From: Megasphaera sp.
GTDB taxonomy: Bacteria; Bacillota; Negativicutes; Veillonellales; Megasphaeraceae
Reading direction: 5' to 3'
Assembly (NCBI GenBank): GCA_022486585.1
Contig: JAKVKI010000001.1
Location: forward strand, 62,001 to 126,000
DNA length: 64,000 nucleotides
Each line of letters starts with the position of its first letter. Position 1 is the first letter of the stretch. The translations under genes were made by a program, and so were the position numbers. A model generated the notes under the pieces. It was not told where the DNA came from. It ran no database searches and was given only the letters and a program-made list of their open reading frames with translations. This document shows positions 1-64,000 of this stretch, piece after piece.

Positions 1-844
1 ACGCGCCGCCTACATTAGCCAGCGGGTGTCCTTTACGAATGAAGCTGGGATGGACATTAAGGGCAATGCCGTCCTTGTCCTGCCGGGCAATAGCCAGCAG
101 TTTAATGACATAGCCCATTTCACCAGCATGCTTAATATCTTCTTGTGTAATAGATTCGATTCCTTCTACAGAAACATCATTGAACGTCACTGCTGAATGG
201 AAGCCCAAGGTTGCTAATATAGCGATTTTACGAGCTGCATCATATCCACTGACATCATTGGTCGGATTTGCTTCAGCATACCCTTTTTCCTGAGCTTCTT
301 TTAAAGCAGCTTCATAAGACATGCCCAAGTCTGTCATGCTCGATAAGATATAGTTTGTCGTACCATTCATAATACCGATAATTTCTTCAATCCGATTGGC
401 ATTCAATGATGAATACATGGGACGTACAATAGGAATACCGCCGGCAACACTCGCTTCAAACTGCAGATCAACATGATGTTCCTGCGACATTTTCAGCAAC
501 GGAATGCCATAGTCAGCCATGAGATCCTTATTTGCACTAACAACGCTCTTCCCCCGTTTAAAGCATTGTTCAATGCAATCTTTGGAGAAGCTGGGGCTGC
601 CCATAACTTCAACGACGACATCAATATCATCATCATCAATAATATCTGCAAACTCTGTTGTCAACGCAATATTCGATGGTAAATCCATATGTTCATACTT
701 AGGAAGATCCCGAATAAGGATCTTTTTAATCGTGATCTTAGTATCCAGTTGTTCCTCAATAAGTGAACCATTCATCGCCAATAAATCAATGACCCCTTTG
801 CCAACGGTGCCACAGCCTAACAATGCAATCGAAACATTTTTCAT
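1..844 (-). CDS. hom: Homoserine dehydrogenase, N-terminal part (cut by window edge)
   Basis: Catalyses NAD(P)H-dependent reduction of aspartate semialdehyde to homoserine in threonine/methionine synthesis. About 281 codons are visible and the reading frame is open to base 1, so the C-terminus lies outside the window. A Rossmann motif GCGTVG sits at residues 10-15. The family signature NPTNDVSGYDAARK and the SANKDLM segment that holds the catalytic lysine are both present. The ATG at 844 follows a GGGGGCAGGGGC stretch that can serve as ribosome binding site. The ACT-domain gene lies 19 bases upstream, a common Firmicute pairing, which suggests co-transcription. Whether the C-terminal ACT domain found in many homologues is present cannot be seen. 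Confidence 0.95.
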   Translation of the reverse strand, partial: MKNVSIALLGCGTVGKGVIDLLAMNGSLIEEQLDTKITIKKILIRDLPKYEHMDLPSNIALTTEFADIIDDDDIDVVVEVMGSPSFSKDCIEQCFKRGKSVVSANKDLMADYGIPLLKMSQEHHVDLQFEASVAGGIPIVRPMYSSLNANRIEEIIGIMNGTTNYILSSMTDLGMSYEAALKEAQEKGYAEANPTNDVSGYDAARKIAILATLGFHSAVTFNDVSVEGIESITQEDIKHAGEMGYVIKLLAIARQDKDGIALNVHPSFIRKGHPLANVGGA

Positions 845-863
845 GCCCCTGCCCCCTTCTTAT

Positions 864-1313
864 TTACGCCTGGCCAATGATTTCTACTTTATTAACGCCA
901 GACAATTTTTCCAATTTTTTAATCAAATCATCTACAGGAATCGTGATTTCCTTGGTTTCTATAGATATACTGACATCAGCCATTCCTTGAAGAGGAATAC
1001 CTTGGTTGATCGTCAGGATACTACCGTTATTAGCGGCAATCGTGTTCAATACTTGCGATAATTCACCAGGTTTATCGAAAATCATAATGGATAACGTAAC
1101 AATTTTCCCCTGGGTCACATCATAAAAGGGAAATACGTAATCTTTATATTTATAATAGGCACTGCGACTTAAGTCCATCAACTGCACGGCTTCATTGATG
1201 GTTTTCGTTTGATGATGCTTGAGGATTTCTTTGACTTTAATTGTTTTTTTGATAGCTTCCGGCAAGATATCTTCCCGAACTAAATAGAACTTATAGGTGC
1301 TGTCATTTTTCAA
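864..1313 (-). CDS. ACT domain-containing protein (UPF0735/PheB-like)
   Basis: A 149-residue protein of the UPF0735 type, usually found beside hom. Residues about 1-70 contain a helix-turn-helix-like segment (TINEAVQLMDLSRSAYYKYK). Residues about 75-149 form an ACT domain with the typical DKPGELSQVL motif, which generally binds an amino acid. I infer a regulatory role in aspartate-family or aromatic amino acid metabolism; the ligand is unknown. I chose the TTG start at 1313 because AGGAGG lies seven bases upstream and the protein then begins just before the family's conserved FYLVRED segment. That TTG overlaps the upstream epimerase stop (TTGA), which suggests translational coupling. Confidence 0.85.
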   Translation of the reverse strand: MKNDSTYKFYLVREDILPEAIKKTIKVKEILKHHQTKTINEAVQLMDLSRSAYYKYKDYVFPFYDVTQGKIVTLSIMIFDKPGELSQVLNTIAANNGSILTINQGIPLQGMADVSISIETKEITIPVDDLIKKLEKLSGVNKVEIIGQA

Positions 1314-2239
1314 TGCAATTCCTCCTCTGCAAAATAATTGTATGTCGATAACAATCCTGGCATCAGTTTTGTTACCGGCCGCCATTTCAATTTTTCTACT
1401 GCTTTTCTATTATCTAATGCTGAACGATAAATATCACCGGATCTGGCCGCTTCATACCGAACAGCAACAGCTGCATTTGAAAAATAAAAAAGGATTTCCT
1501 TCAAGGCATTTACTGTCGTTTCGATTTTCGTACTGATATTGTAAATACCTGGTTCTACAGTTTGGGCCATTGCTGCAATATTTGCCCGCACGACATCTTT
1601 TACATAAACGAAATCCCGCGATTGATCTCCATCTCCATAAATCGTCAGCCCCTTGCCTTTAGCCAGCGCTTTTGAAAAGATATAGACAACACCGCCTTCG
1701 CCATGACTGCCCTGACGTTCACCATATACATTGGAATAACGCAAAATCGCATAGGATAATCCAAAGATATCATGGTATAGCTGTATGTAGCGTTCTGCTG
1801 TTACTTTTGTCAGGCCATAAAAAGATGCCGGTTTCAACGGTTCTTCTTCTTTAATAGGCACGTTAAGATTATCTCCATAAACTGCTGCCGATGATGAAAA
1901 GAGGATCTTTTCAACGCCATAGCGTCGACACCGTTCCAATATATTGAGCAATCCTATAATATTGAGATCCGCATCTTCCAGCGGATGTTCTATGGAATAG
2001 GGCACAAGCGTCTGTGCCGCTTCATGGAAAACAATTTGAAAATGCCCTTGGTCAAACACGGCATCCATCGCTGCTCCGTCACGTATATCTGCCTGGCAAA
2101 ACGTTGCTTCACCATTAACATAGTCGCGATTCCCTGTACTTAAATTATCAACAACTGTCACGTTATGCCCTTCTGCAACAAGGGTATCAGTCAGATGGGA
2201 TCCAATGAATCCAGCCCCGCCTGTCACTAATATATTCAA
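1310..2239 (-). CDS. NAD-dependent epimerase/dehydratase, UDP-glucose 4-epimerase (GalE) type
   Basis: Extended short-chain dehydrogenase/reductase of 309 residues. The N-terminal Rossmann motif [10 protein letters not shown] binds NAD, and the catalytic Ser plus Tyr-x-x-x-Lys are visible in SSSAAVYGD and SFYGLTK. Closest by eye to UDP-glucose/UDP-N-acetylglucosamine 4-epimerases, which would supply galactose-type sugars for LPS or exopolysaccharide; the exact substrate cannot be read from sequence. The TTG at 2239 is preferred because AGGAG lies eight bases upstream, whereas the in-frame GTG at 2248 abuts that site. It overlaps the ACT gene by four bases. Confidence 0.85.
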
Positions 2240-2264
2240 ACCACTCACTCCTTGTAATGCTAGC

Positions 2265-3113
2265 TTACGGTAAATCGCCGTAATGTATCAATTCTATTCC
2301 ATGGTCTTGTAAATATTGCCGTATCGTTGTCGACAAAAGTGCATGGAACTCGTCTTCCCAATGATATCCCCATGAAAAAGATTGGGACAGCACGGCAGTG
2401 CTTCTGCCAGGATGCATCATGATTTCATGGATCCCGAATGGAAGTCTGCTAATAATATATTTCAAATTTTGCTCATTCATATTGCCGCCGTCAGCCATGC
2501 CCCAAAAATAATCGCTTGTCGTGAAATGGAGACGCCGTACATCCTTCATAGCCCGCTTCGATAAATAGGTCAAGCCATCGCGCCCGAAGGCTCTGACCGG
2601 ATTCGCCAGCAAGGCTTTGAACGTATAGTCTTCCCGGGGAATACGCAGGCGATGGATATGATATTTTTTCATGAGAGTCTGTACGATCGGCCAAATTTGA
2701 GGAAGCACATGAAGATGCTGATGGCTGTCTACATGTGTAATATTCAATCCTGTCGCCATGATTTTAGCCATTTGCGCATCCAGCTCCTGGTACACTTGTT
2801 CGTAGTTATATTTACCTGCAAAAATCCGCTTCATGACTTCAGCATAACTTTCCGGTACGACACCTTGCGCTGTTACCAGCGATGGCACAGCTGACTGCGG
2901 TAACACTGGACGCAGGCTGCCTACGAGACACAAATGAATGCCAATGCCCAGCTTCGGACATTGACGGGCCAGTTCAACTGCTTCATCGAAAGCCGGTCCC
3001 GTTGCCAAAAGAGAGGTACTCGTCAGTATCCCTTGCTGGCACGCCGTAATAATAGCATGATTTACCTCTGTATGGATACCGAAATCATCGGCATTAATGA
3101 TTAATCTGTTCAT
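2265..3113 (-). CDS. ChbG/YdjC/HpnK-family carbohydrate deacetylase
   Basis: A 282-residue polysaccharide deacetylase-like metal hydrolase. The family motifs are visible: NADDFG at residues 7-12 (catalytic Asp and a metal-binding Asp), GIGIHL at 56-61, and HVDSHQHLH at 127-135 (metal-binding histidines). Members remove N-acetyl groups from chitooligosaccharides or glycolipids. Here it sits between a GalE-like epimerase and rnhC. I see no chitobiose phosphotransferase genes, so a role in envelope glycan modification is as plausible as chitobiose use. Substrate not assigned. Confidence 0.85.
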
Positions 3114-3116
3114 GTC

Positions 3117-4067
3117 CTAGCCCCGCAAAAAATCAAAATTTTTGAAATTCAATTTACCGACATGGTTCAATTGTTCCTCTCCATAACGACAACTAAAAGC
3201 ATGGATGGCCGTCTTAATGCCCAGCCATGCTCCCTTGGGAAAGGTCATATCGTACGTATGGGACAATTCTTCCATCGCTTGGACGAAGGCCTGGCGAGCC
3301 AGAATAGAAGCGGCTGCCACGGCAATATCCCGTTCTCCTTTGGTCACTTGAATAATTTGATGTGTCGAAATGAGATCCTTCAGTCCTGCCAGGACGTATT
3401 CGTCTTTACCGAACTTATCGACTATTATACACGGACAATCGTGCTTTGACAAGAGGACACGTATGTTTTGAGCGTGGACGCTGCCCAGCAAATGATTCAA
3501 ATTTTGATGGTTCATCTTCATAGTATCATATAATCGATTATACTCGCAAGGCATAATAACCCGGACAGTACAGCGGTCTTTCAACAAGGTCTTAATGGCT
3601 GATGCTAGTTTGGCAATCTTTTTATCATCTAGCATTTTGCTATCACAAACGCCTATTTGCCGCAACAACTGCTGTTCATCCGCTGTAATCGTACAAGCTG
3701 CTGCGCAGAGCGGCCCAAACACATCGCCTTTACCGGATTCATCACACCCCATCCATGTCGAAATCCCTTTAGGATGAAGATATTCTCCTCCAGTCGTTTC
3801 ACTACGGCTGTCCGGAGATGCTGGCGTTACAACGCCGGACCCGCCATTGGCTAACGCCGATACCTGTTTTTTCAAGGCTGTATCTTTTCCTTGAATAACA
3901 ATGGACAATCCTTTTTTACCATGATAAATATTGATAGTTACAGTATCTCCAGAAGTACAGACAAGCTGATATCCATAATTTATCTTCTTTTCTTTCAGAC
4001 AGCAGATGCCTGCATTAGCTAGTGCCGCTTTGACTGCGTTCACCTTATTCGTCAGAATGTTGTCCAT
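3117..4067 (-). CDS. rnhC: Ribonuclease HIII
   Basis: Cleaves the RNA strand of RNA-DNA hybrids, acting on R-loops and primers. The 316-residue protein has the N-terminal TBP-like substrate-binding domain (about residues 1-90) that separates RNase HIII from HII. The catalytic domain follows, with CDESGKGD at 108-115 supplying the Asp and Glu of the DEDE-type site. Length fits the family (about 300-320). The start overlaps the 3' end of the larC2-like gene by 23 bases. The ATG sits about ten bases after an AGAGG sequence. Only four bases separate its stop from the deacetylase start, so they are probably one transcript. Confidence 0.93.
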   Translation of the reverse strand: MDNILTNKVNAVKAALANAGICCLKEKKINYGYQLVCTSGDTVTINIYHGKKGLSIVIQGKDTALKKQVSALANGGSGVVTPASPDSRSETTGGEYLHPKGISTWMGCDESGKGDVFGPLCAAACTITADEQQLLRQIGVCDSKMLDDKKIAKLASAIKTLLKDRCTVRVIMPCEYNRLYDTMKMNHQNLNHLLGSVHAQNIRVLLSKHDCPCIIVDKFGKDEYVLAGLKDLISTHQIIQVTKGERDIAVAAASILARQAFVQAMEELSHTYDMTFPKGAWLGIKTAIHAFSCRYGEEQLNHVGKLNFKNFDFLRG

Positions 4068-4503
4068 ATCGTTTATAAGCCTCTTCCTTTGCCTGCCGTT
4101 GGAAATCTTTCAAGGGCCTGCCTGTACAGGCAGCAGCGGCCCGGCAATCATCATATTCAGCAGATATATTGATTATACGGTCTCCATACGAGCTGATTTT
4201 ACAGTGGATGCACTGTCCCATAATAGTAACTGTTTCTATATGGCGCTGACAGATAGTACGACTCACAGGAAAATACCGGACGCCAATACTTGTCGTTTCA
4301 TTGAAGATAATCGTCATACACGTTTCTAAAACTTCTTGCCGGCATAATACACAAAGCATAACTGCCATACGGCATTTTTTCATCATCATCGGCATAGCCC
4401 AGGCATCATTGACGCCTGCATCAAAGAGACGTTTAAAGACATATTCCATATTCTGTGGATTCATATCATCTATATTCGCTTCGATTTGCCACAATTGTTC
4501 CAT
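4045..4503 (-). CDS. larC2: LarC C-terminal-domain protein (LarC2-like), without a LarC1 partner
   Basis: LarC inserts nickel into the pincer nucleotide cofactor of lactate racemase in a CTP-dependent reaction. This 152-residue protein matches only the C-terminal (LarC2) half: it opens with the typical EANIDDMNPQ segment and has MMMKKCRMAV and TSIGVRY. The larC1 half of about 270 residues is absent here. The start at 4503 is chosen for GGAG five bases upstream; an in-frame ATG lies at 4524. Upstream in the same frame the codons read AVDTVGLGMGQNGEA, a glycine-rich stretch resembling the LarC region just before this domain. It follows larB closely. Function without LarC1 is uncertain. Confidence 0.75.
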   Translation of the reverse strand: MEQLWQIEANIDDMNPQNMEYVFKRLFDAGVNDAWAMPMMMKKCRMAVMLCVLCRQEVLETCMTIIFNETTSIGVRYFPVSRTICQRHIETVTIMGQCIHCKISSYGDRIINISAEYDDCRAAAACTGRPLKDFQRQAKEEAYKRYGQHSDE

Positions 4504-4541
4504 TGCTTCTCCATTCTGCCCCATACCAAGACCGACTGTAT

Positions 4542-5294
4542 CTACCGCATCCGATTGATCATATCGGCCAATCTGCCTGCGCCAAATCCATTATCAATAT
4601 TGACGACAGATACGCCGGCAGCACAGCTGTTCAACATAGCCAATAATGCCGACAGGCCGTGAAAATTAGCTCCATAGCCAATACTTGTCGGTACCGCAAC
4701 GACCGGCTTATCTACTAAACCACCGATAACACTGGCCAATGCTCCTTCCATTCCGGCAATGACAACACAGACATTGGCACTGCGGATATCATCAGCACAA
4801 GCCAGCAGCCGATGCAATCCAGCCACGCCGACATCATATATTCGTTGTACTTTATTTCCCATGATTTCTGCTGTCAAAGCTGCTTCTTCGGCAATGGGAA
4901 GGTCGCTCGTACCAGCTGTAATCACAGCAATAACACGATCTCCATTGACGATTGTCTTATCGTTATGCTGATACACTAACCGTGCCAATTCATCATATTG
5001 AACAGCAGGAAAGTCCTGACGGAGCAATTCATATATTTCACGATCAGCCCTGGTGCCAATAACATTATCATATCGGCTCATGAGACGGCTTAAAATTTGG
5101 ACAGACTGCGCGACTGTCTTACCAGCACAATACACTACTTCGGGAAAACCGCAACGTTTTTGACGCTGCAGATCAATGCGGGCAAACCCTAATTCCAGAA
5201 TCGTATCATCTTGTTTCTGAATTTGTGCTGCTGCATCGGATCGGGATATGGTTCCATTCTTATATTGTTCTAACACTTTTTCAATATCATTCAT
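4542..5294 (-). CDS. larB: Nickel pincer cofactor biosynthesis protein LarB
   Basis: LarB carboxylates and hydrolyses nicotinic acid adenine dinucleotide, the first step of nickel pincer nucleotide synthesis. The 250-residue protein shows the PurE-like C-terminal domain with VITAGTSDLPIAEEA, GVAGLHRL and VPTSIGYGA, and ends in the family-typical NIDNGFGAG segment. Length is normal (about 245-255). The ATG at 5294 is preceded by AGAGGGGC. larC2 follows at once, but larA, larE and larC1 are not in the window. The cofactor is used by LarA-family racemases and epimerases, so its final enzyme may be encoded elsewhere. Confidence 0.93.
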   Translation of the reverse strand: MNDIEKVLEQYKNGTISRSDAAAQIQKQDDTILELGFARIDLQRQKRCGFPEVVYCAGKTVAQSVQILSRLMSRYDNVIGTRADREIYELLRQDFPAVQYDELARLVYQHNDKTIVNGDRVIAVITAGTSDLPIAEEAALTAEIMGNKVQRIYDVGVAGLHRLLACADDIRSANVCVVIAGMEGALASVIGGLVDKPVVAVPTSIGYGANFHGLSALLAMLNSCAAGVSVVNIDNGFGAGRLADMINRMR

Positions 5295-5319
5295 ATACTG
5301 CCCCTCTGCTTCTTTGGTT

Positions 5320-6138
5320 TTACAAGCACTCTTTGAATCCGTTTCCTTCCCACGCTTTATACACGACGAGCCCGACAGACATAGAAAGATTGAGTGACTC
5401 CGTATTACGGCGCATAGGAATGGTCAAAACACCGTCGCACCCCGTAAGGAATCTGTGACTCAATCCATTGCCTTCGTTGCCAAAAGCCAGTACGACAGGT
5501 ACGCTGTAATCTGCTTTATCATATGATACGGTCCCCTGCGGCGCTGTACCATATACCCGCCTGCCTTGGGAGGCACAAAAAATCTTCAGCTCTTCTTCTG
5601 TTACGTCTTGAACGACAGGAACCTTGAAAATAGCTCCCATAGCGCTGCGAATCGTTTTATCATTATACACATCGACACTGCCGTCACTGAGGAAAACAGC
5701 ACCAACATTCGCTGCAGCTGCTGTTCGCACAATCGTTCCCAAATTTCCCGGATCCTGTATGTCCTGCAAATAAACAACGGCCCGATTGGCTGCAATCGTC
5801 GGTAAGGTAGAGAATGTATAGGCAAAAAAGGGCAGCATAGCTGCAATCCCTTGTGGAGATTTTGTATCTTTCAGTTTATCGTAAACACTATCTGTAACAG
5901 CAAAAAATGACCATCCCAACGCTGTTCCCTGGTCATATAATTTTTGAAAACCTTCGTTATCCCTGCCCTTGGGCGATGCAAAACAGATGGCATCTTGAAT
6001 ACCATTATGGGCAGCATCACTGACGACGCGCATTCCTTCAACAAAAACACGCTGATTCGCCAGACGCCCTTTCTTCTGTTTCAGGGAACACGCTAACTTC
6101 ACCCACTGGTTATCACGAGACGTAATGGTATTTATCAT
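5320..6138 (-). CDS. TrmH/SpoU-family RNA 2'-O-methyltransferase
   Basis: A 272-residue SPOUT-class methyltransferase. The N-terminal substrate-binding domain (about residues 1-105) starts with ITSRDNQWVKLACSL. The C-terminal trefoil-knot domain carries the three usual motifs: QDIQDPGNLGTIVRTA, LAFGNEGNGLS and IPMRRNTESLNLSMS. It probably methylates a ribose in rRNA or tRNA; the target cannot be told from sequence, so RlmB or TrmH is not assigned. The ATG at 6138 is preferred over one at 6165 because AAAGGAG lies just upstream. A terminator at 6153-6188 separates it from the gene upstream. Confidence 0.9.
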   Translation of the reverse strand: MINTITSRDNQWVKLACSLKQKKGRLANQRVFVEGMRVVSDAAHNGIQDAICFASPKGRDNEGFQKLYDQGTALGWSFFAVTDSVYDKLKDTKSPQGIAAMLPFFAYTFSTLPTIAANRAVVYLQDIQDPGNLGTIVRTAAAANVGAVFLSDGSVDVYNDKTIRSAMGAIFKVPVVQDVTEEELKIFCASQGRRVYGTAPQGTVSYDKADYSVPVVLAFGNEGNGLSHRFLTGCDGVLTIPMRRNTESLNLSMSVGLVVYKAWEGNGFKECL

Positions 6139-6152
6139 TATTTCTCCTTTAA

Positions 6153-6188
6153 CTAAAAAGTGCAATACCCGTCGGGATATTGCACTTA
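6153..6188 (-). terminator. Rho-independent terminator
   Basis: On the minus strand an AAGTGCAATA/TATTGCACTT stem is followed by TTTTTAG. It lies directly downstream of the coiled-coil gene stop at 6203 and ends that transcript before the methyltransferase gene. Confidence 0.85.
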
Positions 6189-6202
6189 TCCGGTTGTTTC
6201 CT

Positions 6203-6670
6203 TTATTGTTTATTTCCTTCTTGATGATTCGATTGAAGAAGGCTGTCTCGATTCTGTTTGATACTGGACAAGGTCTTATCCAATGTCGTTTCTACATATT
6301 TCAAAACATCACCAGCATAGGTAATCGAGCTATTCTTCAATTCTTCTGAAGATTGGTTGGCATTCAAAATAATTTGGTTAGCATGTTCCTGTGCCTGCCG
6401 CACCAATTCGCTTTCTTCTGTCAACTTGGCAATATAATCTTTCGCCTGGGCTACCATGCTGTCTGCATGATGCTGAGCATCAGACAGAATCTTATCTTTT
6501 TCAGCCAGAATTTTTTTCGACTGTTCCAATTCTGCCGGCATCGATTCTTTCAAATCGTCAATGATCTGGAGAATTTCTTCTTCTTCAATCATTTTCTTAT
6601 TTGTAAAAGGCATCTTCGATGCATTCATTACTAAACTTTCCAAATCTTCCAATAATTTATCTGAATTCAT
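6203..6670 (-). CDS. Coiled-coil protein resembling ATP synthase subunit B/DivIVA
   Basis: A 155-residue, highly charged, helical protein of uncertain function. The central part (about residues 50-135) is rich in Glu, Lys, Gln and Ala with heptad-like spacing and resembles peripheral-stalk proteins. It has no transmembrane segment or signal peptide. Comparable proteins sit next to coaD in other Firmicutes. Here it follows coaD by 11 bases and is likely co-transcribed with rsmD and coaD. The ATG at 6670 is preferred over an in-frame GTG nine bases upstream, because AGGGG is then correctly spaced. A structural or division-related role is only a guess. Confidence 0.75.
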   Translation of the reverse strand: MNSDKLLEDLESLVMNASKMPFTNKKMIEEEEILQIIDDLKESMPAELEQSKKILAEKDKILSDAQHHADSMVAQAKDYIAKLTEESELVRQAQEHANQIILNANQSSEELKNSSITYAGDVLKYVETTLDKTLSSIKQNRDSLLQSNHQEGNKQ

Positions 6671-6681
6671 GTACTCCACCC

Positions 6682-7173
6682 CTATGCCTTGTATTTGTCT
6701 TGGAATTTTTCTTTTAATCGCTGTTCTACATAGTCAGGCACTAACTCATCTAACTTACCGCCAAAACAAGCTAGTTCACGAATGCCCGTGGAACTAATAT
6801 ACGAATACCGGGTACTTGTCATGATGAATACTGTTTCGATTCGTGGTTCTACTTTTTTCATGAGCAAAGCCCGTTGAAATTCGTATTCGAAATCACTGAG
6901 GGCCCGCAGACCTCGGATAATGATAGTAGCCCCATGTTCTATAGCATATTGATTCAACAGGCCGTTAAAACTGACTACTTCAATGTTTGGGATATGACTT
7001 GTCGTTTGGCGCAACATTTCTTCCCGTTCTTCCATCGTAAATAAATGTTTCTTCGTCGGATTTTCAAATACGGCAATAATCAGTTTATCTACTAATTTAC
7101 TGCCTCGTTCAAATATATCAATGTGTCCGTTCGTAACAGGATCAAAACTGCCAGGACAGATTCCGATTCGCAC
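6682..7173 (-). CDS. coaD: Phosphopantetheine adenylyltransferase
   Basis: Transfers AMP from ATP to 4'-phosphopantetheine, the penultimate step of coenzyme A synthesis. The 163-residue protein has the nucleotidyltransferase motif GSFDPVTNGHID near the N-terminus and the C-terminal YSYISSTGIRE motif. The GTG at 7173 is the start: GGAG lies nine bases upstream and the protein then opens with the family's RIGICPGSFDP. Upstream in-frame starts would run into rsmD. The gene starts four bases before the rsmD stop, suggesting translational coupling. Confidence 0.95.
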   Translation of the reverse strand: MRIGICPGSFDPVTNGHIDIFERGSKLVDKLIIAVFENPTKKHLFTMEEREEMLRQTTSHIPNIEVVSFNGLLNQYAIEHGATIIIRGLRALSDFEYEFQRALLMKKVEPRIETVFIMTSTRYSYISSTGIRELACFGGKLDELVPDYVEQRLKEKFQDKYKA

Positions 7174-7177
7174 GTGT

Positions 7178-7732
7178 TCATTCTCCTTCCTTGCGACAAC
7201 GGATAATGGAAATCCGCGTGTCCTTTCCATAGGATTTTTCTCTGATGATCTCATACAATGGACTGTCCGGTATTTCTTCAGTGTGACTGTGTTCCATTAG
7301 GATTAACCCATCAGGAGCCAGTAACCCGTATTGACATATTAAAACAATTGTATTATTCACCAAATTTTGATTATACGGTGGGTCAGCAAATATAAAACGG
7401 AAACTTCGGCCTTTCAGCCGTGCCAATGCCCTTTTGAATTCCATACACAAGATTTCGGTTTTATTGTCAAAACCGCACAACGCAATATTCTGTTGCAATA
7501 AGGATTGTGTATAGTTGTCAATGAAAACACCATTAGCGGCTCCCCGGCTCAGCGCTTCTAATCCCAGCGCCCCTGTGCCGGCAAATATATCCAATACAGA
7601 TGCTCCTTCAAGACCGCTGAAAGCCAGTACATTGAACAAGCTTTCCCTTGTACTATCCAATGTAGGCCTGGTCAGCCTTCCTTTAGGCGATTTCAATACT
7701 CTTCCTTTGGCACTGCCGGATATAATTCTCAC
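7178..7732 (-). CDS. rsmD: 16S rRNA (guanine(966)-N(2))-methyltransferase RsmD
   Basis: S-adenosylmethionine-dependent methyltransferase acting on 16S rRNA. The 184-residue protein opens with RIISGSAKGRVLKSP, typical of RsmD. It carries the SAM-binding motif VLDIFAGTGALGLEALSRGA and the catalytic DPPY. The GTG at 7732 is chosen by homology and because an AGGTGA sequence precedes it; an in-frame ATG at 7765 is possible. rsmD followed by coaD is a very common Firmicute order. Confidence 0.93.
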   Translation of the reverse strand: MRIISGSAKGRVLKSPKGRLTRPTLDSTRESLFNVLAFSGLEGASVLDIFAGTGALGLEALSRGAANGVFIDNYTQSLLQQNIALCGFDNKTEILCMEFKRALARLKGRSFRFIFADPPYNQNLVNNTIVLICQYGLLAPDGLILMEHSHTEEIPDSPLYEIIREKSYGKDTRISIIRCRKEGE

Positions 7733-7815
7733 ATTATCACCTACTCGTACATAATTATTATACACGTTTTTTAGTACATATCAAATAGGAATAGTCAGAT
7801 TTGCTTGCCCTACGG

Positions 7816-8433
7816 CTATTTTTTTTGAATTCTTTCAACTTTCAATTCTTTTCCTTGCATGAGGCGAATAATATTATCTTTATGCCGCACAATGACCAGG
7901 ATCGCAGCAAACAATCCAAAAATAGTTACCGGCCAGGGTTCACTGAAAAAGTACATCGTCACCGGCACTAATGCTGCCGCTACAATGGATCCTAACGAAA
8001 CAATCCGCGTAATTCCTACGATAACACACCAGACGATAAAGACGATGAGCGTTTCCCATGGCGCCAAAAACATAATGACACCAAGTCCGGTAGCAACACC
8101 TTTACCACCTTTGAATTTTAAGAAAAGGGAACACGAATGACCTACAATAGCAAGGAGACCGCCGAAGATCATGAAATAAACCTGATATTCCGGCATGATG
8201 GCCGCTCCTGCAAGCTGGCCCATATAAACGCCTAAAAGCCCTTTGCCAATATCGAGCAGCAATACGGCTAAGCCGCCGACAGCACCAAAAACACGATATG
8301 CATTCGTAGCCCCAGTGTTGTGGCTGCCATACTGTCGCAAATCTGTATGATATATCCCTTTGCCAATAACTAAGCCACTTGGAAATGACCCGGCTATATA
8401 AGCAATGCATAAGCATATAATCCCTGTCATCAT
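7816..8433 (-). CDS. plsY: Glycerol-3-phosphate acyltransferase PlsY
   Basis: Membrane enzyme that transfers the acyl group from acyl-phosphate to glycerol-3-phosphate, starting phospholipid synthesis. The 205-residue protein has about five hydrophobic segments. The conserved cytoplasmic motifs are GSFPSGLVIGK (near residue 15), GSHNTGATNAYR (about 37-48) and KGGKGVATGLG (about 108-118). The start overlaps the der stop by four bases (ATGA), so the two genes are translationally coupled. Confidence 0.95.
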   Translation of the reverse strand: MMTGIICLCIAYIAGSFPSGLVIGKGIYHTDLRQYGSHNTGATNAYRVFGAVGGLAVLLLDIGKGLLGVYMGQLAGAAIMPEYQVYFMIFGGLLAIVGHSCSLFLKFKGGKGVATGLGVIMFLAPWETLIVFIVWCVIVGITRIVSLGSIVAAALVPVTMYFFSEPWPVTIFGLFAAILVIVRHKDNIIRLMQGKELKVERIQKK

Positions 8434-9761
8434 CGATCATCATCCTCTTTCTTGCCACGCAGAACAAGCCGGATTGGCGTGCCTTCAAAACCAAAGGTTT
8501 CCCGCAACCTATTTTCCAAAAATCGTAAATAGGAGAAATGCATGGCCTGTGGCTCATTGACAAATAAGATGAACGTTGGCGGCTTAACCGAAGCCTGCGT
8601 CATATAATAAATTTTGAGAAGCTTGCCACATTTAGCTGGCGGCGGATTCGTAAGCTGGGCATCAGAAATGAGTTCATTCAAAACACTCGTAGAAATACGC
8701 ATGTGTTGTTGTTCTGACACAGATTTAACCATATCAGCCAGTCGATTGATACGCTGTTTGGTCAATGCAGATGCAAACAATATAGGTGCATATTGCAAGA
8801 ATGCCAGTTCACGCCGTATATCTTCTTCAAATTTTTGGCTCGTTTTACTGTCTTTATCAATTAGATCCCATTTGTTGACGACAATGATACAACCTTTGCC
8901 AGCTTCATGAACATAACCGGCTATTTTTTTATCCTGTTCAGTCACACCATCGACAGCATCAATGACCAATACGGCTACATCTGAACGATCAACAGCCCGC
9001 AATGCCCGAACAACACTATACCGTTCAACAGGGATATCGATTTTCGATTTACGACGCATGCCGGCCGTGTCAATAAGGACAAATTTCGAGCCTTCATATT
9101 CCCAATGTGTATCGATAGAATCTCGCGTCGTACCAGGGATATTGCTGACAATGACCCGGTCCTGCCCCAGCAATGAATTCGTAAGGGATGATTTGCCTAC
9201 ATTCGGCCGTCCTACCAATGCTATATGGATGATATCTTCACTATCTTCTTCCTGAGGTACTTTTTTGATATATTTCAGTACTTCATCTAAAAGATCACCT
9301 AAATTCATAAGATTGACAGCCGATACGCCAATAGGATCACCCAGGCCCAGGCTATAAAATTCGTAAATATTCATTTCCTGTTCTACACTGTCGATTTTGT
9401 TGACGACCAGAATGACTGGTTTGCCACTGGAACGCAGGATATGCGCGATTTCTTCATCCTGCGGCTGGATGCCGGTCTTACCATCAACAACGTAGAGAAT
9501 GACATCGGCTTCGCGAATGGCTAGCTCTGCCTGATAGCGCATGCTTGTAAAAAAGTTGTTTTCTGAATCAACAAATTCAATGCCGCCTGTATCAATCATC
9601 GTAAATTCTTGTCCCAGCCATTCAGCATCGAAATAGATACGATCCCGCGTGACGCCAGGAATATCTTCAACAATCGAAATACGTTTTTTTACGATAGCAT
9701 TAAATAATGTTGACTTGCCTACATTTGGTCTGCCAACAACTGCTACTAAGGGTTTATACAT
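8430..9761 (-). CDS. der: Ribosome biogenesis GTPase Der (EngA)
   Basis: Essential GTPase for maturation of the 50S ribosomal subunit. The 443-residue protein has two tandem GTPase domains, each with GRPNVGKS (near residues 10 and 183) plus DTGG or DTAG and NKID or NKWD motifs. A C-terminal KH-like domain ends in the conserved FEGTPIRLVLRGKK. Length is typical. The ATG at 9761 follows AAGGAAG. It is preceded by a terminator at 9785-9825 and coupled to plsY downstream. Confidence 0.97.
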   Translation of the reverse strand: MYKPLVAVVGRPNVGKSTLFNAIVKKRISIVEDIPGVTRDRIYFDAEWLGQEFTMIDTGGIEFVDSENNFFTSMRYQAELAIREADVILYVVDGKTGIQPQDEEIAHILRSSGKPVILVVNKIDSVEQEMNIYEFYSLGLGDPIGVSAVNLMNLGDLLDEVLKYIKKVPQEEDSEDIIHIALVGRPNVGKSSLTNSLLGQDRVIVSNIPGTTRDSIDTHWEYEGSKFVLIDTAGMRRKSKIDIPVERYSVVRALRAVDRSDVAVLVIDAVDGVTEQDKKIAGYVHEAGKGCIIVVNKWDLIDKDSKTSQKFEEDIRRELAFLQYAPILFASALTKQRINRLADMVKSVSEQQHMRISTSVLNELISDAQLTNPPPAKCGKLLKIYYMTQASVKPPTFILFVNEPQAMHFSYLRFLENRLRETFGFEGTPIRLVLRGKKEDDDR

Positions 9762-9784
9762 AAGTTGCTTCCTTTCATGATAGA

Positions 9785-9825
9785 CAAAAAAGGATAACCG
9801 GTACCCCCGGCTATCCCCTTTTTGT
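9785..9825 (-). terminator. Rho-independent terminator after the ispH-rpsA fusion
   Basis: On the minus strand a GGGGATAGCCGG/CCGGTTATCC stem is followed by TTTTTT. It begins a few bases after the fusion gene's stop at 9832. Confidence 0.85.
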
Positions 9826-9831
9826 AAAAAA

Positions 9832-11817
9832 TTATTTATCTTCTTCTACAGTGTCTCCGATGGTAGCCCCTTCTTCACTTTGGCTGGATTCCAAATAATC
9901 ACGGACTTCCTTTTCTTCTTCATCTTTCTGAATAGCCAGGACACTTAAGGATATTTTCTTTTTATCCGTATCGATGCCGATAATTTCGACGTTCATAACA
10001 TCGCCGATATTGACCAGATCTTTAACGACAGCGCCGCGTTTATCCGTCAGTTCAGAAACGTGGAGCAGACCCTGGAGTTCCGGATCGATAGCGAGGATAG
10101 CTCCGAAAGGCAAGAGTTTTTTGACTTCGCCTTTAACGACATCACCAACTTCAAATTTTTCGATAGCAGCAATCCAAGGATTTTTCTGGAGAGCTTTGAG
10201 GGACAAGGAAATACGATTACGTTCTTTATCGAATTTCTGTACCAGTACTTGTAATTTTTCACCTGTTTTAAGAACTGCATCAACAGAGCTGATACGTTTC
10301 CAAGAAATATCAGAAATATGAAGCAAGCCTTCTACGCCACCCAAATCAATGAATGCACCATAAGGCATGATTTTGACGACAGTGCCTTCAAGGACAGCGC
10401 CTTCTTCAATATGTTCCAATGCTTCTGCCCGTTTTTGTTCCCGTTCTGCTTCAAGAACTGCTTTACGAGACAAGACAAGACGATTTTTATGTTCGTCAAT
10501 ATCGATGACTTTAACCTGGAAGGTCTGTCCTACCAAGTAGTCCAAGGATTTAACGAAGCGAACATCACCTTGTGAAAGGGGAATAAAACCACGCAAGGAT
10601 TTAATGGAAACGACAAGACCGGCTTTATTTGTTTCTTTACCAGTACATTCGATAAGTTCACCTTGTTCAAAAGCTTCGCGAACTTCTTTCCAATCTTCGA
10701 CTTTTTTCATCTTGACGAGGGAAACAACAATCGCGCCTTCTTCTTTAATATTGTTTGCGATTTCGACAGTCAATTCTTGACCCACTTGAACAAAGTCGCT
10801 TGCCTTTTCGGGAGCAGGTACAGCCATTTCTTTCTTCGGCAAGATAGCTTCTGCTTTCGTACCGATGGAAACATAGGCAGCATCATCGTTCACAGAAATA
10901 ACCGTGCCTTTGACCACGTCACCTTTCTTTGGATTTTCTTCATAGTCATACTTGTCCAACAATTCTTCACTCATTACTTCTGTGCCTTCTGCTTGCAAAT
11001 TTTCCATAATCTTAACAACCTCCTGTATTATCCAATCCGGCGTTGAAGCGCCGGCTGTAATGCCTATATTTTTCATACCGCAGAACCGCGACGTTTCTAA
11101 TTCCGCCGCTGTTTCCACATGGTATGTAGGACAACCTTGTTGTCTGCATACTTCTGCCAGCCGTCCTGTATTGGCGCTGTTCTTGCCGCCAATCACAATC
11201 ATAGCATCAGACTGTCTGGCCAGCGCGACAGCAGCATTCTGACGTTGCTGCGTTGCCGTGCAAATAGTCATATGCACATCTAACTGCCGCGTCCGCGTCT
11301 TTAATATAGCTGCGATACGCTTGAACTGTTCTTGATTGAATGTCGTTTGCACAACAACACCCAAACAATCACTGAAGGGAATTTTTTCAGCTTCTTTTTC
11401 CCTATCTAATATAATAGCACGATTTACCCCCCATTGTGAAATACTAATTACTTCAGGATGCGATTTTTCTCCAATAATCACCAATTTTTTTCCATCTTCT
11501 ACAATTTTTTTCGCATCTTGCTGTGCTTTTTTGACATGGGGACATGTTGCATCGATAATTTTTAGATTTTTTTTCTCTGCTTCTTGATAAACCAAAGGGC
11601 CTACACCATGTGAACGAATTAATATAGCAGCCCCATCAGGTACTTCGTCCAAACTGTCTACCGGAGTAATCCCCTGATCTGACAAACGGCTTACTACCTG
11701 CGGATTATGGATGATTGGGCCTAATGTATGGGTGCCCTTTTCGGCTGCCAGCGCCATGTCAACAGCCCGGCGAACGCCATAACAAAAGCCGCAGGCGTCT
11801 GCTATTTTAACATTCAT
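9832..11817 (-). CDS. ispH-rpsA: Fused 4-hydroxy-3-methylbut-2-enyl diphosphate reductase (IspH) and ribosomal protein S1 (RpsA)
   Basis: A 661-residue two-part protein. Residues about 1-282 are IspH, the iron-sulfur enzyme that makes IPP and DMAPP in the MEP isoprenoid pathway; the cluster cysteines are visible in DACGFCYG, DATCPHV and ICTATQQ. Residues about 300-640 hold four S1 RNA-binding repeats, starting near GDVVKGTVISV, ECTGKETNKAG, GAVLEGTVVKI and GDVVKGEVKKL, followed by an acidic tail. The frame is continuous, so this is a true fusion. The ATG at 11817 follows GGAGG; it overlaps the plsC stop by 11 bases. Such fusions are known from Negativicutes and some Clostridia. Confidence 0.95.
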   Translation of the reverse strand: MNVKIADACGFCYGVRRAVDMALAAEKGTHTLGPIIHNPQVVSRLSDQGITPVDSLDEVPDGAAILIRSHGVGPLVYQEAEKKNLKIIDATCPHVKKAQQDAKKIVEDGKKLVIIGEKSHPEVISISQWGVNRAIILDREKEAEKIPFSDCLGVVVQTTFNQEQFKRIAAILKTRTRQLDVHMTICTATQQRQNAAVALARQSDAMIVIGGKNSANTGRLAEVCRQQGCPTYHVETAAELETSRFCGMKNIGITAGASTPDWIIQEVVKIMENLQAEGTEVMSEELLDKYDYEENPKKGDVVKGTVISVNDDAAYVSIGTKAEAILPKKEMAVPAPEKASDFVQVGQELTVEIANNIKEEGAIVVSLVKMKKVEDWKEVREAFEQGELIECTGKETNKAGLVVSIKSLRGFIPLSQGDVRFVKSLDYLVGQTFQVKVIDIDEHKNRLVLSRKAVLEAEREQKRAEALEHIEEGAVLEGTVVKIMPYGAFIDLGGVEGLLHISDISWKRISSVDAVLKTGEKLQVLVQKFDKERNRISLSLKALQKNPWIAAIEKFEVGDVVKGEVKKLLPFGAILAIDPELQGLLHVSELTDKRGAVVKDLVNIGDVMNVEIIGIDTDKKKISLSVLAIQKDEEEKEVRDYLESSQSEEGATIGDTVEEDK

Positions 11818-12421
11818 GGTCAGTGCCTCCATACTTTTTAATCATAAATAAGACAATTTTCCTGACTTGGTCTGTAAACTGCTGTACTGTTTCTTTATCA
11901 TACACCGTTGGTGGCATGATCGGTTCTCCAAAAACAACACAGACCGGTCCTTTTTTAAATGGCAGCGGCCGTGAATGAATAATAGCTGCCGGCAATACGG
12001 GGACCCCAGATTTAATGGCAATACCCGCAAATCCATCATGGAATTTCCCTAAGATACCTTGATTTTTACTCGTTCCTTCAGGAAATATGCCCAAGACATC
12101 ACCGTCTCGCAAGACCCTGAACGATTCCATGACTGCCCGGCGATCAATGCGTCCCCGGTGCACAGGAAACGTATGGACATACCGCAAGAACCAGCCCATC
12201 AGGGGATTGTGGAACAATTCTTCTTTAGCCATAAAATGAATGAGTCGGCGCCGCATGGCCGTACCAATAAGAGGCGGGTCGAAATAGCTGGCATGATTAC
12301 TGACTACCAGCAAGGGACCCGTGTCGGGAATGTTGTCTGCGCCAATGACCTTCATGCCGATGAGTGTGTAGGTCACGAAATTGAAAACATGGCGTATAAC
12401 AGCATATCCTCTGTCCTTCAT
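11807..12421 (-). CDS. plsC: 1-acyl-sn-glycerol-3-phosphate acyltransferase
   Basis: Makes phosphatidic acid from lysophosphatidic acid. The 204-residue protein has the acyltransferase motif NHASYFDP (HX4D, about residues 42-49) and the FPEGTSK motif. Hydrophobic residues near the N-terminus suggest membrane association. The ATG overlaps the cmk stop (ATGA) and its 3' end overlaps the ispH-rpsA start, so cmk, plsC and ispH-rpsA form one tightly coupled unit. The gene order cmk-plsC-ispH-rpsA-der recurs in Firmicutes. Confidence 0.93.
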   Translation of the reverse strand: MKDRGYAVIRHVFNFVTYTLIGMKVIGADNIPDTGPLLVVSNHASYFDPPLIGTAMRRRLIHFMAKEELFHNPLMGWFLRYVHTFPVHRGRIDRRAVMESFRVLRDGDVLGIFPEGTSKNQGILGKFHDGFAGIAIKSGVPVLPAAIIHSRPLPFKKGPVCVVFGEPIMPPTVYDKETVQQFTDQVRKIVLFMIKKYGGTDHEC

Positions 12422-13089
12422 CGTCCTTTAGCCTCAATGTATTTCATAATAGCATCGGCAGTTCCTTCTAAATCAAGTTCACTGTTATCCAACAAAATGG
12501 CATCATCTGCTTGTTTCAATGGCGCTATGGCCCGGTGGGAATCCATATCGTCACGAGCAGCAATAGATGCTTCAATTTCTTCCAAGGATCCACTGTTCCC
12601 CCGTGCCTGTACCTCTAAATAGCGACGCATAGCCCGGGAGCGAACGGATGCCGTCAGGAATATCTTCACATCAGCATCTGGTAATACGACCGTACCGATA
12701 TCGCGGCCATCTAAAATGACACCACCAGATTTTGCCATATCCCTCTGTAATTGTACCAATTTTTGCCGTACTACTGCAAGTGCTGCAACAGCAGAAACAT
12801 GAGAAGATACATCAGAGGTCCGAATCGCTTCGGTCACATCTGTATCATCAACATAGACACGACATTGATCTCTGCCAATTTCTAAACGGATACGGAGTGT
12901 ATCGGTCAGCTTCTGCACAGCCCTCTCATCAGCAATATCAACATGCTTACTGAGAACTGCCCAGGTAAATGCACGATACATCGCACCGGTGTCAATATAC
13001 AAATAGTGTAACCTATTCGCCACGACTTTGGCAACACTGCTTTTACCAGCACCGGCAGGACCATCAATAGCTACAGTTAATTTTTTCAT
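12418..13089 (-). CDS. cmk: Cytidylate kinase
   Basis: Phosphorylates CMP and dCMP. The 223-residue protein has the P-loop GPAGAGKSS at about residues 8-16, the DTGAMYR substrate motif near residue 35, and the VILDGRDIGTVVLPDADVK region. Length matches the family. The ATG at 13089 is chosen because GGAG lies eight bases upstream; the GTG nine bases earlier overlaps that site. The start overlaps the flavoprotein stop by four bases (ATGA). Confidence 0.95.
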   Translation of the reverse strand: MKKLTVAIDGPAGAGKSSVAKVVANRLHYLYIDTGAMYRAFTWAVLSKHVDIADERAVQKLTDTLRIRLEIGRDQCRVYVDDTDVTEAIRTSDVSSHVSAVAALAVVRQKLVQLQRDMAKSGGVILDGRDIGTVVLPDADVKIFLTASVRSRAMRRYLEVQARGNSGSLEEIEASIAARDDMDSHRAIAPLKQADDAILLDNSELDLEGTADAIMKYIEAKGR

Positions 13090-14330
13090 ATGCCGCACTC
13101 CTTCCCGGCAGCTGCAGTCCCAGCTGCATATCCCGTAGAAAAGGCTGCCTGTAAATTATATCCGCCAGTAAAGGCATCTATATCCAGTACTTCCCCGGCA
13201 AAATAAATATGGGGAACCATCTTCGATTCCATCGTTTTAGGGCTGACTTCCTTAACGGAAACACCGCCAGCTGTAACAATAGCTTCTTCTATAGGACGAG
13301 TGCCTGTCACCGTTAGCGCTAAGGCTTGCAACGTATCCGCTAAATCCCGGCGTTGTTCCTTTGATATCTGATTTACCGGACAGGTTCCTTCAATTCCTGC
13401 TTGTTCCAAAACAATAGGGATGAGGCGCTGCGGTAACAGGTCTTTCATGGCATTTTCAGCTTCTTTTCGGATATATTTTTGAAAATCACGCTGAATGCGT
13501 TCATCCAGTTGCTCTTTTGATAACGCCGGCTTCAAATTTATGCGCAACTGCATCGGAAACACACATTTCTTGTTATGAGCCGCATCACTGCTAAGCATGA
13601 GAATTATAGGCCCGGATACGCCGAAATGAGTAAACAGCATTTCGCCAAAATAGGCAGCTAATTTTTTACCATGGCGCCACAACGAGCCTTCAACATTGCG
13701 CAACGATAAGCCTGATAAATGATGAGGCCATGTTTCTTTTGTCGTAAAAGGAATAATAGAAGGCTTCAATTCCGTTACGGTATGCCCCAGCTCTTTAGCA
13801 AAGCCATAACCGTCTCCTGTCGAACCCGTAACCGGATACGACATACCGCCTGTCGTAATGATACAGCTGCTACCTTCATACGTGCCAGATGCAGCTTGAA
13901 CAACGACTGTATCGCCCCAAGAAGAAACATGTTTCACAGCATCTTCAAAATGGATCCGAACACCGGCATCACACAACTTACGGTATAAGAATTTGCGTAC
14001 TTCAACAGCACTATCTGACTGGGGAAATACGCGGCCGCCACGTTCTACCTTTGTAGCCAGCCCCCAGCCGTTCAGTTTCTCCAATAAATCCTGATTGGAA
14101 AATTGTTCGTATGCACTATACAAGAATTTTCCATGGCCCGGCGTATGTGCAATAAAATCCTCCATGGAACAGGCATTCGTCAAATTGCAACGACCCTTAC
14201 CGGTAATTCCCATTTTTTTGCCAACAATATTATTTTTTTCAAAAAGCTGGACAGCTGCACCTTGCTCTGCTGCTGCCAAGGCAGCCATAATTCCTGCTGC
14301 ACCAGCACCGATAACGATGATATCCTTCAT
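13086..14330 (-). CDS. NAD(P)/FAD-dependent oxidoreductase (HI0933/BaiN-like flavoprotein)
   Basis: A 414-residue flavoprotein. An N-terminal dinucleotide-binding motif GAGAAGIMAA (about residues 8-17) is followed by the family's GITGKGRCNLTNA. A C-terminal second FAD-binding stretch GEVLDIDAFTGGYNLQAAFSTG is also typical. The physiological reaction of this family is poorly defined, so no specific role is claimed. It heads the cmk-plsC-ispH-rpsA string with overlapping stop and start codons. Confidence 0.88.
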   Translation of the reverse strand: MKDIIVIGAGAAGIMAALAAAEQGAAVQLFEKNNIVGKKMGITGKGRCNLTNACSMEDFIAHTPGHGKFLYSAYEQFSNQDLLEKLNGWGLATKVERGGRVFPQSDSAVEVRKFLYRKLCDAGVRIHFEDAVKHVSSWGDTVVVQAASGTYEGSSCIITTGGMSYPVTGSTGDGYGFAKELGHTVTELKPSIIPFTTKETWPHHLSGLSLRNVEGSLWRHGKKLAAYFGEMLFTHFGVSGPIILMLSSDAAHNKKCVFPMQLRINLKPALSKEQLDERIQRDFQKYIRKEAENAMKDLLPQRLIPIVLEQAGIEGTCPVNQISKEQRRDLADTLQALALTVTGTRPIEEAIVTAGGVSVKEVSPKTMESKMVPHIYFAGEVLDIDAFTGGYNLQAAFSTGYAAGTAAAGKECGI

Positions 14331-14390
14331 AGGACCCCCTGCATTTTACCAGGAAATTCATTCGTACCTGCTAGTAAATTGCAACTATTT

Positions 14391-15107
14391 TTATTTATAT
14401 TCATATAATGCCGTTACTTCTTCTTTGGTCAATCGGCGGTAAGCTCCTCGTTTGACACCGCTCAGCGTCAAAAAAGCATACTGGATACGGCGTAAATTAT
14501 ACACTTGATAGCCAAAATGTTCGAACATCCGGCGCACCTGCCGGTTGCGGCCTTCATGAATAGTAATTTCCAAGGTCGTCTGTCCTGTATGCTGATCAAA
14601 CCCATTGTAATATACATCGGCCGGAGCGGTCATACCATCATCCAGTTCAACACCATCAGCCAACGCTTGCAACACGGTGTTGGGAATATGTCCCTTTATT
14701 TTTACTTCATATGTCTTATCGACCATCTTGCTAGGATGCATGAGGATATTAGCTAATTCTCCGTCATTGGTCATCAGCAGTAATCCTTCTGTATTCTGAT
14801 CCAGGCGGCCAACAGCATAGATACGATCTTTTTCCTTTTTGAAGTAGTCCATAACCGTCGTCCGGCCCTGTTCATCACTAGATGTTGTAATAACGCCTTT
14901 AGGCTTATTAAATAAATAATAATGTTTAGGCTGCATTTCCAGGCGGTTGCCATCTACGAGGATAATATCTTTATCTGGGTCTACTTTGGTTCCTAATTCA
15001 CGAATAACCACACCGTTGACGCGAACGCGGCCTTCTAATATGAGCTGTTCTGATGCACGCCGTGACGCAACTCCGCAATTACTCATGACTTTCTGTAATC
15101 TGTCCAT
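14391..15107 (-). CDS. rluB: Pseudouridine synthase, RsuA/RluB family
   Basis: Converts uridine to pseudouridine in rRNA, most likely 23S rRNA. The 238-residue protein has an N-terminal S4 RNA-binding domain (RLQKVMSNCGVASRRASEQL). The catalytic domain has VGRLDQNTEGLLLMTND, which contains the catalytic Asp, and EGRNRQVRRMFEHFG. Position right after scpAB is the usual context of Firmicute rluB. The ATG at 15107 follows GGAGG; the gene overlaps the scpB 3' end by 29 bases. Confidence 0.9.
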   Translation of the reverse strand: MDRLQKVMSNCGVASRRASEQLILEGRVRVNGVVIRELGTKVDPDKDIILVDGNRLEMQPKHYYLFNKPKGVITTSSDEQGRTTVMDYFKKEKDRIYAVGRLDQNTEGLLLMTNDGELANILMHPSKMVDKTYEVKIKGHIPNTVLQALADGVELDDGMTAPADVYYNGFDQHTGQTTLEITIHEGRNRQVRRMFEHFGYQVYNLRRIQYAFLTLSGVKRGAYRRLTKEEVTALYEYK

Positions 15108-15732
15108 TTGTTTCCTCCGTTGGTATATCTTCCGTCGCAGCTTCTACTGCCACTGTATTCACTTCTTTTGGATCCGTTTCTGCTGCTGTCTGTGATTCTG
15201 GTATATGACCGGCTAGTTCGTCTAACGAATCCATACCAATGCATTCCAGAAAATAAACCGATGTTCCGTATAAAATCGGCCGGCCCGGGCTGTCCTTACG
15301 GCCCAGATCAATCACTAACCCTTGTTGGACGAGACTTGACAGAATCCGTTCTGATGAGACACCGCGCAATTTTTCTATTTCTGCTCGTGTTACTGGTTGT
15401 TTAAATGCAACAATAGCCAGTACTTCCAGTGCCATAGAAGTCAATTCCATCGTACCCGTACGAACCCAGTGAACGGTATCATGGAGTTCTGCCTTCGTAA
15501 CTAGCTGGTAGCCGCCAGCAACTCGCAATAGCGTCAGGCCACTTTGAGGAGCCGCTAACATAGTCGTTAATTTTTCTGCTATTGCATCCGCTTCTTCGGC
15601 AGTCCATCCTGTATGCGTACAAATTTCGCTTATTTTCATAGGCTGACCGCTCAAGAAGAGCAGTGCTTCCAACACAGCTGTTGGTTCATGCGTTTCCTTT
15701 ATACATGTATCGTAAGGCAACTGTATTCCCAT
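15079..15732 (-). CDS. scpB: Segregation and condensation protein B
   Basis: Kleisin-interacting subunit of the SMC-ScpAB condensin. The 217-residue protein consists of two winged-helix domains (AVLEALLFLSGQPMKI and ALEVLAIVAFKQPVTRAEIEKLRGV) plus an acidic, low-complexity tail from about residue 170. It overlaps the scpA 3' end by 47 bases, which is normal for this pair. Confidence 0.93.
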   Translation of the reverse strand: MGIQLPYDTCIKETHEPTAVLEALLFLSGQPMKISEICTHTGWTAEEADAIAEKLTTMLAAPQSGLTLLRVAGGYQLVTKAELHDTVHWVRTGTMELTSMALEVLAIVAFKQPVTRAEIEKLRGVSSERILSSLVQQGLVIDLGRKDSPGRPILYGTSVYFLECIGMDSLDELAGHIPESQTAAETDPKEVNTVAVEAATEDIPTEETNGQITESHE

Positions 15733-16414
15733 CCTCTCCTTCTGATACGGTATGACACCGTCCCAGCTTCAGCAATTCCAATACTGCCAGAAAGGTAACG
15801 ACGAGTTCTACTTTCGAACGACATGAGCGGAATACATCCAGTACTGCCGTAGGCCGCTGGGATCGCCGCAATATATAGGTAACCCGCTGCATGCACTCAT
15901 CGACACTGTACACTTCATGACGCAGGCGGATTTCCGCCGGTTTTTGTTCCTTAAGGGATTGGTAGACCACTTGAAACGCCTCATATAATGCCTGTCTGTC
16001 AATAACCCCTGTGAATTTGGTTTCACATGCCATAGGTGTCCGCTGCCGATCCAGCATCAGACTGCGCTGTTCCCACAACGACCCTACCACTTGAGAAACA
16101 CCTTTCATTCTTTTGTACTCTACGAGCTGACGAATCAACGCCTCTTCCGGCGTTTCTTCTTCCTCTGCTTCTGCTTTAGCCGGCTTAGGCAACAAATGGC
16201 GCGATTTAATTTGGAGCAGTGTCGCTGCCATCACAAAAAATTTACTGCCATAATTTACGTCGAATACATCTATCTGATTTACATATTCATTGAATTGATC
16301 CGTAATTTCTACGATAGGTATATTATAAATATCAACTTTATTCTTTTCGATAAGGTACAACAATAAATCTAGCGGACCTTTGAAGTCCGAAACCTTATAT
16401 TGATATTCTTCCAT
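15686..16414 (-). CDS. scpA: Segregation and condensation protein A
   Basis: Kleisin subunit that bridges SMC heads in chromosome condensation and segregation. The 242-residue protein starts with the family-typical FKGPLDLLLYLIEKNKVDIYNI. The middle has an acidic linker (KAEAEEEETPEE), and the C-terminal winged helix contains VTFLAVLELLKLG. The ATG at 16414 is favoured because the family begins with this sequence; an in-frame ATG lies four codons upstream and neither has a strong ribosome binding site. It is the first gene of scpA-scpB-rluB. Confidence 0.93.
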   Translation of the reverse strand: MEEYQYKVSDFKGPLDLLLYLIEKNKVDIYNIPIVEITDQFNEYVNQIDVFDVNYGSKFFVMAATLLQIKSRHLLPKPAKAEAEEEETPEEALIRQLVEYKRMKGVSQVVGSLWEQRSLMLDRQRTPMACETKFTGVIDRQALYEAFQVVYQSLKEQKPAEIRLRHEVYSVDECMQRVTYILRRSQRPTAVLDVFRSCRSKVELVVTFLAVLELLKLGRCHTVSEGEDGNTVALRYMYKGNA

Positions 16415-16456
16415 AGAAATCACCATTCTTATTATATGATAAATCGAAAAAAATTA

Positions 16457-16490
16457 CAAAAAAGGTTTGGATTCTCATCCAAACCTTTTT
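16457..16490 (-). terminator. Terminator of the tRNA operon
   Basis: An AAAGGTTTGGAT/ATCCAAACCTTT stem is followed on the minus strand by TTTTTT. It lies downstream of tRNA-Leu and before scpA. The flanking A-run on the other side could let it work in both directions. Confidence 0.88.
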
Positions 16491-16554
16491 AGTCATTTGC
16501 AAGGGACTAGTCGGCTTCGGCCTACTGAGTGCTCACAGCAATGTGTTGTTAAAA

Positions 16555-16643
16555 TGGTGCCGGGGACCGGAATCGAACCGGTACGGATATCTCTATCCGA
16601 CGGATTTTAAGTCCGTTGCGTCTGCCAGTTCCGCCACCTCGGC
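16555..16643 (-). tRNA. tRNA-Leu (anticodon TAA)
   Basis: Minus-strand sequence GCCGAGGTGGCGGAACTGG opens an 89-nt class II tRNA with a variable arm, a TTCGATTC T-loop and an encoded CCA end. The anticodon loop CTTAAAA gives TAA, so it reads UUA. Last tRNA of the five-gene operon. Confidence 0.95.
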
Positions 16644-16658
16644 ATGACGAAAATAATA

Positions 16659-16732
16659 TGGAGGCGGCACCCAGAATCGAACTGGGGATGAAGGTTTTGC
16701 AGACCTCTGCCTTACCGCTTGGCTATGCCGCC
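16659..16732 (-). tRNA. tRNA-Cys (anticodon GCA)
   Basis: 74 nt on the minus strand, GGCGGCATAGCC...GCCGCC plus encoded CCA. The anticodon loop CTGCAAA gives GCA; the TTCGATTC T-loop is present. Confidence 0.95.
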
Positions 16733-16739
16733 ATAAATA

Positions 16740-16814
16740 TGGAGCGGAAAACGAGGCTCGAACTCGCGACCCCCACCTTGGCAAGGTGGTGCTCTACCAC
16801 TGAGCTACTTCCGC
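16740..16814 (-). tRNA. tRNA-Gly (anticodon GCC)
   Basis: 75 nt on the minus strand, GCGGAAGTAGCTCAG...TTCCGC plus encoded CCA. The anticodon loop TTGCCAA gives GCC; the T-loop is TTCGAGCC. Confidence 0.95.
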
Positions 16815-16822
16815 ATATATTG

Positions 16823-16899
16823 TGGTGCTCAGGGACGGAATTGAACCGCCGACACGGGGATTTTCAGTCCCCTGCTCTACCGACTGAGCTACCTGAGCA
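16823..16899 (-). tRNA. tRNA-Phe (anticodon GAA)
   Basis: 77 nt on the minus strand, TGCTCAGGTAGCTCAG...CTGAGCA plus encoded CCA. The anticodon loop CTGAAAA gives GAA; the T-loop is TTCAATTC. Confidence 0.95.
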
Positions 16900-16906
16900 A
16901 AAAATA

Positions 16907-16983
16907 TGGCGACCTCGATCGGATTTGAACCGACGATCTTCGCCGTGACAGGGCGACATGTTAAACCGCTACACCACGAGGCC
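16907..16983 (-). tRNA. tRNA-Asp (anticodon GTC)
   Basis: 77 nt on the minus strand, GGCCTCGTGGTGTAGC...CGAGGTC plus encoded CCA. The anticodon loop CTGTCAC gives GTC; the T-loop is TTCAAATC. First tRNA of the operon. Confidence 0.95.
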
Positions 16984-17025
16984 GTTTCATATTGTCCGTA
17001 GCATTTAATGCCTCGAACAAAAAAT

Positions 17026-17054
17026 ATTTTACCATGAATAGACGCCTTTGGCAA
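17026..17054 (-). promoter_or_regulatory. Sigma-A type promoter of the tRNA operon
   Basis: On the minus strand TTGCCA (17049-17054), a 17-base spacer, and TAAAAT (17026-17031). It lies about 40 bases upstream of tRNA-Asp and after the rny terminator. Confidence 0.75.
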
Positions 17055-17112
17055 GTCTTTTTTTTAACTTTCTTTAAAAAGTATATTTATAATCGATTAT
17101 TCGCTCTGTTTA

Positions 17113-17147
17113 CAAAAAAACCTTGCCTGTTGTAGCAGGCAAGGTAT
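17113..17147 (-). terminator. Terminator of rny
   Basis: On the minus strand ACCTTGCCTG/CAGGCAAGGT forms a stem with loop CTACAA-like, followed by seven T. It begins about ten bases after the rny stop. Confidence 0.9.
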
Positions 17148-17158
17148 GTATATCAATC

Positions 17159-18694
17159 TTATTTTGCATAATCGATCATTCTAGTTTCACGGATAACTAC
17201 GACCTTGATCTGGCCGGGGTATTCCAATTCGTCTTCAATTCGTTTAACAATATTATGAACGAGAAGCACACAATCGGATTCATCCAATTTTTCAGGCTTG
17301 ACCATAACGCGAATTTCGCGGCCGGCCTGTATAGCAAAGCAGTCTTCGACACCATCGAAGGATTCTGCTATTTCTTCAAGCTTTGTGAGCCGTTTTAAAT
17401 AGTTTTCCAGTGTTTCTCTTCTTGCTCCCGGACGAGCTGCCGATACGGCATCTGCCGCTGATACAAGAACAGCTTCAACACTCTTCGGTTCTTCATCACC
17501 ATGATGGGCAGCAATACAATTGATGACCATCTTGGATTCTCCGTATTTCTTAGCGACTTCCGTCCCTATAGATACGTGAGTACCTTCTAATTCATGATCC
17601 AGTGCTTTACCTATATCATGAATCAATCCAGCCCGGCGAGCGAGATTTTCATCGACCCCCAATTCAGCAGCCATGATGCCTGCCAACTGGGATACTTCGA
17701 TAGAATGACGCAATACATTCTGGCCATAACTGGTACGATAACGCAAGCGTCCTAAAATCTTGATCAGTTCCGGATGAAGTCCGTGAACGCCTGTTTCATA
17801 CGTTGCTTGTTCACCAGCTTCACGAATCTTCTGATTGACCTCTTTACGCGCCTTTTCAACCATTTCTTCAATGCGGGCCGGATGGATACGTCCGTCTGCA
17901 ATCAGTTTTTCCAACGCAATGCGGGCAATTTCGCGACGTATAGGATCAAAGCACGACAAAATAACTGCTTCTGGTGTATCGTCGATAATAAGATCGACGC
18001 CAGTCAGTGTTTCAATAGCCCGTATATTGCGGCCTTCCCGACCAATGATGCGGCCTTTCATTTCATCATTTGGAAGAGAAACAACAGAAACTGTCGTTTC
18101 AGCAACATGATCGGCAGCACACCGTTGAATAGCCATGGAAATAATTTCCCGTGCTTTTCCTTCGGCTTCTTCCTTGGCATCATCTTCAATGGTTTTAATG
18201 AGCTGTGCCGTTTCATGTTTTACTTCTGTCTGCACATTACTTAACAATAGCTCTTTAGCATCATCATAGGATAAGCCGGAAATCCGTTCCAATTCAGCCA
18301 ATTTCTGCGAATGAAGAGCTTCTACCTTTTCCTTGATATTGTTGATTTCATCTTCCCTTAGAGCTATTGCGTCTTCCTTCTTTTCCATGGAGTCAGACTT
18401 CTTATCTAAGTGTTCTTCTTTCTGCAGCAAGCGTCGTTCCAGCCGTTGTAATTCAGTGCGCCGTTCTTTATGCTCCCTATCAGCGTCACTACGCAGTTTA
18501 TGTACTTCTTCCTTGCCTTCGAGAACGAGTTCCTTCTTACGGGCTTCTGCATTCTGTTGAGCTGTAGAAATAATGCGCTGCGCTTCTACTTCAGCTTGGC
18601 CGATTTTGCCTTCGGCAATATTTTTACGGTATAAATACCCTGTTCCAATGCCAATGACACCACACGCCACTGCTGCAGCTATAATAGCTAACAT
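17159..18694 (-). CDS. rny: Ribonuclease Y
   Basis: Membrane-anchored endoribonuclease that starts mRNA decay in many Firmicutes. The 511-residue protein has an N-terminal transmembrane helix (about residues 1-20) and a long charged coiled coil (about 30-200). A KH domain follows ([19 protein letters not shown]), then an HD phosphohydrolase domain with [13 protein letters not shown], which supplies the metal-binding His-Asp. Length is typical (about 510-520). A promoter at 18842-18870 and a terminator-like hairpin at 18719-18755 lie upstream. Confidence 0.97.
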
Positions 18695-18718
18695 ATTCTG
18701 ATTTCACCTCCCCCTTTC

Positions 18719-18755
18719 ATAAAAAAGAAGCCGAACAATCCGTCCGGCTTTTTTA
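18719..18755 (-). terminator. Terminator-like hairpin in the rny upstream region
   Basis: On the minus strand an AAGCCGGAC/GTTCGGCTT stem is followed by CTTTTTT. It lies about 25 bases before the rny start and downstream of the promoter at 18842-18870. It could end recX transcription, attenuate rny, or both. Confidence 0.75.
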
Positions 18756-18841
18756 TATGAGTATGTATTGTTTACTTACATCATTTTCAAAAACCTGCAA
18801 TTATGCAAAATGTTTACCAGTGTATCAAACCGGCTCTTTTA

Positions 18842-18870
18842 ATTGTAATTTTTTTTACAGGTGATGTCAA
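18842..18870 (-). promoter_or_regulatory. Sigma-A type promoter upstream of rny
   Basis: On the minus strand TTGACA (18865-18870), a 17-base spacer, and TACAAT (18842-18847). The predicted leader to the rny start is about 140 bases and includes the hairpin at 18719-18755. The rest of the 18757-18967 interval holds no gene that I can see. Confidence 0.7.
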
Positions 18871-18967
18871 GAATAATGTCGATAAATTCCCTTAAGTTCG
18901 CCCCAATTAGGCCTATGTTTTTTTTATTATGTGCCTATACAAGCACGCCTGCATAAAAGCCCGCTCA

Positions 18968-19384
18968 TTAATCCCAATTCAGGCATTCCTTAATGACCGC
19001 TGTAGCAAATCCCCGATATTGCAAATATCTCGCTATTTTACGCGGATCTGCTCCTTCTGTCCCAAATTTGCGACAGATCAATTTTTTAGCTACATCATAC
19101 TCGTCTGTATATTCTATATCCTCAGGAACAGGAAGTTGCCGTTTTCTAAGACGATTTACGATATAGATGCGTCCGTATTGTCCTTTGCGAATATAATAGC
19201 GATATACATCATGGGCTAATCGTTCATCATCAATGAAATGCTCTTCTTTAAGCATTGCCAGCACGTCATCAATAACGGCATCCGGCGTCTGTCGATCTTT
19301 TAATTTTTTGCGCAGTTCCCCTTCACTTAGAAAACGGACATTGAGAAGACGCAGTGATTTTGCATACGCTTCTTTGTACTCCAT
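18968..19384 (-). CDS. recX: Regulatory protein RecX
   Basis: Modulates RecA filaments. The 138-residue protein is built of three-helix RecX repeats: AYAKSLRLLNVRFLSEGELRKKL, then AVIDDVLAMLKEEHFIDDERLAHD, then a C-terminal repeat ending in RKIARYLQYRGF. It lies three bases downstream of recA, the usual place, and is short but within the family range. Confidence 0.88.
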   Translation of the reverse strand: MEYKEAYAKSLRLLNVRFLSEGELRKKLKDRQTPDAVIDDVLAMLKEEHFIDDERLAHDVYRYYIRKGQYGRIYIVNRLRKRQLPVPEDIEYTDEYDVAKKLICRKFGTEGADPRKIARYLQYRGFATAVIKECLNWD

Positions 19385-19387
19385 GCC

Positions 19388-20455
19388 TTATTCTTCCGTC
19401 GTATCAGCAACAGGTGCTTCTTCCGTCACTGCAACTGGTTCTTCCATTACATCTTCCAATTTTTCTGGTTCAGCAGCTAAGGTATCTCTAATGATTTTTT
19501 CTACTTCGTCCGTAACTTCCGGATGTTCTTTCAAGAAAGTCTTGACATTTTCTTTGCCTTGACCAAGTCGTTCGCCTTTATAAGAATACCAGGTACCGCT
19601 CTTTTCTATAATGTCCATAGACGAGCCTAAATCAATAATGGTTCCTTCACGAGAGATCCCAGTACCGTACATGATATCAAATTCACACGTCCGAAATGGT
19701 GGTGCTACTTTATTCTTGACAATTTTAACACGAGCTCTGTTGCCAATAACTTCGCCACCCGATTTGATTGCTTCGCCTTTACGGATTTCGATACGGATAG
19801 ACGAATAAAATTTCAATGCCCGGCCGCCAGTCGTCGTTTCTGGATTACCAAACATAACCCCAACTTTTTCACGAAGCTGATTGATAAAAATGACGATAGC
19901 CTTTGATTTAGAAATAATACCAGTCAATTTACGCAGTGCCTGGCTCATGAGTCGTGCTTGGAGTCCTACATGGGAGTCACCCATTTCTCCTTCGATTTCA
20001 GCCTTTGGCACCAACGCTGCTACGGAGTCGATGACAATAATATCTACAGCACCGCTGCGCACCAATTCTTCTGTGATTTCCAGCGCTTGTTCCCCATTGT
20101 CAGGTTGGGAAATAAGTAATTCTGCTGTATCGACACCTAAATGACGGGCATATACCGGATCGAGAGCATGTTCAGCATCAATGAAAGCAGCAATACCACC
20201 ATTTTTTTGTGCCGAAGCAATGGCATGAAGAGCCAGTGTTGTCTTACCAGATGATTCAGGACCATAAATTTCAACAACACGTCCCCGAGGATATCCGCCA
20301 ACTCCGACTGCCAGATCAACTGCCAGTGATCCAGAAGAAATAACTTCCAAGTTCATTTTGTCTGCAATATCACCGAGACGCATAATGGCACCTTTGCCAA
20401 AATCCTTCTCGATTTTACGCATAGCATTTTCAAGTGCTGTTTGTTTAGCTTCCAT
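19388..20455 (-). CDS. recA: Recombinase RecA
   Basis: ATP-dependent strand-exchange protein and SOS co-protease. The 355-residue protein has Walker [10 protein letters not shown] (about residues 64-72), Walker B-like [10 protein letters not shown], the [22 protein letters not shown] loop region, and an acidic C-terminal tail. The ATG at 20455 follows AGGAG. It lies nine bases after cinA; cinA-recA-recX is a common order. Confidence 0.98.
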
Positions 20456-20464
20456 TTTGATCTC

Positions 20465-21718
20465 CTATTTTGAATTTTCTAAGATATATTGAACAACATA
20501 ATATATAGCTCGCATAGCAGCGCGGCGCTTTACTTCTGTCCGATCGCCGGGATACACATCTTTATGTGTCACTGTTCCCCAAGGACCAGCTACACCTGTA
20601 TAAACCAAGCCAACTGGTTTCTCTTCCGTCCCTCCATCCGGGCCAGCAATACCAGTCGTACTAACCGCTACATCAGCATGATAAAGACGTCTGCTTCCCT
20701 GCGCCATTTCAGCCGCTGTTTGGGTGCTGACTTCGGTATATGCACGAAGTGTCGCCGACGATACGCCAAGAATTTCCTGCTTCATTTCATTGCAATAGGT
20801 GCCGGCAGAACCACGGAAATATACAGATGCCCCGGGAACATCTGTAATAAAAGAACCTACCAGACCGCCTGTGCACGATTCTGCCGCACTAATTGTCATA
20901 TGACGGCAGCAAAGTTCACGGCCCAGTACATCAGCCATCGTTTCATCATTATACGATACAGCCGTCCGTTGCAACCGTTGCTGTAATTCATCCCGCAACG
21001 GTGCCAGCATAGCCGCGGCTTCGTCTTCTGTATCCGCTTTAGCTGTAATACGGACTTCGACATATCCCGGACGGGCATACATGGCCATAGTCGGATTCGA
21101 CTGTTTCTTTACCAGATCCATGAGTTTTTCTTCAATAAACGCTTCCCCCATATCATAGATCTTAATGTATAGGGAGCGAATATACCCTTGTGAACCAAAC
21201 GTTTGTATGAGCCAGGGTTTTAATCGGTTTTCATACATCCAGCGCATTTCTGACGGCGGTCCTGGTAAATGGACCAGGGTTTTGCCCCCTTTTTGCATAG
21301 CAATGCCCGGTGCTGTTCCGGCACCATTATCAAAAGCCACTGCTCCGTCGGGAATCATTGCCTGCCGCTTTTGATTATCTGTTAAAACACGTCCTCTATG
21401 ATGAGCTTCTACCCAGGTTGCAATGGATGCAGTAATTTCCGAATGATAAATCAATGGCATATCCATTATTTTAGCCCCGATAATTTTAGTCATATCTCCC
21501 TGTGTCGGGCCTAAGCCGCCAGTCGTAATAACCATATCAGTACGTCCCAATGCGACCCGTAAAGCCTCTTCCATCCGCTTTGGATTATCGCCTACGGTCG
21601 TATGATAAATCACTGAATAGCCTAAGTCATTGAGTTGTTTAGACAGATATCGGGAATTTTCGTTCGTAATCTCTCCCAATAATAATTCAGAACCAGTCGT
21701 GACGAGTTCAACACGCAT
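20465..21718 (-). CDS. cinA: CinA-family protein (competence/damage-inducible; nicotinamide-nucleotide amidohydrolase domain)
   Basis: A 417-residue protein with two domains. The N-terminal molybdopterin-binding-like domain (about 1-170) has TGSELLLGEITNENSRYLS and TTGGLGPTQGDMT. The C-terminal PncC-type domain (about 255-415) has AESCTGGLVGSFITDVPGAS and STTGIAGPDGGTEEKPVG. Family members recycle nicotinamide mononucleotide and ADP-ribose. The ATG at 21718 follows GGGGAG. Positioned directly upstream of recA, as in many Firmicutes. Confidence 0.95.
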   Translation of the reverse strand: MRVELVTTGSELLLGEITNENSRYLSKQLNDLGYSVIYHTTVGDNPKRMEEALRVALGRTDMVITTGGLGPTQGDMTKIIGAKIMDMPLIYHSEITASIATWVEAHHRGRVLTDNQKRQAMIPDGAVAFDNGAGTAPGIAMQKGGKTLVHLPGPPSEMRWMYENRLKPWLIQTFGSQGYIRSLYIKIYDMGEAFIEEKLMDLVKKQSNPTMAMYARPGYVEVRITAKADTEDEAAAMLAPLRDELQQRLQRTAVSYNDETMADVLGRELCCRHMTISAAESCTGGLVGSFITDVPGASVYFRGSAGTYCNEMKQEILGVSSATLRAYTEVSTQTAAEMAQGSRRLYHADVAVSTTGIAGPDGGTEEKPVGLVYTGVAGPWGTVTHKDVYPGDRTEVKRRAAMRAIYYVVQYILENSK

Positions 21719-21731
21719 ATGCTATCTCCCC

Positions 21732-23066
21732 TTATTCCACTAATTCAGCAACAACATCATAAGCAAATCCCTGCACAATACGTACAGGAACCATGTCGCC
21801 GACCTGAATCGTTTTCGCATCTTCTACATAGGTCAAACCATCCACATCTGGTGCTTGAACTTCGATACGTCCGACAGCCTGACGGAGGCCATCTTCTTCT
21901 GTGATCTTTTCAACGAGGAAGGTATGGTTCGTCCCTTCCATTTCCCGATTACGTTGTTCCGATACTTTGGCTTGAATAGACATAAGGATATGATATCGTT
22001 CTTCTTTTACTTCTTCACTGATCTGATCATCCATGAGTGCCGCTGGCGTACCGTCTTCCTGGGAATAGGTAAAAACACCAACATCATCAAATTCTGTATT
22101 ACGGACGAACTCACAAAGTTCTTGGAATTCCGCTTCCGTTTCGCCAGGGAACCCAACGATGAACGTAGACCGCAACGTCAGTTTACGACCATGACTGCAA
22201 AGCTTATCCATGAGTTTAAGCACATCGTCTTTGGAATCGCGGCGATTCATGCGCTGCAATACGGTTTGGGAAATATGCTGCAACGGCAAATCTACATAGG
22301 GACAAATTTTAGGTTCCGCAACAATAAGATCCATCAATTCATCTGTAAAATAATGAGGATACAAATAGAATAGCCGAATCCATTGAATACCGTCTATCTT
22401 CACTAACTGGCGCAGTAATTCCGGCAGTAAGGATTGTCCTGCCAAATCGACGCCATAACTCGTCGTATCTTGAGCAATGAGATTGATTTCCTTTACGCCT
22501 TCTGCTGCCAGCTGCCGTACTTCCTCTACAACAGATTCTACTGGCCGGCTGTAAAGTTTCCCTCGCACATGAGGAATAATGCAGAATGAACAACCGTTAT
22601 TACAGCCTTCTCCAATCTTGACATACGCACTGTATTTGGGCGTTGTCCGTACGCGACTTGTCTTTTGATCATACAGATGACTCACATTATCCATGAAACA
22701 GGCTTTGCGACCCTTGCGAACTGTTGCAACAGCTTCCCATATGCGGTCCCATGAGCCGGTACCCAGCAACGCATCAATCTCCGGCATTTCTTTCATCAGA
22801 TCCTGTTTATATTGCTGGCTTAAACATCCTGTCACAATGAGCATCTGACAATGCCCTTCTGTTTTATAGCGGGCTGCCTGGATAATCGTATCAATAGATT
22901 CTTGTTTCGCCTTTTCAATAAACGTACACGTATTGACGATAATAATATCAGCATCAGATAAATCATCGGTAATTTCCATATGCTTATCCTTTAATATGCC
23001 AAGCATTACTTCTGTATCAATGAGATTTTTTGAACAGCCTAAGCTGACAAAACCGATTTTTTCCAT
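21732..23066 (-). CDS. rimO: Ribosomal protein S12 methylthiotransferase RimO
   Basis: Radical SAM enzyme that adds a methylthio group to an aspartate of ribosomal protein S12. The 444-residue protein has an N-terminal UPF0004 domain with the second cluster's cysteines (GCSKN, NTCTF, GCLSQ), the radical SAM motif CNNGCSFC, and a C-terminal TRAM domain. EGCNNGCSFCIIPHVRGK favours RimO over MiaB. The ATG directly follows the stop of the solute-binding protein gene, with AAAGGA upstream. Confidence 0.95.
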   Translation of the reverse strand: MEKIGFVSLGCSKNLIDTEVMLGILKDKHMEITDDLSDADIIIVNTCTFIEKAKQESIDTIIQAARYKTEGHCQMLIVTGCLSQQYKQDLMKEMPEIDALLGTGSWDRIWEAVATVRKGRKACFMDNVSHLYDQKTSRVRTTPKYSAYVKIGEGCNNGCSFCIIPHVRGKLYSRPVESVVEEVRQLAAEGVKEINLIAQDTTSYGVDLAGQSLLPELLRQLVKIDGIQWIRLFYLYPHYFTDELMDLIVAEPKICPYVDLPLQHISQTVLQRMNRRDSKDDVLKLMDKLCSHGRKLTLRSTFIVGFPGETEAEFQELCEFVRNTEFDDVGVFTYSQEDGTPAALMDDQISEEVKEERYHILMSIQAKVSEQRNREMEGTNHTFLVEKITEEDGLRQAVGRIEVQAPDVDGLTYVEDAKTIQVGDMVPVRIVQGFAYDVVAELVE

Positions 23067-24110
23067 TTATGATTCCTTTCCAAAACGGACATTTTTCAAC
23101 CACCAGTCTTGTATTTCCCGACGGCCCTGTTCTGTATAGTCTTTTTTTACAGGCAGCAGCACCAGGTCCTGACCCTTTACATCCAATTCTTTCGATGCTG
23201 TATCACTGGCACCACTCAAATAAATATGATTTTTACGTAATATTTGGTTTACATCTTCGGAATACAGCCAGTCCATAAACAAATGGGACAATTCATCATC
23301 TTCACACCATTTTGTAATAGCGCCACCAGTAAGCCAATACGATGTACCATCGCGGGGATACACTATGACCAGAGGCGCTCCATCCATGCTATATTGCCGT
23401 GCTGTCGCTGCATCGAGGACACCCATATCAGCTTCGCCACTAGCTACGCGCCGGGCCCCGGTCGACATGGATTTAGAATATACGGCTACATGCGTCTGCA
23501 GTTCTTTTAAATACAGACCTGTTTCTTCTAAGCCCCGAGATTCGACAATAGAGCAAAGAAAATCACCAGCTATATCCATAGAAGCTAAATCAGGAAATAC
23601 CAATGTAAGCTGGAAATCCGTCAGCAAATCATCCCACGTATTGATATGCTGGCCTTGTTGCTCATAATACCCTTTACTAAGAACAAATACCAAGGGATTA
23701 TACCACAAACCAGTCCAATTCCCATCAGCATCTTTAAAGGTATACGGCACATGTTCCGTCACTTCAGAAGCATAAGGCTTGAGACGCCCTTTAGCCTGCT
23801 GCCGTTTCAACGCCGGTTCAGATGCAATAAGGATATCTGGCTGGTGTGACATCGAATCTTCCATAAAATCACTGATTTGGCTGTCCGTCTTAGAATAAAT
23901 CTGAACTCGCATATGTGTTCGTTCATAAAACGCCGCTGCAATATCTGTATTGACATCATTAGGCATATCTGAATATACAACCAAATGCCGTTCAGCTTCA
24001 TATGCTTTTTGGGCTTTAGCTATCTCTTGCTGCGTCCATATATAATTACTCAATCCCAGCATAGCCGCAATAAAAACGACAATAGCCAGTAAGGGTATAT
24101 ATTTCTTCAT
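23067..24110 (-). CDS. Extracellular solute-binding protein (ABC transporter type), orphan
   Basis: A 347-residue periplasmic-binding-protein fold resembling ferric-iron or spermidine/putrescine binding proteins. The N-terminus has a hydrophobic segment (YIPLLAIVVFIAAMLGLSNYIW) without a lipobox, so it is either a membrane anchor or a signal peptide. The mature part starts with HLVVYSDMPNDVNTDIAAAFYERTH, typical of the family. Later parts include NWTGLWYNPLVFVLSKGYYE and DAATARQYSMDGAPLVIVYPRDG. No permease or ATPase gene is nearby; it lies between rimO and a YgiQ-like gene with near-zero spacing. The ATG at 24110 follows AGGTG. Ligand unknown. Confidence 0.8.
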   Translation of the reverse strand: MKKYIPLLAIVVFIAAMLGLSNYIWTQQEIAKAQKAYEAERHLVVYSDMPNDVNTDIAAAFYERTHMRVQIYSKTDSQISDFMEDSMSHQPDILIASEPALKRQQAKGRLKPYASEVTEHVPYTFKDADGNWTGLWYNPLVFVLSKGYYEQQGQHINTWDDLLTDFQLTLVFPDLASMDIAGDFLCSIVESRGLEETGLYLKELQTHVAVYSKSMSTGARRVASGEADMGVLDAATARQYSMDGAPLVIVYPRDGTSYWLTGGAITKWCEDDELSHLFMDWLYSEDVNQILRKNHIYLSGASDTASKELDVKGQDLVLLPVKKDYTEQGRREIQDWWLKNVRFGKES

Positions 24111-24115
24111 GTTAT

Positions 24116-26020
24116 TCACCTGGATTTAATATGTCTCCCTATAGGGCCGCTATGGCCCCGCATAGTTTTCCGGTTCTTTATTTCCCGCCGGTCTAATAGT
24201 TTTCCCTGTTCCTGCCGGCTATGAATACGCCGCGGCGGAATCAGACAGTTCGGACCATTACCGATAAGATCGCGGCGTCCTGCCAAACACAGCGCTTTAT
24301 AGACAATATCATAATTATGGGGATTAGTATACTGCATGAGTGCCCGCTGCATCTGTTTCTCTTCAGGCCGGCGAGCTACATAAACTTTTTCGCCGCTTAT
24401 AGGATTAATTCCCGTATAATACATGGCCGTAGACAAACTGCCCGGTGTAGGGATAAAATCTTGCACCTGTTCAGGATGCATATGCATATCACGGAGAAAT
24501 TCCGCCAATGCAACGGCATCTTTTAAGGTACACCCTGGATGGCTGGACATAAAATACGGCACTAAATATTGTTTCTTGCCAAGTTTTCGATTGGCTTCAT
24601 CGAACCATTCCTTGAATTTCAAAAAGTCATGGACATCGGCCTTGCCCATAAGATCCGTAACATGTTTAACAACATGTTCCGGTGCCACTTTAAGCTGCCC
24701 GCTGACGTGATATTTGCAAAGTTCTTCTACAAACTTTTTATTGTGATCAGCCAGCACGTAATCATATCGTAATCCTGAACGAACAAACACTTTCTTGATT
24801 CCTGGAATACTGCGGATTTCTTTCAGCACCTTCATATAATCGTCATGAGATGTATCTAAATTAGGACATACTTCACTGCCAATGCAATGCTTAAGACGAC
24901 AGGCTCCTGCTTTTAATTGTTTGGCACAAGCAGGATGACGGAAATTAGCTGTCGGGCCGCCAACATCATGGATATACCCTTTGAATCCTGGCAAGTGTGT
25001 CATACGTATGGCTTCACGAATGAGCGACTCATGACTGCGGCTTTGAATGATCCGCCCTTGATGACTGGTAATCGCACAAAAATGACAATGACCAAAACAA
25101 CCACGCTGACTGGTCAAATCAAATTGTACTTCTCGTAACGCCGGCACACCGCCAGCAGCATCATAATCGGGATGCCAGCGACGCTGGAACGGGAGCTCAT
25201 AGATGGCATCCATTTCTTCTGTGGTCAGAGGCAGCGCCGGCGGCGTCTGTACGACAAAACGATTTTCCGATGGCTGGATAATCGTTTTCCCATAATACGG
25301 ATCTTGTTCTTCATACTGTATTTTAAACGCCTTTGCAAACGCATTTTTATGGGCTTTTACTTCTTCATACGACGGGCACATAATCGTATGTGCTGATACA
25401 GGCGCATGACTTGTCGTATAACAAATCCCGCGTATATAGTACATTTCGCCAATCGTTTTGCCTTCTGCCAGCGCATCAGCAATTTCTACAATGGAATGTT
25501 CTCCCATGCCATAACTCAGAATATCGGCTTTACTATCTAACAAAATAGAATGACGGATTTTATTTGACCAGTAATCATAGTGGGCAAAACGACGCAGACT
25601 CGCTTCGATGCCGCCAATAACGATAGGAATATCTTTATAGGCTTCACGCATACGATTCGCATATACAATAGTTGCTCGTTCTGGACGATGCCCGGCTTCT
25701 CCGCCAGGAGAATAATTATCTTCGTTGCGAAATTTCTTAGCTGCTGTTTTCTCATTAAGCATAGAATCAAGATTGCCAGCTGTAATGAGCGCACCCAAAC
25801 GGGGCCTGCCCAAAGCTTTAAAGGCAGCTGCACTATGCCAGTCCGGTTGCGAAATAATACCTACGCGATAACCTTTACTCTCTAAAACGCGACCAATCAG
25901 TGCAGCTGCAAATGCCGGATGATCCACATAGGCATCTCCATTGATGTAGACGAAGTCAAGTTGATCCCAACCTCGCCGCTCCATGTCTTCCCGACTCGTC
26001 ACTAAAAACTGTTCTGTCAT
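24116..26020 (-). CDS. YgiQ-family radical SAM protein
   Basis: A 634-residue radical SAM protein of the YgiQ type. The N-terminus starts with the family's FLVTSREDMERRGWDQLDFVYINGDAYVDHPAF-like segment (seen at residues 5-37). The cluster motif CFGHCHFC lies near the middle, preceded by FDLTSQRG. The C-terminal basic tail is typical. The reaction of this family is not established. The ATG at 26020 follows AAAGGAG. It forms a likely transcript with the RodZ-like gene upstream and the binding protein and rimO downstream. Confidence 0.92.
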   Translation of the reverse strand: MTEQFLVTSREDMERRGWDQLDFVYINGDAYVDHPAFAAALIGRVLESKGYRVGIISQPDWHSAAAFKALGRPRLGALITAGNLDSMLNEKTAAKKFRNEDNYSPGGEAGHRPERATIVYANRMREAYKDIPIVIGGIEASLRRFAHYDYWSNKIRHSILLDSKADILSYGMGEHSIVEIADALAEGKTIGEMYYIRGICYTTSHAPVSAHTIMCPSYEEVKAHKNAFAKAFKIQYEEQDPYYGKTIIQPSENRFVVQTPPALPLTTEEMDAIYELPFQRRWHPDYDAAGGVPALREVQFDLTSQRGCFGHCHFCAITSHQGRIIQSRSHESLIREAIRMTHLPGFKGYIHDVGGPTANFRHPACAKQLKAGACRLKHCIGSEVCPNLDTSHDDYMKVLKEIRSIPGIKKVFVRSGLRYDYVLADHNKKFVEELCKYHVSGQLKVAPEHVVKHVTDLMGKADVHDFLKFKEWFDEANRKLGKKQYLVPYFMSSHPGCTLKDAVALAEFLRDMHMHPEQVQDFIPTPGSLSTAMYYTGINPISGEKVYVARRPEEKQMQRALMQYTNPHNYDIVYKALCLAGRRDLIGNGPNCLIPPRRIHSRQEQGKLLDRREIKNRKTMRGHSGPIGRHIKSR

Positions 26021-26029
26021 AAATCTCCT

Positions 26030-26419
26030 TTACACCATAAGCCAGAGAATAAGCAAAAAGAAAATAACAACACCGGCAATAATGAGTATTTCCGGCCATT
26101 TCCCCTGCTTGTTCCGTATATCTTTTGTCATTATTTTTGTCTTTTTAACAGGTACGACTGTACGTACTTCCGGACGGGGTGTCCGCACTTCTACTGATGC
26201 TTTATATGTCTTCACTAATGCCGGACCATTTAGACCCAAAAAATTTCCATAATTTCGGATAAATCCCTTGACAAACACCGTACCCGGAATAGCCTCGTAT
26301 GCATCTTTTTCGATAGCTTCTAAATATTTTTTTTTGATATTGACGGCTTCTGAAACTTCTTGCAAGGTTATTTCCTGGCGTTCCCGTTCGGTCCGCATTA
26401 TTTCTCCAACAGATGACAC
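26030..26419 (-). CDS. Short RodZ-like protein: helix-turn-helix domain plus one membrane helix
   Basis: A 129-residue protein. Residues about 4-70 are a RodZ-type helix-turn-helix domain (GEIMRTERERQEITLQEVSEAVNI). A basic linker and one transmembrane helix near the C-terminus (ILIIAGVVIFFLLILWLMV) follow. The periplasmic DUF4115 domain of full-length RodZ is missing because the protein ends right after the helix. RodZ links MreB to the membrane; whether this short form does so is unknown. The GTG at 26419 has AGGGG nine bases upstream. FtsK lies upstream; the 127-base gap before it has no convincing promoter. Confidence 0.8.
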   Translation of the reverse strand: MSSVGEIMRTERERQEITLQEVSEAVNIKKKYLEAIEKDAYEAIPGTVFVKGFIRNYGNFLGLNGPALVKTYKASVEVRTPRPEVRTVVPVKKTKIMTKDIRNKQGKWPEILIIAGVVIFFLLILWLMV

Positions 26420-26546
26420 GAATCATATCCCCTTTCGGCATTGTACTTACATCGTCTTATTATATAACATATACGCCGTAGTGAATAGTGAATTTACAGC
26501 GAATGGTCCGCCAGTTCCCAGGGGCGTTTTTAGGTGAACAATGCCG

Positions 26547-29066
26547 TTACTGCTTGTTAAGGTATTTATTTTGTACCTCATCGGCACTCATCATGATTTC
26601 CCTTGGTTTGCTGCCATTATTAGGACCTACGATATGCATTGCCTCCATCATATCTATCATGCGAGCTGCCCGCGTATAACCGACACGAAATCTGCGCTGC
26701 AACATCGAAACGGATGCTTGCCCCGTTTCTAACACCATATCAATGGCCTGTGGCATGAGGTTATCTTCAAAAAATTCAGCAGACTCTCCACTCTCTTCTG
26801 ATTGAGCTTGTTGAACTGATTCATCATATTCCGGATGTCCCTGTGCCTTAATATATTCCACCATCTGATCAATTTCACCATCAGAGATAAACGCCCCTTG
26901 GACACGAATAGGCTTTGATGCTCCCATAGGATAAAAAAGCATATCCCCTTTACCAATGAGCTTCTCCGCACCGGCCATATCCAGGATGGTCCGTGAATCG
27001 ACTTGACTGGACACAGCAAACGCAATCCGGCTGGGTACATTGGCCTTGATAAGACCTGTCAATACATCAACAGAAGGACGCTGTGTCGCTAGTACAAGGT
27101 GCATACCGCAAGCACGGGCTTTTTGGGCCAGCCGGCAAATAGAATCTTCTACATCACTAGAAGCAGCCATCATCAAATCTGCCAATTCATCAATAATGAT
27201 GACGACAAACGGCATAGCTTCAGCAGGATGCAATTCGTTAAACCGTGAAATATCGCGGGTCTTCGTCACGGCAAACCGTTTATAACGGTCATCCATTTCC
27301 CGTACAGCCCAGCGCAAAACGCTGGCTGATTTCTTCGGATCCGTAACTACTGGTGTCAGTAAATGGGGGATTCCGTTATAATTAGACAATTCAACGACTT
27401 TCGGATCAATGAGAATAAGCTTCACATCTTCTGGCCGCTGTTTAAAAAGGATACTGGCTATAAAGGTATTAATACACACACTTTTACCGGATCCAGTAGA
27501 ACCAGCTACAAGAAGATGCGGCATCTTAGTTAAATCCGCCACAACGGGATTCCCGGCAATATCCTTGCCCAGACAAACAGGCACACCGCCTTTGGCCCTG
27601 CTAAAGATATCTGTATCAAGGACATCTCGTAAATTAACGCCGCTCAACTGCTTATTCGGCACTTCAATGCCTACAGCAGCTTTACCTGGAATAGGCGCTT
27701 CGATACGAATATCTGTAGCTGCCAATTTTAACGCAATATCGTCAGCTAAATGAACTATTTTACTCACTTTCACACCAGCAGCAGGTTCTAATTCATACCG
27801 CGTAACTGCCGGACCCTGGCTGGCATTCGTAATCGTAGCATCAATATTAAAGCTCTGTAATGTTTCATGAAGAATTGCTGCATTATGCTGTACTTCTTCA
27901 CTCAGACCTGCCGCCTGTGGCTTGCCATGTTTTAAGATATCGACAGGTGGCAGCCGATATGTATGTTCTCCTGCTGCATTCGGCACTGCACTGGCACCAA
28001 TAGAGCCAACATCAGCAGCCGCTGTATTCCCATCCACTTCGACCGGCTTTAGGTGTGACATATCTTCATTAAGAACATCCGTTTTCTGAGCAAATGGCTG
28101 TTCTTCTATTTCTTCCGGTTCATCAGCAACAGATGTTGCTGTATCGGGCAACACCTCCGCCGCTGTTTCATCCATATCAGCAGCATAGGGCACGAGTCCT
28201 TCGTAATCAGAAATCGTATTAGCCGCTTCCTCCAGCTCATTTACTTCATTCTTTGGCAATGTTTCAGATATACGGACTTCTTCTACTCCTTCAGGAAGCG
28301 TCGCAGCTTCTGCTTCGGCTGCACCCATTTCATTTCCATCCATTGTATCATCCAGTATTTCTTTTTGCTTTTCTTCTAGTTCTTTGTCTTCATTCTCTTT
28401 TTGAAAATCATAAATATGCCGGCGTTCATGCCATTCTTTGATGCTCTGTGAGGCTTCTTGAAAGCCTTCCACCGCTTTTCCTGACATGCGGGATACTTCC
28501 TCTGTTGCTTTATCGGAAACAAGCGCTACTGGCTGGGAAATAGACCATTTTTTATATGCCAGGGCTGTCACCACTGCTGTAATGATGAGGATCAATACGG
28601 CTCCAAACTGACCGAAAAAGCTACGCAATACAGCCGATATGACGCCGCCAATAATCCCACCGCCGACACGCAGGCTGGCAGGCATGAATTCCAGACCTTC
28701 AGGAATAAATACAATATGGATGAATCCCAAAAACATAGCATATATCCAGGCACCAAGAAACCATGCTTTACCTACAGGAAGGGCTTTGCGGATAATAATA
28801 TATTTCAATCCCAAAATAATAAGTGCTAAGGAGACTACGATGCGCCCGAAGCCAAAACAATATGATAAGATCCCGTCAAGGCCATGACCGATACGTCCTG
28901 TATCGACCCCAACAATACCTACTGTAGCAAAGATACCAAAAAATATTAAAATTAAGCCCGTAATTTCAAATTTCAATAAGGGCGAACTCTTTTTTATTTG
29001 ATGTACTCTCTTTTTATGTACTCCCGTATTTTTAAGCGGGGTCTTTCTGGTTTTGCGTTGCGCCAA
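26547..29066 (-). CDS. ftsK: DNA translocase FtsK/SpoIIIE
   Basis: Septal DNA pump that clears chromosomes during division. The protein has about 839 residues. It has four hydrophobic segments in the first 180 residues and an acidic, low-complexity linker (about 200-370). The RecA-like motor has Walker A AGSTGSGKSV and Walker B VIIIDELADLMM. A C-terminal gamma winged helix (SVSMLQRRFRVGYTRAARMIDMME) recognises polarity sequences. I favour the TTG at 29066 because GGTGA is well spaced there; a GTG at 29075 is possible. Confidence 0.95.
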   Translation of the reverse strand: MAQRKTRKTPLKNTGVHKKRVHQIKKSSPLLKFEITGLILIFFGIFATVGIVGVDTGRIGHGLDGILSYCFGFGRIVVSLALIILGLKYIIIRKALPVGKAWFLGAWIYAMFLGFIHIVFIPEGLEFMPASLRVGGGIIGGVISAVLRSFFGQFGAVLILIITAVVTALAYKKWSISQPVALVSDKATEEVSRMSGKAVEGFQEASQSIKEWHERRHIYDFQKENEDKELEEKQKEILDDTMDGNEMGAAEAEAATLPEGVEEVRISETLPKNEVNELEEAANTISDYEGLVPYAADMDETAAEVLPDTATSVADEPEEIEEQPFAQKTDVLNEDMSHLKPVEVDGNTAAADVGSIGASAVPNAAGEHTYRLPPVDILKHGKPQAAGLSEEVQHNAAILHETLQSFNIDATITNASQGPAVTRYELEPAAGVKVSKIVHLADDIALKLAATDIRIEAPIPGKAAVGIEVPNKQLSGVNLRDVLDTDIFSRAKGGVPVCLGKDIAGNPVVADLTKMPHLLVAGSTGSGKSVCINTFIASILFKQRPEDVKLILIDPKVVELSNYNGIPHLLTPVVTDPKKSASVLRWAVREMDDRYKRFAVTKTRDISRFNELHPAEAMPFVVIIIDELADLMMAASSDVEDSICRLAQKARACGMHLVLATQRPSVDVLTGLIKANVPSRIAFAVSSQVDSRTILDMAGAEKLIGKGDMLFYPMGASKPIRVQGAFISDGEIDQMVEYIKAQGHPEYDESVQQAQSEESGESAEFFEDNLMPQAIDMVLETGQASVSMLQRRFRVGYTRAARMIDMMEAMHIVGPNNGSKPREIMMSADEVQNKYLNKQ

Positions 29067-29085
29067 TCCATTCACCTTCTAAATA

Positions 29086-30405
29086 TTACTTGCCATTGCG
29101 GCGTTTTTTCCATTGGGCAGCCATATCTTTTTCCTGTCCGTGATGCACGGCATGGTAATACGTTACCCCTTTCAAAGCATTTGGCAAATACTGCTGATCT
29201 ACCCAGCCATCCGGGTAGTCATGAGGATATACGTATCCCTTGCCATGTCCCAATGCTGCGGCACCCTTGTAATGACTATCGCGGAGATCATCCGGTATAT
29301 CGCCGCAACCACCCTTACGAACATCCCTCAACGCTGCATCTATAGCCATATAAGCACTATTGCTCTTAGGTGCACAAGCTACATATACTACAGCTTCCGA
29401 TAAAATAATGCGGCTTTCAGGCCAGCCGACGAATTGGACTGCCTGAGCTGCTGCATTGGCAATCACCAAGGCCTGCGGATCAGCAAGACCGACGTCTTCA
29501 GCAGCACAAATGATCAATCTTCGGGCAATAAAACTGACTTGTTCTCCACCAGCAATCATCCGTGCCATATAATGAAGAGCGGCATCTGGATCAGACCCGC
29601 GCATACTTTTAATGAAGGCTGAAACGGTATCGTAATGACTGTCACCTTTTTTATCATACGTATATATTTTACGGCCTGCTACTTTTTCAATGATTTCTTG
29701 TGTAAGAGTACTGCCAGCTGGTACAACCATACATATTTGTTCTAACAAATTCAAGCCTATGCGAGCATCTCCATCTGCTAAGTCGGCAATCCCATATAAC
29801 AAATCTTTTCCGGCTTTGATGCGAAGTTCGCCCAACCCCTTTATCGTATCCTGAAGCGCTCGCTGCAATACAGCGGCTATCGCCTCTTTACCTAATGGAT
29901 TCAGCTGTATAACCCGCAATCGTGACAGTAAAGGCCGGTTCACTTCAAAGTAAGGATTTTCCGTCGTAGCCCCTATAAGAATCACTGTACCATCTTCCAC
30001 ATATGGTAACAGCACATCTTGCTGACTTTTATTGAATCGATGGATTTCATCGATAAACAGAATCGTCCGTTTCTGATACAAATGGATGGCATCTTTCGCT
30101 TCGCCAATGACCTTGCGCAATTCTGCCGTCCCCGCTGTAACTGCATTGATTTTGACAAAACAACTATTCGTTTCTGTCGCAATGACATGCGCTAATGTCG
30201 TTTTACCTACACCGGAAGGACCATAAAACAATAAGGACGGAATCGTATCCCGTTCAATCATAGCCCGTAAAAAGGTGCCAGGACCTACAAGATCATCCTG
30301 TCCGAACACTTCATCTAACGTTTCAGGTCGCATACGCACAGCCAAGGGCTCAAAACGGCCGCTCTGCTGTTCATCTGCCATGGAAAAAAGATCGTCTCCG
30401 TTCAT
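29086..30405 (-). CDS. rarA: Replication-associated recombination protein A (AAA+ ATPase)
   Basis: AAA+ ATPase acting at stalled replication forks. The 439-residue protein has RPETLDEVFGQDDLVGPG, Walker A GPSGVGKTT and Walker B FIDEIHRFNKSQQDVLLP. The C-terminal MgsA domain has DPDAALHYMARMIAGGE and GYVYPHDYPDGW. The ATG at 30405 follows GGGAGC. The 6S RNA gene sits immediately upstream, the same neighbourhood as in Bacillus subtilis. Confidence 0.95.
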   Translation of the reverse strand: MNGDDLFSMADEQQSGRFEPLAVRMRPETLDEVFGQDDLVGPGTFLRAMIERDTIPSLLFYGPSGVGKTTLAHVIATETNSCFVKINAVTAGTAELRKVIGEAKDAIHLYQKRTILFIDEIHRFNKSQQDVLLPYVEDGTVILIGATTENPYFEVNRPLLSRLRVIQLNPLGKEAIAAVLQRALQDTIKGLGELRIKAGKDLLYGIADLADGDARIGLNLLEQICMVVPAGSTLTQEIIEKVAGRKIYTYDKKGDSHYDTVSAFIKSMRGSDPDAALHYMARMIAGGEQVSFIARRLIICAAEDVGLADPQALVIANAAAQAVQFVGWPESRIILSEAVVYVACAPKSNSAYMAIDAALRDVRKGGCGDIPDDLRDSHYKGAAALGHGKGYVYPHDYPDGWVDQQYLPNALKGVTYYHAVHHGQEKDMAAQWKKRRNGK

Positions 30406-30424
30406 TTGTTTGCTCCCAAACCAA

Positions 30425-30455
30425 ATAGAAAGCCGCCAAGATATCTTAGCGGCAC
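30425..30455 (-). terminator. Hairpin between 6S RNA and rarA
   Basis: A self-complementary GCCGCTAAGATATCTTGGCGGC hairpin (22 bases) is followed on the minus strand by TTTCTATTT. It could end read-through from 6S RNA before rarA. The T-run is interrupted, so strength is uncertain. Confidence 0.55.
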
Positions 30456-30487
30456 TTATTTTCTAATCATATAAAACTATATACAAG

Positions 30488-30674
30488 AAAAGAAGCCCCA
30501 CCATGCCGTTTATAAACCGAGTTTTGAGCCTGCCTAAGCAGGTGGGTGTTCTCCCATGGAGTTTGACAGTCCAGTAAAGGCATTGCCGGGCAGCCACAGA
30601 GTCCGAACTCCCAATGTAAAAGATGTTGGTTCAAAACATCGAGACCATTTACGTACACAGTAGGGTTTTCTCTT
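30488..30674 (-). ncRNA. ssrS: 6S RNA
   Basis: Small RNA that mimics an open promoter and binds the housekeeping RNA polymerase. The minus strand carries the family-typical segment GTTCGGACTCTGTGGCTGCCCGG. The ends pair to form the closing stem (CCCTAC near the 5' end with GTGGGG near the 3' end), and a T-rich tail CTTCTTTTCTT follows. A good promoter (30681-30709) sets the 5' end near 30674, giving about 187 nt. The downstream neighbour is rarA. Ends are approximate. Confidence 0.85.
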
Positions 30675-30680
30675 GATAAT

Positions 30681-30709
30681 AGTATAATCAAATATGGTAA
30701 AAAAATCAA
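30681..30709 (-). promoter_or_regulatory. Promoter of 6S RNA
   Basis: On the minus strand TTGATT (30704-30709), a 17-base spacer, and TATACT (30681-30686), with a predicted start at about 30674. Confidence 0.75.
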
Positions 30710-30744
30710 GCCTTGACAATTGACTTGCTTTTGTTCCAGGAAAT

Positions 30745-30778
30745 ATAAAACAAGGCAGCCTGCCGGCCGCCTTGTCAT
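30745..30778 (-). terminator. Terminator of transketolase
   Basis: On the minus strand ACAAGGCGGCC/GGCTGCCTTGT forms a strong GC-rich stem followed by TTTTATATTT, starting just after the tkt stop. Confidence 0.88.
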
Positions 30779-30779
30779 C

Positions 30780-32774
30780 TTATTTCTTTATTACTTTTTC
30801 AGTAGCTGCTACTACGTTATCAACAGTAAAACCAAATTTCTTAAACAACGTACCTGCCGGCGCCGAAGCACCAAAACCACCCATAGTAACTGTCGTTCCG
30901 TCAAGACCGACATACTTAGCCCAGCCGAAGTCTACGCCAGCTTCCACGCCAACACGGGCACGAACTGCTTGCGGCAGAATGTGTTCCTTATATTCGTCAC
31001 TTTGCTGTTCAAAAAGATCCATACAAGGCATACTGACGACACGAGCATCGATTCCCTTTTTAGCCAGCGCTTCTTTAGCATCAATAGACAAGGATACTTC
31101 AGAGCCACTAGCAATGATGATAGCATCTGGAACTGCTTTTGATGCATCAGCAACAATATAGGCACCTTTAAGGGCTTCTTTGCTGCTGCCTGCAAGCTGA
31201 GGCAGATTCTGACGTGTCAGAACGAGTGCTGTCGGTGTCGATTGGCTCGTCGCTGCCAAGTACCAGCCAGCAGCTGTTTCTGTCGCATCTGCCGGACGGA
31301 ATACATTGACGTTCGGTGTAGCCCGAAGCATGGCGAGCTGTTCTACCGGTTCGTGAGTCGGTCCATCTTCACCAACACCGATACTATCATGTGTAAGAAC
31401 ATATGTCGTCGGCAATTTCATCAAAGCTGCCAAACGAATCATCGGTTTCATGTAATCACTAAACACAAAGAACGTAGCACAATACGGACGAAGTCCCCCA
31501 TGAAGTGCCAACCCATTCGTCATAGCCGTCATAGATAATTCACGAACACCGAAATGAAGGTTCCGGCCTGCATAATCACTTTTTTTGAAATCGCCTTCAC
31601 CATCCATATGGGTCTTATTGGAAGGTGCCAAGTCAGCACTGCCGCCGATGAGCTGCGGCATACGGTCTTTAAGGCGATTGAGCATGATACCAGACAGGTT
31701 ACGTGTAGCCTGCGGTTTATCTTCATACGCCCAAAATTCCGCATCATTCAAGAGCGCCTGCGCATCTATGTCACTGTGGAATGTATCCCAAAGTTGCTTT
31801 TGTTCTGGATATTTAGCAGCATAATCAGCAAAGAGTTGCTTCCATGCTGCTTCAGCAGCAGCAGCTTTTTTACTGACTTCATCATAATGAGTGTACACTT
31901 CATCAGGAATGTAGAATGGTTCTTCCGGATTAGGCCAGCCAAAGTTTTTCTTCATCGCTACGATATTATCTTCACCGAGCGGCGATCCATGAGCTGCTGC
32001 CGTCCCTTGCTTGTTAGGGCAGCCATAGCCAATCTGTGTGTGAATCGTAATAAAGGACGGATGTTCTTTATCTGCTTTCGCTGCTTCCATAGCCTGCCCA
32101 ATAGCTGTCAAATCATTGCCGTCAGCTACTTCTAAGGTCTGGAATCCAAATGCTTCCATCCGTTTCTGGACATTTTCCGTAAAGGCAATATCCGTACCAC
32201 CTTCGATGGAAATATTATTGCTATCATAAAGTACAATTAATTTTGAAAGCCCTAATGTACCTGCCAAAGAAAAGGCTTCTGAGGAAATACCTTCCATCAT
32301 GCAACCGTCGCCGCCAAGGGCAAATGTATAATGGTCCACTACATCATAGCCAGGCTTATTGAAAATTGCTGCTAAATGAGCTTCTGCCATAGCCATACCA
32401 ACAGCCATACCCATACCAGCCCCAAGAGGACCTGTCGTCGCTTCAACACCTGCTGTATGGCCATATTCCGGATGGCCTGGCGTAAGAGACCCGTCTTGAC
32501 GAAATTGTTTCATATCATCCATCGTAAGACCATATCCAAATAAATGGAGCAACGAATATAACATTGCAGAACCATGACCGGCCGAAAGAATGAAACGGTC
32601 CCGATTCGCCCATTTCGGATCTTTAGCGTTATGATTCATATGGTTTGCCCATAATTCATACGCAATTGGTGCTGATCCCAAAGGAAGGCCCGGATGGCCT
32701 GAATTTGCCTTTTGGATAGCATCAGCAGAAAGTACACGAATTGCATTTACACATGTCATATCAATAGAACTCAT
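30780..32774 (-). CDS. tkt: Transketolase
   Basis: Thiamine-diphosphate enzyme of the pentose phosphate pathway. The 664-residue protein has the N-terminal NSGHPGLPLGSAPIAYELW and the ThDP-binding GDGCMMEGISSEAFSLAG...LYDSNNIS motif. The pyrimidine domain has GVRELSMTAMTNG and LTHDSIGVGEDGPTHEP. The ATG at 32774 is chosen: it follows GGAG and matches family N-termini. A promoter at 32808-32837 and a terminator at 30745-30778 make it a single-gene transcript. Confidence 0.97.
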   Translation of the reverse strand: MSSIDMTCVNAIRVLSADAIQKANSGHPGLPLGSAPIAYELWANHMNHNAKDPKWANRDRFILSAGHGSAMLYSLLHLFGYGLTMDDMKQFRQDGSLTPGHPEYGHTAGVEATTGPLGAGMGMAVGMAMAEAHLAAIFNKPGYDVVDHYTFALGGDGCMMEGISSEAFSLAGTLGLSKLIVLYDSNNISIEGGTDIAFTENVQKRMEAFGFQTLEVADGNDLTAIGQAMEAAKADKEHPSFITIHTQIGYGCPNKQGTAAAHGSPLGEDNIVAMKKNFGWPNPEEPFYIPDEVYTHYDEVSKKAAAAEAAWKQLFADYAAKYPEQKQLWDTFHSDIDAQALLNDAEFWAYEDKPQATRNLSGIMLNRLKDRMPQLIGGSADLAPSNKTHMDGEGDFKKSDYAGRNLHFGVRELSMTAMTNGLALHGGLRPYCATFFVFSDYMKPMIRLAALMKLPTTYVLTHDSIGVGEDGPTHEPVEQLAMLRATPNVNVFRPADATETAAGWYLAATSQSTPTALVLTRQNLPQLAGSSKEALKGAYIVADASKAVPDAIIIASGSEVSLSIDAKEALAKKGIDARVVSMPCMDLFEQQSDEYKEHILPQAVRARVGVEAGVDFGWAKYVGLDGTTVTMGGFGASAPAGTLFKKFGFTVDNVVAATEKVIKK

Positions 32775-32807
32775 TATGTGATCGCTCCTTTTTTTTAATC
32801 TGCTTCT

Positions 32808-32837
32808 ATTATGTGGGCAAAAGCATACTTCTGTCAA
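32808..32837 (-). promoter_or_regulatory. Promoter of transketolase
   Basis: On the minus strand TTGACA (32832-32837), an 18-base spacer, and CATAAT (32808-32813). The rest of the 258-base divergent interval up to 33095 is AT-rich and shows no other clear feature. Confidence 0.7.
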
Positions 32838-33095
32838 TGCCTAACGACGAACTTTACCAAAAGTAAATGTATTTGCGTGCCGTATAACATCATGTAATGG
32901 ATAATATATATTTTAACTGATATATATTAAATGTGCTCGAGCATATATCGTGCTTGCAAAAAGGATCATATTCAGGTTGTCTTCTTTTAGTAACAAGGAT
33001 ATAATGGAAACATGCCTTAAATAGTATACGCTTTTAACGAGTATGTATGTACTCTTTACATTATTTATAAACTGTGTCTCCAGAAAGGATCACCT

Positions 33096-33857
33096 ATGAA
33101 TAAAAAATATTTCTTTTTTGATATTGACCACACACTCGGTTTGGATATTTCTAGTATTATTCCTGCAGACACTGTCTATTGTTTGAATCGTTTAAAACAA
33201 TCAGGCCACTTCGTTTCTATTGCTACAGGACGCCTTCAATGTGATGCCCAACACTTTGCTGACCATTATGGCATCCACGCCGTCGTCTCTGATGGCGGCA
33301 ACAGCTTATCTATCAATGGATCGATTCTGGAAATGAACGGTTTGCCTTTAAAAAACTGCAAAGCCTTACTCCATGAATTAGAGGAACAACACCTCCCATG
33401 GGCTGTCGTAATGGACAACACAGCATGTCGTTATACGCCTTACGCCACGTACCCCCATCATGATCCCCGCAACTATATGAAAACAGTAGTCCGTCCCATC
33501 ACGATTGATTCCCTGACAGCAATTTATAAAATCATGTATGCCCGCCCTCAATCAGGTCAGCCTGAACCCAATCATCACCACCTGCCCCACTTAGAGTATA
33601 TCGACCACACCTGGCTTATTGAGCCTACAGATAAAGGTACCGGTGTCGAACGAATGATGCAACACCTTGGTGCCGATCCGGCAGAAGCCATTGTTTTTGG
33701 TGACGGCCTTAACGACATAAGTATGTTTCGCAAACCATTCTATTCTATTGCTATGGGCAATGGCCGTCCGGAGTTAAAGAAACTGGCTGATTACATTACA
33801 GATGATAACGATAAAGGCGGTATTCTCCACGCCTGTATCCATTTTGGCTGGCTATAA
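33096..33857 (+). CDS. HAD-superfamily hydrolase (Cof-like phosphatase)
   Basis: A 253-residue HAD phosphatase and the only plus-strand gene in the window. Motif I FFDIDHTLG (about residues 7-15) supplies the nucleophile Asp. Motif II is in SIATGR (about 40-45), and motif IV is VFGDGLNDISMF near residue 208, with the cap domain between them. Members dephosphorylate sugar phosphates or flavin/pyridoxal phosphates; the substrate is not predictable. The ATG follows AAAGGAT. It converges on the acyltransferase gene, with a shared hairpin between them. Confidence 0.88.
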   Translation: MNKKYFFFDIDHTLGLDISSIIPADTVYCLNRLKQSGHFVSIATGRLQCDAQHFADHYGIHAVVSDGGNSLSINGSILEMNGLPLKNCKALLHELEEQHLPWAVVMDNTACRYTPYATYPHHDPRNYMKTVVRPITIDSLTAIYKIMYARPQSGQPEPNHHHLPHLEYIDHTWLIEPTDKGTGVERMMQHLGADPAEAIVFGDGLNDISMFRKPFYSIAMGNGRPELKKLADYITDDNDKGGILHACIHFGWL

Positions 33858-33862
33858 CGTTC

Positions 33863-33906
33863 CAAAAAAATCTGGCATTGGTTGATTTCCAATGCCAGAT
33901 TTTTAT
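33863..33906. terminator. Bidirectional terminator between convergent genes
   Basis: An AAATCTGGCATTGG/CCAATGCCAGATTT stem has a T-run on both strands (ATTTTTATTT on plus, TTTTTTTGG on minus). It can serve both the plus-strand HAD gene and the minus-strand envelope cluster. Confidence 0.9.
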
Positions 33907-33911
33907 TTATT

Positions 33912-34853
33912 CTATTTTTCTGCAACTGTTTGCTCTTGTAATCGTTTCGCTTCTTTTTCCGCTTGTTTCTCTTTAGAACGACGAGTCCATTTCCATCGGT
34001 CATGGAGCCAGAACCATTCTTCAGGATAAGTACGGATATGCGTTTCCAAACGATCATTCAATTTTTGAGTCACATCGTATACGATTTTTTTCTTTTCTTC
34101 TTTAGATAATTTGTGCTTAGAATCATATACCTGCACAGGCGGCAAAATATCTATTACGTAATGGTAGGGCGTATCACTATGAATAAAACAACTCATAATC
34201 GGAGAATTATGAATGCCTGCCATCTTCGCCGGACCGTCAGCTGTCAATGTATCTTTGCCAAACAATTTGACCATAATGCCAACATACCCTGGATCCTGAT
34301 CCATAAGCAGGCCAATATAATGCCCTTCCATAAGGAATCGTATCATATCACGAATGCCCGTTTTATAAGTTACATGCTGCTTCATCATCGAACGGTATTC
34401 ATTAATAAACTTGTCAGCACTCTTGTTATTTTGTTGCTGCGCCACAGAAATCAATGGATATCCATTCATTGCTAACGCTGCCCCTAACAGTTCCCAATTT
34501 CCAGCATGAGAAGCTGCTATAATCATTCCTTCACCACTGGCTTTGACTGTATCTAAATATGCTTTGCCATGCCACGTGATTTTCTGATCTAAAACTTCTT
34601 TAGTATATACTGGATATGACAATACTTCGATCATCATCGGACCAAAACGCGTTACACTAGCCTTAGCAATATCCATCGCCTTGGTTGCATCTTTTGTAAT
34701 ACCACAATCAAGTATTTGCCGCTGTGCCAATAGCTTGCGTTTTTTAGGACAAAAAGTCCAAAAAAAGTTGCCTAAAAATGATCCTAAGCTATGTTTCATA
34801 TTTTCTGTCATATGACAGATCAAAACGCTCAGACATTTCATGAATGTATACAT
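33912..34853 (-). CDS. Lipid A biosynthesis acyltransferase (LpxL/HtrB family)
   Basis: Adds a secondary acyl chain to lipid A at the inner membrane. The 313-residue protein has the HX4D motif HAGNWE with downstream MDQDPGY and FIHSDTPYHYVI segments typical of the family. The C-terminus is very basic (RRSKEKQAEKEAKR). The ATG at 34853 follows AGAGG and gives a normal family N-terminus; upstream starts overlap lpxD. It is last in the envelope cluster, ten bases after lpxD. Confidence 0.88.
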   Translation of the reverse strand: MYTFMKCLSVLICHMTENMKHSLGSFLGNFFWTFCPKKRKLLAQRQILDCGITKDATKAMDIAKASVTRFGPMMIEVLSYPVYTKEVLDQKITWHGKAYLDTVKASGEGMIIAASHAGNWELLGAALAMNGYPLISVAQQQNNKSADKFINEYRSMMKQHVTYKTGIRDMIRFLMEGHYIGLLMDQDPGYVGIMVKLFGKDTLTADGPAKMAGIHNSPIMSCFIHSDTPYHYVIDILPPVQVYDSKHKLSKEEKKKIVYDVTQKLNDRLETHIRTYPEEWFWLHDRWKWTRRSKEKQAEKEAKRLQEQTVAEK

Positions 34854-34863
34854 AGCGCGCCTC

Positions 34864-35892
34864 TTACTTCTGCAGGTTTTTTTCCAATTCAGCAATCTGT
34901 TTTTCTAATTCTTTGACTTTTTTTGCTAACTTGGGTAAATTGCGCAAGTATACCGACGTACGCTTCCATTCCATATGAGGCCGGCCAGGATAGCCAGCAT
35001 AAATCTGACCACTTTTGATATTCCCAGTAACACCTGTCTTACCTGCTAACACAACATTGTCGCCAATCGTAACATGGCCGGCTATTCCCGTCTGTCCGGC
35101 AAAAACACAATGATTGCCTGCTTTCGTACTACCAGCTATGCCACTTTGTGCAATGACGAAGCAATCCTCACCAATTTCGACATTATGACCTAAATGGACA
35201 AGATTGTCAATCTTAGTTCCTCGTTTGACTATCGTCGATCCCAGTGTCGCATTATCAATACAGGTGCAAGAACCGACTTCCACATCATCACCAAGAACGA
35301 CATTGCCAATTTGCGGAATATGACTATGCTTACCATCTTTCGTTGCAAAGCCAAAACCTTCACCGCCTAATACAGCATGTGCCCGAATAACATTTCGTTC
35401 ACCTATTACCGTATTTTCATGAACAACTGCACCAGGAAAAATAGCTGTTTCTTTACCGATCGTAACATTATCGCCAATGTAGACGTAAGGATAAATCAAA
35501 CAATCCTGGCCAATCGTAACGTTCTTACCAATAACTGCATACGCCATAACTGCCGTATTAGCACCAATAACAGCACTGGTATCGACCAGGGCTGTCTTAT
35601 GGATACCCGGTTCAACAGACTGACGCGGATGAAACAGAACAAGTAGTTTGGAAAAAGCCAGGCGAGGATTTTCCACAACAATAAGTGTATTATCTCCAGC
35701 CGGCACTTCAGCTTCAACAATGACCGCCGCAGCATGGACTTGGGGTAAGTATTCCGTGTAAGGATGAACGGCAAAAGTAACATCCTCTGTTCCTGCTTCA
35801 GCCAATCCCTTGACATCAACTATGACCCGCGTGCCGTCACCAATCACCGTGCCGCCGATTAATTCCGCTAATTCTTGTACTGTTTTTTTCAC
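34864..35892 (-). CDS. lpxD: UDP-3-O-acylglucosamine N-acyltransferase LpxD
   Basis: Third step of lipid A synthesis. The 342-residue protein has the N-terminal uridine-binding domain with TFAVHPYTEYLPQV. A long left-handed beta-helix of hexapeptide repeats follows (for example VTIGQDCLIYPYVYIGDNVTIG), with the active-site His region HLGHNVEIGEDCFV, and a C-terminal coiled coil. The GTG at 35892 follows AGGTGG. It is followed by an LpxL-type gene and preceded by OmpH-like genes, the classic Gram-negative bamA-ompH-lpxD order. Confidence 0.95.
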   Translation of the reverse strand: MKKTVQELAELIGGTVIGDGTRVIVDVKGLAEAGTEDVTFAVHPYTEYLPQVHAAAVIVEAEVPAGDNTLIVVENPRLAFSKLLVLFHPRQSVEPGIHKTALVDTSAVIGANTAVMAYAVIGKNVTIGQDCLIYPYVYIGDNVTIGKETAIFPGAVVHENTVIGERNVIRAHAVLGGEGFGFATKDGKHSHIPQIGNVVLGDDVEVGSCTCIDNATLGSTIVKRGTKIDNLVHLGHNVEIGEDCFVIAQSGIAGSTKAGNHCVFAGQTGIAGHVTIGDNVVLAGKTGVTGNIKSGQIYAGYPGRPHMEWKRTSVYLRNLPKLAKKVKELEKQIAELEKNLQK

Positions 35893-35905
35893 GATATCCA
35901 CCTCT

Positions 35906-36325
35906 CTATTGCATCTTGGCAATTAAATCATCGGTTACATCAATGCCGCCTTGAGGAACTGCTTCTTTATAAACGACGATACCTACATTCTTATCTTTGG
36001 CAATATCGCCTAATTTGCTTTGAATGTCTGATAAAAATTGCCGCTGCATACTGGCTCCGTAAATATTAAGTTCTTGTTGAGCCTGTTGTTGCTTTTTCTG
36101 AAAATCTTCTGCCGACATAGACTGCTGTGCATCCTGAAGTTCTTTTTCAACTTCTTTTTGTTTATCTTCTGTTTTCTGCTTATAGGTTTGGACTGCCGGT
36201 GCTTCTTTTTGCACACGAGCCATATCGACAACACCTACTTTATCTTCACCACCGCAGCCGCTGAGCATACCTGCCATAATCGTCATTGATGCCACAACTG
36301 CCAGTCGTTTCCACATTTTTCTCAT
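35906..36325 (-). CDS. OmpH/Skp-like lipoprotein
   Basis: A 139-residue predicted lipoprotein: the signal peptide ends in the lipobox LSGC (Cys at residue 24). The mature part starts with VGVVDMARVQKEAP, the usual OmpH/Skp first strand. A charged helical arm (about residues 40-100, rich in Gln and Lys) follows, then the closing strands ending in GGIDVTDDLIAKMQ. Skp proteins hold outer-membrane proteins in the periplasm. Here the chaperone would be tethered to a membrane. First-named of three paralogues (see 36343-37281 and 37294-37779). Confidence 0.85.
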   Translation of the reverse strand: MRKMWKRLAVVASMTIMAGMLSGCGGEDKVGVVDMARVQKEAPAVQTYKQKTEDKQKEVEKELQDAQQSMSAEDFQKKQQQAQQELNIYGASMQRQFLSDIQSKLGDIAKDKNVGIVVYKEAVPQGGIDVTDDLIAKMQ

Positions 36326-36342
36326 TCCTACAAAGCCTCCTG

Positions 36343-37281
36343 TTATGCCAGCTTGGCAATAATATCATCCGTGACATCAATAGCCGTTCCGACGCCTTCG
36401 TAATCACAGAAAATCATATCAATTTTCTGTTCGCCAGCAACAATTGCGGCTTTATCACGGATATCTGCCAAGATATCTTCTTTTACATCTTTCAGTTCCT
36501 TTTCTTTTGCATCCAGCTTCGTTTTCCACTCCTGATTCCACACTGCTGGTTCAGGCCTGTCTGTCAATGCATGGTGCTGCGCCGTTTGGAACAAATCCTG
36601 GCTATTTTGCTGGCGTTTTTCCAAATCGGCTTTGACCTGCTTGGCATACGCTGCCAGGTCATCTTGCGCTTTTTTCTTATAAGGAGCCATCGCAGCTGCA
36701 ATATCTGCGGCTGTCTGATTCGTCACCTGTACATCTGTCCCTGCGCTGCGCATTAAGGCTTGCAGTTCTTGCTGAGTCGCTTGTCTTTCTTCGTCAGATA
36801 GCGCCAGTGTCCGCAGTTTGAGCTGTAAATTAACTATTTTTAAGTTATCAGCGCTAGAAATCACTGGCTGCGATTTTTTCTTCTCCTGGACGATCTGTTC
36901 ATATTGCTGTTTAAGCGAATTATTGAGCTCATTCTCTTTAAGAGCAACCTTCGCTTTCAGTTCTTGATCCAAGACCTGCGAGCCCATCGCATCTGTCGCA
37001 GTAAAGGCTTGTACTGCTTTACCTTCTGCTACAGCTTGTCGTGAATAATGCCACTGCTCGAATTGGTACTGGGCAATCATGGCATTGTATTCCAATTCCA
37101 AGTGATGATATTCACTGTATTTGGGATGACTCATCATAACATGTTCCAAATCGGCATACGCATAGACCGGACCGCTTTGGACAGTCTGTACTTGCGAACG
37201 TTGATGCCCTGTCCATATGCCGATACCAATGCACACGATGACAAATAATGCGCCTATAGCTGCTACATACCTTCGTTTCAT
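36343..37281 (-). CDS. Large OmpH/Skp-like protein with N-terminal membrane anchor
   Basis: A 312-residue protein, about twice the usual OmpH length. Residues about 5-23 are a hydrophobic segment without lipobox or clear signal peptidase site, so it may stay anchored. VYAYADLEHVMMSHP is the OmpH-like first strand. A long coiled-coil arm (about 55-260) follows. The end, GTAIDVTDDIIAKLA, matches the C-terminus of the neighbouring lipoprotein. The middle contains what may be a second OmpH-like module. The ATG at 37281 has AGGA eight bases upstream. Confidence 0.75.
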   Translation of the reverse strand: MKRRYVAAIGALFVIVCIGIGIWTGHQRSQVQTVQSGPVYAYADLEHVMMSHPKYSEYHHLELEYNAMIAQYQFEQWHYSRQAVAEGKAVQAFTATDAMGSQVLDQELKAKVALKENELNNSLKQQYEQIVQEKKKSQPVISSADNLKIVNLQLKLRTLALSDEERQATQQELQALMRSAGTDVQVTNQTAADIAAAMAPYKKKAQDDLAAYAKQVKADLEKRQQNSQDLFQTAQHHALTDRPEPAVWNQEWKTKLDAKEKELKDVKEDILADIRDKAAIVAGEQKIDMIFCDYEGVGTAIDVTDDIIAKLA

Positions 37282-37293
37282 GGCCAAAATCCT

Positions 37294-37779
37294 TTATTTG
37301 GACTTAGAATCACTCAGTTGCTTCGTTACCTGATCTGTAATATCTGTGCCGCCATATAATACAACACGTTTATCTACAACAAGGCTTAACCCTTTTGTAT
37401 TGGCAACACTGCTAATGGCATTATCAACTTTATCTTTGACACCTTTGAAGATATCTTCATGTTTTTGAGATAATTCATTCTGCATTTTCGTGAACAATTG
37501 TTGTTTTTGTTCATCATTCATACTAGCGGACTGTTCTTCAAACTGTTTCTGCATATCTTCACCAGCTTGCTGCCATTGTTTCTGCGCATCGACAGCATCC
37601 TGATTATCCGGTGTAATAATCTTGCTAGTATCAACGACACCAATATTACTAGTCGGTGCTGCATTAACTGGATTTCCTGTTTGCATCACTGCGATACCGG
37701 CAACACTAAGTACAAAAACCAAGGCGATAACCGCCGAAAAAATCTTGACATTCTTTTTCTTACCCATTTCTGACATCAT
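37294..37779 (-). CDS. OmpH/Skp-family periplasmic chaperone
   Basis: A 161-residue Skp-like protein. A basic N-terminus and hydrophobic stretch end in a likely signal peptidase I site (PVNAAPTS). IGVVDTSKII opens the mature fold, a Gln/Lys/Glu-rich coiled-coil arm spans about residues 65-115, and LSLVVDKRVVLYGGTDITDQVTKQL closes it. It is the most Skp-like of the three paralogues in size. An ATG at 37776 or 37764 is also possible. Located between the unrecognised envelope protein and the large OmpH-like gene. Confidence 0.85.
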   Translation of the reverse strand: MMSEMGKKKNVKIFSAVIALVFVLSVAGIAVMQTGNPVNAAPTSNIGVVDTSKIITPDNQDAVDAQKQWQQAGEDMQKQFEEQSASMNDEQKQQLFTKMQNELSQKHEDIFKGVKDKVDNAISSVANTKGLSLVVDKRVVLYGGTDITDQVTKQLSDSKSK

Positions 37780-37799
37780 AATTACATTACTCCTTTAAT

Positions 37800-39080
37800 T
37801 TATAAATATCCTATGATCCGAAGCCAGTGATCATGGTCGGATACGATATACTCCAAACCGATATATTCATGCAAACGATACGTCAGTCCTACTTCATCAT
37901 CCCGATGGGTGAAATCCCTGTCATAACGGAATTGCCAACGCTTGCTAAGGGTTTGGCGAAACCAAAGATGATGACTGTTATCTGCCGTTTCGTACTGATA
38001 CCCGAGCTGGCTGCCTTTACCCCATTGATAAAAATATCCCGGCATGACATTCCACTCTACCGTTCCCGGCGTAAATTCCAATTCACTATATATTTCCTGA
38101 TGATTACCAATTTTACGCCCTACATGGCCCCGTATGACTGTATCACTATCATGCCTGCCGTCATTATTACGACCGACATCGATATATGCACCAGCACGAA
38201 GATCATAAAAATCAGTTTGTGACAATACGTGGATATCCGTGTCTTCACCAATAGTGAGAACTGGCGTTACACGAAGTTTATACTTTTTAATGACCCATTG
38301 TTTCCCCAGCGTCTCTTGTATATCCGCCTGGATAGCCTGTTCATGACGGCGCACAAAAGACACAGGAAGTCCCTGCAGACCGGCGTAGTGCTGCTCCAAA
38401 TTTTTGCGTGTGCTGAGGAAGATGATCTTAGGCAAATTTTCTGCTTCAATACTGACATTGGCATTACGCACAACTGGCAATTTAGGCAGCATATATACAT
38501 GAACGGATGCTGCTGTTCCCGGTATAATAACGATATGCGGATAGAATTCAGGGAGCATCGTCTCTAATTCAGTTTCCATAACTGATTTGACAGCTCCGTT
38601 TGCCCAATCCAACGCATCGATAGGAAGACCGATGAGCAGGTTCTCTACCAGCGTCTGCGCTCCTGTTAAATCGCGATTAGCCAGATCCTGTCCCATCGGT
38701 GGCAACGAACCGTAATCAATAGTAACTTGTACCGAATGAATGGTCTCACCCCAAGGCCGTATTTCTACGACCATCCCTGTATCCGGGCCTGGTGTGATTG
38801 TCAGCCGTTCTACTGTATAGCCAATGAGAACACGGTTAACAATATCATTGACAGTCCGTTCATAATCACCCATATGCTGACGAATATCATCATCATCATG
38901 TTGTAAAAGAACGTGATTACCAACGGTTTGGATACTGGCAGCAATCCGTTTTTGCACTAACGGAGGTATGGCCTCCTGTAACGATGTGACCTGTACAGAC
39001 ACATGTTCTACCGATGCTGCCAGTGCACTTCCCAAGCTGATACACGTCAAAAATATTGTCGCTAAACAAAACCGTATCAA
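37800..39080 (-). CDS. Exported beta-rich envelope protein of unknown function, beside bamA
   Basis: I do not recognise a named family. The 426-residue product has a clear signal peptide (IFLTCISLGSALAA, cleavage near residue 22). Residues about 23-290 look like alternating strand/helix domains with HVSVQVTSLQEAIPPLVQKRI. The last about 130 residues alternate polar and aromatic residues as in outer-membrane beta strands (for example SELEFTPGTVEWNVMPGYFYQWGKGSQLGYQYE). It ends in GYL rather than the usual terminal Phe or Trp. Its place between bamA and the OmpH-like genes suggests a role in outer-membrane assembly; that is inference. Confidence 0.7.
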   Translation of the reverse strand: MIRFCLATIFLTCISLGSALAASVEHVSVQVTSLQEAIPPLVQKRIAASIQTVGNHVLLQHDDDDIRQHMGDYERTVNDIVNRVLIGYTVERLTITPGPDTGMVVEIRPWGETIHSVQVTIDYGSLPPMGQDLANRDLTGAQTLVENLLIGLPIDALDWANGAVKSVMETELETMLPEFYPHIVIIPGTAASVHVYMLPKLPVVRNANVSIEAENLPKIIFLSTRKNLEQHYAGLQGLPVSFVRRHEQAIQADIQETLGKQWVIKKYKLRVTPVLTIGEDTDIHVLSQTDFYDLRAGAYIDVGRNNDGRHDSDTVIRGHVGRKIGNHQEIYSELEFTPGTVEWNVMPGYFYQWGKGSQLGYQYETADNSHHLWFRQTLSKRWQFRYDRDFTHRDDEVGLTYRLHEYIGLEYIVSDHDHWLRIIGYL

Positions 39081-39107
39081 ATCTATCCCACCTAACGTTT
39101 CGGTGCC

Positions 39108-41390
39108 TTAGAACTTGCCGCCAAAACTAAAGTGGAATTTACCACCATTGTCACCTACACCATAATCAAGGCGAATTGGCCCGATTGGCGTCGTAATGCG
39201 GAAGCCTAAGCCGCCAGAATAATGGAATTGGTTATTATCTTTGTACCAAGGAACATTTTCAGTTCCGCCCCAAGCATTACCGCCATCGACGAAGAAGACC
39301 CCTTGGACTTTTTTAGCAATAGGATAACGATATTCAATAGTGCCTGCATACATCTTATTGCCACGGAATTCATCATCTTCATAACCACGAAGATTATCGG
39401 CACCACCTAAGGTAAACAAATCGTTGTACGGCATATCACCAGTAGCAATACCACCCATGAGGCGGACAGCAATAACATGTTTACGACCAACTTTATAATA
39501 CAAGCGGTTTTCAGCAACGAATTTGAAATAATCAAAATCACCGCCTAAGCCATGGCCAGCCCATGTCCCGGTAAAGGAAAGACGTTTGCCTTTCGTCGGA
39601 TCATACACATTATCACGATTATCAAAAACATGAGACCATACTACGCTGTCTGTCCGACCAAAGTTATTATCTAAATAGTGACGATATTTATCTGGTAACG
39701 AAAAATCATCTTGCCATTCTTTATAATTATAACCACTATTATAATCAGTGTATTTAGTCTTTTTCGTTTCTAAGGTAACGTAATCGCTGACATATTCACT
39801 GCGGACACGACCATAGGTAACATTAAAGCCTGTCGTCCGTTTGTCATAATCGGCAACAGAATTACCTTTTTCATTATAATCTTCGTATTCCGATTCACGA
39901 TCGAAAATACTGAACCCAATAGAATCGCCATGATCATTCATCCACGGATGGGTATAGGAGAAAATATAGTTCTTATTAGAATTCGAATTGCCGCCGAATT
40001 CCCAACTGATGCTGGCTTTATCACCAGTACCACGGAGATTCGTTTCACTCAGACCCAGAATACCAACAAGGCCATCTGAGTCAGAATAGCCGGCACCAAT
40101 CGTAACAGAACCGGTCTTCTGTTCCACCACATCAATTTCTACGATGACATCTTGGCGGTTTAACTGCCCTGGTAAAAGACGAACGTTGACGTCTTCAAAA
40201 TAACCTGTATTATACACACGCTGTATACTGCGGCTAGCCAGGTCTTTATTAAATACATCGCCCTTTTTAAAGCGTAATTCACGAAGAATAACTTTATTTT
40301 TTGTTTTCGTATTGCCACGGAGGCGAATATCTTCAACGTGCGCTTCAGAAATACCGATATGAAGAATGCCCTGGTCATCAATGCTGACATCAGAAACACG
40401 GCTCAACATATACCCGGCATTGCCATACTCCGTATTGATATTGGATACATCTTTGCTGATAAGGGTTGTATTGACTACTGAACCCGGTGTAATAGTAATA
40501 AGTTTCCGTAAGTCTTCTGTCTTGATTGATTCATTGCCCTGAATATCGACATCATTGACAATCGGATTCATTTGAACGGTATAGTTCAGTTTCACCCCTT
40601 CAGGAACGTCAGTAAACGTCGGTTTAATCGTAGAGAACAAACCAGCTGCACCAATGATATTCATATCATGGCGAATGTAATCCGCATTGATGGCATCGCC
40701 GACACGCATCGCCAGCTGCGGTAATAATTGTGCTTCGATCTGCTGATCCGGTACAGGACTAATATTGACAGACGTCGTTATTTTATTGACATACGGCGCG
40801 ATTTCAGCATCAGTCACTGCATTGCCATACGGCAAGGTCGCTTCAACACCCGTTGACAATACAGCCATCGGATAATTCGGTACAGCTGTATTGATTTGAA
40901 CATCACCAAGACCATTGACATACTCTACGGCAGTCCCTGGCAAGTTATTCTTTCTAGCAGCTTCTGCTGTCGTCTGTACGACAGACTCATGTTTCTGTGC
41001 TTCCTGTTTAGCCGCAATTTCATCAACTGTAGCTGCGGCTTCCTGATGGACTTCAGTAGCACTCTTATCGCCCGTTGCAATAGCTTGCAATTCTTGATCC
41101 GTTTCATATCCAGTCAAGCCGGATTTAGCACTTTCCATCGTCGATGCTGTAGTATCATCAGGAGCCGATGTAATAACGGCATTGACTTTCATCTTCTTTG
41201 TATCTTCATTGCTATCTGCCGATGCTGCTGTTGCTTTTACCGTTTCCCCATTATTAGCGGGATCATAGCCTGTAACCGTTTGTGCCGCAACAAGATCTGT
41301 TGTGGTTGTGTCATCATTTGCCCATACAGGGCATGTCATCATCGCACTGGTTATCATCAGGACGAGAAGTTTCTTATTCCGAGTTTCCAT
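39108..41390 (-). CDS. bamA: Outer membrane protein assembly factor BamA
   Basis: Central outer-membrane beta-barrel insertase. The 760-residue protein has a signal peptide (to about residue 24). An acidic Ala/Thr-rich low-complexity stretch follows (about 25-155), then about three POTRA domains (about 190-430; NPIVNDVDIQGNESI and AHVEDIRLRGNTKTKNKVILREL are recognisable POTRA starts). The C-terminal barrel (about 430-760) has SETNLRGTGDK, the YRYPIAKKVQGVFFVDGGNAW region, and a terminal Phe. Fewer POTRAs than the five in E. coli. The ATG follows GGAGG. Confidence 0.95.
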   Translation of the reverse strand: METRNKKLLVLMITSAMMTCPVWANDDTTTTDLVAAQTVTGYDPANNGETVKATAASADSNEDTKKMKVNAVITSAPDDTTASTMESAKSGLTGYETDQELQAIATGDKSATEVHQEAAATVDEIAAKQEAQKHESVVQTTAEAARKNNLPGTAVEYVNGLGDVQINTAVPNYPMAVLSTGVEATLPYGNAVTDAEIAPYVNKITTSVNISPVPDQQIEAQLLPQLAMRVGDAINADYIRHDMNIIGAAGLFSTIKPTFTDVPEGVKLNYTVQMNPIVNDVDIQGNESIKTEDLRKLITITPGSVVNTTLISKDVSNINTEYGNAGYMLSRVSDVSIDDQGILHIGISEAHVEDIRLRGNTKTKNKVILRELRFKKGDVFNKDLASRSIQRVYNTGYFEDVNVRLLPGQLNRQDVIVEIDVVEQKTGSVTIGAGYSDSDGLVGILGLSETNLRGTGDKASISWEFGGNSNSNKNYIFSYTHPWMNDHGDSIGFSIFDRESEYEDYNEKGNSVADYDKRTTGFNVTYGRVRSEYVSDYVTLETKKTKYTDYNSGYNYKEWQDDFSLPDKYRHYLDNNFGRTDSVVWSHVFDNRDNVYDPTKGKRLSFTGTWAGHGLGGDFDYFKFVAENRLYYKVGRKHVIAVRLMGGIATGDMPYNDLFTLGGADNLRGYEDDEFRGNKMYAGTIEYRYPIAKKVQGVFFVDGGNAWGGTENVPWYKDNNQFHYSGGLGFRITTPIGPIRLDYGVGDNGGKFHFSFGGKF

Positions 41391-41413
41391 TCACAAACCT
41401 CCGTTTTTATGCC

Positions 41414-42013
41414 TCATTTATTATGTATTGCTCCACCGCGCAGGCTATGTCGTGCATCCTGCACGGCGTCCTGCATCTGCTGGTCCGATAAGACCTGCGC
41501 CGATACCGGTGCTGTATATTGTTGAACAGGTACTGCTTCTTGTGCTGTCTGCCGTTGAGGCGGTACTGTTTCAGCCATTTGTTGAGATGTTGCTGATTCT
41601 GTCACACTAACTTCAGATTGATCTGGCTCCCTCGTACTTGTCGTATCTGCAGGAGCGCTATACTGTTCTTGCCTTGTTTCATCTGGTTCTGCTTGCTGCA
41701 CTTCTTCTGTCCGCACAGCACCCGGAATCACTTCCGAAGGGACTTCAGCCGTAGCAGTCCCTGCTGCCGGTCCTGGCAGACGAACAGCCAGCCACAAAAC
41801 CGCTGCCAAAACAGCGATTGTTGCCGCACCCAGCCGGAGGAGACGATGACCAGCGGCATGATTTTTACGTAAATTTTTCATTTCCGCTTCAGCCAGCATG
41901 AGATTCAGTTCTCCCTGAATATCCGATTTACTGTCATAAGACTGTTCTGCTTTTTCCAGCCATCGCTTTACAGATCGAACATGGGCGGCCATATTGGCGT
42001 CTGATTTCTCCAT
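41414..42013 (-). CDS. Single-pass membrane protein of unknown function between sigma factor and bamA
   Basis: A 199-residue protein I cannot place in a family. Residues 1-55 are charged and helical (likely cytoplasmic). Residues about 58-78 form one transmembrane helix (LLRLGAATIAVLAAVLWLAVRL). The rest is Pro/Thr/Glu/Gln-rich and probably disordered outside the inner membrane, ending with DQQMQDAVQDARHSLRGG. This topology resembles membrane anti-sigma factors, and the gene follows a sigma factor gene, but no anti-sigma domain is recognised. The ATG follows AGGAGG. A SigB-like promoter candidate lies at 42042-42068. Confidence 0.75.
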   Translation of the reverse strand: MEKSDANMAAHVRSVKRWLEKAEQSYDSKSDIQGELNLMLAEAEMKNLRKNHAAGHRLLRLGAATIAVLAAVLWLAVRLPGPAAGTATAEVPSEVIPGAVRTEEVQQAEPDETRQEQYSAPADTTSTREPDQSEVSVTESATSQQMAETVPPQRQTAQEAVPVQQYTAPVSAQVLSDQQMQDAVQDARHSLRGGAIHNK

Positions 42014-42041
42014 AGTCTGCCTCCTTTCAGGATATATATAC

Positions 42042-42068
42042 TATCCCAAAAGAGATTTCGATTTTAAC
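42042..42068 (-). promoter_or_regulatory. Candidate alternative-sigma promoter upstream of 42013 gene and bamA
   Basis: On the minus strand GTTAAA (42063-42068), 15 bases, and GGGATA (42042-42047). This resembles the SigB-type consensus GTTTAA-N13-15-GGGTAT. It would start transcription about 20 bases before the start codon. The sigma factor encoded just upstream belongs to that broad group. A weaker sigma-A reading is also possible. Confidence 0.35.
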
Positions 42069-42154
42069 CAGGTAAAAAAAAGCAAAATCAATACGTATGA
42101 CAGCTGATGCTCCTTATTATTCGTGTTTTCAAACATATACGCCTCTTTTTCTTA

Positions 42155-42793
42155 TCATTTATCTTTACTGTCATGAATAAAACGGCTCAACATGCCTCGC
42201 ACCCGTCGTATGCCCCTTTTCTGCAAGCGATAGACATACGGCAGGCTTACATCCATATCGCGGGCAATATGTTTTTGCTGCTTATCCTGCAAATAAACGC
42301 CTTCAACGACGATTTGTTCTTTCTCTGGCAGGCGGGACAAAATACCAGACACATGTTCAAAAAGGATGCGCCGCCCCGTTCTATCAGCTAAATCTTCACT
42401 ATCATCAGGCAAGTTATCACGCAGCGTCATTCCATGTTCATCTGGTTCATCAAGAGACAACGCCGTTCGACGCCCTTCCTTATTGAGATAATCAACAATT
42501 TCACCTCGTATACGATGAACAGCATATAAAGGGAATGCCACATTTCGCTTATAATCAAACCGTTCAACAGCCTCAATAAGCCCTAGTGTACCCTCTTGAA
42601 CTGCATCCGCTAAGAGATCCGGACGGATATGCCAACGCATGGTCTCTTTAAAAACCAATGGCTGGTACCGCTCAATAAGACGGCTGCGGCTGGCCATATC
42701 TCCATTATCTTTATACGATTGCCACAACTTACGCTCTTCTTCCGGCGTCAACAGCGTTATTTTATTGAGCTCTTTCAAATATGCCTCTAACAT
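42155..42793 (-). CDS. RNA polymerase sigma factor, sigma-70 family (SigB/SigF/WhiG-like group)
   Basis: A 212-residue alternative sigma factor. A short region 1.2-like start (LKELNKITLLTPEEERKLW) is followed by region 2 (PLVFKETMRWHI, DLLADAVQEGTLGLIEAVERFDYKRNVAFPLYAVHRIRGEI). Region 3 is LDEPDEHGMTLRDNL, and region 4 is LPEKEQIVVEGVYLQDKQQKHIARDMDVSLPYVYRLQKRGIRRVR, with its helix-turn-helix. It is not an ECF factor, because region 3 is present. It lies 11 bases after tamB and before a membrane protein and bamA. Its targets cannot be read from sequence, but position suggests envelope genes. Confidence 0.9.
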   Translation of the reverse strand: MLEAYLKELNKITLLTPEEERKLWQSYKDNGDMASRSRLIERYQPLVFKETMRWHIRPDLLADAVQEGTLGLIEAVERFDYKRNVAFPLYAVHRIRGEIVDYLNKEGRRTALSLDEPDEHGMTLRDNLPDDSEDLADRTGRRILFEHVSGILSRLPEKEQIVVEGVYLQDKQQKHIARDMDVSLPYVYRLQKRGIRRVRGMLSRFIHDSKDK

Positions 42794-42804
42794 ATCATTC
42801 TCCC

Positions 42805-45800
42805 TTAGAAAAAGCTGTACTTATAGGATCCGCCAATAAATGAAGAGGATTCCGATTTCCAGGCATTAATATTAAACCGACTGCCTAACGAATATTGTAC
42901 ACCAAAACGATTATCGTCATGGTTAAGGCCAAAAGCTGCTGTTACCATAAAATCGTTAAAAAGATACTTGCCCATTTCAATGTTATAGTAATTACGACTG
43001 ATATCTGTATTCTTATCATTAAAATTCAAGGAGCCAGTCGTAACGGTCAACATATCAAGAGATAATGCTTTCTCTAGTTCATGGGTAATCCCCAAACTGT
43101 TCAAGGTCATACGGATACCCGTTCCGATAAGCGAATTCACATCTGCACTGTTAAGAGAACTTTCTTGTTTTCCGCCACTCCGCAGGGTAATCAGTGATAT
43201 GATCTGCTGCTTTGTCAATGGCGGATCCGAACGCAACATCATGTCCATATTGTCCGCCGGTCCTCGCAACGTAAGCAAAACCATATACTGCCCCACACGG
43301 GCATGGCCTTCTACATCAAGGACTGGCAAGAATGAATCATGAATCGAAAAATCAGCTTTCGCTTTCGTAAGCATGAAATTCGTATCTAAATAATGGATCG
43401 TACCTCGCGGTGCTTCAAAACGCCCTGAAGGTCTGGGATGTTCTACTGTTCCTTTAAAATTCACAGACCCATTGATGAGCATATCATATAAGGCTGAATT
43501 ATACAAGCGCACTTTGTCTCCCAACGACACCGTAAAGTCTAATTCCAGTGGCATAGAAGCCGTCCCAGACGTGAAAACCAGCGGCACATCAATCGTCGTA
43601 TTGGAAATTTCGACAATGCCACTCAGTTTAGGATAAGACGATCCCGGTGCCAATTCTATATGACCGGTTAAGGGCCCGCTAAAATAATTGCAGTCCACTT
43701 TTAAATGATCTATATCCATAACAGCATCATACTTAGTCAGCTGCCATCCCTGCCAGGATGCTGTTCCCTGAAGAGATATGGTTCCTGGATTTTTAGCACC
43801 TTTTTTATCCATAGTCCCGCTGAGTGCAGCCGTCATATTCGTTCCCTTGAAATCCATGTTACCGGTTATGTGTGACAACGGATACGTTATATCTCTGAAT
43901 TGAATGGATCCGTCATTAACCGCTACTGTACCCTTAAGCTGTGGTTCTTGTAATGTACCGCTCACATTGATATCACCTTCAATGCCCCCTTGGGCTGTTT
44001 TAACCAAGGGTGTCAGGAAGGTAAGAATATCCAGCCCGGCATGATCCAATTTTACGTTCACATTCATTGATTCAGCTGTACGACCACCTTTTAAAGCACT
44101 GACCGGAATAGTCCCTGTTGCACTGGCTTTATACGGTTCTTTAGAAACATACGCCTGATTCAGATGGATGATGCCATCTCGAATATTAAACAAAACAGAG
44201 GCATTAGTAATGGCCACACCATTTATGGTGCCCCCATTCAATTGTGCTGACACATCGGCATCCGGATTTTCACCATTACCACTCAATTGAGCGGCAAAAT
44301 CGATATTCGTATCTACATCAATGCCATCCATCCCCAGTATATCAAGTAAAATACGCGATGGAAATTGACGAGCTGCTACCTGTATATCTGCTGTTCCATG
44401 TAATGCATACGTTCCTTGCGCTGCTAAAATGGTATCCCCCGCAGTCAATGACAATTGATTGATCTTAAAAATGCCATCAGCAAACTGTACATCAATATTT
44501 GTAGGATCAGCAGCATGTCCATCAAGATAGGCCTGCGTCAGTTTACCTGTAAAAGCTGCTTTAGGATTCTTGCCTGTTCCATCAACGGAAATATCCCCAT
44601 CAAGACGGCCTTCTACTTTTTGCAACGGTACGCCTGCCAAATTTAACAAATCAGCCAAGTCTCCATTATGGACGGAGCCGCGAGCTACAATCCGGTCATT
44701 ATTGGTGTTATACATGATATTCGCATCATATGCACCACCTTGCTGCGCAAAATGAAGGTCTGACAAGCGAATAATGCCGTCATAATACGCAAAATCACCG
44801 TGCACATCCGTTAACGCCATATTATTAACGACAAGCTTTTCTGCTGTGAGCTCTCCTGAAGCCATTGGATTTTTGACCGTGCCACTAACGTGTGCTTTAA
44901 GGCTAACCATGCCACTACGAGGCAATGATTCTTGGGTCACCATAATACGCGATATATCCAATTGATTGCCTTCGATCGTCAAATCCAACGCATCTCCAAT
45001 AGAACCATATACATTGATAGATGCATCATAAGCAGAAATAGTCCCATTATGGATATAGAGAATTCCGTTACGCACTTCATAGGCAGCACTGATGTTTTTA
45101 TATAAATAGCCACTGTAAGAGCCTTCGGACAAGCGGAATGACCCTGTGGCTGACGGATTATCTAAGGTCCCGCCAATATTGATCGTATTATCAGCCCAGC
45201 CCGTAAGTCCCATATCGCCTTTACCCAAGACAGGCAGTATCCGTTCGATACGCATGTGTGCCGTATCGACACGAAGAGTAACAGCGCGACTATCCAAATC
45301 AGCTGAACCAGTGACCGTATGACTACCATCAACGTACCGCCAGTATATAGCAGGAATAACGATATGCTGTCCCTGCCCTTGTAAAGACCCATCGAGGCTG
45401 TCAAAAGGCATTCCTTTGATGGTCCCCGATTTCGCATTGAACGCCACATCCCATTGCGATCCTGTGCCCCAAATATGACCGGCTGCACTGACAGTCCCGC
45501 TCATAGGCACAGAGGCCCAAGCTGAAAAGGTATCCAGCGGAATTTGATTTGCAGTAAAGGTAATATTCGGTGTATTAGCAGCAACATCAAAAGTACCGCT
45601 AACTTGTACCGAACCACCGCCTATAGCAGCTGTTGCCTCGCTAATAGCTGCTATACCATCCTTATACGCTAGATGCGCTGACACCTGATCTGCTTCTATA
45701 CCATTATAAGATAAGCTCGTTGCCGATACCTGACCCTGGGCTTGTATATTTTTACTATCATGGCTATTACCAAACGCAGTCACCTCTGCCGATACCATAC

Positions 45801-47094
45801 CAGTTACCGATACGGGAATCTGCGGGATTGCTTCCAAAGAAATATCACTAGCTTGAACTGACGCTGTAAAATCTCCGCTGTCTATACCATAAGTACCTTT
45901 TCCTGTTACATGTCCGCCTGCCACATCAGCTGCTACTTTATCGAGCTGAATCAATTGATGCTCATATGTCACATCAGCTGTACCATTAGAAACAGTAAGG
46001 CCGTCATAGTCTGCTGAAGCTACCGTTACAGTACCGCTGGCAGATAAATTCTCAATAGAACCCCAAACGGAACCAGTCCAGCCGACAGTGCCTGTTATAG
46101 GGAGCTGTAAGGAAAATGCACTCAGATCAACAGAAGGGGCATCTAGTTTTAAATCAAAGACAGGTGCATCACCATTTATTTTAATGATCCCGTCCGTACG
46201 AATTTTCTGTCCGTTCACCAATCCTTCTACATGACTCAGACGGACTTCATCGGTCGTTAAATCAGCATGTCCCTTGACACCGCTTACATTATACCCTTTG
46301 ACTGTCCCTGTTCCGTCACGCACATCGGCTTGTCCAGACAGGAAAAATCCCTTGTGGCTTTGGGAAACGTGGGCCTTGATGTTTTCTATAACGCCGCCAG
46401 AAAGAGCAATATCAGCAGTTGACGGAATAAACGGTACAGCATAGCGAATATCGACAGCGTCACCACGAAGAGTCATATCATATTCCCGCATAGAACGATA
46501 TCGGCCTGATACGGTTAATTTCTTCTGATCCACTTCTACTTCAGCGTCAATAGTCATTACCGGATACGCCGATAAATCAAGCGCTCCATTACATGCTTCT
46601 CCTGTAAGTTGTGTTCCATCTTTAAAAGAAGCAAAAATCGTACCGTCATGCAAGCGTATAACGCCCCTATAACCAGCATCAGCACCAGTTCCACTCTGCT
46701 TAATAAGCGTAGCAACATTCCACGTATTATCAGCCTGCTGTGCGGCATGAAGGACCGGTCGTTCTACATCGATTGTTTCCAGCGCTGCCATGGCTTCGCC
46801 GCCCTGAAGGATGGCCAATGCATTCCACGGATTGATTTGTACAGACAGCGAATCCCCTGAAAGGACTGGAGCATGATGAATATCTGTAATAACCGGTTTT
46901 GTAAGCGTGACACGGCCTGACAGTGATATATTCATATCTTCAAAAGAAAATTCACCGTTAAGCTTGCTGCTCATGGTTGTCTTTACTGTATCTGTAAGGC
47001 TTTGCAAAATCGCCGGTTTTTCTATCCAAAAAGCTGCAAATGCCGATAGAAGAAATAAGACGATGACGCAAAGAGCCATCCATTTTTTTTTCAC
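42805..47094 (-). CDS. tamB: Translocation and assembly module protein TamB
   Basis: A very long (1429 residues) AsmA-like protein that spans the periplasm and is implicated in outer-membrane protein assembly and phospholipid movement. The N-terminus has one membrane anchor (WMALCVIVLFLLSAFAAFWI). The body is made of repetitive beta strands, as expected for a lipid-carrying groove. The C-terminal DUF490/TamB domain is recognisable (GTIHYLDTNFMLTKAKADFS, RVGQYMVLLTLRGPADNM, SDPPLTKQQIISLITL), and the last residue is Phe. The GTG start at 47094 follows AGGAG. No TamA gene is nearby; BamA may be its partner. Confidence 0.95.
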   Translation of the reverse strand: MKKKWMALCVIVLFLLSAFAAFWIEKPAILQSLTDTVKTTMSSKLNGEFSFEDMNISLSGRVTLTKPVITDIHHAPVLSGDSLSVQINPWNALAILQGGEAMAALETIDVERPVLHAAQQADNTWNVATLIKQSGTGADAGYRGVIRLHDGTIFASFKDGTQLTGEACNGALDLSAYPVMTIDAEVEVDQKKLTVSGRYRSMREYDMTLRGDAVDIRYAVPFIPSTADIALSGGVIENIKAHVSQSHKGFFLSGQADVRDGTGTVKGYNVSGVKGHADLTTDEVRLSHVEGLVNGQKIRTDGIIKINGDAPVFDLKLDAPSVDLSAFSLQLPITGTVGWTGSVWGSIENLSASGTVTVASADYDGLTVSNGTADVTYEHQLIQLDKVAADVAGGHVTGKGTYGIDSGDFTASVQASDISLEAIPQIPVSVTGMVSAEVTAFGNSHDSKNIQAQGQVSATSLSYNGIEADQVSAHLAYKDGIAAISEATAAIGGGSVQVSGTFDVAANTPNITFTANQIPLDTFSAWASVPMSGTVSAAGHIWGTGSQWDVAFNAKSGTIKGMPFDSLDGSLQGQGQHIVIPAIYWRYVDGSHTVTGSADLDSRAVTLRVDTAHMRIERILPVLGKGDMGLTGWADNTINIGGTLDNPSATGSFRLSEGSYSGYLYKNISAAYEVRNGILYIHNGTISAYDASINVYGSIGDALDLTIEGNQLDISRIMVTQESLPRSGMVSLKAHVSGTVKNPMASGELTAEKLVVNNMALTDVHGDFAYYDGIIRLSDLHFAQQGGAYDANIMYNTNNDRIVARGSVHNGDLADLLNLAGVPLQKVEGRLDGDISVDGTGKNPKAAFTGKLTQAYLDGHAADPTNIDVQFADGIFKINQLSLTAGDTILAAQGTYALHGTADIQVAARQFPSRILLDILGMDGIDVDTNIDFAAQLSGNGENPDADVSAQLNGGTINGVAITNASVLFNIRDGIIHLNQAYVSKEPYKASATGTIPVSALKGGRTAESMNVNVKLDHAGLDILTFLTPLVKTAQGGIEGDINVSGTLQEPQLKGTVAVNDGSIQFRDITYPLSHITGNMDFKGTNMTAALSGTMDKKGAKNPGTISLQGTASWQGWQLTKYDAVMDIDHLKVDCNYFSGPLTGHIELAPGSSYPKLSGIVEISNTTIDVPLVFTSGTASMPLELDFTVSLGDKVRLYNSALYDMLINGSVNFKGTVEHPRPSGRFEAPRGTIHYLDTNFMLTKAKADFSIHDSFLPVLDVEGHARVGQYMVLLTLRGPADNMDMMLRSDPPLTKQQIISLITLRSGGKQESSLNSADVNSLIGTGIRMTLNSLGITHELEKALSLDMLTVTTGSLNFNDKNTDISRNYYNIEMGKYLFNDFMVTAAFGLNHDDNRFGVQYSLGSRFNINAWKSESSSFIGGSYKYSFF

Positions 47095-47113
47095 GATAAA
47101 CTCCTAAAAATAT

Positions 47114-47149
47114 ATAAAGAGAGAATTGTATATACAATTCTCTCTTTAT
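47114..47149. repeat. 36-bp perfect palindrome upstream of tamB
   Basis: Two 17-base arms (ATAAAGAGAGAATTGTA and its complement) flank TA. It lies between the tolC-like gene and tamB and overlaps the -10 box of a promoter candidate at 47148-47176. On the minus strand it is followed by ATATTTTT, so it may be a terminator of the mla-tolC transcript, an operator, or a 5' hairpin of tamB mRNA. Confidence 0.8.
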
Positions 47150-47176
47150 TCTACCTATGGAGTTGATTAAAATCAA
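47148..47176 (-). promoter_or_regulatory. Candidate promoter of tamB
   Basis: On the minus strand TTGATT (47171-47176), a 17-base spacer, and TAGAAT (47148-47153). The predicted start falls inside the 36-bp palindrome. Confidence 0.55.
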
Positions 47177-47240
47177 GAAGTTATAAGAAATCTATTACAA
47201 AATTTCATGAATTGTTAGGAAACTGTCATGCAGCATAAGG

Positions 47241-48869
47241 TTATCCCCGATAAGTTGATGCCGTCATAGACGGATGGATAACACCAGATCGTACATCGAC
47301 ACCCATTACCTGTTCCAGTTTAGCAATACCAACATTGTAATCATACAGCGCCTGAATATGATTCGTTTGGGCTTCATTCAAGCTTAACTGCGCATCGAGA
47401 ACATCCAAGTTAATGCCTACACCAGCTTGGTAACGAACACGGGCAATCTTGAAGCTTTCTTCTGCTTCATCAATAGAGGTCTGCGTCGCTTCGACACGTT
47501 GTGCTGCACTACGGATATCAAGATATGCCTGTTTGACTGCAAGCTGTACAGATTCCCGCGTTTGTTGTTCCGTTTCCCGCGCAGCCAGAAGGTTTTCTTT
47601 AGCCTGTTTTATTTTAGCGTTTGTCGTACCGCCATCCCATAAGCTATAGGAAACCGTACCAGTAATACCCCAACTCTTAGATTCTGATCCCAGAATATAA
47701 CCTGTATCAGTCCAGCCATTGGAGGCCCCGACTTGGACAGTTGGTCTGTTACCGGCCTTAGCAATACCGACATTTTCCTCTGCCTTTTGGACAGCTACTG
47801 CTGCCTGTAAGACTTCCGGCCGGTACTTCATTGCGTAATCCATGGCTTCTTCCAAAGAAATATCATACGAATCAAAAGGCAGCTTATGATCAGATAAGAC
47901 AAGTTTCGTCTGCAATGGCAATCCCAATATGTTGTTGAGATTAGCTTCAGCATTATCGACGTTATTATCTGCCGTGACAGCCGTCGTTTTAGCATTAGCC
48001 AAGGATACATTTGATGTAAGGACATCCAATTTTGCAACTGTACCAACAGCATACTGTGCCGACACATTGTCTAAATGCCCTTGCAGATTCGAAACTGATT
48101 CATGGTATACATCTCGATATTCCTGATATGCTAAGAGACCGAAATACCCTGAAACAGCCGAATATTTTACAGACTGCTGTTGTCTCAGGATTTCTTCCTG
48201 TGCACTAGTCTTACCTAATTTAGCTACAGCTATATTACCTTCTACTTTACCACCGGTATACAACGGTATATTTAAAGCCACTTTATTGCCATACGAATTT
48301 CCTGTAGATGAACCAGATTTAGCACTGCTGTGACTACGAGCACCTTCCCAGCCATAACTTACTGTAGGCATTTTCCCTGCTCGTGCTTCATCAATGCTGT
48401 ATTCTGCCGTCTTGAGATCATATTTTGCAATCTTAATATCGCGATTATAGTCAAGTGCCATTTGTACTGTCTTAGGAAGGGTCAAATCTACTTCCTGCCC
48501 TGGTGACACACGACCTACAACGATGACGGGATCACTAACATTATCCTTCGCGTGCTTTTCAGCCAATTTCTGCTGATCACTAACAATCTTATCGGCTAAT
48601 TCTTCACGTAATTCTGGTTCAATGTCGACACCACGAATATCATAGGGTGAAATTTTTTGTCCAGCTGTCGTCTTTGAAGCATTTTTCTTCGAAGTTTCTT
48701 TAGCCGCAGCCTTCGCCCCTTTTTGCACGCTAGTCTGTGCTGATGCCTCTGCCTGAGATAAATCAACAGGAACAACTGCTGTTGTGCTTGCTGCCGATGC
48801 AGTAGCAACAGCACTTATGGTCGTTACCATCATGGCAATAATCATCTTTCTACTTAACTTCTTATTCAT
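47241..48869 (-). CDS. TolC-family outer membrane protein
   Basis: A 542-residue outer-membrane channel of the TolC/OEP family. A signal peptide (to about residue 26) precedes an Ala/Lys-rich segment of about 100 residues before the first OEP domain. Two repeats of the family follow: residues about 130-330 (LPKTVQMALDYNRDIKIAKYDL) and 340-540 (LEEAMDYAMKYRPEVLQAAVAVQKAEENVGIAKAGNRP), each with long alpha-helical barrel segments. It follows mlaD by 53 bases, so it may be the outer-membrane exit of this transport set. The N-terminal extension is unusual. Confidence 0.9.
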   Translation of the reverse strand: MNKKLSRKMIIAMMVTTISAVATASAASTTAVVPVDLSQAEASAQTSVQKGAKAAAKETSKKNASKTTAGQKISPYDIRGVDIEPELREELADKIVSDQQKLAEKHAKDNVSDPVIVVGRVSPGQEVDLTLPKTVQMALDYNRDIKIAKYDLKTAEYSIDEARAGKMPTVSYGWEGARSHSSAKSGSSTGNSYGNKVALNIPLYTGGKVEGNIAVAKLGKTSAQEEILRQQQSVKYSAVSGYFGLLAYQEYRDVYHESVSNLQGHLDNVSAQYAVGTVAKLDVLTSNVSLANAKTTAVTADNNVDNAEANLNNILGLPLQTKLVLSDHKLPFDSYDISLEEAMDYAMKYRPEVLQAAVAVQKAEENVGIAKAGNRPTVQVGASNGWTDTGYILGSESKSWGITGTVSYSLWDGGTTNAKIKQAKENLLAARETEQQTRESVQLAVKQAYLDIRSAAQRVEATQTSIDEAEESFKIARVRYQAGVGINLDVLDAQLSLNEAQTNHIQALYDYNVGIAKLEQVMGVDVRSGVIHPSMTASTYRG

Positions 48870-48922
48870 CTTGGGTACCCCCGATTCATCTATTTTATGA
48901 TATGTAATACTGTAACTACAAA

Positions 48923-50179
48923 TTAAAACGCATAATCAATGCCATAATAATTACCACCATCACCGCGTTTCATCGGCCGCGTAAACTGACCAAAAAGATA
49001 CACATCCGGCATAAGGCGCATGCGGGCTTTAATGCGGTAACGCCAATCATCAGGATCATATCCTTCCAACGTCAGCTGGAAAGGCTTATCCGTAAATAAA
49101 TCAAGACCTGCCCCTAAATCGCCATTAATGAGACCGAACCGGCTGTCAAACCATTTACTGTGACGGCCAAGTTGTAAATTGAGATTCGTACCGTTACCAA
49201 TATTTTCGGCCCCAATCAGCGCAAAATCATTGTTCCGGTACACCTTAAAATTTACCTGGCCACTACTTTTGTTTTTAGTATCATTATACAACAAACCGGC
49301 ATCTCCTTGTACCCTTATTCCACTATCTCCACCAAGAATTTTATTGACCCGTGTCGTAATTTTAGCTGCATTATCTAGCGTAGTCTGTATATTCGACTGG
49401 GTTTGCGGATCTGTTGTCACTGTTTTCATCTGTTCAGAAACAGTAACAAAATTATCTGTGATTTCCTTCATATTGGCTGCGGTCTGACGTACATTCGCCG
49501 AAGCCGAACCATCCCCATCCATAGATTGCATAGACGCATCCATTTGAGCCGTTACTGCCGCCATATGAGCTGTCATTTCCTGAATATTGGCAGCATTGGC
49601 ATCCATCATAGAATTGGCCTTGCCTGTAACACCGCTCATATTAGCAGTCATCGATTCAATATTTTTAAAAGAACCGCGCAACGCTTGCTGCGTAGACGGA
49701 TCACCAATGACTGCATTGAGACTCTTGAGCATATCATTAGCATCAGCCATAAGCGTATTAGCACTCGTCATCATATCATCCATCGTCTTAGTCTGGACTC
49801 CGCCTAAAATATCACCATCTGCTAAAAGATGACCTTTATCTTTACCCGGTGTTATGGCAACGATTTTTTCACCGAGGAGACCATCCGTCGTAATAGCGAC
49901 TTTAGAATCCTTAGGAATTTCTGTTCCCTTATTGAGTTTCATTTTAACGTCAACACCATCTTTAGACGGCGTGACACCTTCTACTTTACCGACATTGACA
50001 CCGACATAACGCACAGAATTTCCTTGTTGCAATCCATTAGCATCTTGGAACACCGTATGGACTTCAAAACCGGGCTTGCCGAAAATTTCTGCGTGAGCCA
50101 GGGAAATCACGACATATGTGAACATAAGCACACCTATGATCGTTACTAATCCCACTTTCGCTTCTGCGCTCCATTTCAT
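48923..50179 (-). CDS. mlaD: MlaD-type MCE protein with C-terminal outer-membrane barrel
   Basis: Lipid-binding component of the Mla phospholipid transporter. The 418-residue protein has an N-terminal membrane helix (about 8-28), an MCE domain (about 38-113; GLQQGNSVRYVGVNVGKVEGV, DGLLGEKIVAITPG), and a long Met/Ala/Asn-rich helical region (about 125-270). The last about 145 residues read as a beta-barrel (VNFKVYRNNDFALIGAEN, NLNLQLGRHSKWFDSRFGL) ending in Phe. E. coli MlaD has only about 183 residues. A similar long MlaD in Veillonella parvula is reported to bridge both membranes. It overlaps the mlaF stop by one base. Confidence 0.9.
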   Translation of the reverse strand: MKWSAEAKVGLVTIIGVLMFTYVVISLAHAEIFGKPGFEVHTVFQDANGLQQGNSVRYVGVNVGKVEGVTPSKDGVDVKMKLNKGTEIPKDSKVAITTDGLLGEKIVAITPGKDKGHLLADGDILGGVQTKTMDDMMTSANTLMADANDMLKSLNAVIGDPSTQQALRGSFKNIESMTANMSGVTGKANSMMDANAANIQEMTAHMAAVTAQMDASMQSMDGDGSASANVRQTAANMKEITDNFVTVSEQMKTVTTDPQTQSNIQTTLDNAAKITTRVNKILGGDSGIRVQGDAGLLYNDTKNKSSGQVNFKVYRNNDFALIGAENIGNGTNLNLQLGRHSKWFDSRFGLINGDLGAGLDLFTDKPFQLTLEGYDPDDWRYRIKARMRLMPDVYLFGQFTRPMKRGDGGNYYGIDYAF

Positions 50180-50928
50180 TAGTCAGCCCTTCTTTCTTGT
50201 GGCAATACGCCGCCATGGATAAACATCTGTACATCATGATTGGCAGTCGTCCTGAATTCTTCTTTTGGTGCAATGAGACTGAATTTTCCATCTTGTAATA
50301 ATGCCAGTCTGTCAGCAACATAAAATGCTGAATCCATGTCATGGGTCACGACGATGGAAGTCGCATGAAAGTGACGCTGCATATCGACAATAAGGTGATT
50401 TATATCCATACATCGCAATGGATCTAAGCCAGCTGTCGGTTCATCATATAAAATAATTTTAGGCTTCAGAGCGATTGCCCGGGCCAGACTGACCCGTTTT
50501 TTCATGCCGCCAGACAAGTCATTGGGCAACATATCCTCGCTATGATCAAGTCCGACAAGATGTAGTGTATCCCGGACAACGGCATTGATTTCATCCTGCC
50601 CCATATGCGTATGCTGTCTTAATCCAAAAGCGACGTTCTCTCCGACTGTCATGGAATCAAAAAGTGCTGAATACTGAAAAACCATGCCCATATGCGTTCT
50701 AACTTGATCCATTTGGTCTTCTGTATAATTTGTTATATCTGCACCGTCGACAAAAATCTTGCCACCTGTTGGCTTTTGCAAGCCAATGATCAGTCGCAGG
50801 ATCGTACTCTTTCCAGAGCCGCTGGCCCCAAGGATCCCCAACGTTTCTCCATCGTGGATATCAAGATTTATATGATCTAAAATAGTACGAGACCCATAAG
50901 CAAAGGTCACATCCTGCAGACAAATCAT
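50179..50928 (-). CDS. mlaF: ABC transporter ATPase MlaF
   Basis: ATPase of the MlaEFD lipid transporter. The 249-residue protein has Walker A GASGSGKST (about residues 35-43), the signature LSGGMKKRVSLARAIALKP, Walker B ILYDEPTAGLDP and the switch VTHD. The ATG at 50928 follows AGGAG; an ATG two codons upstream is less well spaced. mlaE ends nine bases upstream. Confidence 0.93.
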   Translation of the reverse strand: MICLQDVTFAYGSRTILDHINLDIHDGETLGILGASGSGKSTILRLIIGLQKPTGGKIFVDGADITNYTEDQMDQVRTHMGMVFQYSALFDSMTVGENVAFGLRQHTHMGQDEINAVVRDTLHLVGLDHSEDMLPNDLSGGMKKRVSLARAIALKPKIILYDEPTAGLDPLRCMDINHLIVDMQRHFHATSIVVTHDMDSAFYVADRLALLQDGKFSLIAPKEEFRTTANHDVQMFIHGGVLPQERRAD

Positions 50929-50936
50929 AAGCACTC

Positions 50937-51710
50937 CTAATATAAAATAACTGACAATAAATAATTACAAATAAAAATAAAAATGATAGAGGTCACGACC
51001 GATCGCGTTGTGGCTTGACCGACACCTTCAGCACCACTTTTAGCATGCATACCTTCATAACAAGCAATAAGTGAAATGATGCCTCCAAAAAACATGGCTT
51101 TAATCATGCCGAAAACAACATCACTCACACTAGTAAACAATTCAATAGAATTGATATACGTAAAATGGGTCAGGCCAGCACTGAATATAGCCACAGCATA
51201 GCCGCCGGCAGTCCCAATGACATAACCATAAAAGGCCAAAACAGGCACCATGACGACACAAGCGACGAATCGCGGTACTACGAGATAAGCCACAGGGTTT
51301 ACAGCCATACAACGCAGCGCATCAATTTGTTCTGTCACCTTCATCGTACCGATTTCTGCGGTCATAGCCGCACCTACACGACCTGCTACGACAACCCCTG
51401 TCAGGATTGGGCCCAATTCACGCCCCATGGCAACAGACATGATACCGCCTAATGTCGACTGCGCCCCATACCGGAGAAGGATATCGACAATCTGTAAGGT
51501 CATGACCATACCTGCAAAGAGCAGTGTCAAAGTGACAATTGGCAGCGAATTGACGCCTAAATGTGCCATTTGATATATAGTCAGCTTACGCTGGATTTTG
51601 GGGAGCTGCTGTAATGTCTGTACAAACAACACAGTCACGACGCCTACCTTTTCAAAAATAAGCAAGGTAAAACGTCCTATCCCTTCTAAAACCTCCTGCA
51701 CAGCCACCAC
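50937..51710 (-). CDS. mlaE: ABC transporter permease MlaE
   Basis: Inner-membrane permease of the Mla phospholipid system. The 257-residue protein has about five hydrophobic segments. The family motifs are visible: ELGPILTGVVVAGRVGAAMTAEIGTMKVTEQIDAL and NPVAYLVVPRF. The start is one of several adjacent GTG codons after GGGAG, at 51710 or 51707. It is the first gene of mlaE-mlaF-mlaD-tolC, behind a promoter at 51740-51768. Confidence 0.93.
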   Translation of the reverse strand: MVAVQEVLEGIGRFTLLIFEKVGVVTVLFVQTLQQLPKIQRKLTIYQMAHLGVNSLPIVTLTLLFAGMVMTLQIVDILLRYGAQSTLGGIMSVAMGRELGPILTGVVVAGRVGAAMTAEIGTMKVTEQIDALRCMAVNPVAYLVVPRFVACVVMVPVLAFYGYVIGTAGGYAVAIFSAGLTHFTYINSIELFTSVSDVVFGMIKAMFFGGIISLIACYEGMHAKSGAEGVGQATTRSVVTSIIFIFICNYLLSVILY

Positions 51711-51739
51711 TACTCCCTTTTCTATACATAATCTATTTT

Positions 51740-51768
51740 ACTATACCATTATTATATATGTATGTAAA
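51740..51768 (-). promoter_or_regulatory. Promoter of mlaEFD-tolC
   Basis: On the minus strand TTTACA (51763-51768), a 17-base spacer, and TATAGT (51740-51745). It lies about 30 bases before the mlaE start and downstream of the inverted repeat at 51795-51832. Confidence 0.65.
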
Positions 51769-51794
51769 ACAAGGATCGTCATTTGTTAAAAAGT

Positions 51795-51832
51795 TGTAAG
51801 AAAACTTTGAATATGTTCAAAGTTTTCTTACA
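51795..51832. repeat. Long inverted repeat upstream of the mlaE promoter
   Basis: 17-base perfect arms (TGTAAGAAAACTTTGAA and its complement) flank a 4-base centre. It lies 26 bases upstream of the mlaE -35 box. On the minus strand it is followed by ACTTTTTAAC, so it may be a second, weaker terminator or an operator. Confidence 0.75.
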
Positions 51833-51866
51833 CGTATGATGATAGCATTTTATAGCAAAAATGGCA

Positions 51867-51901
51867 AGAAAAAAACCACATTCGCTAATGTGGTTTTCTT
51901 C
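51867..51901 (-). terminator. Terminator of the S55-peptidase-like gene
   Basis: On the minus strand AAAACCACATT/AATGTGGTTTT forms a stem with an eight-base T-rich tail, immediately after the stop at 51902. Confidence 0.88.
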
Positions 51902-53932
51902 TTAATGCATGAGACGACTTAAGTCTATTGCACGAATCAATGGAGCTGTATCGCTTTTGACGTTTCCTTTATCAGTCGTTGTACCTTTGTCTTTGTCATG
52001 CTGATTTTCCTGATTGTCTTTCTTATCCTTTTGGGACGTCGTTTCCTTTTTAGAAGCTGTTTTACCGCTGTCACTTCTGTCGTTGCTTTCTTCACCAATA
52101 ATAGCTTTGCCTTCATTGATGCGATGGTTTTTAGACAGATACTGATCCCGTTCCTTAGGAGCTACGACTTTGATTGTTATTTGTCCGTCTCCCTTGACGA
52201 TATACGGCGTTGTAATAGATGACTTTGCATCTGCCTTCGTATCATCAGACAAGGTATGCTTACCGGGTTTAACAATATCTTTATTGTCCACAGTTGGCTC
52301 TTTATCTTGGATTTTCGCTTTTTTTACTTTTTTACCATCACTATTGATCATACTGACATTCTGATCAAGAATTTCAATGACTAAATCATTATTCGCATCC
52401 TCTTTTTCAATTTCCTTTTTCAATTCAGCGAAATTTTTGTAGTGACGTAACCGTTCGATGATTTCATCAGTAAGATTATATCGTTGCTTTTCAATGAGGT
52501 ACGGCAATGGAATGACACCACCACCACGAATTTCCAAAACCATATCGCCTAGCGGCTGATCTTTAGGAACGGTGAAGCTCATGGTCTTCATTTCATCGAC
52601 GCCTCTATACGGATGGAGCTTGACCTTAAAATAGACATTATCGCCAGGACTAACGACAACCGGCGCTGCCGTCGCATCAACGATACGGGCCGATTTTTTA
52701 GCCTGTGTAATATTAACATTGATGGTAATATCCTGAACTGGATAATCAATAAATTCATTGTGTTTCAAAATATCCAGGACATTATATAATTCATCGATGC
52801 TTTTTTCATTGATATTATCTTCCGAATAATACATGTTATGCCGTGTAATATCTTTGTCATGACCATCTGACGAATGGATCGTATAGACAAAATCAGCTGT
52901 GCCGCCGCCTGAGCGATCGATTGTCTTATTTACTGTATTGTACATCGTCGTTGCTGCTAATACTGGCGTCAGCTCATTATCTTCAACAATTTTGACACGT
53001 TTCAGATTATCATTTCCCGTATCCGTATCCCTGGCCTTAATAATAACCGGAATACCAGGAGCCAAATAGTTATATTGTCCAGCAATACCGGCACCCCGGT
53101 CCTGGCTTATCTTCCCAATTTCAGCACCAATCGACCCCAATTTGAAAGAACTCTGCATATTGTTGACGATCGTAAAGATATAGGCATTATGCATAAAATA
53201 ATTGATACTGCCTTTTTTCAAAAAAGGATGCCCAAACGCAACGACTTGATTATCATCTACATAGGTAACAGTACCAATCGCACCCATTTTCATGTCGCCA
53301 TTGACAAAGGCCGCCGCTATAGAACTACCAGCTTCCAGCGGTTGTGCTACACTGTCAGAAGCTGCCGATGCTGTATCAACAGGATTGAAATTATATTGAG
53401 GCAGTTTATCTTTCATCCATGTAGTAGATAATGAATCAAAACCGCTCACCATAAGTGGCGTAGCTATAGGAATGAGCGAGGATTCCCGGGCATTAAACGG
53501 CCGGATTTCTTCTTTCGATGGCACATTCCATAATTTCAGCATATCACCAATAGGCGTGATCATCCCTACTTTAGAGTTAGTGAAAGACCAGCCGTATGCT
53601 ACTGCGCCGAGAAGTTTGCCATCAATATATACAGGGCTGCCACTCATACCTTGGGCAATACCGCCAGTTTGCTCAATCAGCGGGCCCGAGAATTTGGCCA
53701 GCACCAAATCACCAGACGGCCCGCTGTTCTTCATAACGCCTAATATTTCGACAGGAAATGTATCAATCCTATCCCCTTGTACCACCGTTTTGGCATAGCC
53801 CGTCATTCCTGTATGTACATCACTGACATTCATAAATTCCTGTGCACATACTACAGTAACAGTCATGGCACAACACAGTGCCGTCAAGCAAGTACGAACG
53901 GCGATACGCCGTAATGTTTGTAAATATTTCAT
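51902..53932 (-). CDS. SpoIVB peptidase S55 domain-containing exported protein
   Basis: A 676-residue exported protein of the SpoIVB/S55 serine peptidase type. A signal peptide ends near residue 30. The peptidase-like domain has TGMTGYAKTVVQGD, GMSGSPVYIDGKLLGAVAYGW (likely nucleophile Ser97) and VVAFGHPFLKKGS (candidate His). A middle domain of beta strands and a C-terminal Lys/Asp/Thr-rich linker (about 595-665) follow. In spore formers SpoIVB cleaves SpoIVFA; here an envelope role is more likely. It lies between mlaE and the biotinyl/lipoyl-like gene. Substrate unknown. Confidence 0.85.
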   Translation of the reverse strand: MKYLQTLRRIAVRTCLTALCCAMTVTVVCAQEFMNVSDVHTGMTGYAKTVVQGDRIDTFPVEILGVMKNSGPSGDLVLAKFSGPLIEQTGGIAQGMSGSPVYIDGKLLGAVAYGWSFTNSKVGMITPIGDMLKLWNVPSKEEIRPFNARESSLIPIATPLMVSGFDSLSTTWMKDKLPQYNFNPVDTASAASDSVAQPLEAGSSIAAAFVNGDMKMGAIGTVTYVDDNQVVAFGHPFLKKGSINYFMHNAYIFTIVNNMQSSFKLGSIGAEIGKISQDRGAGIAGQYNYLAPGIPVIIKARDTDTGNDNLKRVKIVEDNELTPVLAATTMYNTVNKTIDRSGGGTADFVYTIHSSDGHDKDITRHNMYYSEDNINEKSIDELYNVLDILKHNEFIDYPVQDITINVNITQAKKSARIVDATAAPVVVSPGDNVYFKVKLHPYRGVDEMKTMSFTVPKDQPLGDMVLEIRGGGVIPLPYLIEKQRYNLTDEIIERLRHYKNFAELKKEIEKEDANNDLVIEILDQNVSMINSDGKKVKKAKIQDKEPTVDNKDIVKPGKHTLSDDTKADAKSSITTPYIVKGDGQITIKVVAPKERDQYLSKNHRINEGKAIIGEESNDRSDSGKTASKKETTSQKDKKDNQENQHDKDKGTTTDKGNVKSDTAPLIRAIDLSRLMH

Positions 53933-53942
53933 AGTTCTTTCC

Positions 53943-54236
53943 TTATTTCGTTTCTAAAACGATAACAATTGTGCCCTGCTGTATTTTTTCACCAGTTTGC
54001 ACTAATACTGTTTTGACAATACCATCCACAGTCGCCCGTACAGCTGCCATCGGACCTGCCAAGGAGTTAACCGTTGCCAAAACGTCTCCTTCTTTCACTG
54101 TCGTTCCAACACCGGCTACAGTAGCCACATTGCCACTGAGTACCGACGTTGCCGGCACTTCTGCCGCTAACGCCGGCGTAGAACATAACGCACCAGCTAA
54201 GGCCAGCGCTGCTGCCATTTTACGTGTTTTTTTCAT
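53943..54236 (-). CDS. Small exported biotinyl/lipoyl-like domain protein
   Basis: A 97-residue protein: signal peptide (AAALALAGALCSTPALAAE, cleavage near residue 24) plus one barrel-sandwich domain resembling biotinyl/lipoyl carriers (VGTTVKEGDVLATVNSLAGPMAAVRATVDGIVKTVLVQTGEKIQQGTIVIVLE, seen at about 46-96). The position of the modified Lys in carrier proteins is taken by PMAAVRA, so no cofactor attachment is expected. It may act like the lipoyl domain of HlyD adaptors. The ATG at 54236 follows GGGAG. It sits between the mreB-like gene and the S55 gene, with ten-base spacing to the latter. Confidence 0.75.
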   Translation of the reverse strand: MKKTRKMAAALALAGALCSTPALAAEVPATSVLSGNVATVAGVGTTVKEGDVLATVNSLAGPMAAVRATVDGIVKTVLVQTGEKIQQGTIVIVLETK

Positions 54237-54254
54237 AGGGCTCACTCCCTGACA

Positions 54255-55295
54255 TCATAAATCATCGAAACTATCTTTTAATAAATCCATTGCCTGCAAT
54301 GCCTTGCCCGCGCCATTAGCTACACATAGGAGCGGCTCATCACATAAGTACGCCGCCATTCCCGTCGTTTGGGATATGAGTCGGTCAAACCCGTCTAAAA
54401 GAAGTCCGCCACCAGTAAGAACGATACCATGGTCTGCAATATCGGCAGCCAGCTCAGGCGGCGTCTTTTCTAAAATAGATGCAATGGCACGTAATATACG
54501 CTGTATCGGCTCGTCCAAAGCTTTGCGTATTTCCTGGGAATCAATATCGACCATGACTGGCAGTCCCGTTTCCGTACTGCGTCCCCTGACATCAGCCGTA
54601 AGATGCCGGCCATCAGAAATAGCTGTGCCAATGAGTATTTTTAATTCTTCAGCCGTATGACCACCAATAGTGACATGCTTTATCTTTTCCAAATAACGTA
54701 TGATCGCTTCATCAAAGGTATTACTGCCAATACGCAGGGACTCACTGATAACGATGCCGCTAAGGCTCAGTACTGCTACATCCGTAGTACCACCACCTAT
54801 ATCGACAACCATGGAGCCATTTGATTCGGCAATATCCAAGCCGGCACCAATAGCTGCTGCCAGCGGTTCTTCCATGACAACGGTCTTACGGGCACCAGCC
54901 TGCATAGCCGCTTCAATGACAGCCCGTCGTTCCACATTGGTTACGCTTGACGGTACACAAACAACGACGCGTGGTTTAAAAGCATGGGTCTTGCCAATAG
55001 CCCGGCGAATAAAATAACGAAGCATGTATTCTGTTGCGTCATAATCTGCAATAACACCATTGCGTAACGGGTGATACGCATGAATGTGCTGCGGTGTCCG
55101 CCCCAACATTGCCTGCGCTTCTCTGCCAATGGCAATGACACGATTTGTATTCGTATCAACAGCGATCACTGCCGGTTCATTGACGACAACTCCCCGCTTC
55201 TTCACATAGACAATAATATTGGCAGTACCTAAATCGATAGCAATATCGCTGCCGAACCAATTGGCCAAGAAGAAAGAATGAGATTTTTTCGTCAT
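54255..55295 (-). CDS. mreB: MreB/Mbl-family actin-like cell shape protein
   Basis: Bacterial actin homologue that guides cell-wall synthesis. The 346-residue protein has phosphate-1 motif IDLGTANIIVYVKKRGVVVNEP, phosphate-2 SMVVDIGGGTTDVAVLSL and the adenosine motif GIVLTGGGLLLDGFD. Length is typical. I use the ATG at 55295, since upstream in-frame codons are a poly-Lys run overlapping murA. No clear ribosome binding site precedes it. It follows murA by 13 bases, as mbl/mreBH-type genes often do. No mreC or mreD follows. Confidence 0.92.
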   Translation of the reverse strand: MTKKSHSFFLANWFGSDIAIDLGTANIIVYVKKRGVVVNEPAVIAVDTNTNRVIAIGREAQAMLGRTPQHIHAYHPLRNGVIADYDATEYMLRYFIRRAIGKTHAFKPRVVVCVPSSVTNVERRAVIEAAMQAGARKTVVMEEPLAAAIGAGLDIAESNGSMVVDIGGGTTDVAVLSLSGIVISESLRIGSNTFDEAIIRYLEKIKHVTIGGHTAEELKILIGTAISDGRHLTADVRGRSTETGLPVMVDIDSQEIRKALDEPIQRILRAIASILEKTPPELAADIADHGIVLTGGGLLLDGFDRLISQTTGMAAYLCDEPLLCVANGAGKALQAMDLLKDSFDDL

Positions 55296-55308
55296 CTGTG
55301 TTTTTTTC

Positions 55309-56586
55309 TTAGTTTTTTTCTTCTTCTTCAATATTGACCCGAACAATATCTGCACCTAGCCTTTGTAATTTTAATACAAGATTATCATACCCTCTGTCAA
55401 TATGGTATAAATAGCCAACTTTTGTTTCTCCATCGGCTACAAGACCTGCCAGAACAAGGGCTGCACCAGCCCGTAAATCTGTTGCATTGACAGAAGCACC
55501 TTTAAGTTTAGGCACACCCTCAACAATAGCACTGCGCCCTTCAATACGAATTTTAGCACCCATACGCTTAAATTCATCGACATGCATGAAACGATTTTCA
55601 AATACCGTTTCCGTAATAACGCTCGTCCCTTCGCAAATCGTCGCCAAAGCCATGAACTGTGCCTGCATATCTGTCGGGAATCCCGGATACGGCAAGGTTT
55701 TAACGTCAGCCGGCCGTAAGGGTGTATGCCCGATGACACGGATACCGTCAATATCTTCCTGTACTTCAGCACCAACTTCTTTAAGCTTGGCAATGAGCGG
55801 TTTTAAATGTTCTGATAACGCATTTTCCACAAAAACGTTGCCTTGCGTCATTGCAGCGCCAACCATGAATGTCCCTGCTTCAATACGATCAGGAATGACC
55901 GAATGGGACGCTCCATGAAGTTCTTTGACCCCTTCAATACGAATGACGTTAGTGCCAGCACCACGGATATTCGCTCCCATACTGTTCAAATACGTCGCTA
56001 AATCAACGATTTCCGGTTCTTCAGCCGCGTTTTGCAACACTGTCCGTCCTTCTGCCATAGATGCCGCCATTAAAACATTTTCTGTAGCTCCTACACTAGG
56101 AAAATCCAAATAGATTTGAGCCCCTTTTAATCCATCAGGAACAGAAGCTTCAATATCACCATTTTCCAAATTAATGACTGCGCCCATAGCTTCAAAGGCT
56201 TTCAAATGAAGATCGATTGGGCGAGCACCGATGGAGCAGCCGCCTGGAAGGGAGATCTGTGCCCTTCTTTTGCGGGCAAGCAACGGTCCCATAACTAAAA
56301 AAGACGCACGCATACGGCGTACCAAATCATACGGCGCCGATGTAGCGTTTAACTCATGCGCGTCAATAACTAATGTTCCTGTTTGGGGATTCTCTATATG
56401 AACACCGAGGGAACCAATAACATCACAGACTGTATGGACATCATCCAATTTCGGGATTTCTGTCAATGTACTTGGGGTTGTTCCCAACATAGATGCAACA
56501 ATAATAGGCAGAACTGCATTTTTAGCCCCGCTGATCCGAACTGTGCCCTGTAAGGGTTTTCCACCATGAATAACAAGTTTCTCCAA
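55309..56586 (-). CDS. murA: UDP-N-acetylglucosamine 1-carboxyvinyltransferase
   Basis: First committed step of peptidoglycan precursor synthesis. The 425-residue protein opens with [26 protein letters not shown] and has the [23 protein letters not shown] motif. In many MurA enzymes the catalytic Cys lies in this GGCSIGxRP loop. The C-terminal [17 protein letters not shown] segment is present. The TTG start at 56586 has AGGAGG upstream. It heads murA-mreB-lipoyl-like-S55. Confidence 0.95.
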
Positions 56587-56738
56587 TTCTGGTGCCTCCT
56601 AATAGATTTCGAGTAATGTATATAAATGGCAGGGGCTCTGAACCCAATGTACCATTTTCTATTTACTTACTGTCAAGTCATTGTACCATAAAAGAAGAAA
56701 AACTAAAAGAGGGGCAATGCAAAAAAGAAGCACACTGT

Positions 56739-56768
56739 AAAAAAGAGCGGCTTGACGGCCGCTCTTTC
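56739..56768 (-). terminator. Terminator of glpX
   Basis: On the minus strand AAAGAGCGGCC/GGCTTGACGGCC-type pairing gives an AGAGCGGC/GCCGCTCT stem with a TTTTTT tail, about 20 bases after the glpX stop. Confidence 0.88.
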
Positions 56769-56786
56769 TGGACAATATAGACATTA

Positions 56787-57752
56787 TCAAAGATGGATAC
56801 TCCATCTTGCCTCTTTGCGAAAACGGTGAAACGTATCAATGAAGCGAATCGTACCGCGTTTATAACGCATAACTACGGAATGGGTGCGGGCTCCGCCGCC
56901 AAAGTATTGTATCCCCGGCATCATTGCTGTATTGGTAATGGCCGTAGCTGAAAAAATGCAATCGTCACCTTTGACCAAATCATCGATCGTCATGACTTTG
57001 TTCACATCAGTAATTCCCATGGCAGCACAGCGTTTCCGTTCTTCTTCTGTATATGGCACCAGCCGTGCCTGCATATCGCCACCCAGGCATTTCAGTGCAG
57101 CTGCTGCCAGCACCCCCTCAGGTGCTCCGCCAATACCCATGAGCACATGAACGCCTGATCCTTCAATGCCAATATCAACTGCTGGCGATACATCTCCATC
57201 CGTAATAAGTTTGATACGGGCACCGGCATTACGGCATTCTTTCATGAGATCCTGATGGCGTTCACGATCCAAGATGACGACTGTCAAATCATCGATTCCC
57301 CGTTCCATGGCTTCAGCAATGCGGCGTAAATTTTCTGTTACCGATTCATTTAAATCAATACAACCTTTGGCACGCGGCCCTACACAAAGCTTATCCATAT
57401 ACATGTCCGGTGCATGGAGAAGATCCCCTTGTCCGGCAATAGCCATAACAGCAATAGAACCATCCTGCCCTTTCGCAGTCAGGTTCGTCCCTTCCAGCGG
57501 ATCCACAGCAATATCTACAGGTGTACCGCCTGCTCCGACATGTTCCCCAATATAAAGCATCGGCGCTTCATCCATTTCTCCTTCACCGATGACGACGGTC
57601 CCATCGATAGGCACACTCTTTAAAATAGAATGCATGCCATCAACGGCCATCTGGTCAGCTCCCATTTTATCGCCCTTACCCATGAGCCGGCCAGCTTTTA
57701 TCGCTGCTGCTTCTGTTACACGTACAAATTCCAACGTCAATACTCGATTCAT
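56787..57752 (-). CDS. glpX: Fructose-1,6-bisphosphatase class II
   Basis: Gluconeogenic phosphatase producing fructose 6-phosphate. The 321-residue protein has GEGEMDEAPMLYIGEHVG (metal-binding Glu residues) and AVDPLEGTNLTAKGQDGSIAVM (DPLEGT), the hallmark of GlpX/YggF enzymes. Length is typical. The ATG at 57752 follows GGAGG. It has its own promoter (57808-57836) and terminator, so it is a single-gene unit. Confidence 0.95.
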   Translation of the reverse strand: MNRVLTLEFVRVTEAAAIKAGRLMGKGDKMGADQMAVDGMHSILKSVPIDGTVVIGEGEMDEAPMLYIGEHVGAGGTPVDIAVDPLEGTNLTAKGQDGSIAVMAIAGQGDLLHAPDMYMDKLCVGPRAKGCIDLNESVTENLRRIAEAMERGIDDLTVVILDRERHQDLMKECRNAGARIKLITDGDVSPAVDIGIEGSGVHVLMGIGGAPEGVLAAAALKCLGGDMQARLVPYTEEERKRCAAMGITDVNKVMTIDDLVKGDDCIFSATAITNTAMMPGIQYFGGGARTHSVVMRYKRGTIRFIDTFHRFRKEARWSIHL

Positions 57753-57807
57753 TTTCCCGCCTCCTGCATAATAAAGAATAGATTAGTCCGTTAATTAGCG
57801 TACTGTT

Positions 57808-57836
57808 ATTATACTACATCTGCCATATTATGTACA
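57808..57836 (-). promoter_or_regulatory. Candidate promoter of glpX
   Basis: On the minus strand TGTACA (57831-57836), a 17-base spacer, and a perfect TATAAT (57808-57813). Confidence 0.6.
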
Positions 57837-57904
57837 CGTGTAATATATAGTATACTTTTTTATTAAAGAGGATGGTTGCATCATTTCCCGTTTTCTTTAT
57901 ATAA

Positions 57905-57931
57905 CAAAAAGACGCCTCAAGGGCGTCTTTG
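57905..57931 (-). terminator. Terminator of the serine operon
   Basis: On the minus strand AAAGACGCC/GGCGTCTTT forms a stem with a TTTTTGTTAT tail, about 20 bases after the serS stop. Confidence 0.88.
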
Positions 57932-57952
57932 AGTCATCATTAAGAAGCTTGA

Positions 57953-59946
<1,994 letters not shown>

Positions 59947-59956
59947 TTCGTCCCTC

Positions 59957-61558
59957 CTAAAGCCCTGCATGTAAATCACAATGAATCAGTTTCATATCCA
60001 ATATACCGTCAATAGAACGAAGTTTGAGCATAATATCATTAGGAATATCATTTTCAACAGCAATTGCCATGATATTATGACCTTGGCGAGTCATGCGTCC
60101 AACCTGCATGCCTCGGATATTAATGTGTGCCTGACCAAGAATCGTAGAAATCTGACCAATCATATTCGGCTGATCCACATGTGGGGCAAGCAACAAATAT
60201 CCTTCTGGCGTAAAGTCGACACGATATTCATCAATTTGCACAATTTTGGGTTCCGTTTTGTTGAACAACATACCTACGAGGAAATGTACTTCTTTCGATG
60301 TCGTAATACGAACCGTAACGGCATCAAGGAAGTTGCTGCTATCAGCAGACTTGATTTCCTTGACGGCAATATGACGGCTCTTTGCTACCTGGGCTGCATT
60401 GACGAAGTTGACCGATTCCTGAAGAATAGGATTCAATGCGCCTTTAAGAACGGCTGTCGTCAAAATACCGGTTTCCGTTTTAGCCAAATCTCCTGTATAT
60501 TCAACGCTGATTTCTTTCATAGGCCCTTCTGTAAGATAGACCCCCAAAATCCCCATGCGTTCCATCAAATCAAAATACGGATGGATAACATTATAAATAT
60601 TCTTAGGAATAGGCGCCATATTGACGGCTGTCGGCACCGGTTCTCCTTTGAGCGCTGCCATGACGCCTTCGGCTACATCAACGGATACACCGATTTGCGC
60701 TTCTACTGTAGAAGCGCCGAGATGCGGTGTAATAACGACATTGTCCATACCGATGAACGGATTGATATCCGGTGTCAGCGGTTCTTGCGGGAAAACGTCA
60801 ATAGCTGCTCCAGCTACATGGCCGCTCTTCAACGCATCTGCCAATGCATAAATGTCCAAAACAGCTCCCCGGGATACATTAATAACGCGTACACCATCTT
60901 TCATCTTAGCGATTTCATCAGTACCAATCATGCCTTTTGTTTCTTTAGTCAATGGTGTGTGCATCGTAATATAATCAGAGGTGGCCAGCAGTGTATCTAA
61001 ATCAACCAATTCAACACCGAGCTGTTTTGCCCGCTCTTCTGAAATATACGGATCATACCCAATTGTGCGCATTTCCATAGCCTGCATGCGTTTAGCAATG
61101 CGTGAACCAATACGACCAACGCCAATGATTCCCATAGTCTTGCCCTTTAATTGGATACCCGTAAATTTTTCACGATCCCATTCGCCTGCCATCAGTGAAT
61201 TATACGCTTGCGGGACATGGCGAGTAATAGCCATGATCATAGCACAAGTATGTTCCGTCGCAGCAATGGTATTAGACGTAGGCGCATTGACAACGATAAT
61301 GCCTCGCTGCGTTGCCGTCTTAAGATCGATACTATCAACACCGACGCCAGCACGGCCGACGACCTTTAAATTTTTAGCAGCGTCAATAACTTTTTCTGTA
61401 ACATGTGTCATAGACCGCGTAATAAGACCATCGTATTCGCCAATGCAATCAATAAGTCCTTGTTCATCAAGATTCGTTTTTACATCTACTTCATATCCAT
61501 TGTCTTTCAACAATTCGACACCTTTCATGGATACGTCATCGCTGACTAATATTTTCAT
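59957..61558 (-). CDS. serA: D-3-phosphoglycerate dehydrogenase
   Basis: First step of serine synthesis. The 533-residue long form has a catalytic domain start MKILVSDDVSMKGVELL, NAD-binding GIIGVGRIGSRIAKRM, the active-site NVSRGAVLD and the catalytic His in ITPHLGAST. A C-terminal ASB/intervening domain and an ACT domain (ending HINIRGMQVGRMTRQGHNIMAI) probably mediate serine feedback. It lies 58 bases after serC and ten bases before the phosphatase gene. Confidence 0.97.
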   Translation of the reverse strand: MKILVSDDVSMKGVELLKDNGYEVDVKTNLDEQGLIDCIGEYDGLITRSMTHVTEKVIDAAKNLKVVGRAGVGVDSIDLKTATQRGIIVVNAPTSNTIAATEHTCAMIMAITRHVPQAYNSLMAGEWDREKFTGIQLKGKTMGIIGVGRIGSRIAKRMQAMEMRTIGYDPYISEERAKQLGVELVDLDTLLATSDYITMHTPLTKETKGMIGTDEIAKMKDGVRVINVSRGAVLDIYALADALKSGHVAGAAIDVFPQEPLTPDINPFIGMDNVVITPHLGASTVEAQIGVSVDVAEGVMAALKGEPVPTAVNMAPIPKNIYNVIHPYFDLMERMGILGVYLTEGPMKEISVEYTGDLAKTETGILTTAVLKGALNPILQESVNFVNAAQVAKSRHIAVKEIKSADSSNFLDAVTVRITTSKEVHFLVGMLFNKTEPKIVQIDEYRVDFTPEGYLLLAPHVDQPNMIGQISTILGQAHINIRGMQVGRMTRQGHNIMAIAVENDIPNDIMLKLRSIDGILDMKLIHCDLHAGL

Positions 61559-61616
61559 TATAGTTACCCCCTATGGCATACTTCGGTAATAGTTAGCTAA
61601 TATTTTTCAAATACAT

Positions 61617-62690
61617 CTAGTGCTTTTGATGAAATGCCTTCATAAAGTCTGCCAGTTTTTGGCACCCTTCACTGGTTACAGCATTGTAAATAGATGCCCG
61701 ACACCCGCCAAGAGAGCGATGCCCTTTAATACCAATGATATGCTGTCCGGCAGCTTCGGTAATAAATTGTTTTTCCAGTTCTTCTGTCGGCAAATTGAAA
61801 GTGACGTTCATACGGCTTCGCGAATCACGTTGCGCATGGCCGCTGTAGAATCCATTGCTTTCATCAATAGCTCCATAAACAATCGCTGCTTTTTTCTTAT
61901 TAGTGTCTTCCATCGCGGCCAATCCACCATGATCATCAAGCCAATGACATACTTTATTGACAAAATAGATATTGAACACAGGCGGCGTATTATATGTCGA
62001 ATCGTGTTCTACGTATGTTTTATATTGCAACATAAGCGGTAATTTCGTACGAGCTTTCTGAAGCAGACTATCCTTGATGATGCCAATGACGGCTCCAGCA
62101 GGACCTACATTTTTTTGGATACCAGCGTAAATGAAATCAAAATTCGTTACATCTACAGGACGGCTCAGGAAATCACTCGACATATCACAGAACAGTGGTA
62201 CATCAAAAGACGGAAAATGATGCCATTCTGTACCATGAATCGTATTATTCGATGTCATGTACACATAATCCGTTCCTTCTTCTACATGAAAAGATTCAGG
62301 CTTCGGGATATATGTAAAATGATCTTCTTTGCTAGATGCCACTTCATAGACCTTCCCATAAAAGGACGCTGCTTTCATCGCTTTGTCCGACCAAACCCCT
62401 GTATTGATGTATCCGCCACTGTGATGAAGAAAATTAGCGGCATGCATGACAAACTGCAGACTACCACCACCTTGCATGAAAATAATGTCATACTGTTCCG
62501 GAATCTGTAGCAATTTGCGCAACATGTATATCGTATCATCATGCATGTCCTGATATGCTGTACTACGATGACTGATTTCAACGATACTCATTCCTGTACC
62601 ATTGAAGTCAAGGAATTCATCTTGTACTTGTTTTAACACATCCAACGGCATCGCTGATGGTCCGGCATTAAAATTATAAACTCGGTTCAT
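61617..62690 (-). CDS. serC: Phosphoserine aminotransferase
   Basis: Pyridoxal-phosphate enzyme for the second step of serine synthesis. The 357-residue protein opens with VYNFNAGPSAMP, typical of SerC, and has FMQGGGSLQFVM, the PLP-Lys region IYAGIQKNVGPAG, and the C-terminal GHRSLGGCRASIYN motif. The ATG at 62690 is chosen by family length; a GTG at 62699 is possible. It is the first gene after the T-box leader. Confidence 0.97.
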   Translation of the reverse strand: MNRVYNFNAGPSAMPLDVLKQVQDEFLDFNGTGMSIVEISHRSTAYQDMHDDTIYMLRKLLQIPEQYDIIFMQGGGSLQFVMHAANFLHHSGGYINTGVWSDKAMKAASFYGKVYEVASSKEDHFTYIPKPESFHVEEGTDYVYMTSNNTIHGTEWHHFPSFDVPLFCDMSSDFLSRPVDVTNFDFIYAGIQKNVGPAGAVIGIIKDSLLQKARTKLPLMLQYKTYVEHDSTYNTPPVFNIYFVNKVCHWLDDHGGLAAMEDTNKKKAAIVYGAIDESNGFYSGHAQRDSRSRMNVTFNLPTEELEKQFITEAAGQHIIGIKGHRSLGGCRASIYNAVTSEGCQKLADFMKAFHQKH

Positions 62691-62744
62691 ATAATCCACA
62701 CCCCTGTCCCCTGATAAAAGAAACACTTTATTTTTTTAATACAC

Positions 62745-62781
62745 AAAAAGAGAAGCATGTCGTTGGGACGAGCTTCTCTCT
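62745..62781 (-). terminator. Second T-box terminator
   Basis: On the minus strand AGAGAAGC/GCTTCTCT pairs around a loop containing CTCGTCCCAACGACAT, followed by TTTTT. It belongs to the second antiterminator at 62787-62799. Confidence 0.85.
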
Positions 62782-62836
62782 TTTCTCGCGGTACCACCCA
62801 ATTTGTCATATAGAAAGCTATTACGTGCTAGAAATG

Positions 62837-62869
62837 AAAAACTCTCGTCCCTCTACAGGGACGAGAGTT
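62837..62869 (-). terminator. First T-box terminator
   Basis: On the minus strand AACTCTCGTCCCT/AGGGACGAGAGTT forms a strong hairpin followed by TTTTT. It competes with the antiterminator at 62876-62889. Confidence 0.9.
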
Positions 62870-63062
62870 GTATTCCCGCGTTACCACCCAGCTTGCCATA
62901 CGGCCAACTTGAACCGCTGTATCGGGCGTACCCGTCAAATTCATCATTTGCCGCTCCGGAGCGGAACGCTTTACAGCCTTGCTGCCTCGCACCAACCGGC
63001 AGTTCTCTGGAAAGACTTGTAATTTGCTTCTCCTTCATTGCGTACTTCATTAAATTATGTAC

Positions 63063-63091
63063 ATTATAATCATCTTTGGACCATCTGTCAA
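63063..63091 (-). promoter_or_regulatory. Consensus promoter of the serine operon
   Basis: On the minus strand TTGACA (63086-63091), a 17-base spacer, and TATAAT (63063-63068): a perfect sigma-A consensus. Start expected near 63056. Confidence 0.85.
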
Positions 63092-63157
63092 CAAAAATAT
63101 ATAGGAAAAGCAATCGTATACATAAAAAGCAATTCTCTGTCGTTCCTCTTCCCTTTG

Positions 63158-64000
63158 CTAATTACACTTGCTCCAGCCACAATTTTTACAAGTATTACAG
63201 CCGCCTTCAAAGACCAAAGGTTCCCCACACTGTGGACAAAAGATGCTGTCAGCCGTTACTTTTTTATCTGCTTTGGGGTGGGCCGGTGTTTTTCTTACTG
63301 GTTTTTTGCCATTAGCTATATCTAATTGTTGCTGCAACTCTGCCTGCACTTCATTATACATATCAAGGAGTGCATTACCGACTGCCATAGGGCAGCACGA
63401 CCCTTTGCTTGTATCTCCCCGTGTTGCCCGGCGTACAGAATAGGACGGACAGTTTCCTGTCGAATTGAGCTGATCAACGATCGTATAGATGTCAATACCG
63501 GCACGGGCACTGATAGAAATCATACGGGATAACCCAATCATAAAGTTATTACACCCGCCGGTGGAACCTTTGCTCAAATAGGTTTCCAACAAAGCTCCCG
63601 TTTCCGGATCAAAACAAGCAATACAGTGAAGACTGCCACAACCAGTAACCAGTTTGCGTTTCTTACCGATGACATTATCGTCAATACTGACGATCTCACC
63701 ACGTTCTAATCCGCTTCCAGCAACAGGCACTGTTGATTCCTTTACATGCGTAGTCAGGATGCCAGCCCGCTTACAGCCATCACGAAACAGTGTCAAGCCT
63801 TTGCACCCTTTTTCCCAAGCCAGCATGTACAGCCGTTCTGTATCTTCAACAGTAAAGTTGTTGGGCACATTGACCGTCGAGCTGATAGAGGCATCGATAT
63901 GTTGCTGCCATGCAGCTTGCATAGAAATGCGATGCGTATATTCCAATGTCAGTGCCGTTACAAAATAATCCGGCAAATTGGCATCGTCTTTGATGCCATG
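63158..64000 (-). CDS. nrdJ: Class II (adenosylcobalamin-dependent) ribonucleotide reductase, C-terminal part (cut by window edge)
   Basis: Makes deoxyribonucleotides with coenzyme B12. About 280 C-terminal codons are visible and the frame stays open to base 64000, so the N-terminal catalytic barrel lies outside. Visible parts include SSTVNVPNNFTVEDTERLYMLAWEKGCKGLTLFRDG, typical of the barrel end, and a C-terminal zinc ribbon FCPQCGEPLVFEGGCNTCKNCGWSKCN-like (Cys pairs at the very end), which carries the reducing cysteines. Apparent internal TTG at 63976 is not the start. No hairpin terminator is evident between its stop and the serine operon promoter. Confidence 0.9.
   Translation of the reverse strand, partial: HGIKDDANLPDYFVTALTLEYTHRISMQAAWQQHIDASISSTVNVPNNFTVEDTERLYMLAWEKGCKGLTLFRDGCKRAGILTTHVKESTVPVAGSGLERGEIVSIDDNVIGKKRKLVTGCGSLHCIACFDPETGALLETYLSKGSTGGCNNFMIGLSRMISISARAGIDIYTIVDQLNSTGNCPSYSVRRATRGDTSKGSCCPMAVGNALLDMYNEVQAELQQQLDIANGKKPVRKTPAHPKADKKVTADSIFCPQCGEPLVFEGGCNTCKNCGWSKCN

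Follow-up and report, generated by a model that had tools for sequence, protein, structure and literature searches.

Two neighboring genes between tamB and bamA, for a sigma factor and a single-pass membrane protein, probably encode a switch for outer-membrane assembly in Negativicutes

In the window, i.e. the complete stretch of 64,000 nucleotides of Megasphaera sp. that was analyzed, a sigma factor (SIG) and a bitopic membrane protein (TM) are encoded between tamB and bamA; together they are probably a switch, not described before, by which the assembly of outer-membrane proteins is tuned. The best explanation of the observations as a whole is that SIG and TM constitute an ancestral regulatory module for outer-membrane assembly, in which SIG reads a promoter-like element upstream of TM (P2); to this explanation we assign a probability of about 60%. 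The evidence comprises the linkage and joint loss of the two genes, the domain architecture of both proteins, structure models, and the distribution of P2.

Results

Gene order and conservation of the locus

The preliminary description had placed a sigma factor gene and a membrane protein gene between tamB and bamA, and the coordinates, the strand and the order all proved to be correct (Table 1). A small ORF in the SIG-TM gap (MFENTNNKEH...), which has an RBS-like start and one hydrophobic stretch, was rejected as a chance ORF, as it is not conserved in other loci.

Table 1. Features of the tamB-SIG-TM-bamA locus, with positions in the window. The order on the minus strand is tamB, SIG, TM, bamA, with gaps of 11, 141 and 23 bp.
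Feature	Position	Strand	Evidence or remark
tamB	42805-47094	minus	Pfam TamB 5e-38; 11 bp upstream of SIG
SIG, 212-aa sigma-70-family factor (regions 1.2, 2, short linker, 4)	42155-42793	minus	Pfam matches
SIG-TM intergenic region, 141 bp	42014-42154	minus	
P2, promoter-like element before TM-bamA, here GTTAAAA-N15-GGGATAGTATAT	42036-42068	minus	family-specific variant of a class-wide element
TM, 199-aa bitopic inner-membrane protein, candidate membrane-bound sigma regulator	41414-42013	minus	orthologues, N-in topology
TM cytoplasmic domain, about residues 2-61	41831-42010	minus	conserved across phyla; predicted helical hairpin in SIG-fused model
TM single transmembrane helix, about residues 62-81	41771-41830	minus	hydropathy of 94 members; AlphaFold2 helix
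TM conserved C-terminal periplasmic tip LSDQQMQDAVQDARHSLRG	41417-41488	minus	predicted helix ending the disordered tail
bamA (Omp85)	39108-41390	minus	NCBIfam OM_YaeT 3.5e-89; 23 bp downstream of TM

The arrangement tamB-SIG-TM-bamA is not due to chance, as it recurs across the class and beyond. The same order was found at 29 of 30 loci of close relatives from within the order and at 38 of 40 loci from many other families of the class. SIG was present in 205 and TM in 209 of 250 class genomes. Two of the four genomes with TM only are 74-75% complete, and the other two, G114 and G202, were rejected as TM-only cases, because the matches are weak and no TM gene precedes bamA. Conserved co-occurrence had been suggested as a check of the pairing, and the pair passed it: SIG was never found without TM, neither in the 250 class genomes nor in 61 genomes of the phylum. 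At one locus (L008, 2260-2894), SIG is seemingly split over two frames, possibly by a sequencing error in a draft of about 170 contigs.

SIG and TM were lost jointly in several lineages that retained tamB and bamA. Genomes without either gene include those of a Veillonella-like genus (g5) and of the neighboring genus g12, some of the Dialister-like genomes, and a small number of others; in these genomes bamA directly follows tamB wherever tamB is in view. The same direct succession has been reported for V. parvula (Vpar_0526/0527; PMC5491611). The block is broken apart in genus g11, and the break lies precisely between SIG and TM: tamB-SIG is found at one place and P2-TM-bamA at another. The surrounding cluster mla-tolC-tamB-bamA-skp-lpx of Negativicutes and Halanaerobiales is old and conserved (Antunes 2016, PMC5007114).

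Several additional genes were observed. A 426-aa, signal-peptide-like protein without a Pfam match is encoded directly after bamA (37800-39080, minus strand), and genes of similar size follow bamA at L174, L232 and L234, two of which lie outside Negativicutes; it is possibly a conserved, unannotated member of the outer-membrane cluster. One of three OmpH/Skp-like genes in a row (35906-36325, minus strand) encodes a protein with an N-terminus that ends in a lipobox-like LSGC. A second Omp85-family gene is present in the same genome, outside the window (G000:C24:26227-27126).

Distribution beyond Negativicutes

In the 61-genome sample of the phylum, five genomes encode SIG and the same five encode TM; all five are Omp85-positive, and three are non-Negativicutes. 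No SIG or TM was counted in the 47 Omp85-negative genomes of the sample, where a weak, tail-only match to TM in G275 (5.5e-5) was excluded from the count. A scan of named genomes returned 80 loci, and SIG was followed by TM in all 80. These include loci of the uncultured Bacillota DTU084, UBA5473, UBA5435 and UBA5301, of Sysuimicrobiota (ANGP1, CSP1-3), of an Armatimonadetes bin, and of UBP15. In a tree of SIG, the sequences from Negativicutes formed one group (100/97), apart from the non-Negativicutes. This topology fits old vertical descent, within the limits that bins and their naming set to such an inference.

SIG is a sigma-70-family protein with regions 1.2, 2 and 4

SIG is a genuine sigma-70-family protein. 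In Pfam it matched Sigma70_r2 (3.8e-16), r4 (3.6e-08) and r1.2 (6.9e-06), and regions 2 and 4, which define the family, were matched in SIG and in 23 of 23 members. Region 1.2 was matched in 13 of the 23, including the protein of the window. The preliminary description had listed regions 2, 3 and 4; regions 2 and 4 were recovered, whereas Sigma70_r3 was matched neither in SIG nor in any of 23 orthologues, and the regions are thus to be read as 1.2, 2, a short linker, and 4. The designation as non-ECF was borne out, as region 1.2 and the r2-r4 linker of about 42 residues place SIG outside group 4, whose members have only regions 2 and 4. SIG also falls outside group 3 (the SigB/SigF/FliA type), because region 3 was found in 0 of 23 members. 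The NCBIfam models with the highest scores were SigF, SigB/F/G and WhiG. However, SIG stayed below the cut-offs of SigB, SigF, SigG, WhiG, FliA and RpoH, and the best subfamily or equivalog scores of about 60-90 bits were each well under the respective threshold. Most genomes of the window's genus encode three or four region-2 proteins, namely one of about 420-450 aa, which we take to be SigA, SIG itself, and one of about 220-265 aa.

TM combines a conserved cytoplasmic domain with a conserved distal tip

No Pfam family was matched by any of 27 TM members, and no NCBIfam family covers TM. In agreement with the preliminary description, the Pfam searches with these 27 members revealed no known anti-sigma domain. 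In a profile search against the PDB, the matches of TM were confined to the membrane segment and the tail.

The hydrophobic segment was located in 94 non-redundant members, with a median start at residue 63; after it comes a tail of about 84 residues that is rich in Pro and Ala. In 92 of the 94, the 20 residues before the segment are more positive than the 20 after it, indicating an N-in orientation. TM thus has the topology of membrane-bound anti-sigma factors, i.e. it is single-pass, N-in, and encoded together with a sigma factor. The cytoplasmic domain has a pairwise identity of 45% and contains a core motif, WL..AE..........GELNLMLAEAE, that is conserved across phyla. The identity of the tail proper is 26%, compared to 24% after shuffling, whereas the last 20-24 residues form a conserved tip (37% versus 16% after shuffling). 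The consensus of the tip is LSxxEMQxLvxxAgxsLRG in Negativicutes, and the pattern SxxELIxLvxxAexsLRG was found in several other phyla. Of the topology proposed earlier, a helical cytoplasmic N-terminus, one membrane helix and a disordered tail, the overall layout was retained, but the tail has to be amended by a conserved helical tip. That the tip is conserved implies that it has a partner, located either in the periplasm or at the outer membrane.

Structure models of SIG and TM

The complex was modelled with AlphaFold2 as a read-through fusion of SIG, the translated gap and TM (459 residues, 43 in-frame rows), which contains a nonsense linker. Outside of its own linker, SIG was mostly modelled with a pLDDT of 85-98, and the best 50 Foldseek matches of the fusion model were all sigma factors. 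Residues 1-27 and 31-78 of TM formed a helical hairpin, with a pLDDT of 95-97 at residues 11-50. In contrast, TM alone, modelled with the corresponding 43 rows, was predicted as one straight helix from residue 2 to 78, and the pLDDT of residues 21-40 was 77/85 for the straight helix versus 97/96 for the hairpin in the fusion. The change from straight helix to hairpin sits at the conserved GELNLMLAEAE motif. The tip was predicted to be helical in both cases (residues 177-193 in TM alone, 437-457 in the fusion).

These models suggest that the cytoplasmic domain of TM folds on SIG, a suggestion that derives from pLDDT values of a fusion with a nonsense linker. Structure prediction of the complex, which had been proposed as a check, thus yielded the TM hairpin in the presence of SIG, while the interface between the two proteins is not judged by pLDDT. 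Coevolution scores from mean-field DCA (131 effective sequences) were rejected as contact evidence: columns of the tail were among the high inter-protein scores, so that the signal reflects phylogeny rather than contact.

A promoter-like element precedes TM-bamA

The SIG-TM gap is mostly 120-200 bp long, with a median of 156 bp at 148 loci. The heptamer GANTRTA was found 25-60 nt upstream of the TM start in 72 of 92 non-redundant loci, compared to a mean of 3.4 and a maximum of 9 in dinucleotide shuffles; in two control regions, upstream of SIG and at the end of TM, it was found in 3/92 and 1/92, respectively. A G[AT][CT]CA block is position-locked about 20-24 nt upstream of it; upon alignment on GANTRTA, GT occurred at -24/-23 in 27 and CA at -21 in 34 of the 72 loci. 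An initial, strict bipartite pattern had recovered only 2 of 14 loci of the window's family. An unsupervised search for two blocks recovered the -10 part and a weak -35 part, and the latter became clear once the sequences were aligned by the -10 part. In P2 the final T of TATAAT is usually missing, and a conserved GA precedes the TATA.

Lineage-specific versions of the element were also found. The window's family has the variant GTTAAAA-N15-GGGATAGTATA, and the window's own genus has GGATAyTATA. In Sporomusa-like genomes, a 30-nt version occurs once per genome (8/8; control 0). The -35 part in Sporomusa-like gaps (L096, L087, L083 and others) contains a palindrome, CCAGAnTCTGG, that belongs to this 30-nt version, is conserved between families and may be an operator for another regulator. 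A genome-wide search with the P2 pattern in the window's genus yielded no excess over the reversed pattern, which leaves a wider SIG regulon unsupported. In many non-Negativicutes the motif is absent and the gap is often only 5-40 bp long; P2 thus appears to be specific for Negativicutes, and in those other genomes SIG and TM seem to be simply co-transcribed.

In Veillonellaceae with SIG and TM, there are two elements whose spacing is fixed, namely P1 (TGnTATAAT) at -86 and P2 (GTTCA...CGANTRT) at -28. The Veillonella-like genomes that lack SIG have kept P1, a SigA-type element (TATGCTATAATGATAAAGAT), and nearly all of them lack P2. Of nine gaps from SIG-less genomes that were read, one contains a single GAATATA at the right distance, and P2 is missing in nearly all SIG-less lineages examined. 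Because of this co-loss, P2 is taken to be a SIG-dependent promoter, and judged from these sequence patterns SIG probably reads it, although another sigma factor could be the reader. Together, the fixed place between tamB and bamA and the conserved promoter-like element before TM-bamA support the proposed link of the pair to the envelope.

Discussion

Proposed mechanism and alternatives

In the switch that we propose, SIG would be co-transcribed behind tamB and would direct RNA polymerase to P2, thereby driving TM and bamA and probably also the skp and lpx genes behind bamA. TM, made from P2, would bind SIG by its cytoplasmic helical domain and hold it at the membrane, and this restraint would constitute a negative feedback. 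The long disordered tail would allow the helical tip to reach the outer membrane or the BAM/TAM machinery, and a changed occupancy of the tip or a cleavage of the tail, possibly by proteolysis, would free SIG. Judged from the models, binding of SIG by TM is the likeliest of these steps and has a good probability. Inhibition of SIG by TM is somewhat less secure, though still probable, and for the entry of the signal through the tip we see an even chance.

TM might also have a different role, namely that of an inner-membrane accessory of BAM or TAM that docks with its tip on BamA, TamB or Skp, while SIG merely transcribes TM together with bamA. TM always adjoins bamA and stays with it when the block splits, as in g11, its tip is conserved, and it has no anti-sigma homology. 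Nevertheless, we regard this role as improbable, as conservation is higher in the cytoplasmic domain (45%) than in the tip (37%), TM is lost when SIG is lost although BamA remains, and the cytoplasmic domain changes its fold in the model when SIG is present.

The linkage, the co-loss and the models would fit an activator as well as an inhibitor, and TM might be a positive factor that brings SIG or RNA polymerase to the membrane or on which SIG activity depends. However, single-pass membrane proteins with a gene next to that of a sigma factor are commonly anti-sigma factors, and in view of this precedent a positive role is quite unlikely. It is very unlikely that operon conservation alone keeps SIG and TM together, as genes of an old envelope cluster that have nothing to do with each other, and that P2 is a SigA promoter. 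The conservation of the whole cluster (PMC5007114) and the resemblance of P2 to a weak TATA-type -10 box would agree with this explanation, but the joint loss of SIG and TM occurred several times without a loss of tamB or bamA, P2 deviates from TATAAT usually in its final T and in the conserved GA, and it is P2 that is missing in nearly all SIG-less lineages, whereas the SigA-type element remains in the Veillonella-like ones.

Comparison with known systems

We know of no account of the means by which outer-membrane assembly is sensed and regulated in diderm Firmicutes and other Terrabacteria. The SIG-TM pair provides a candidate regulator with a promoter, a partner domain and a sensor tip, and Veillonella represents a natural knock-out lineage for it. 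The pair appears not to have been described previously in the open literature searched. The word "sigma" is absent from the main text of the paper on the outer-membrane cluster of Negativicutes and Halanaerobiales (Antunes 2016, PMC5007114), and a 2026 review on BAM describes sigma-E control in the E. coli-type system and, in Terrabacteria, BamA without accessory lipoproteins (PMC13067283).

By its best-scoring models (SigF, SigB/F/G, WhiG), SIG resembles the group of WhiG, FliA, SigB and SigF, and RsiG, the partner of WhiG, is a helical anti-sigma factor, as is predicted for the cytoplasmic part of TM. However, SIG lies far below every equivalog cut-off, and TM is membrane-bound, whereas RsiG is soluble and uses c-di-GMP (PMC8325347). 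A sigma factor without the region-3 domain next to a single-pass membrane protein is also reminiscent of SigI/RsgI. In Clostridium and Bacillus, SigI, which lacks region 3 and has another C-terminal domain than region 4, is paired with the single-pass anti-sigma factor RsgI, in which a short cytoplasmic domain is combined with a sensor part on the outside. In contrast to RsgI, TM has no Pfam match to the RsgI N-terminal domain, and the hosts are diderm.

A sigma factor with a membrane-bound anti-sigma factor that is coupled to BAM is a known kind of system, exemplified by RpoE (sigma-E)/RseA of Escherichia coli, but SIG-TM differs from it in protein families, sigma architecture, location and hosts. 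Common to both are a sigma factor and a bitopic inner-membrane partner that are encoded together, and the N-in orientation of the partner. A tie to the expression of BamA and Skp is proposed for SIG-TM as well: the RpoE-type control of bamA and chaperone genes may have its counterpart in the conserved P2 before TM-bamA, which is missing in nearly all SIG-less lineages examined. Unlike RpoE, SIG does not belong to the ECF factors, as its linker is longer and region 1.2 is present, TM lacks the RseA domain, the pair lies inside the bam locus, and the proposed target of SIG is the adjacent operon, with no wider regulon detected. The earlier view of an RpoE/RseA equivalent built from a different sigma class is thus a fair working hypothesis, while homology to RpoE/RseA was not found. 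More tentatively, SIG-TM may be an ancient BAM-surveillance system of diderm Terrabacteria that predates the Negativicutes, in which the tip monitors BamA, TamB or unfolded outer-membrane proteins across the periplasm via a disordered tether and controls a sigma factor devoted mainly to the adjacent bamA operon, i.e. an independent invention of the sigma-E logic. If this is true, the use of a membrane-tethered sigma factor for envelope surveillance has evolved two times or more, with components that are not related to each other.
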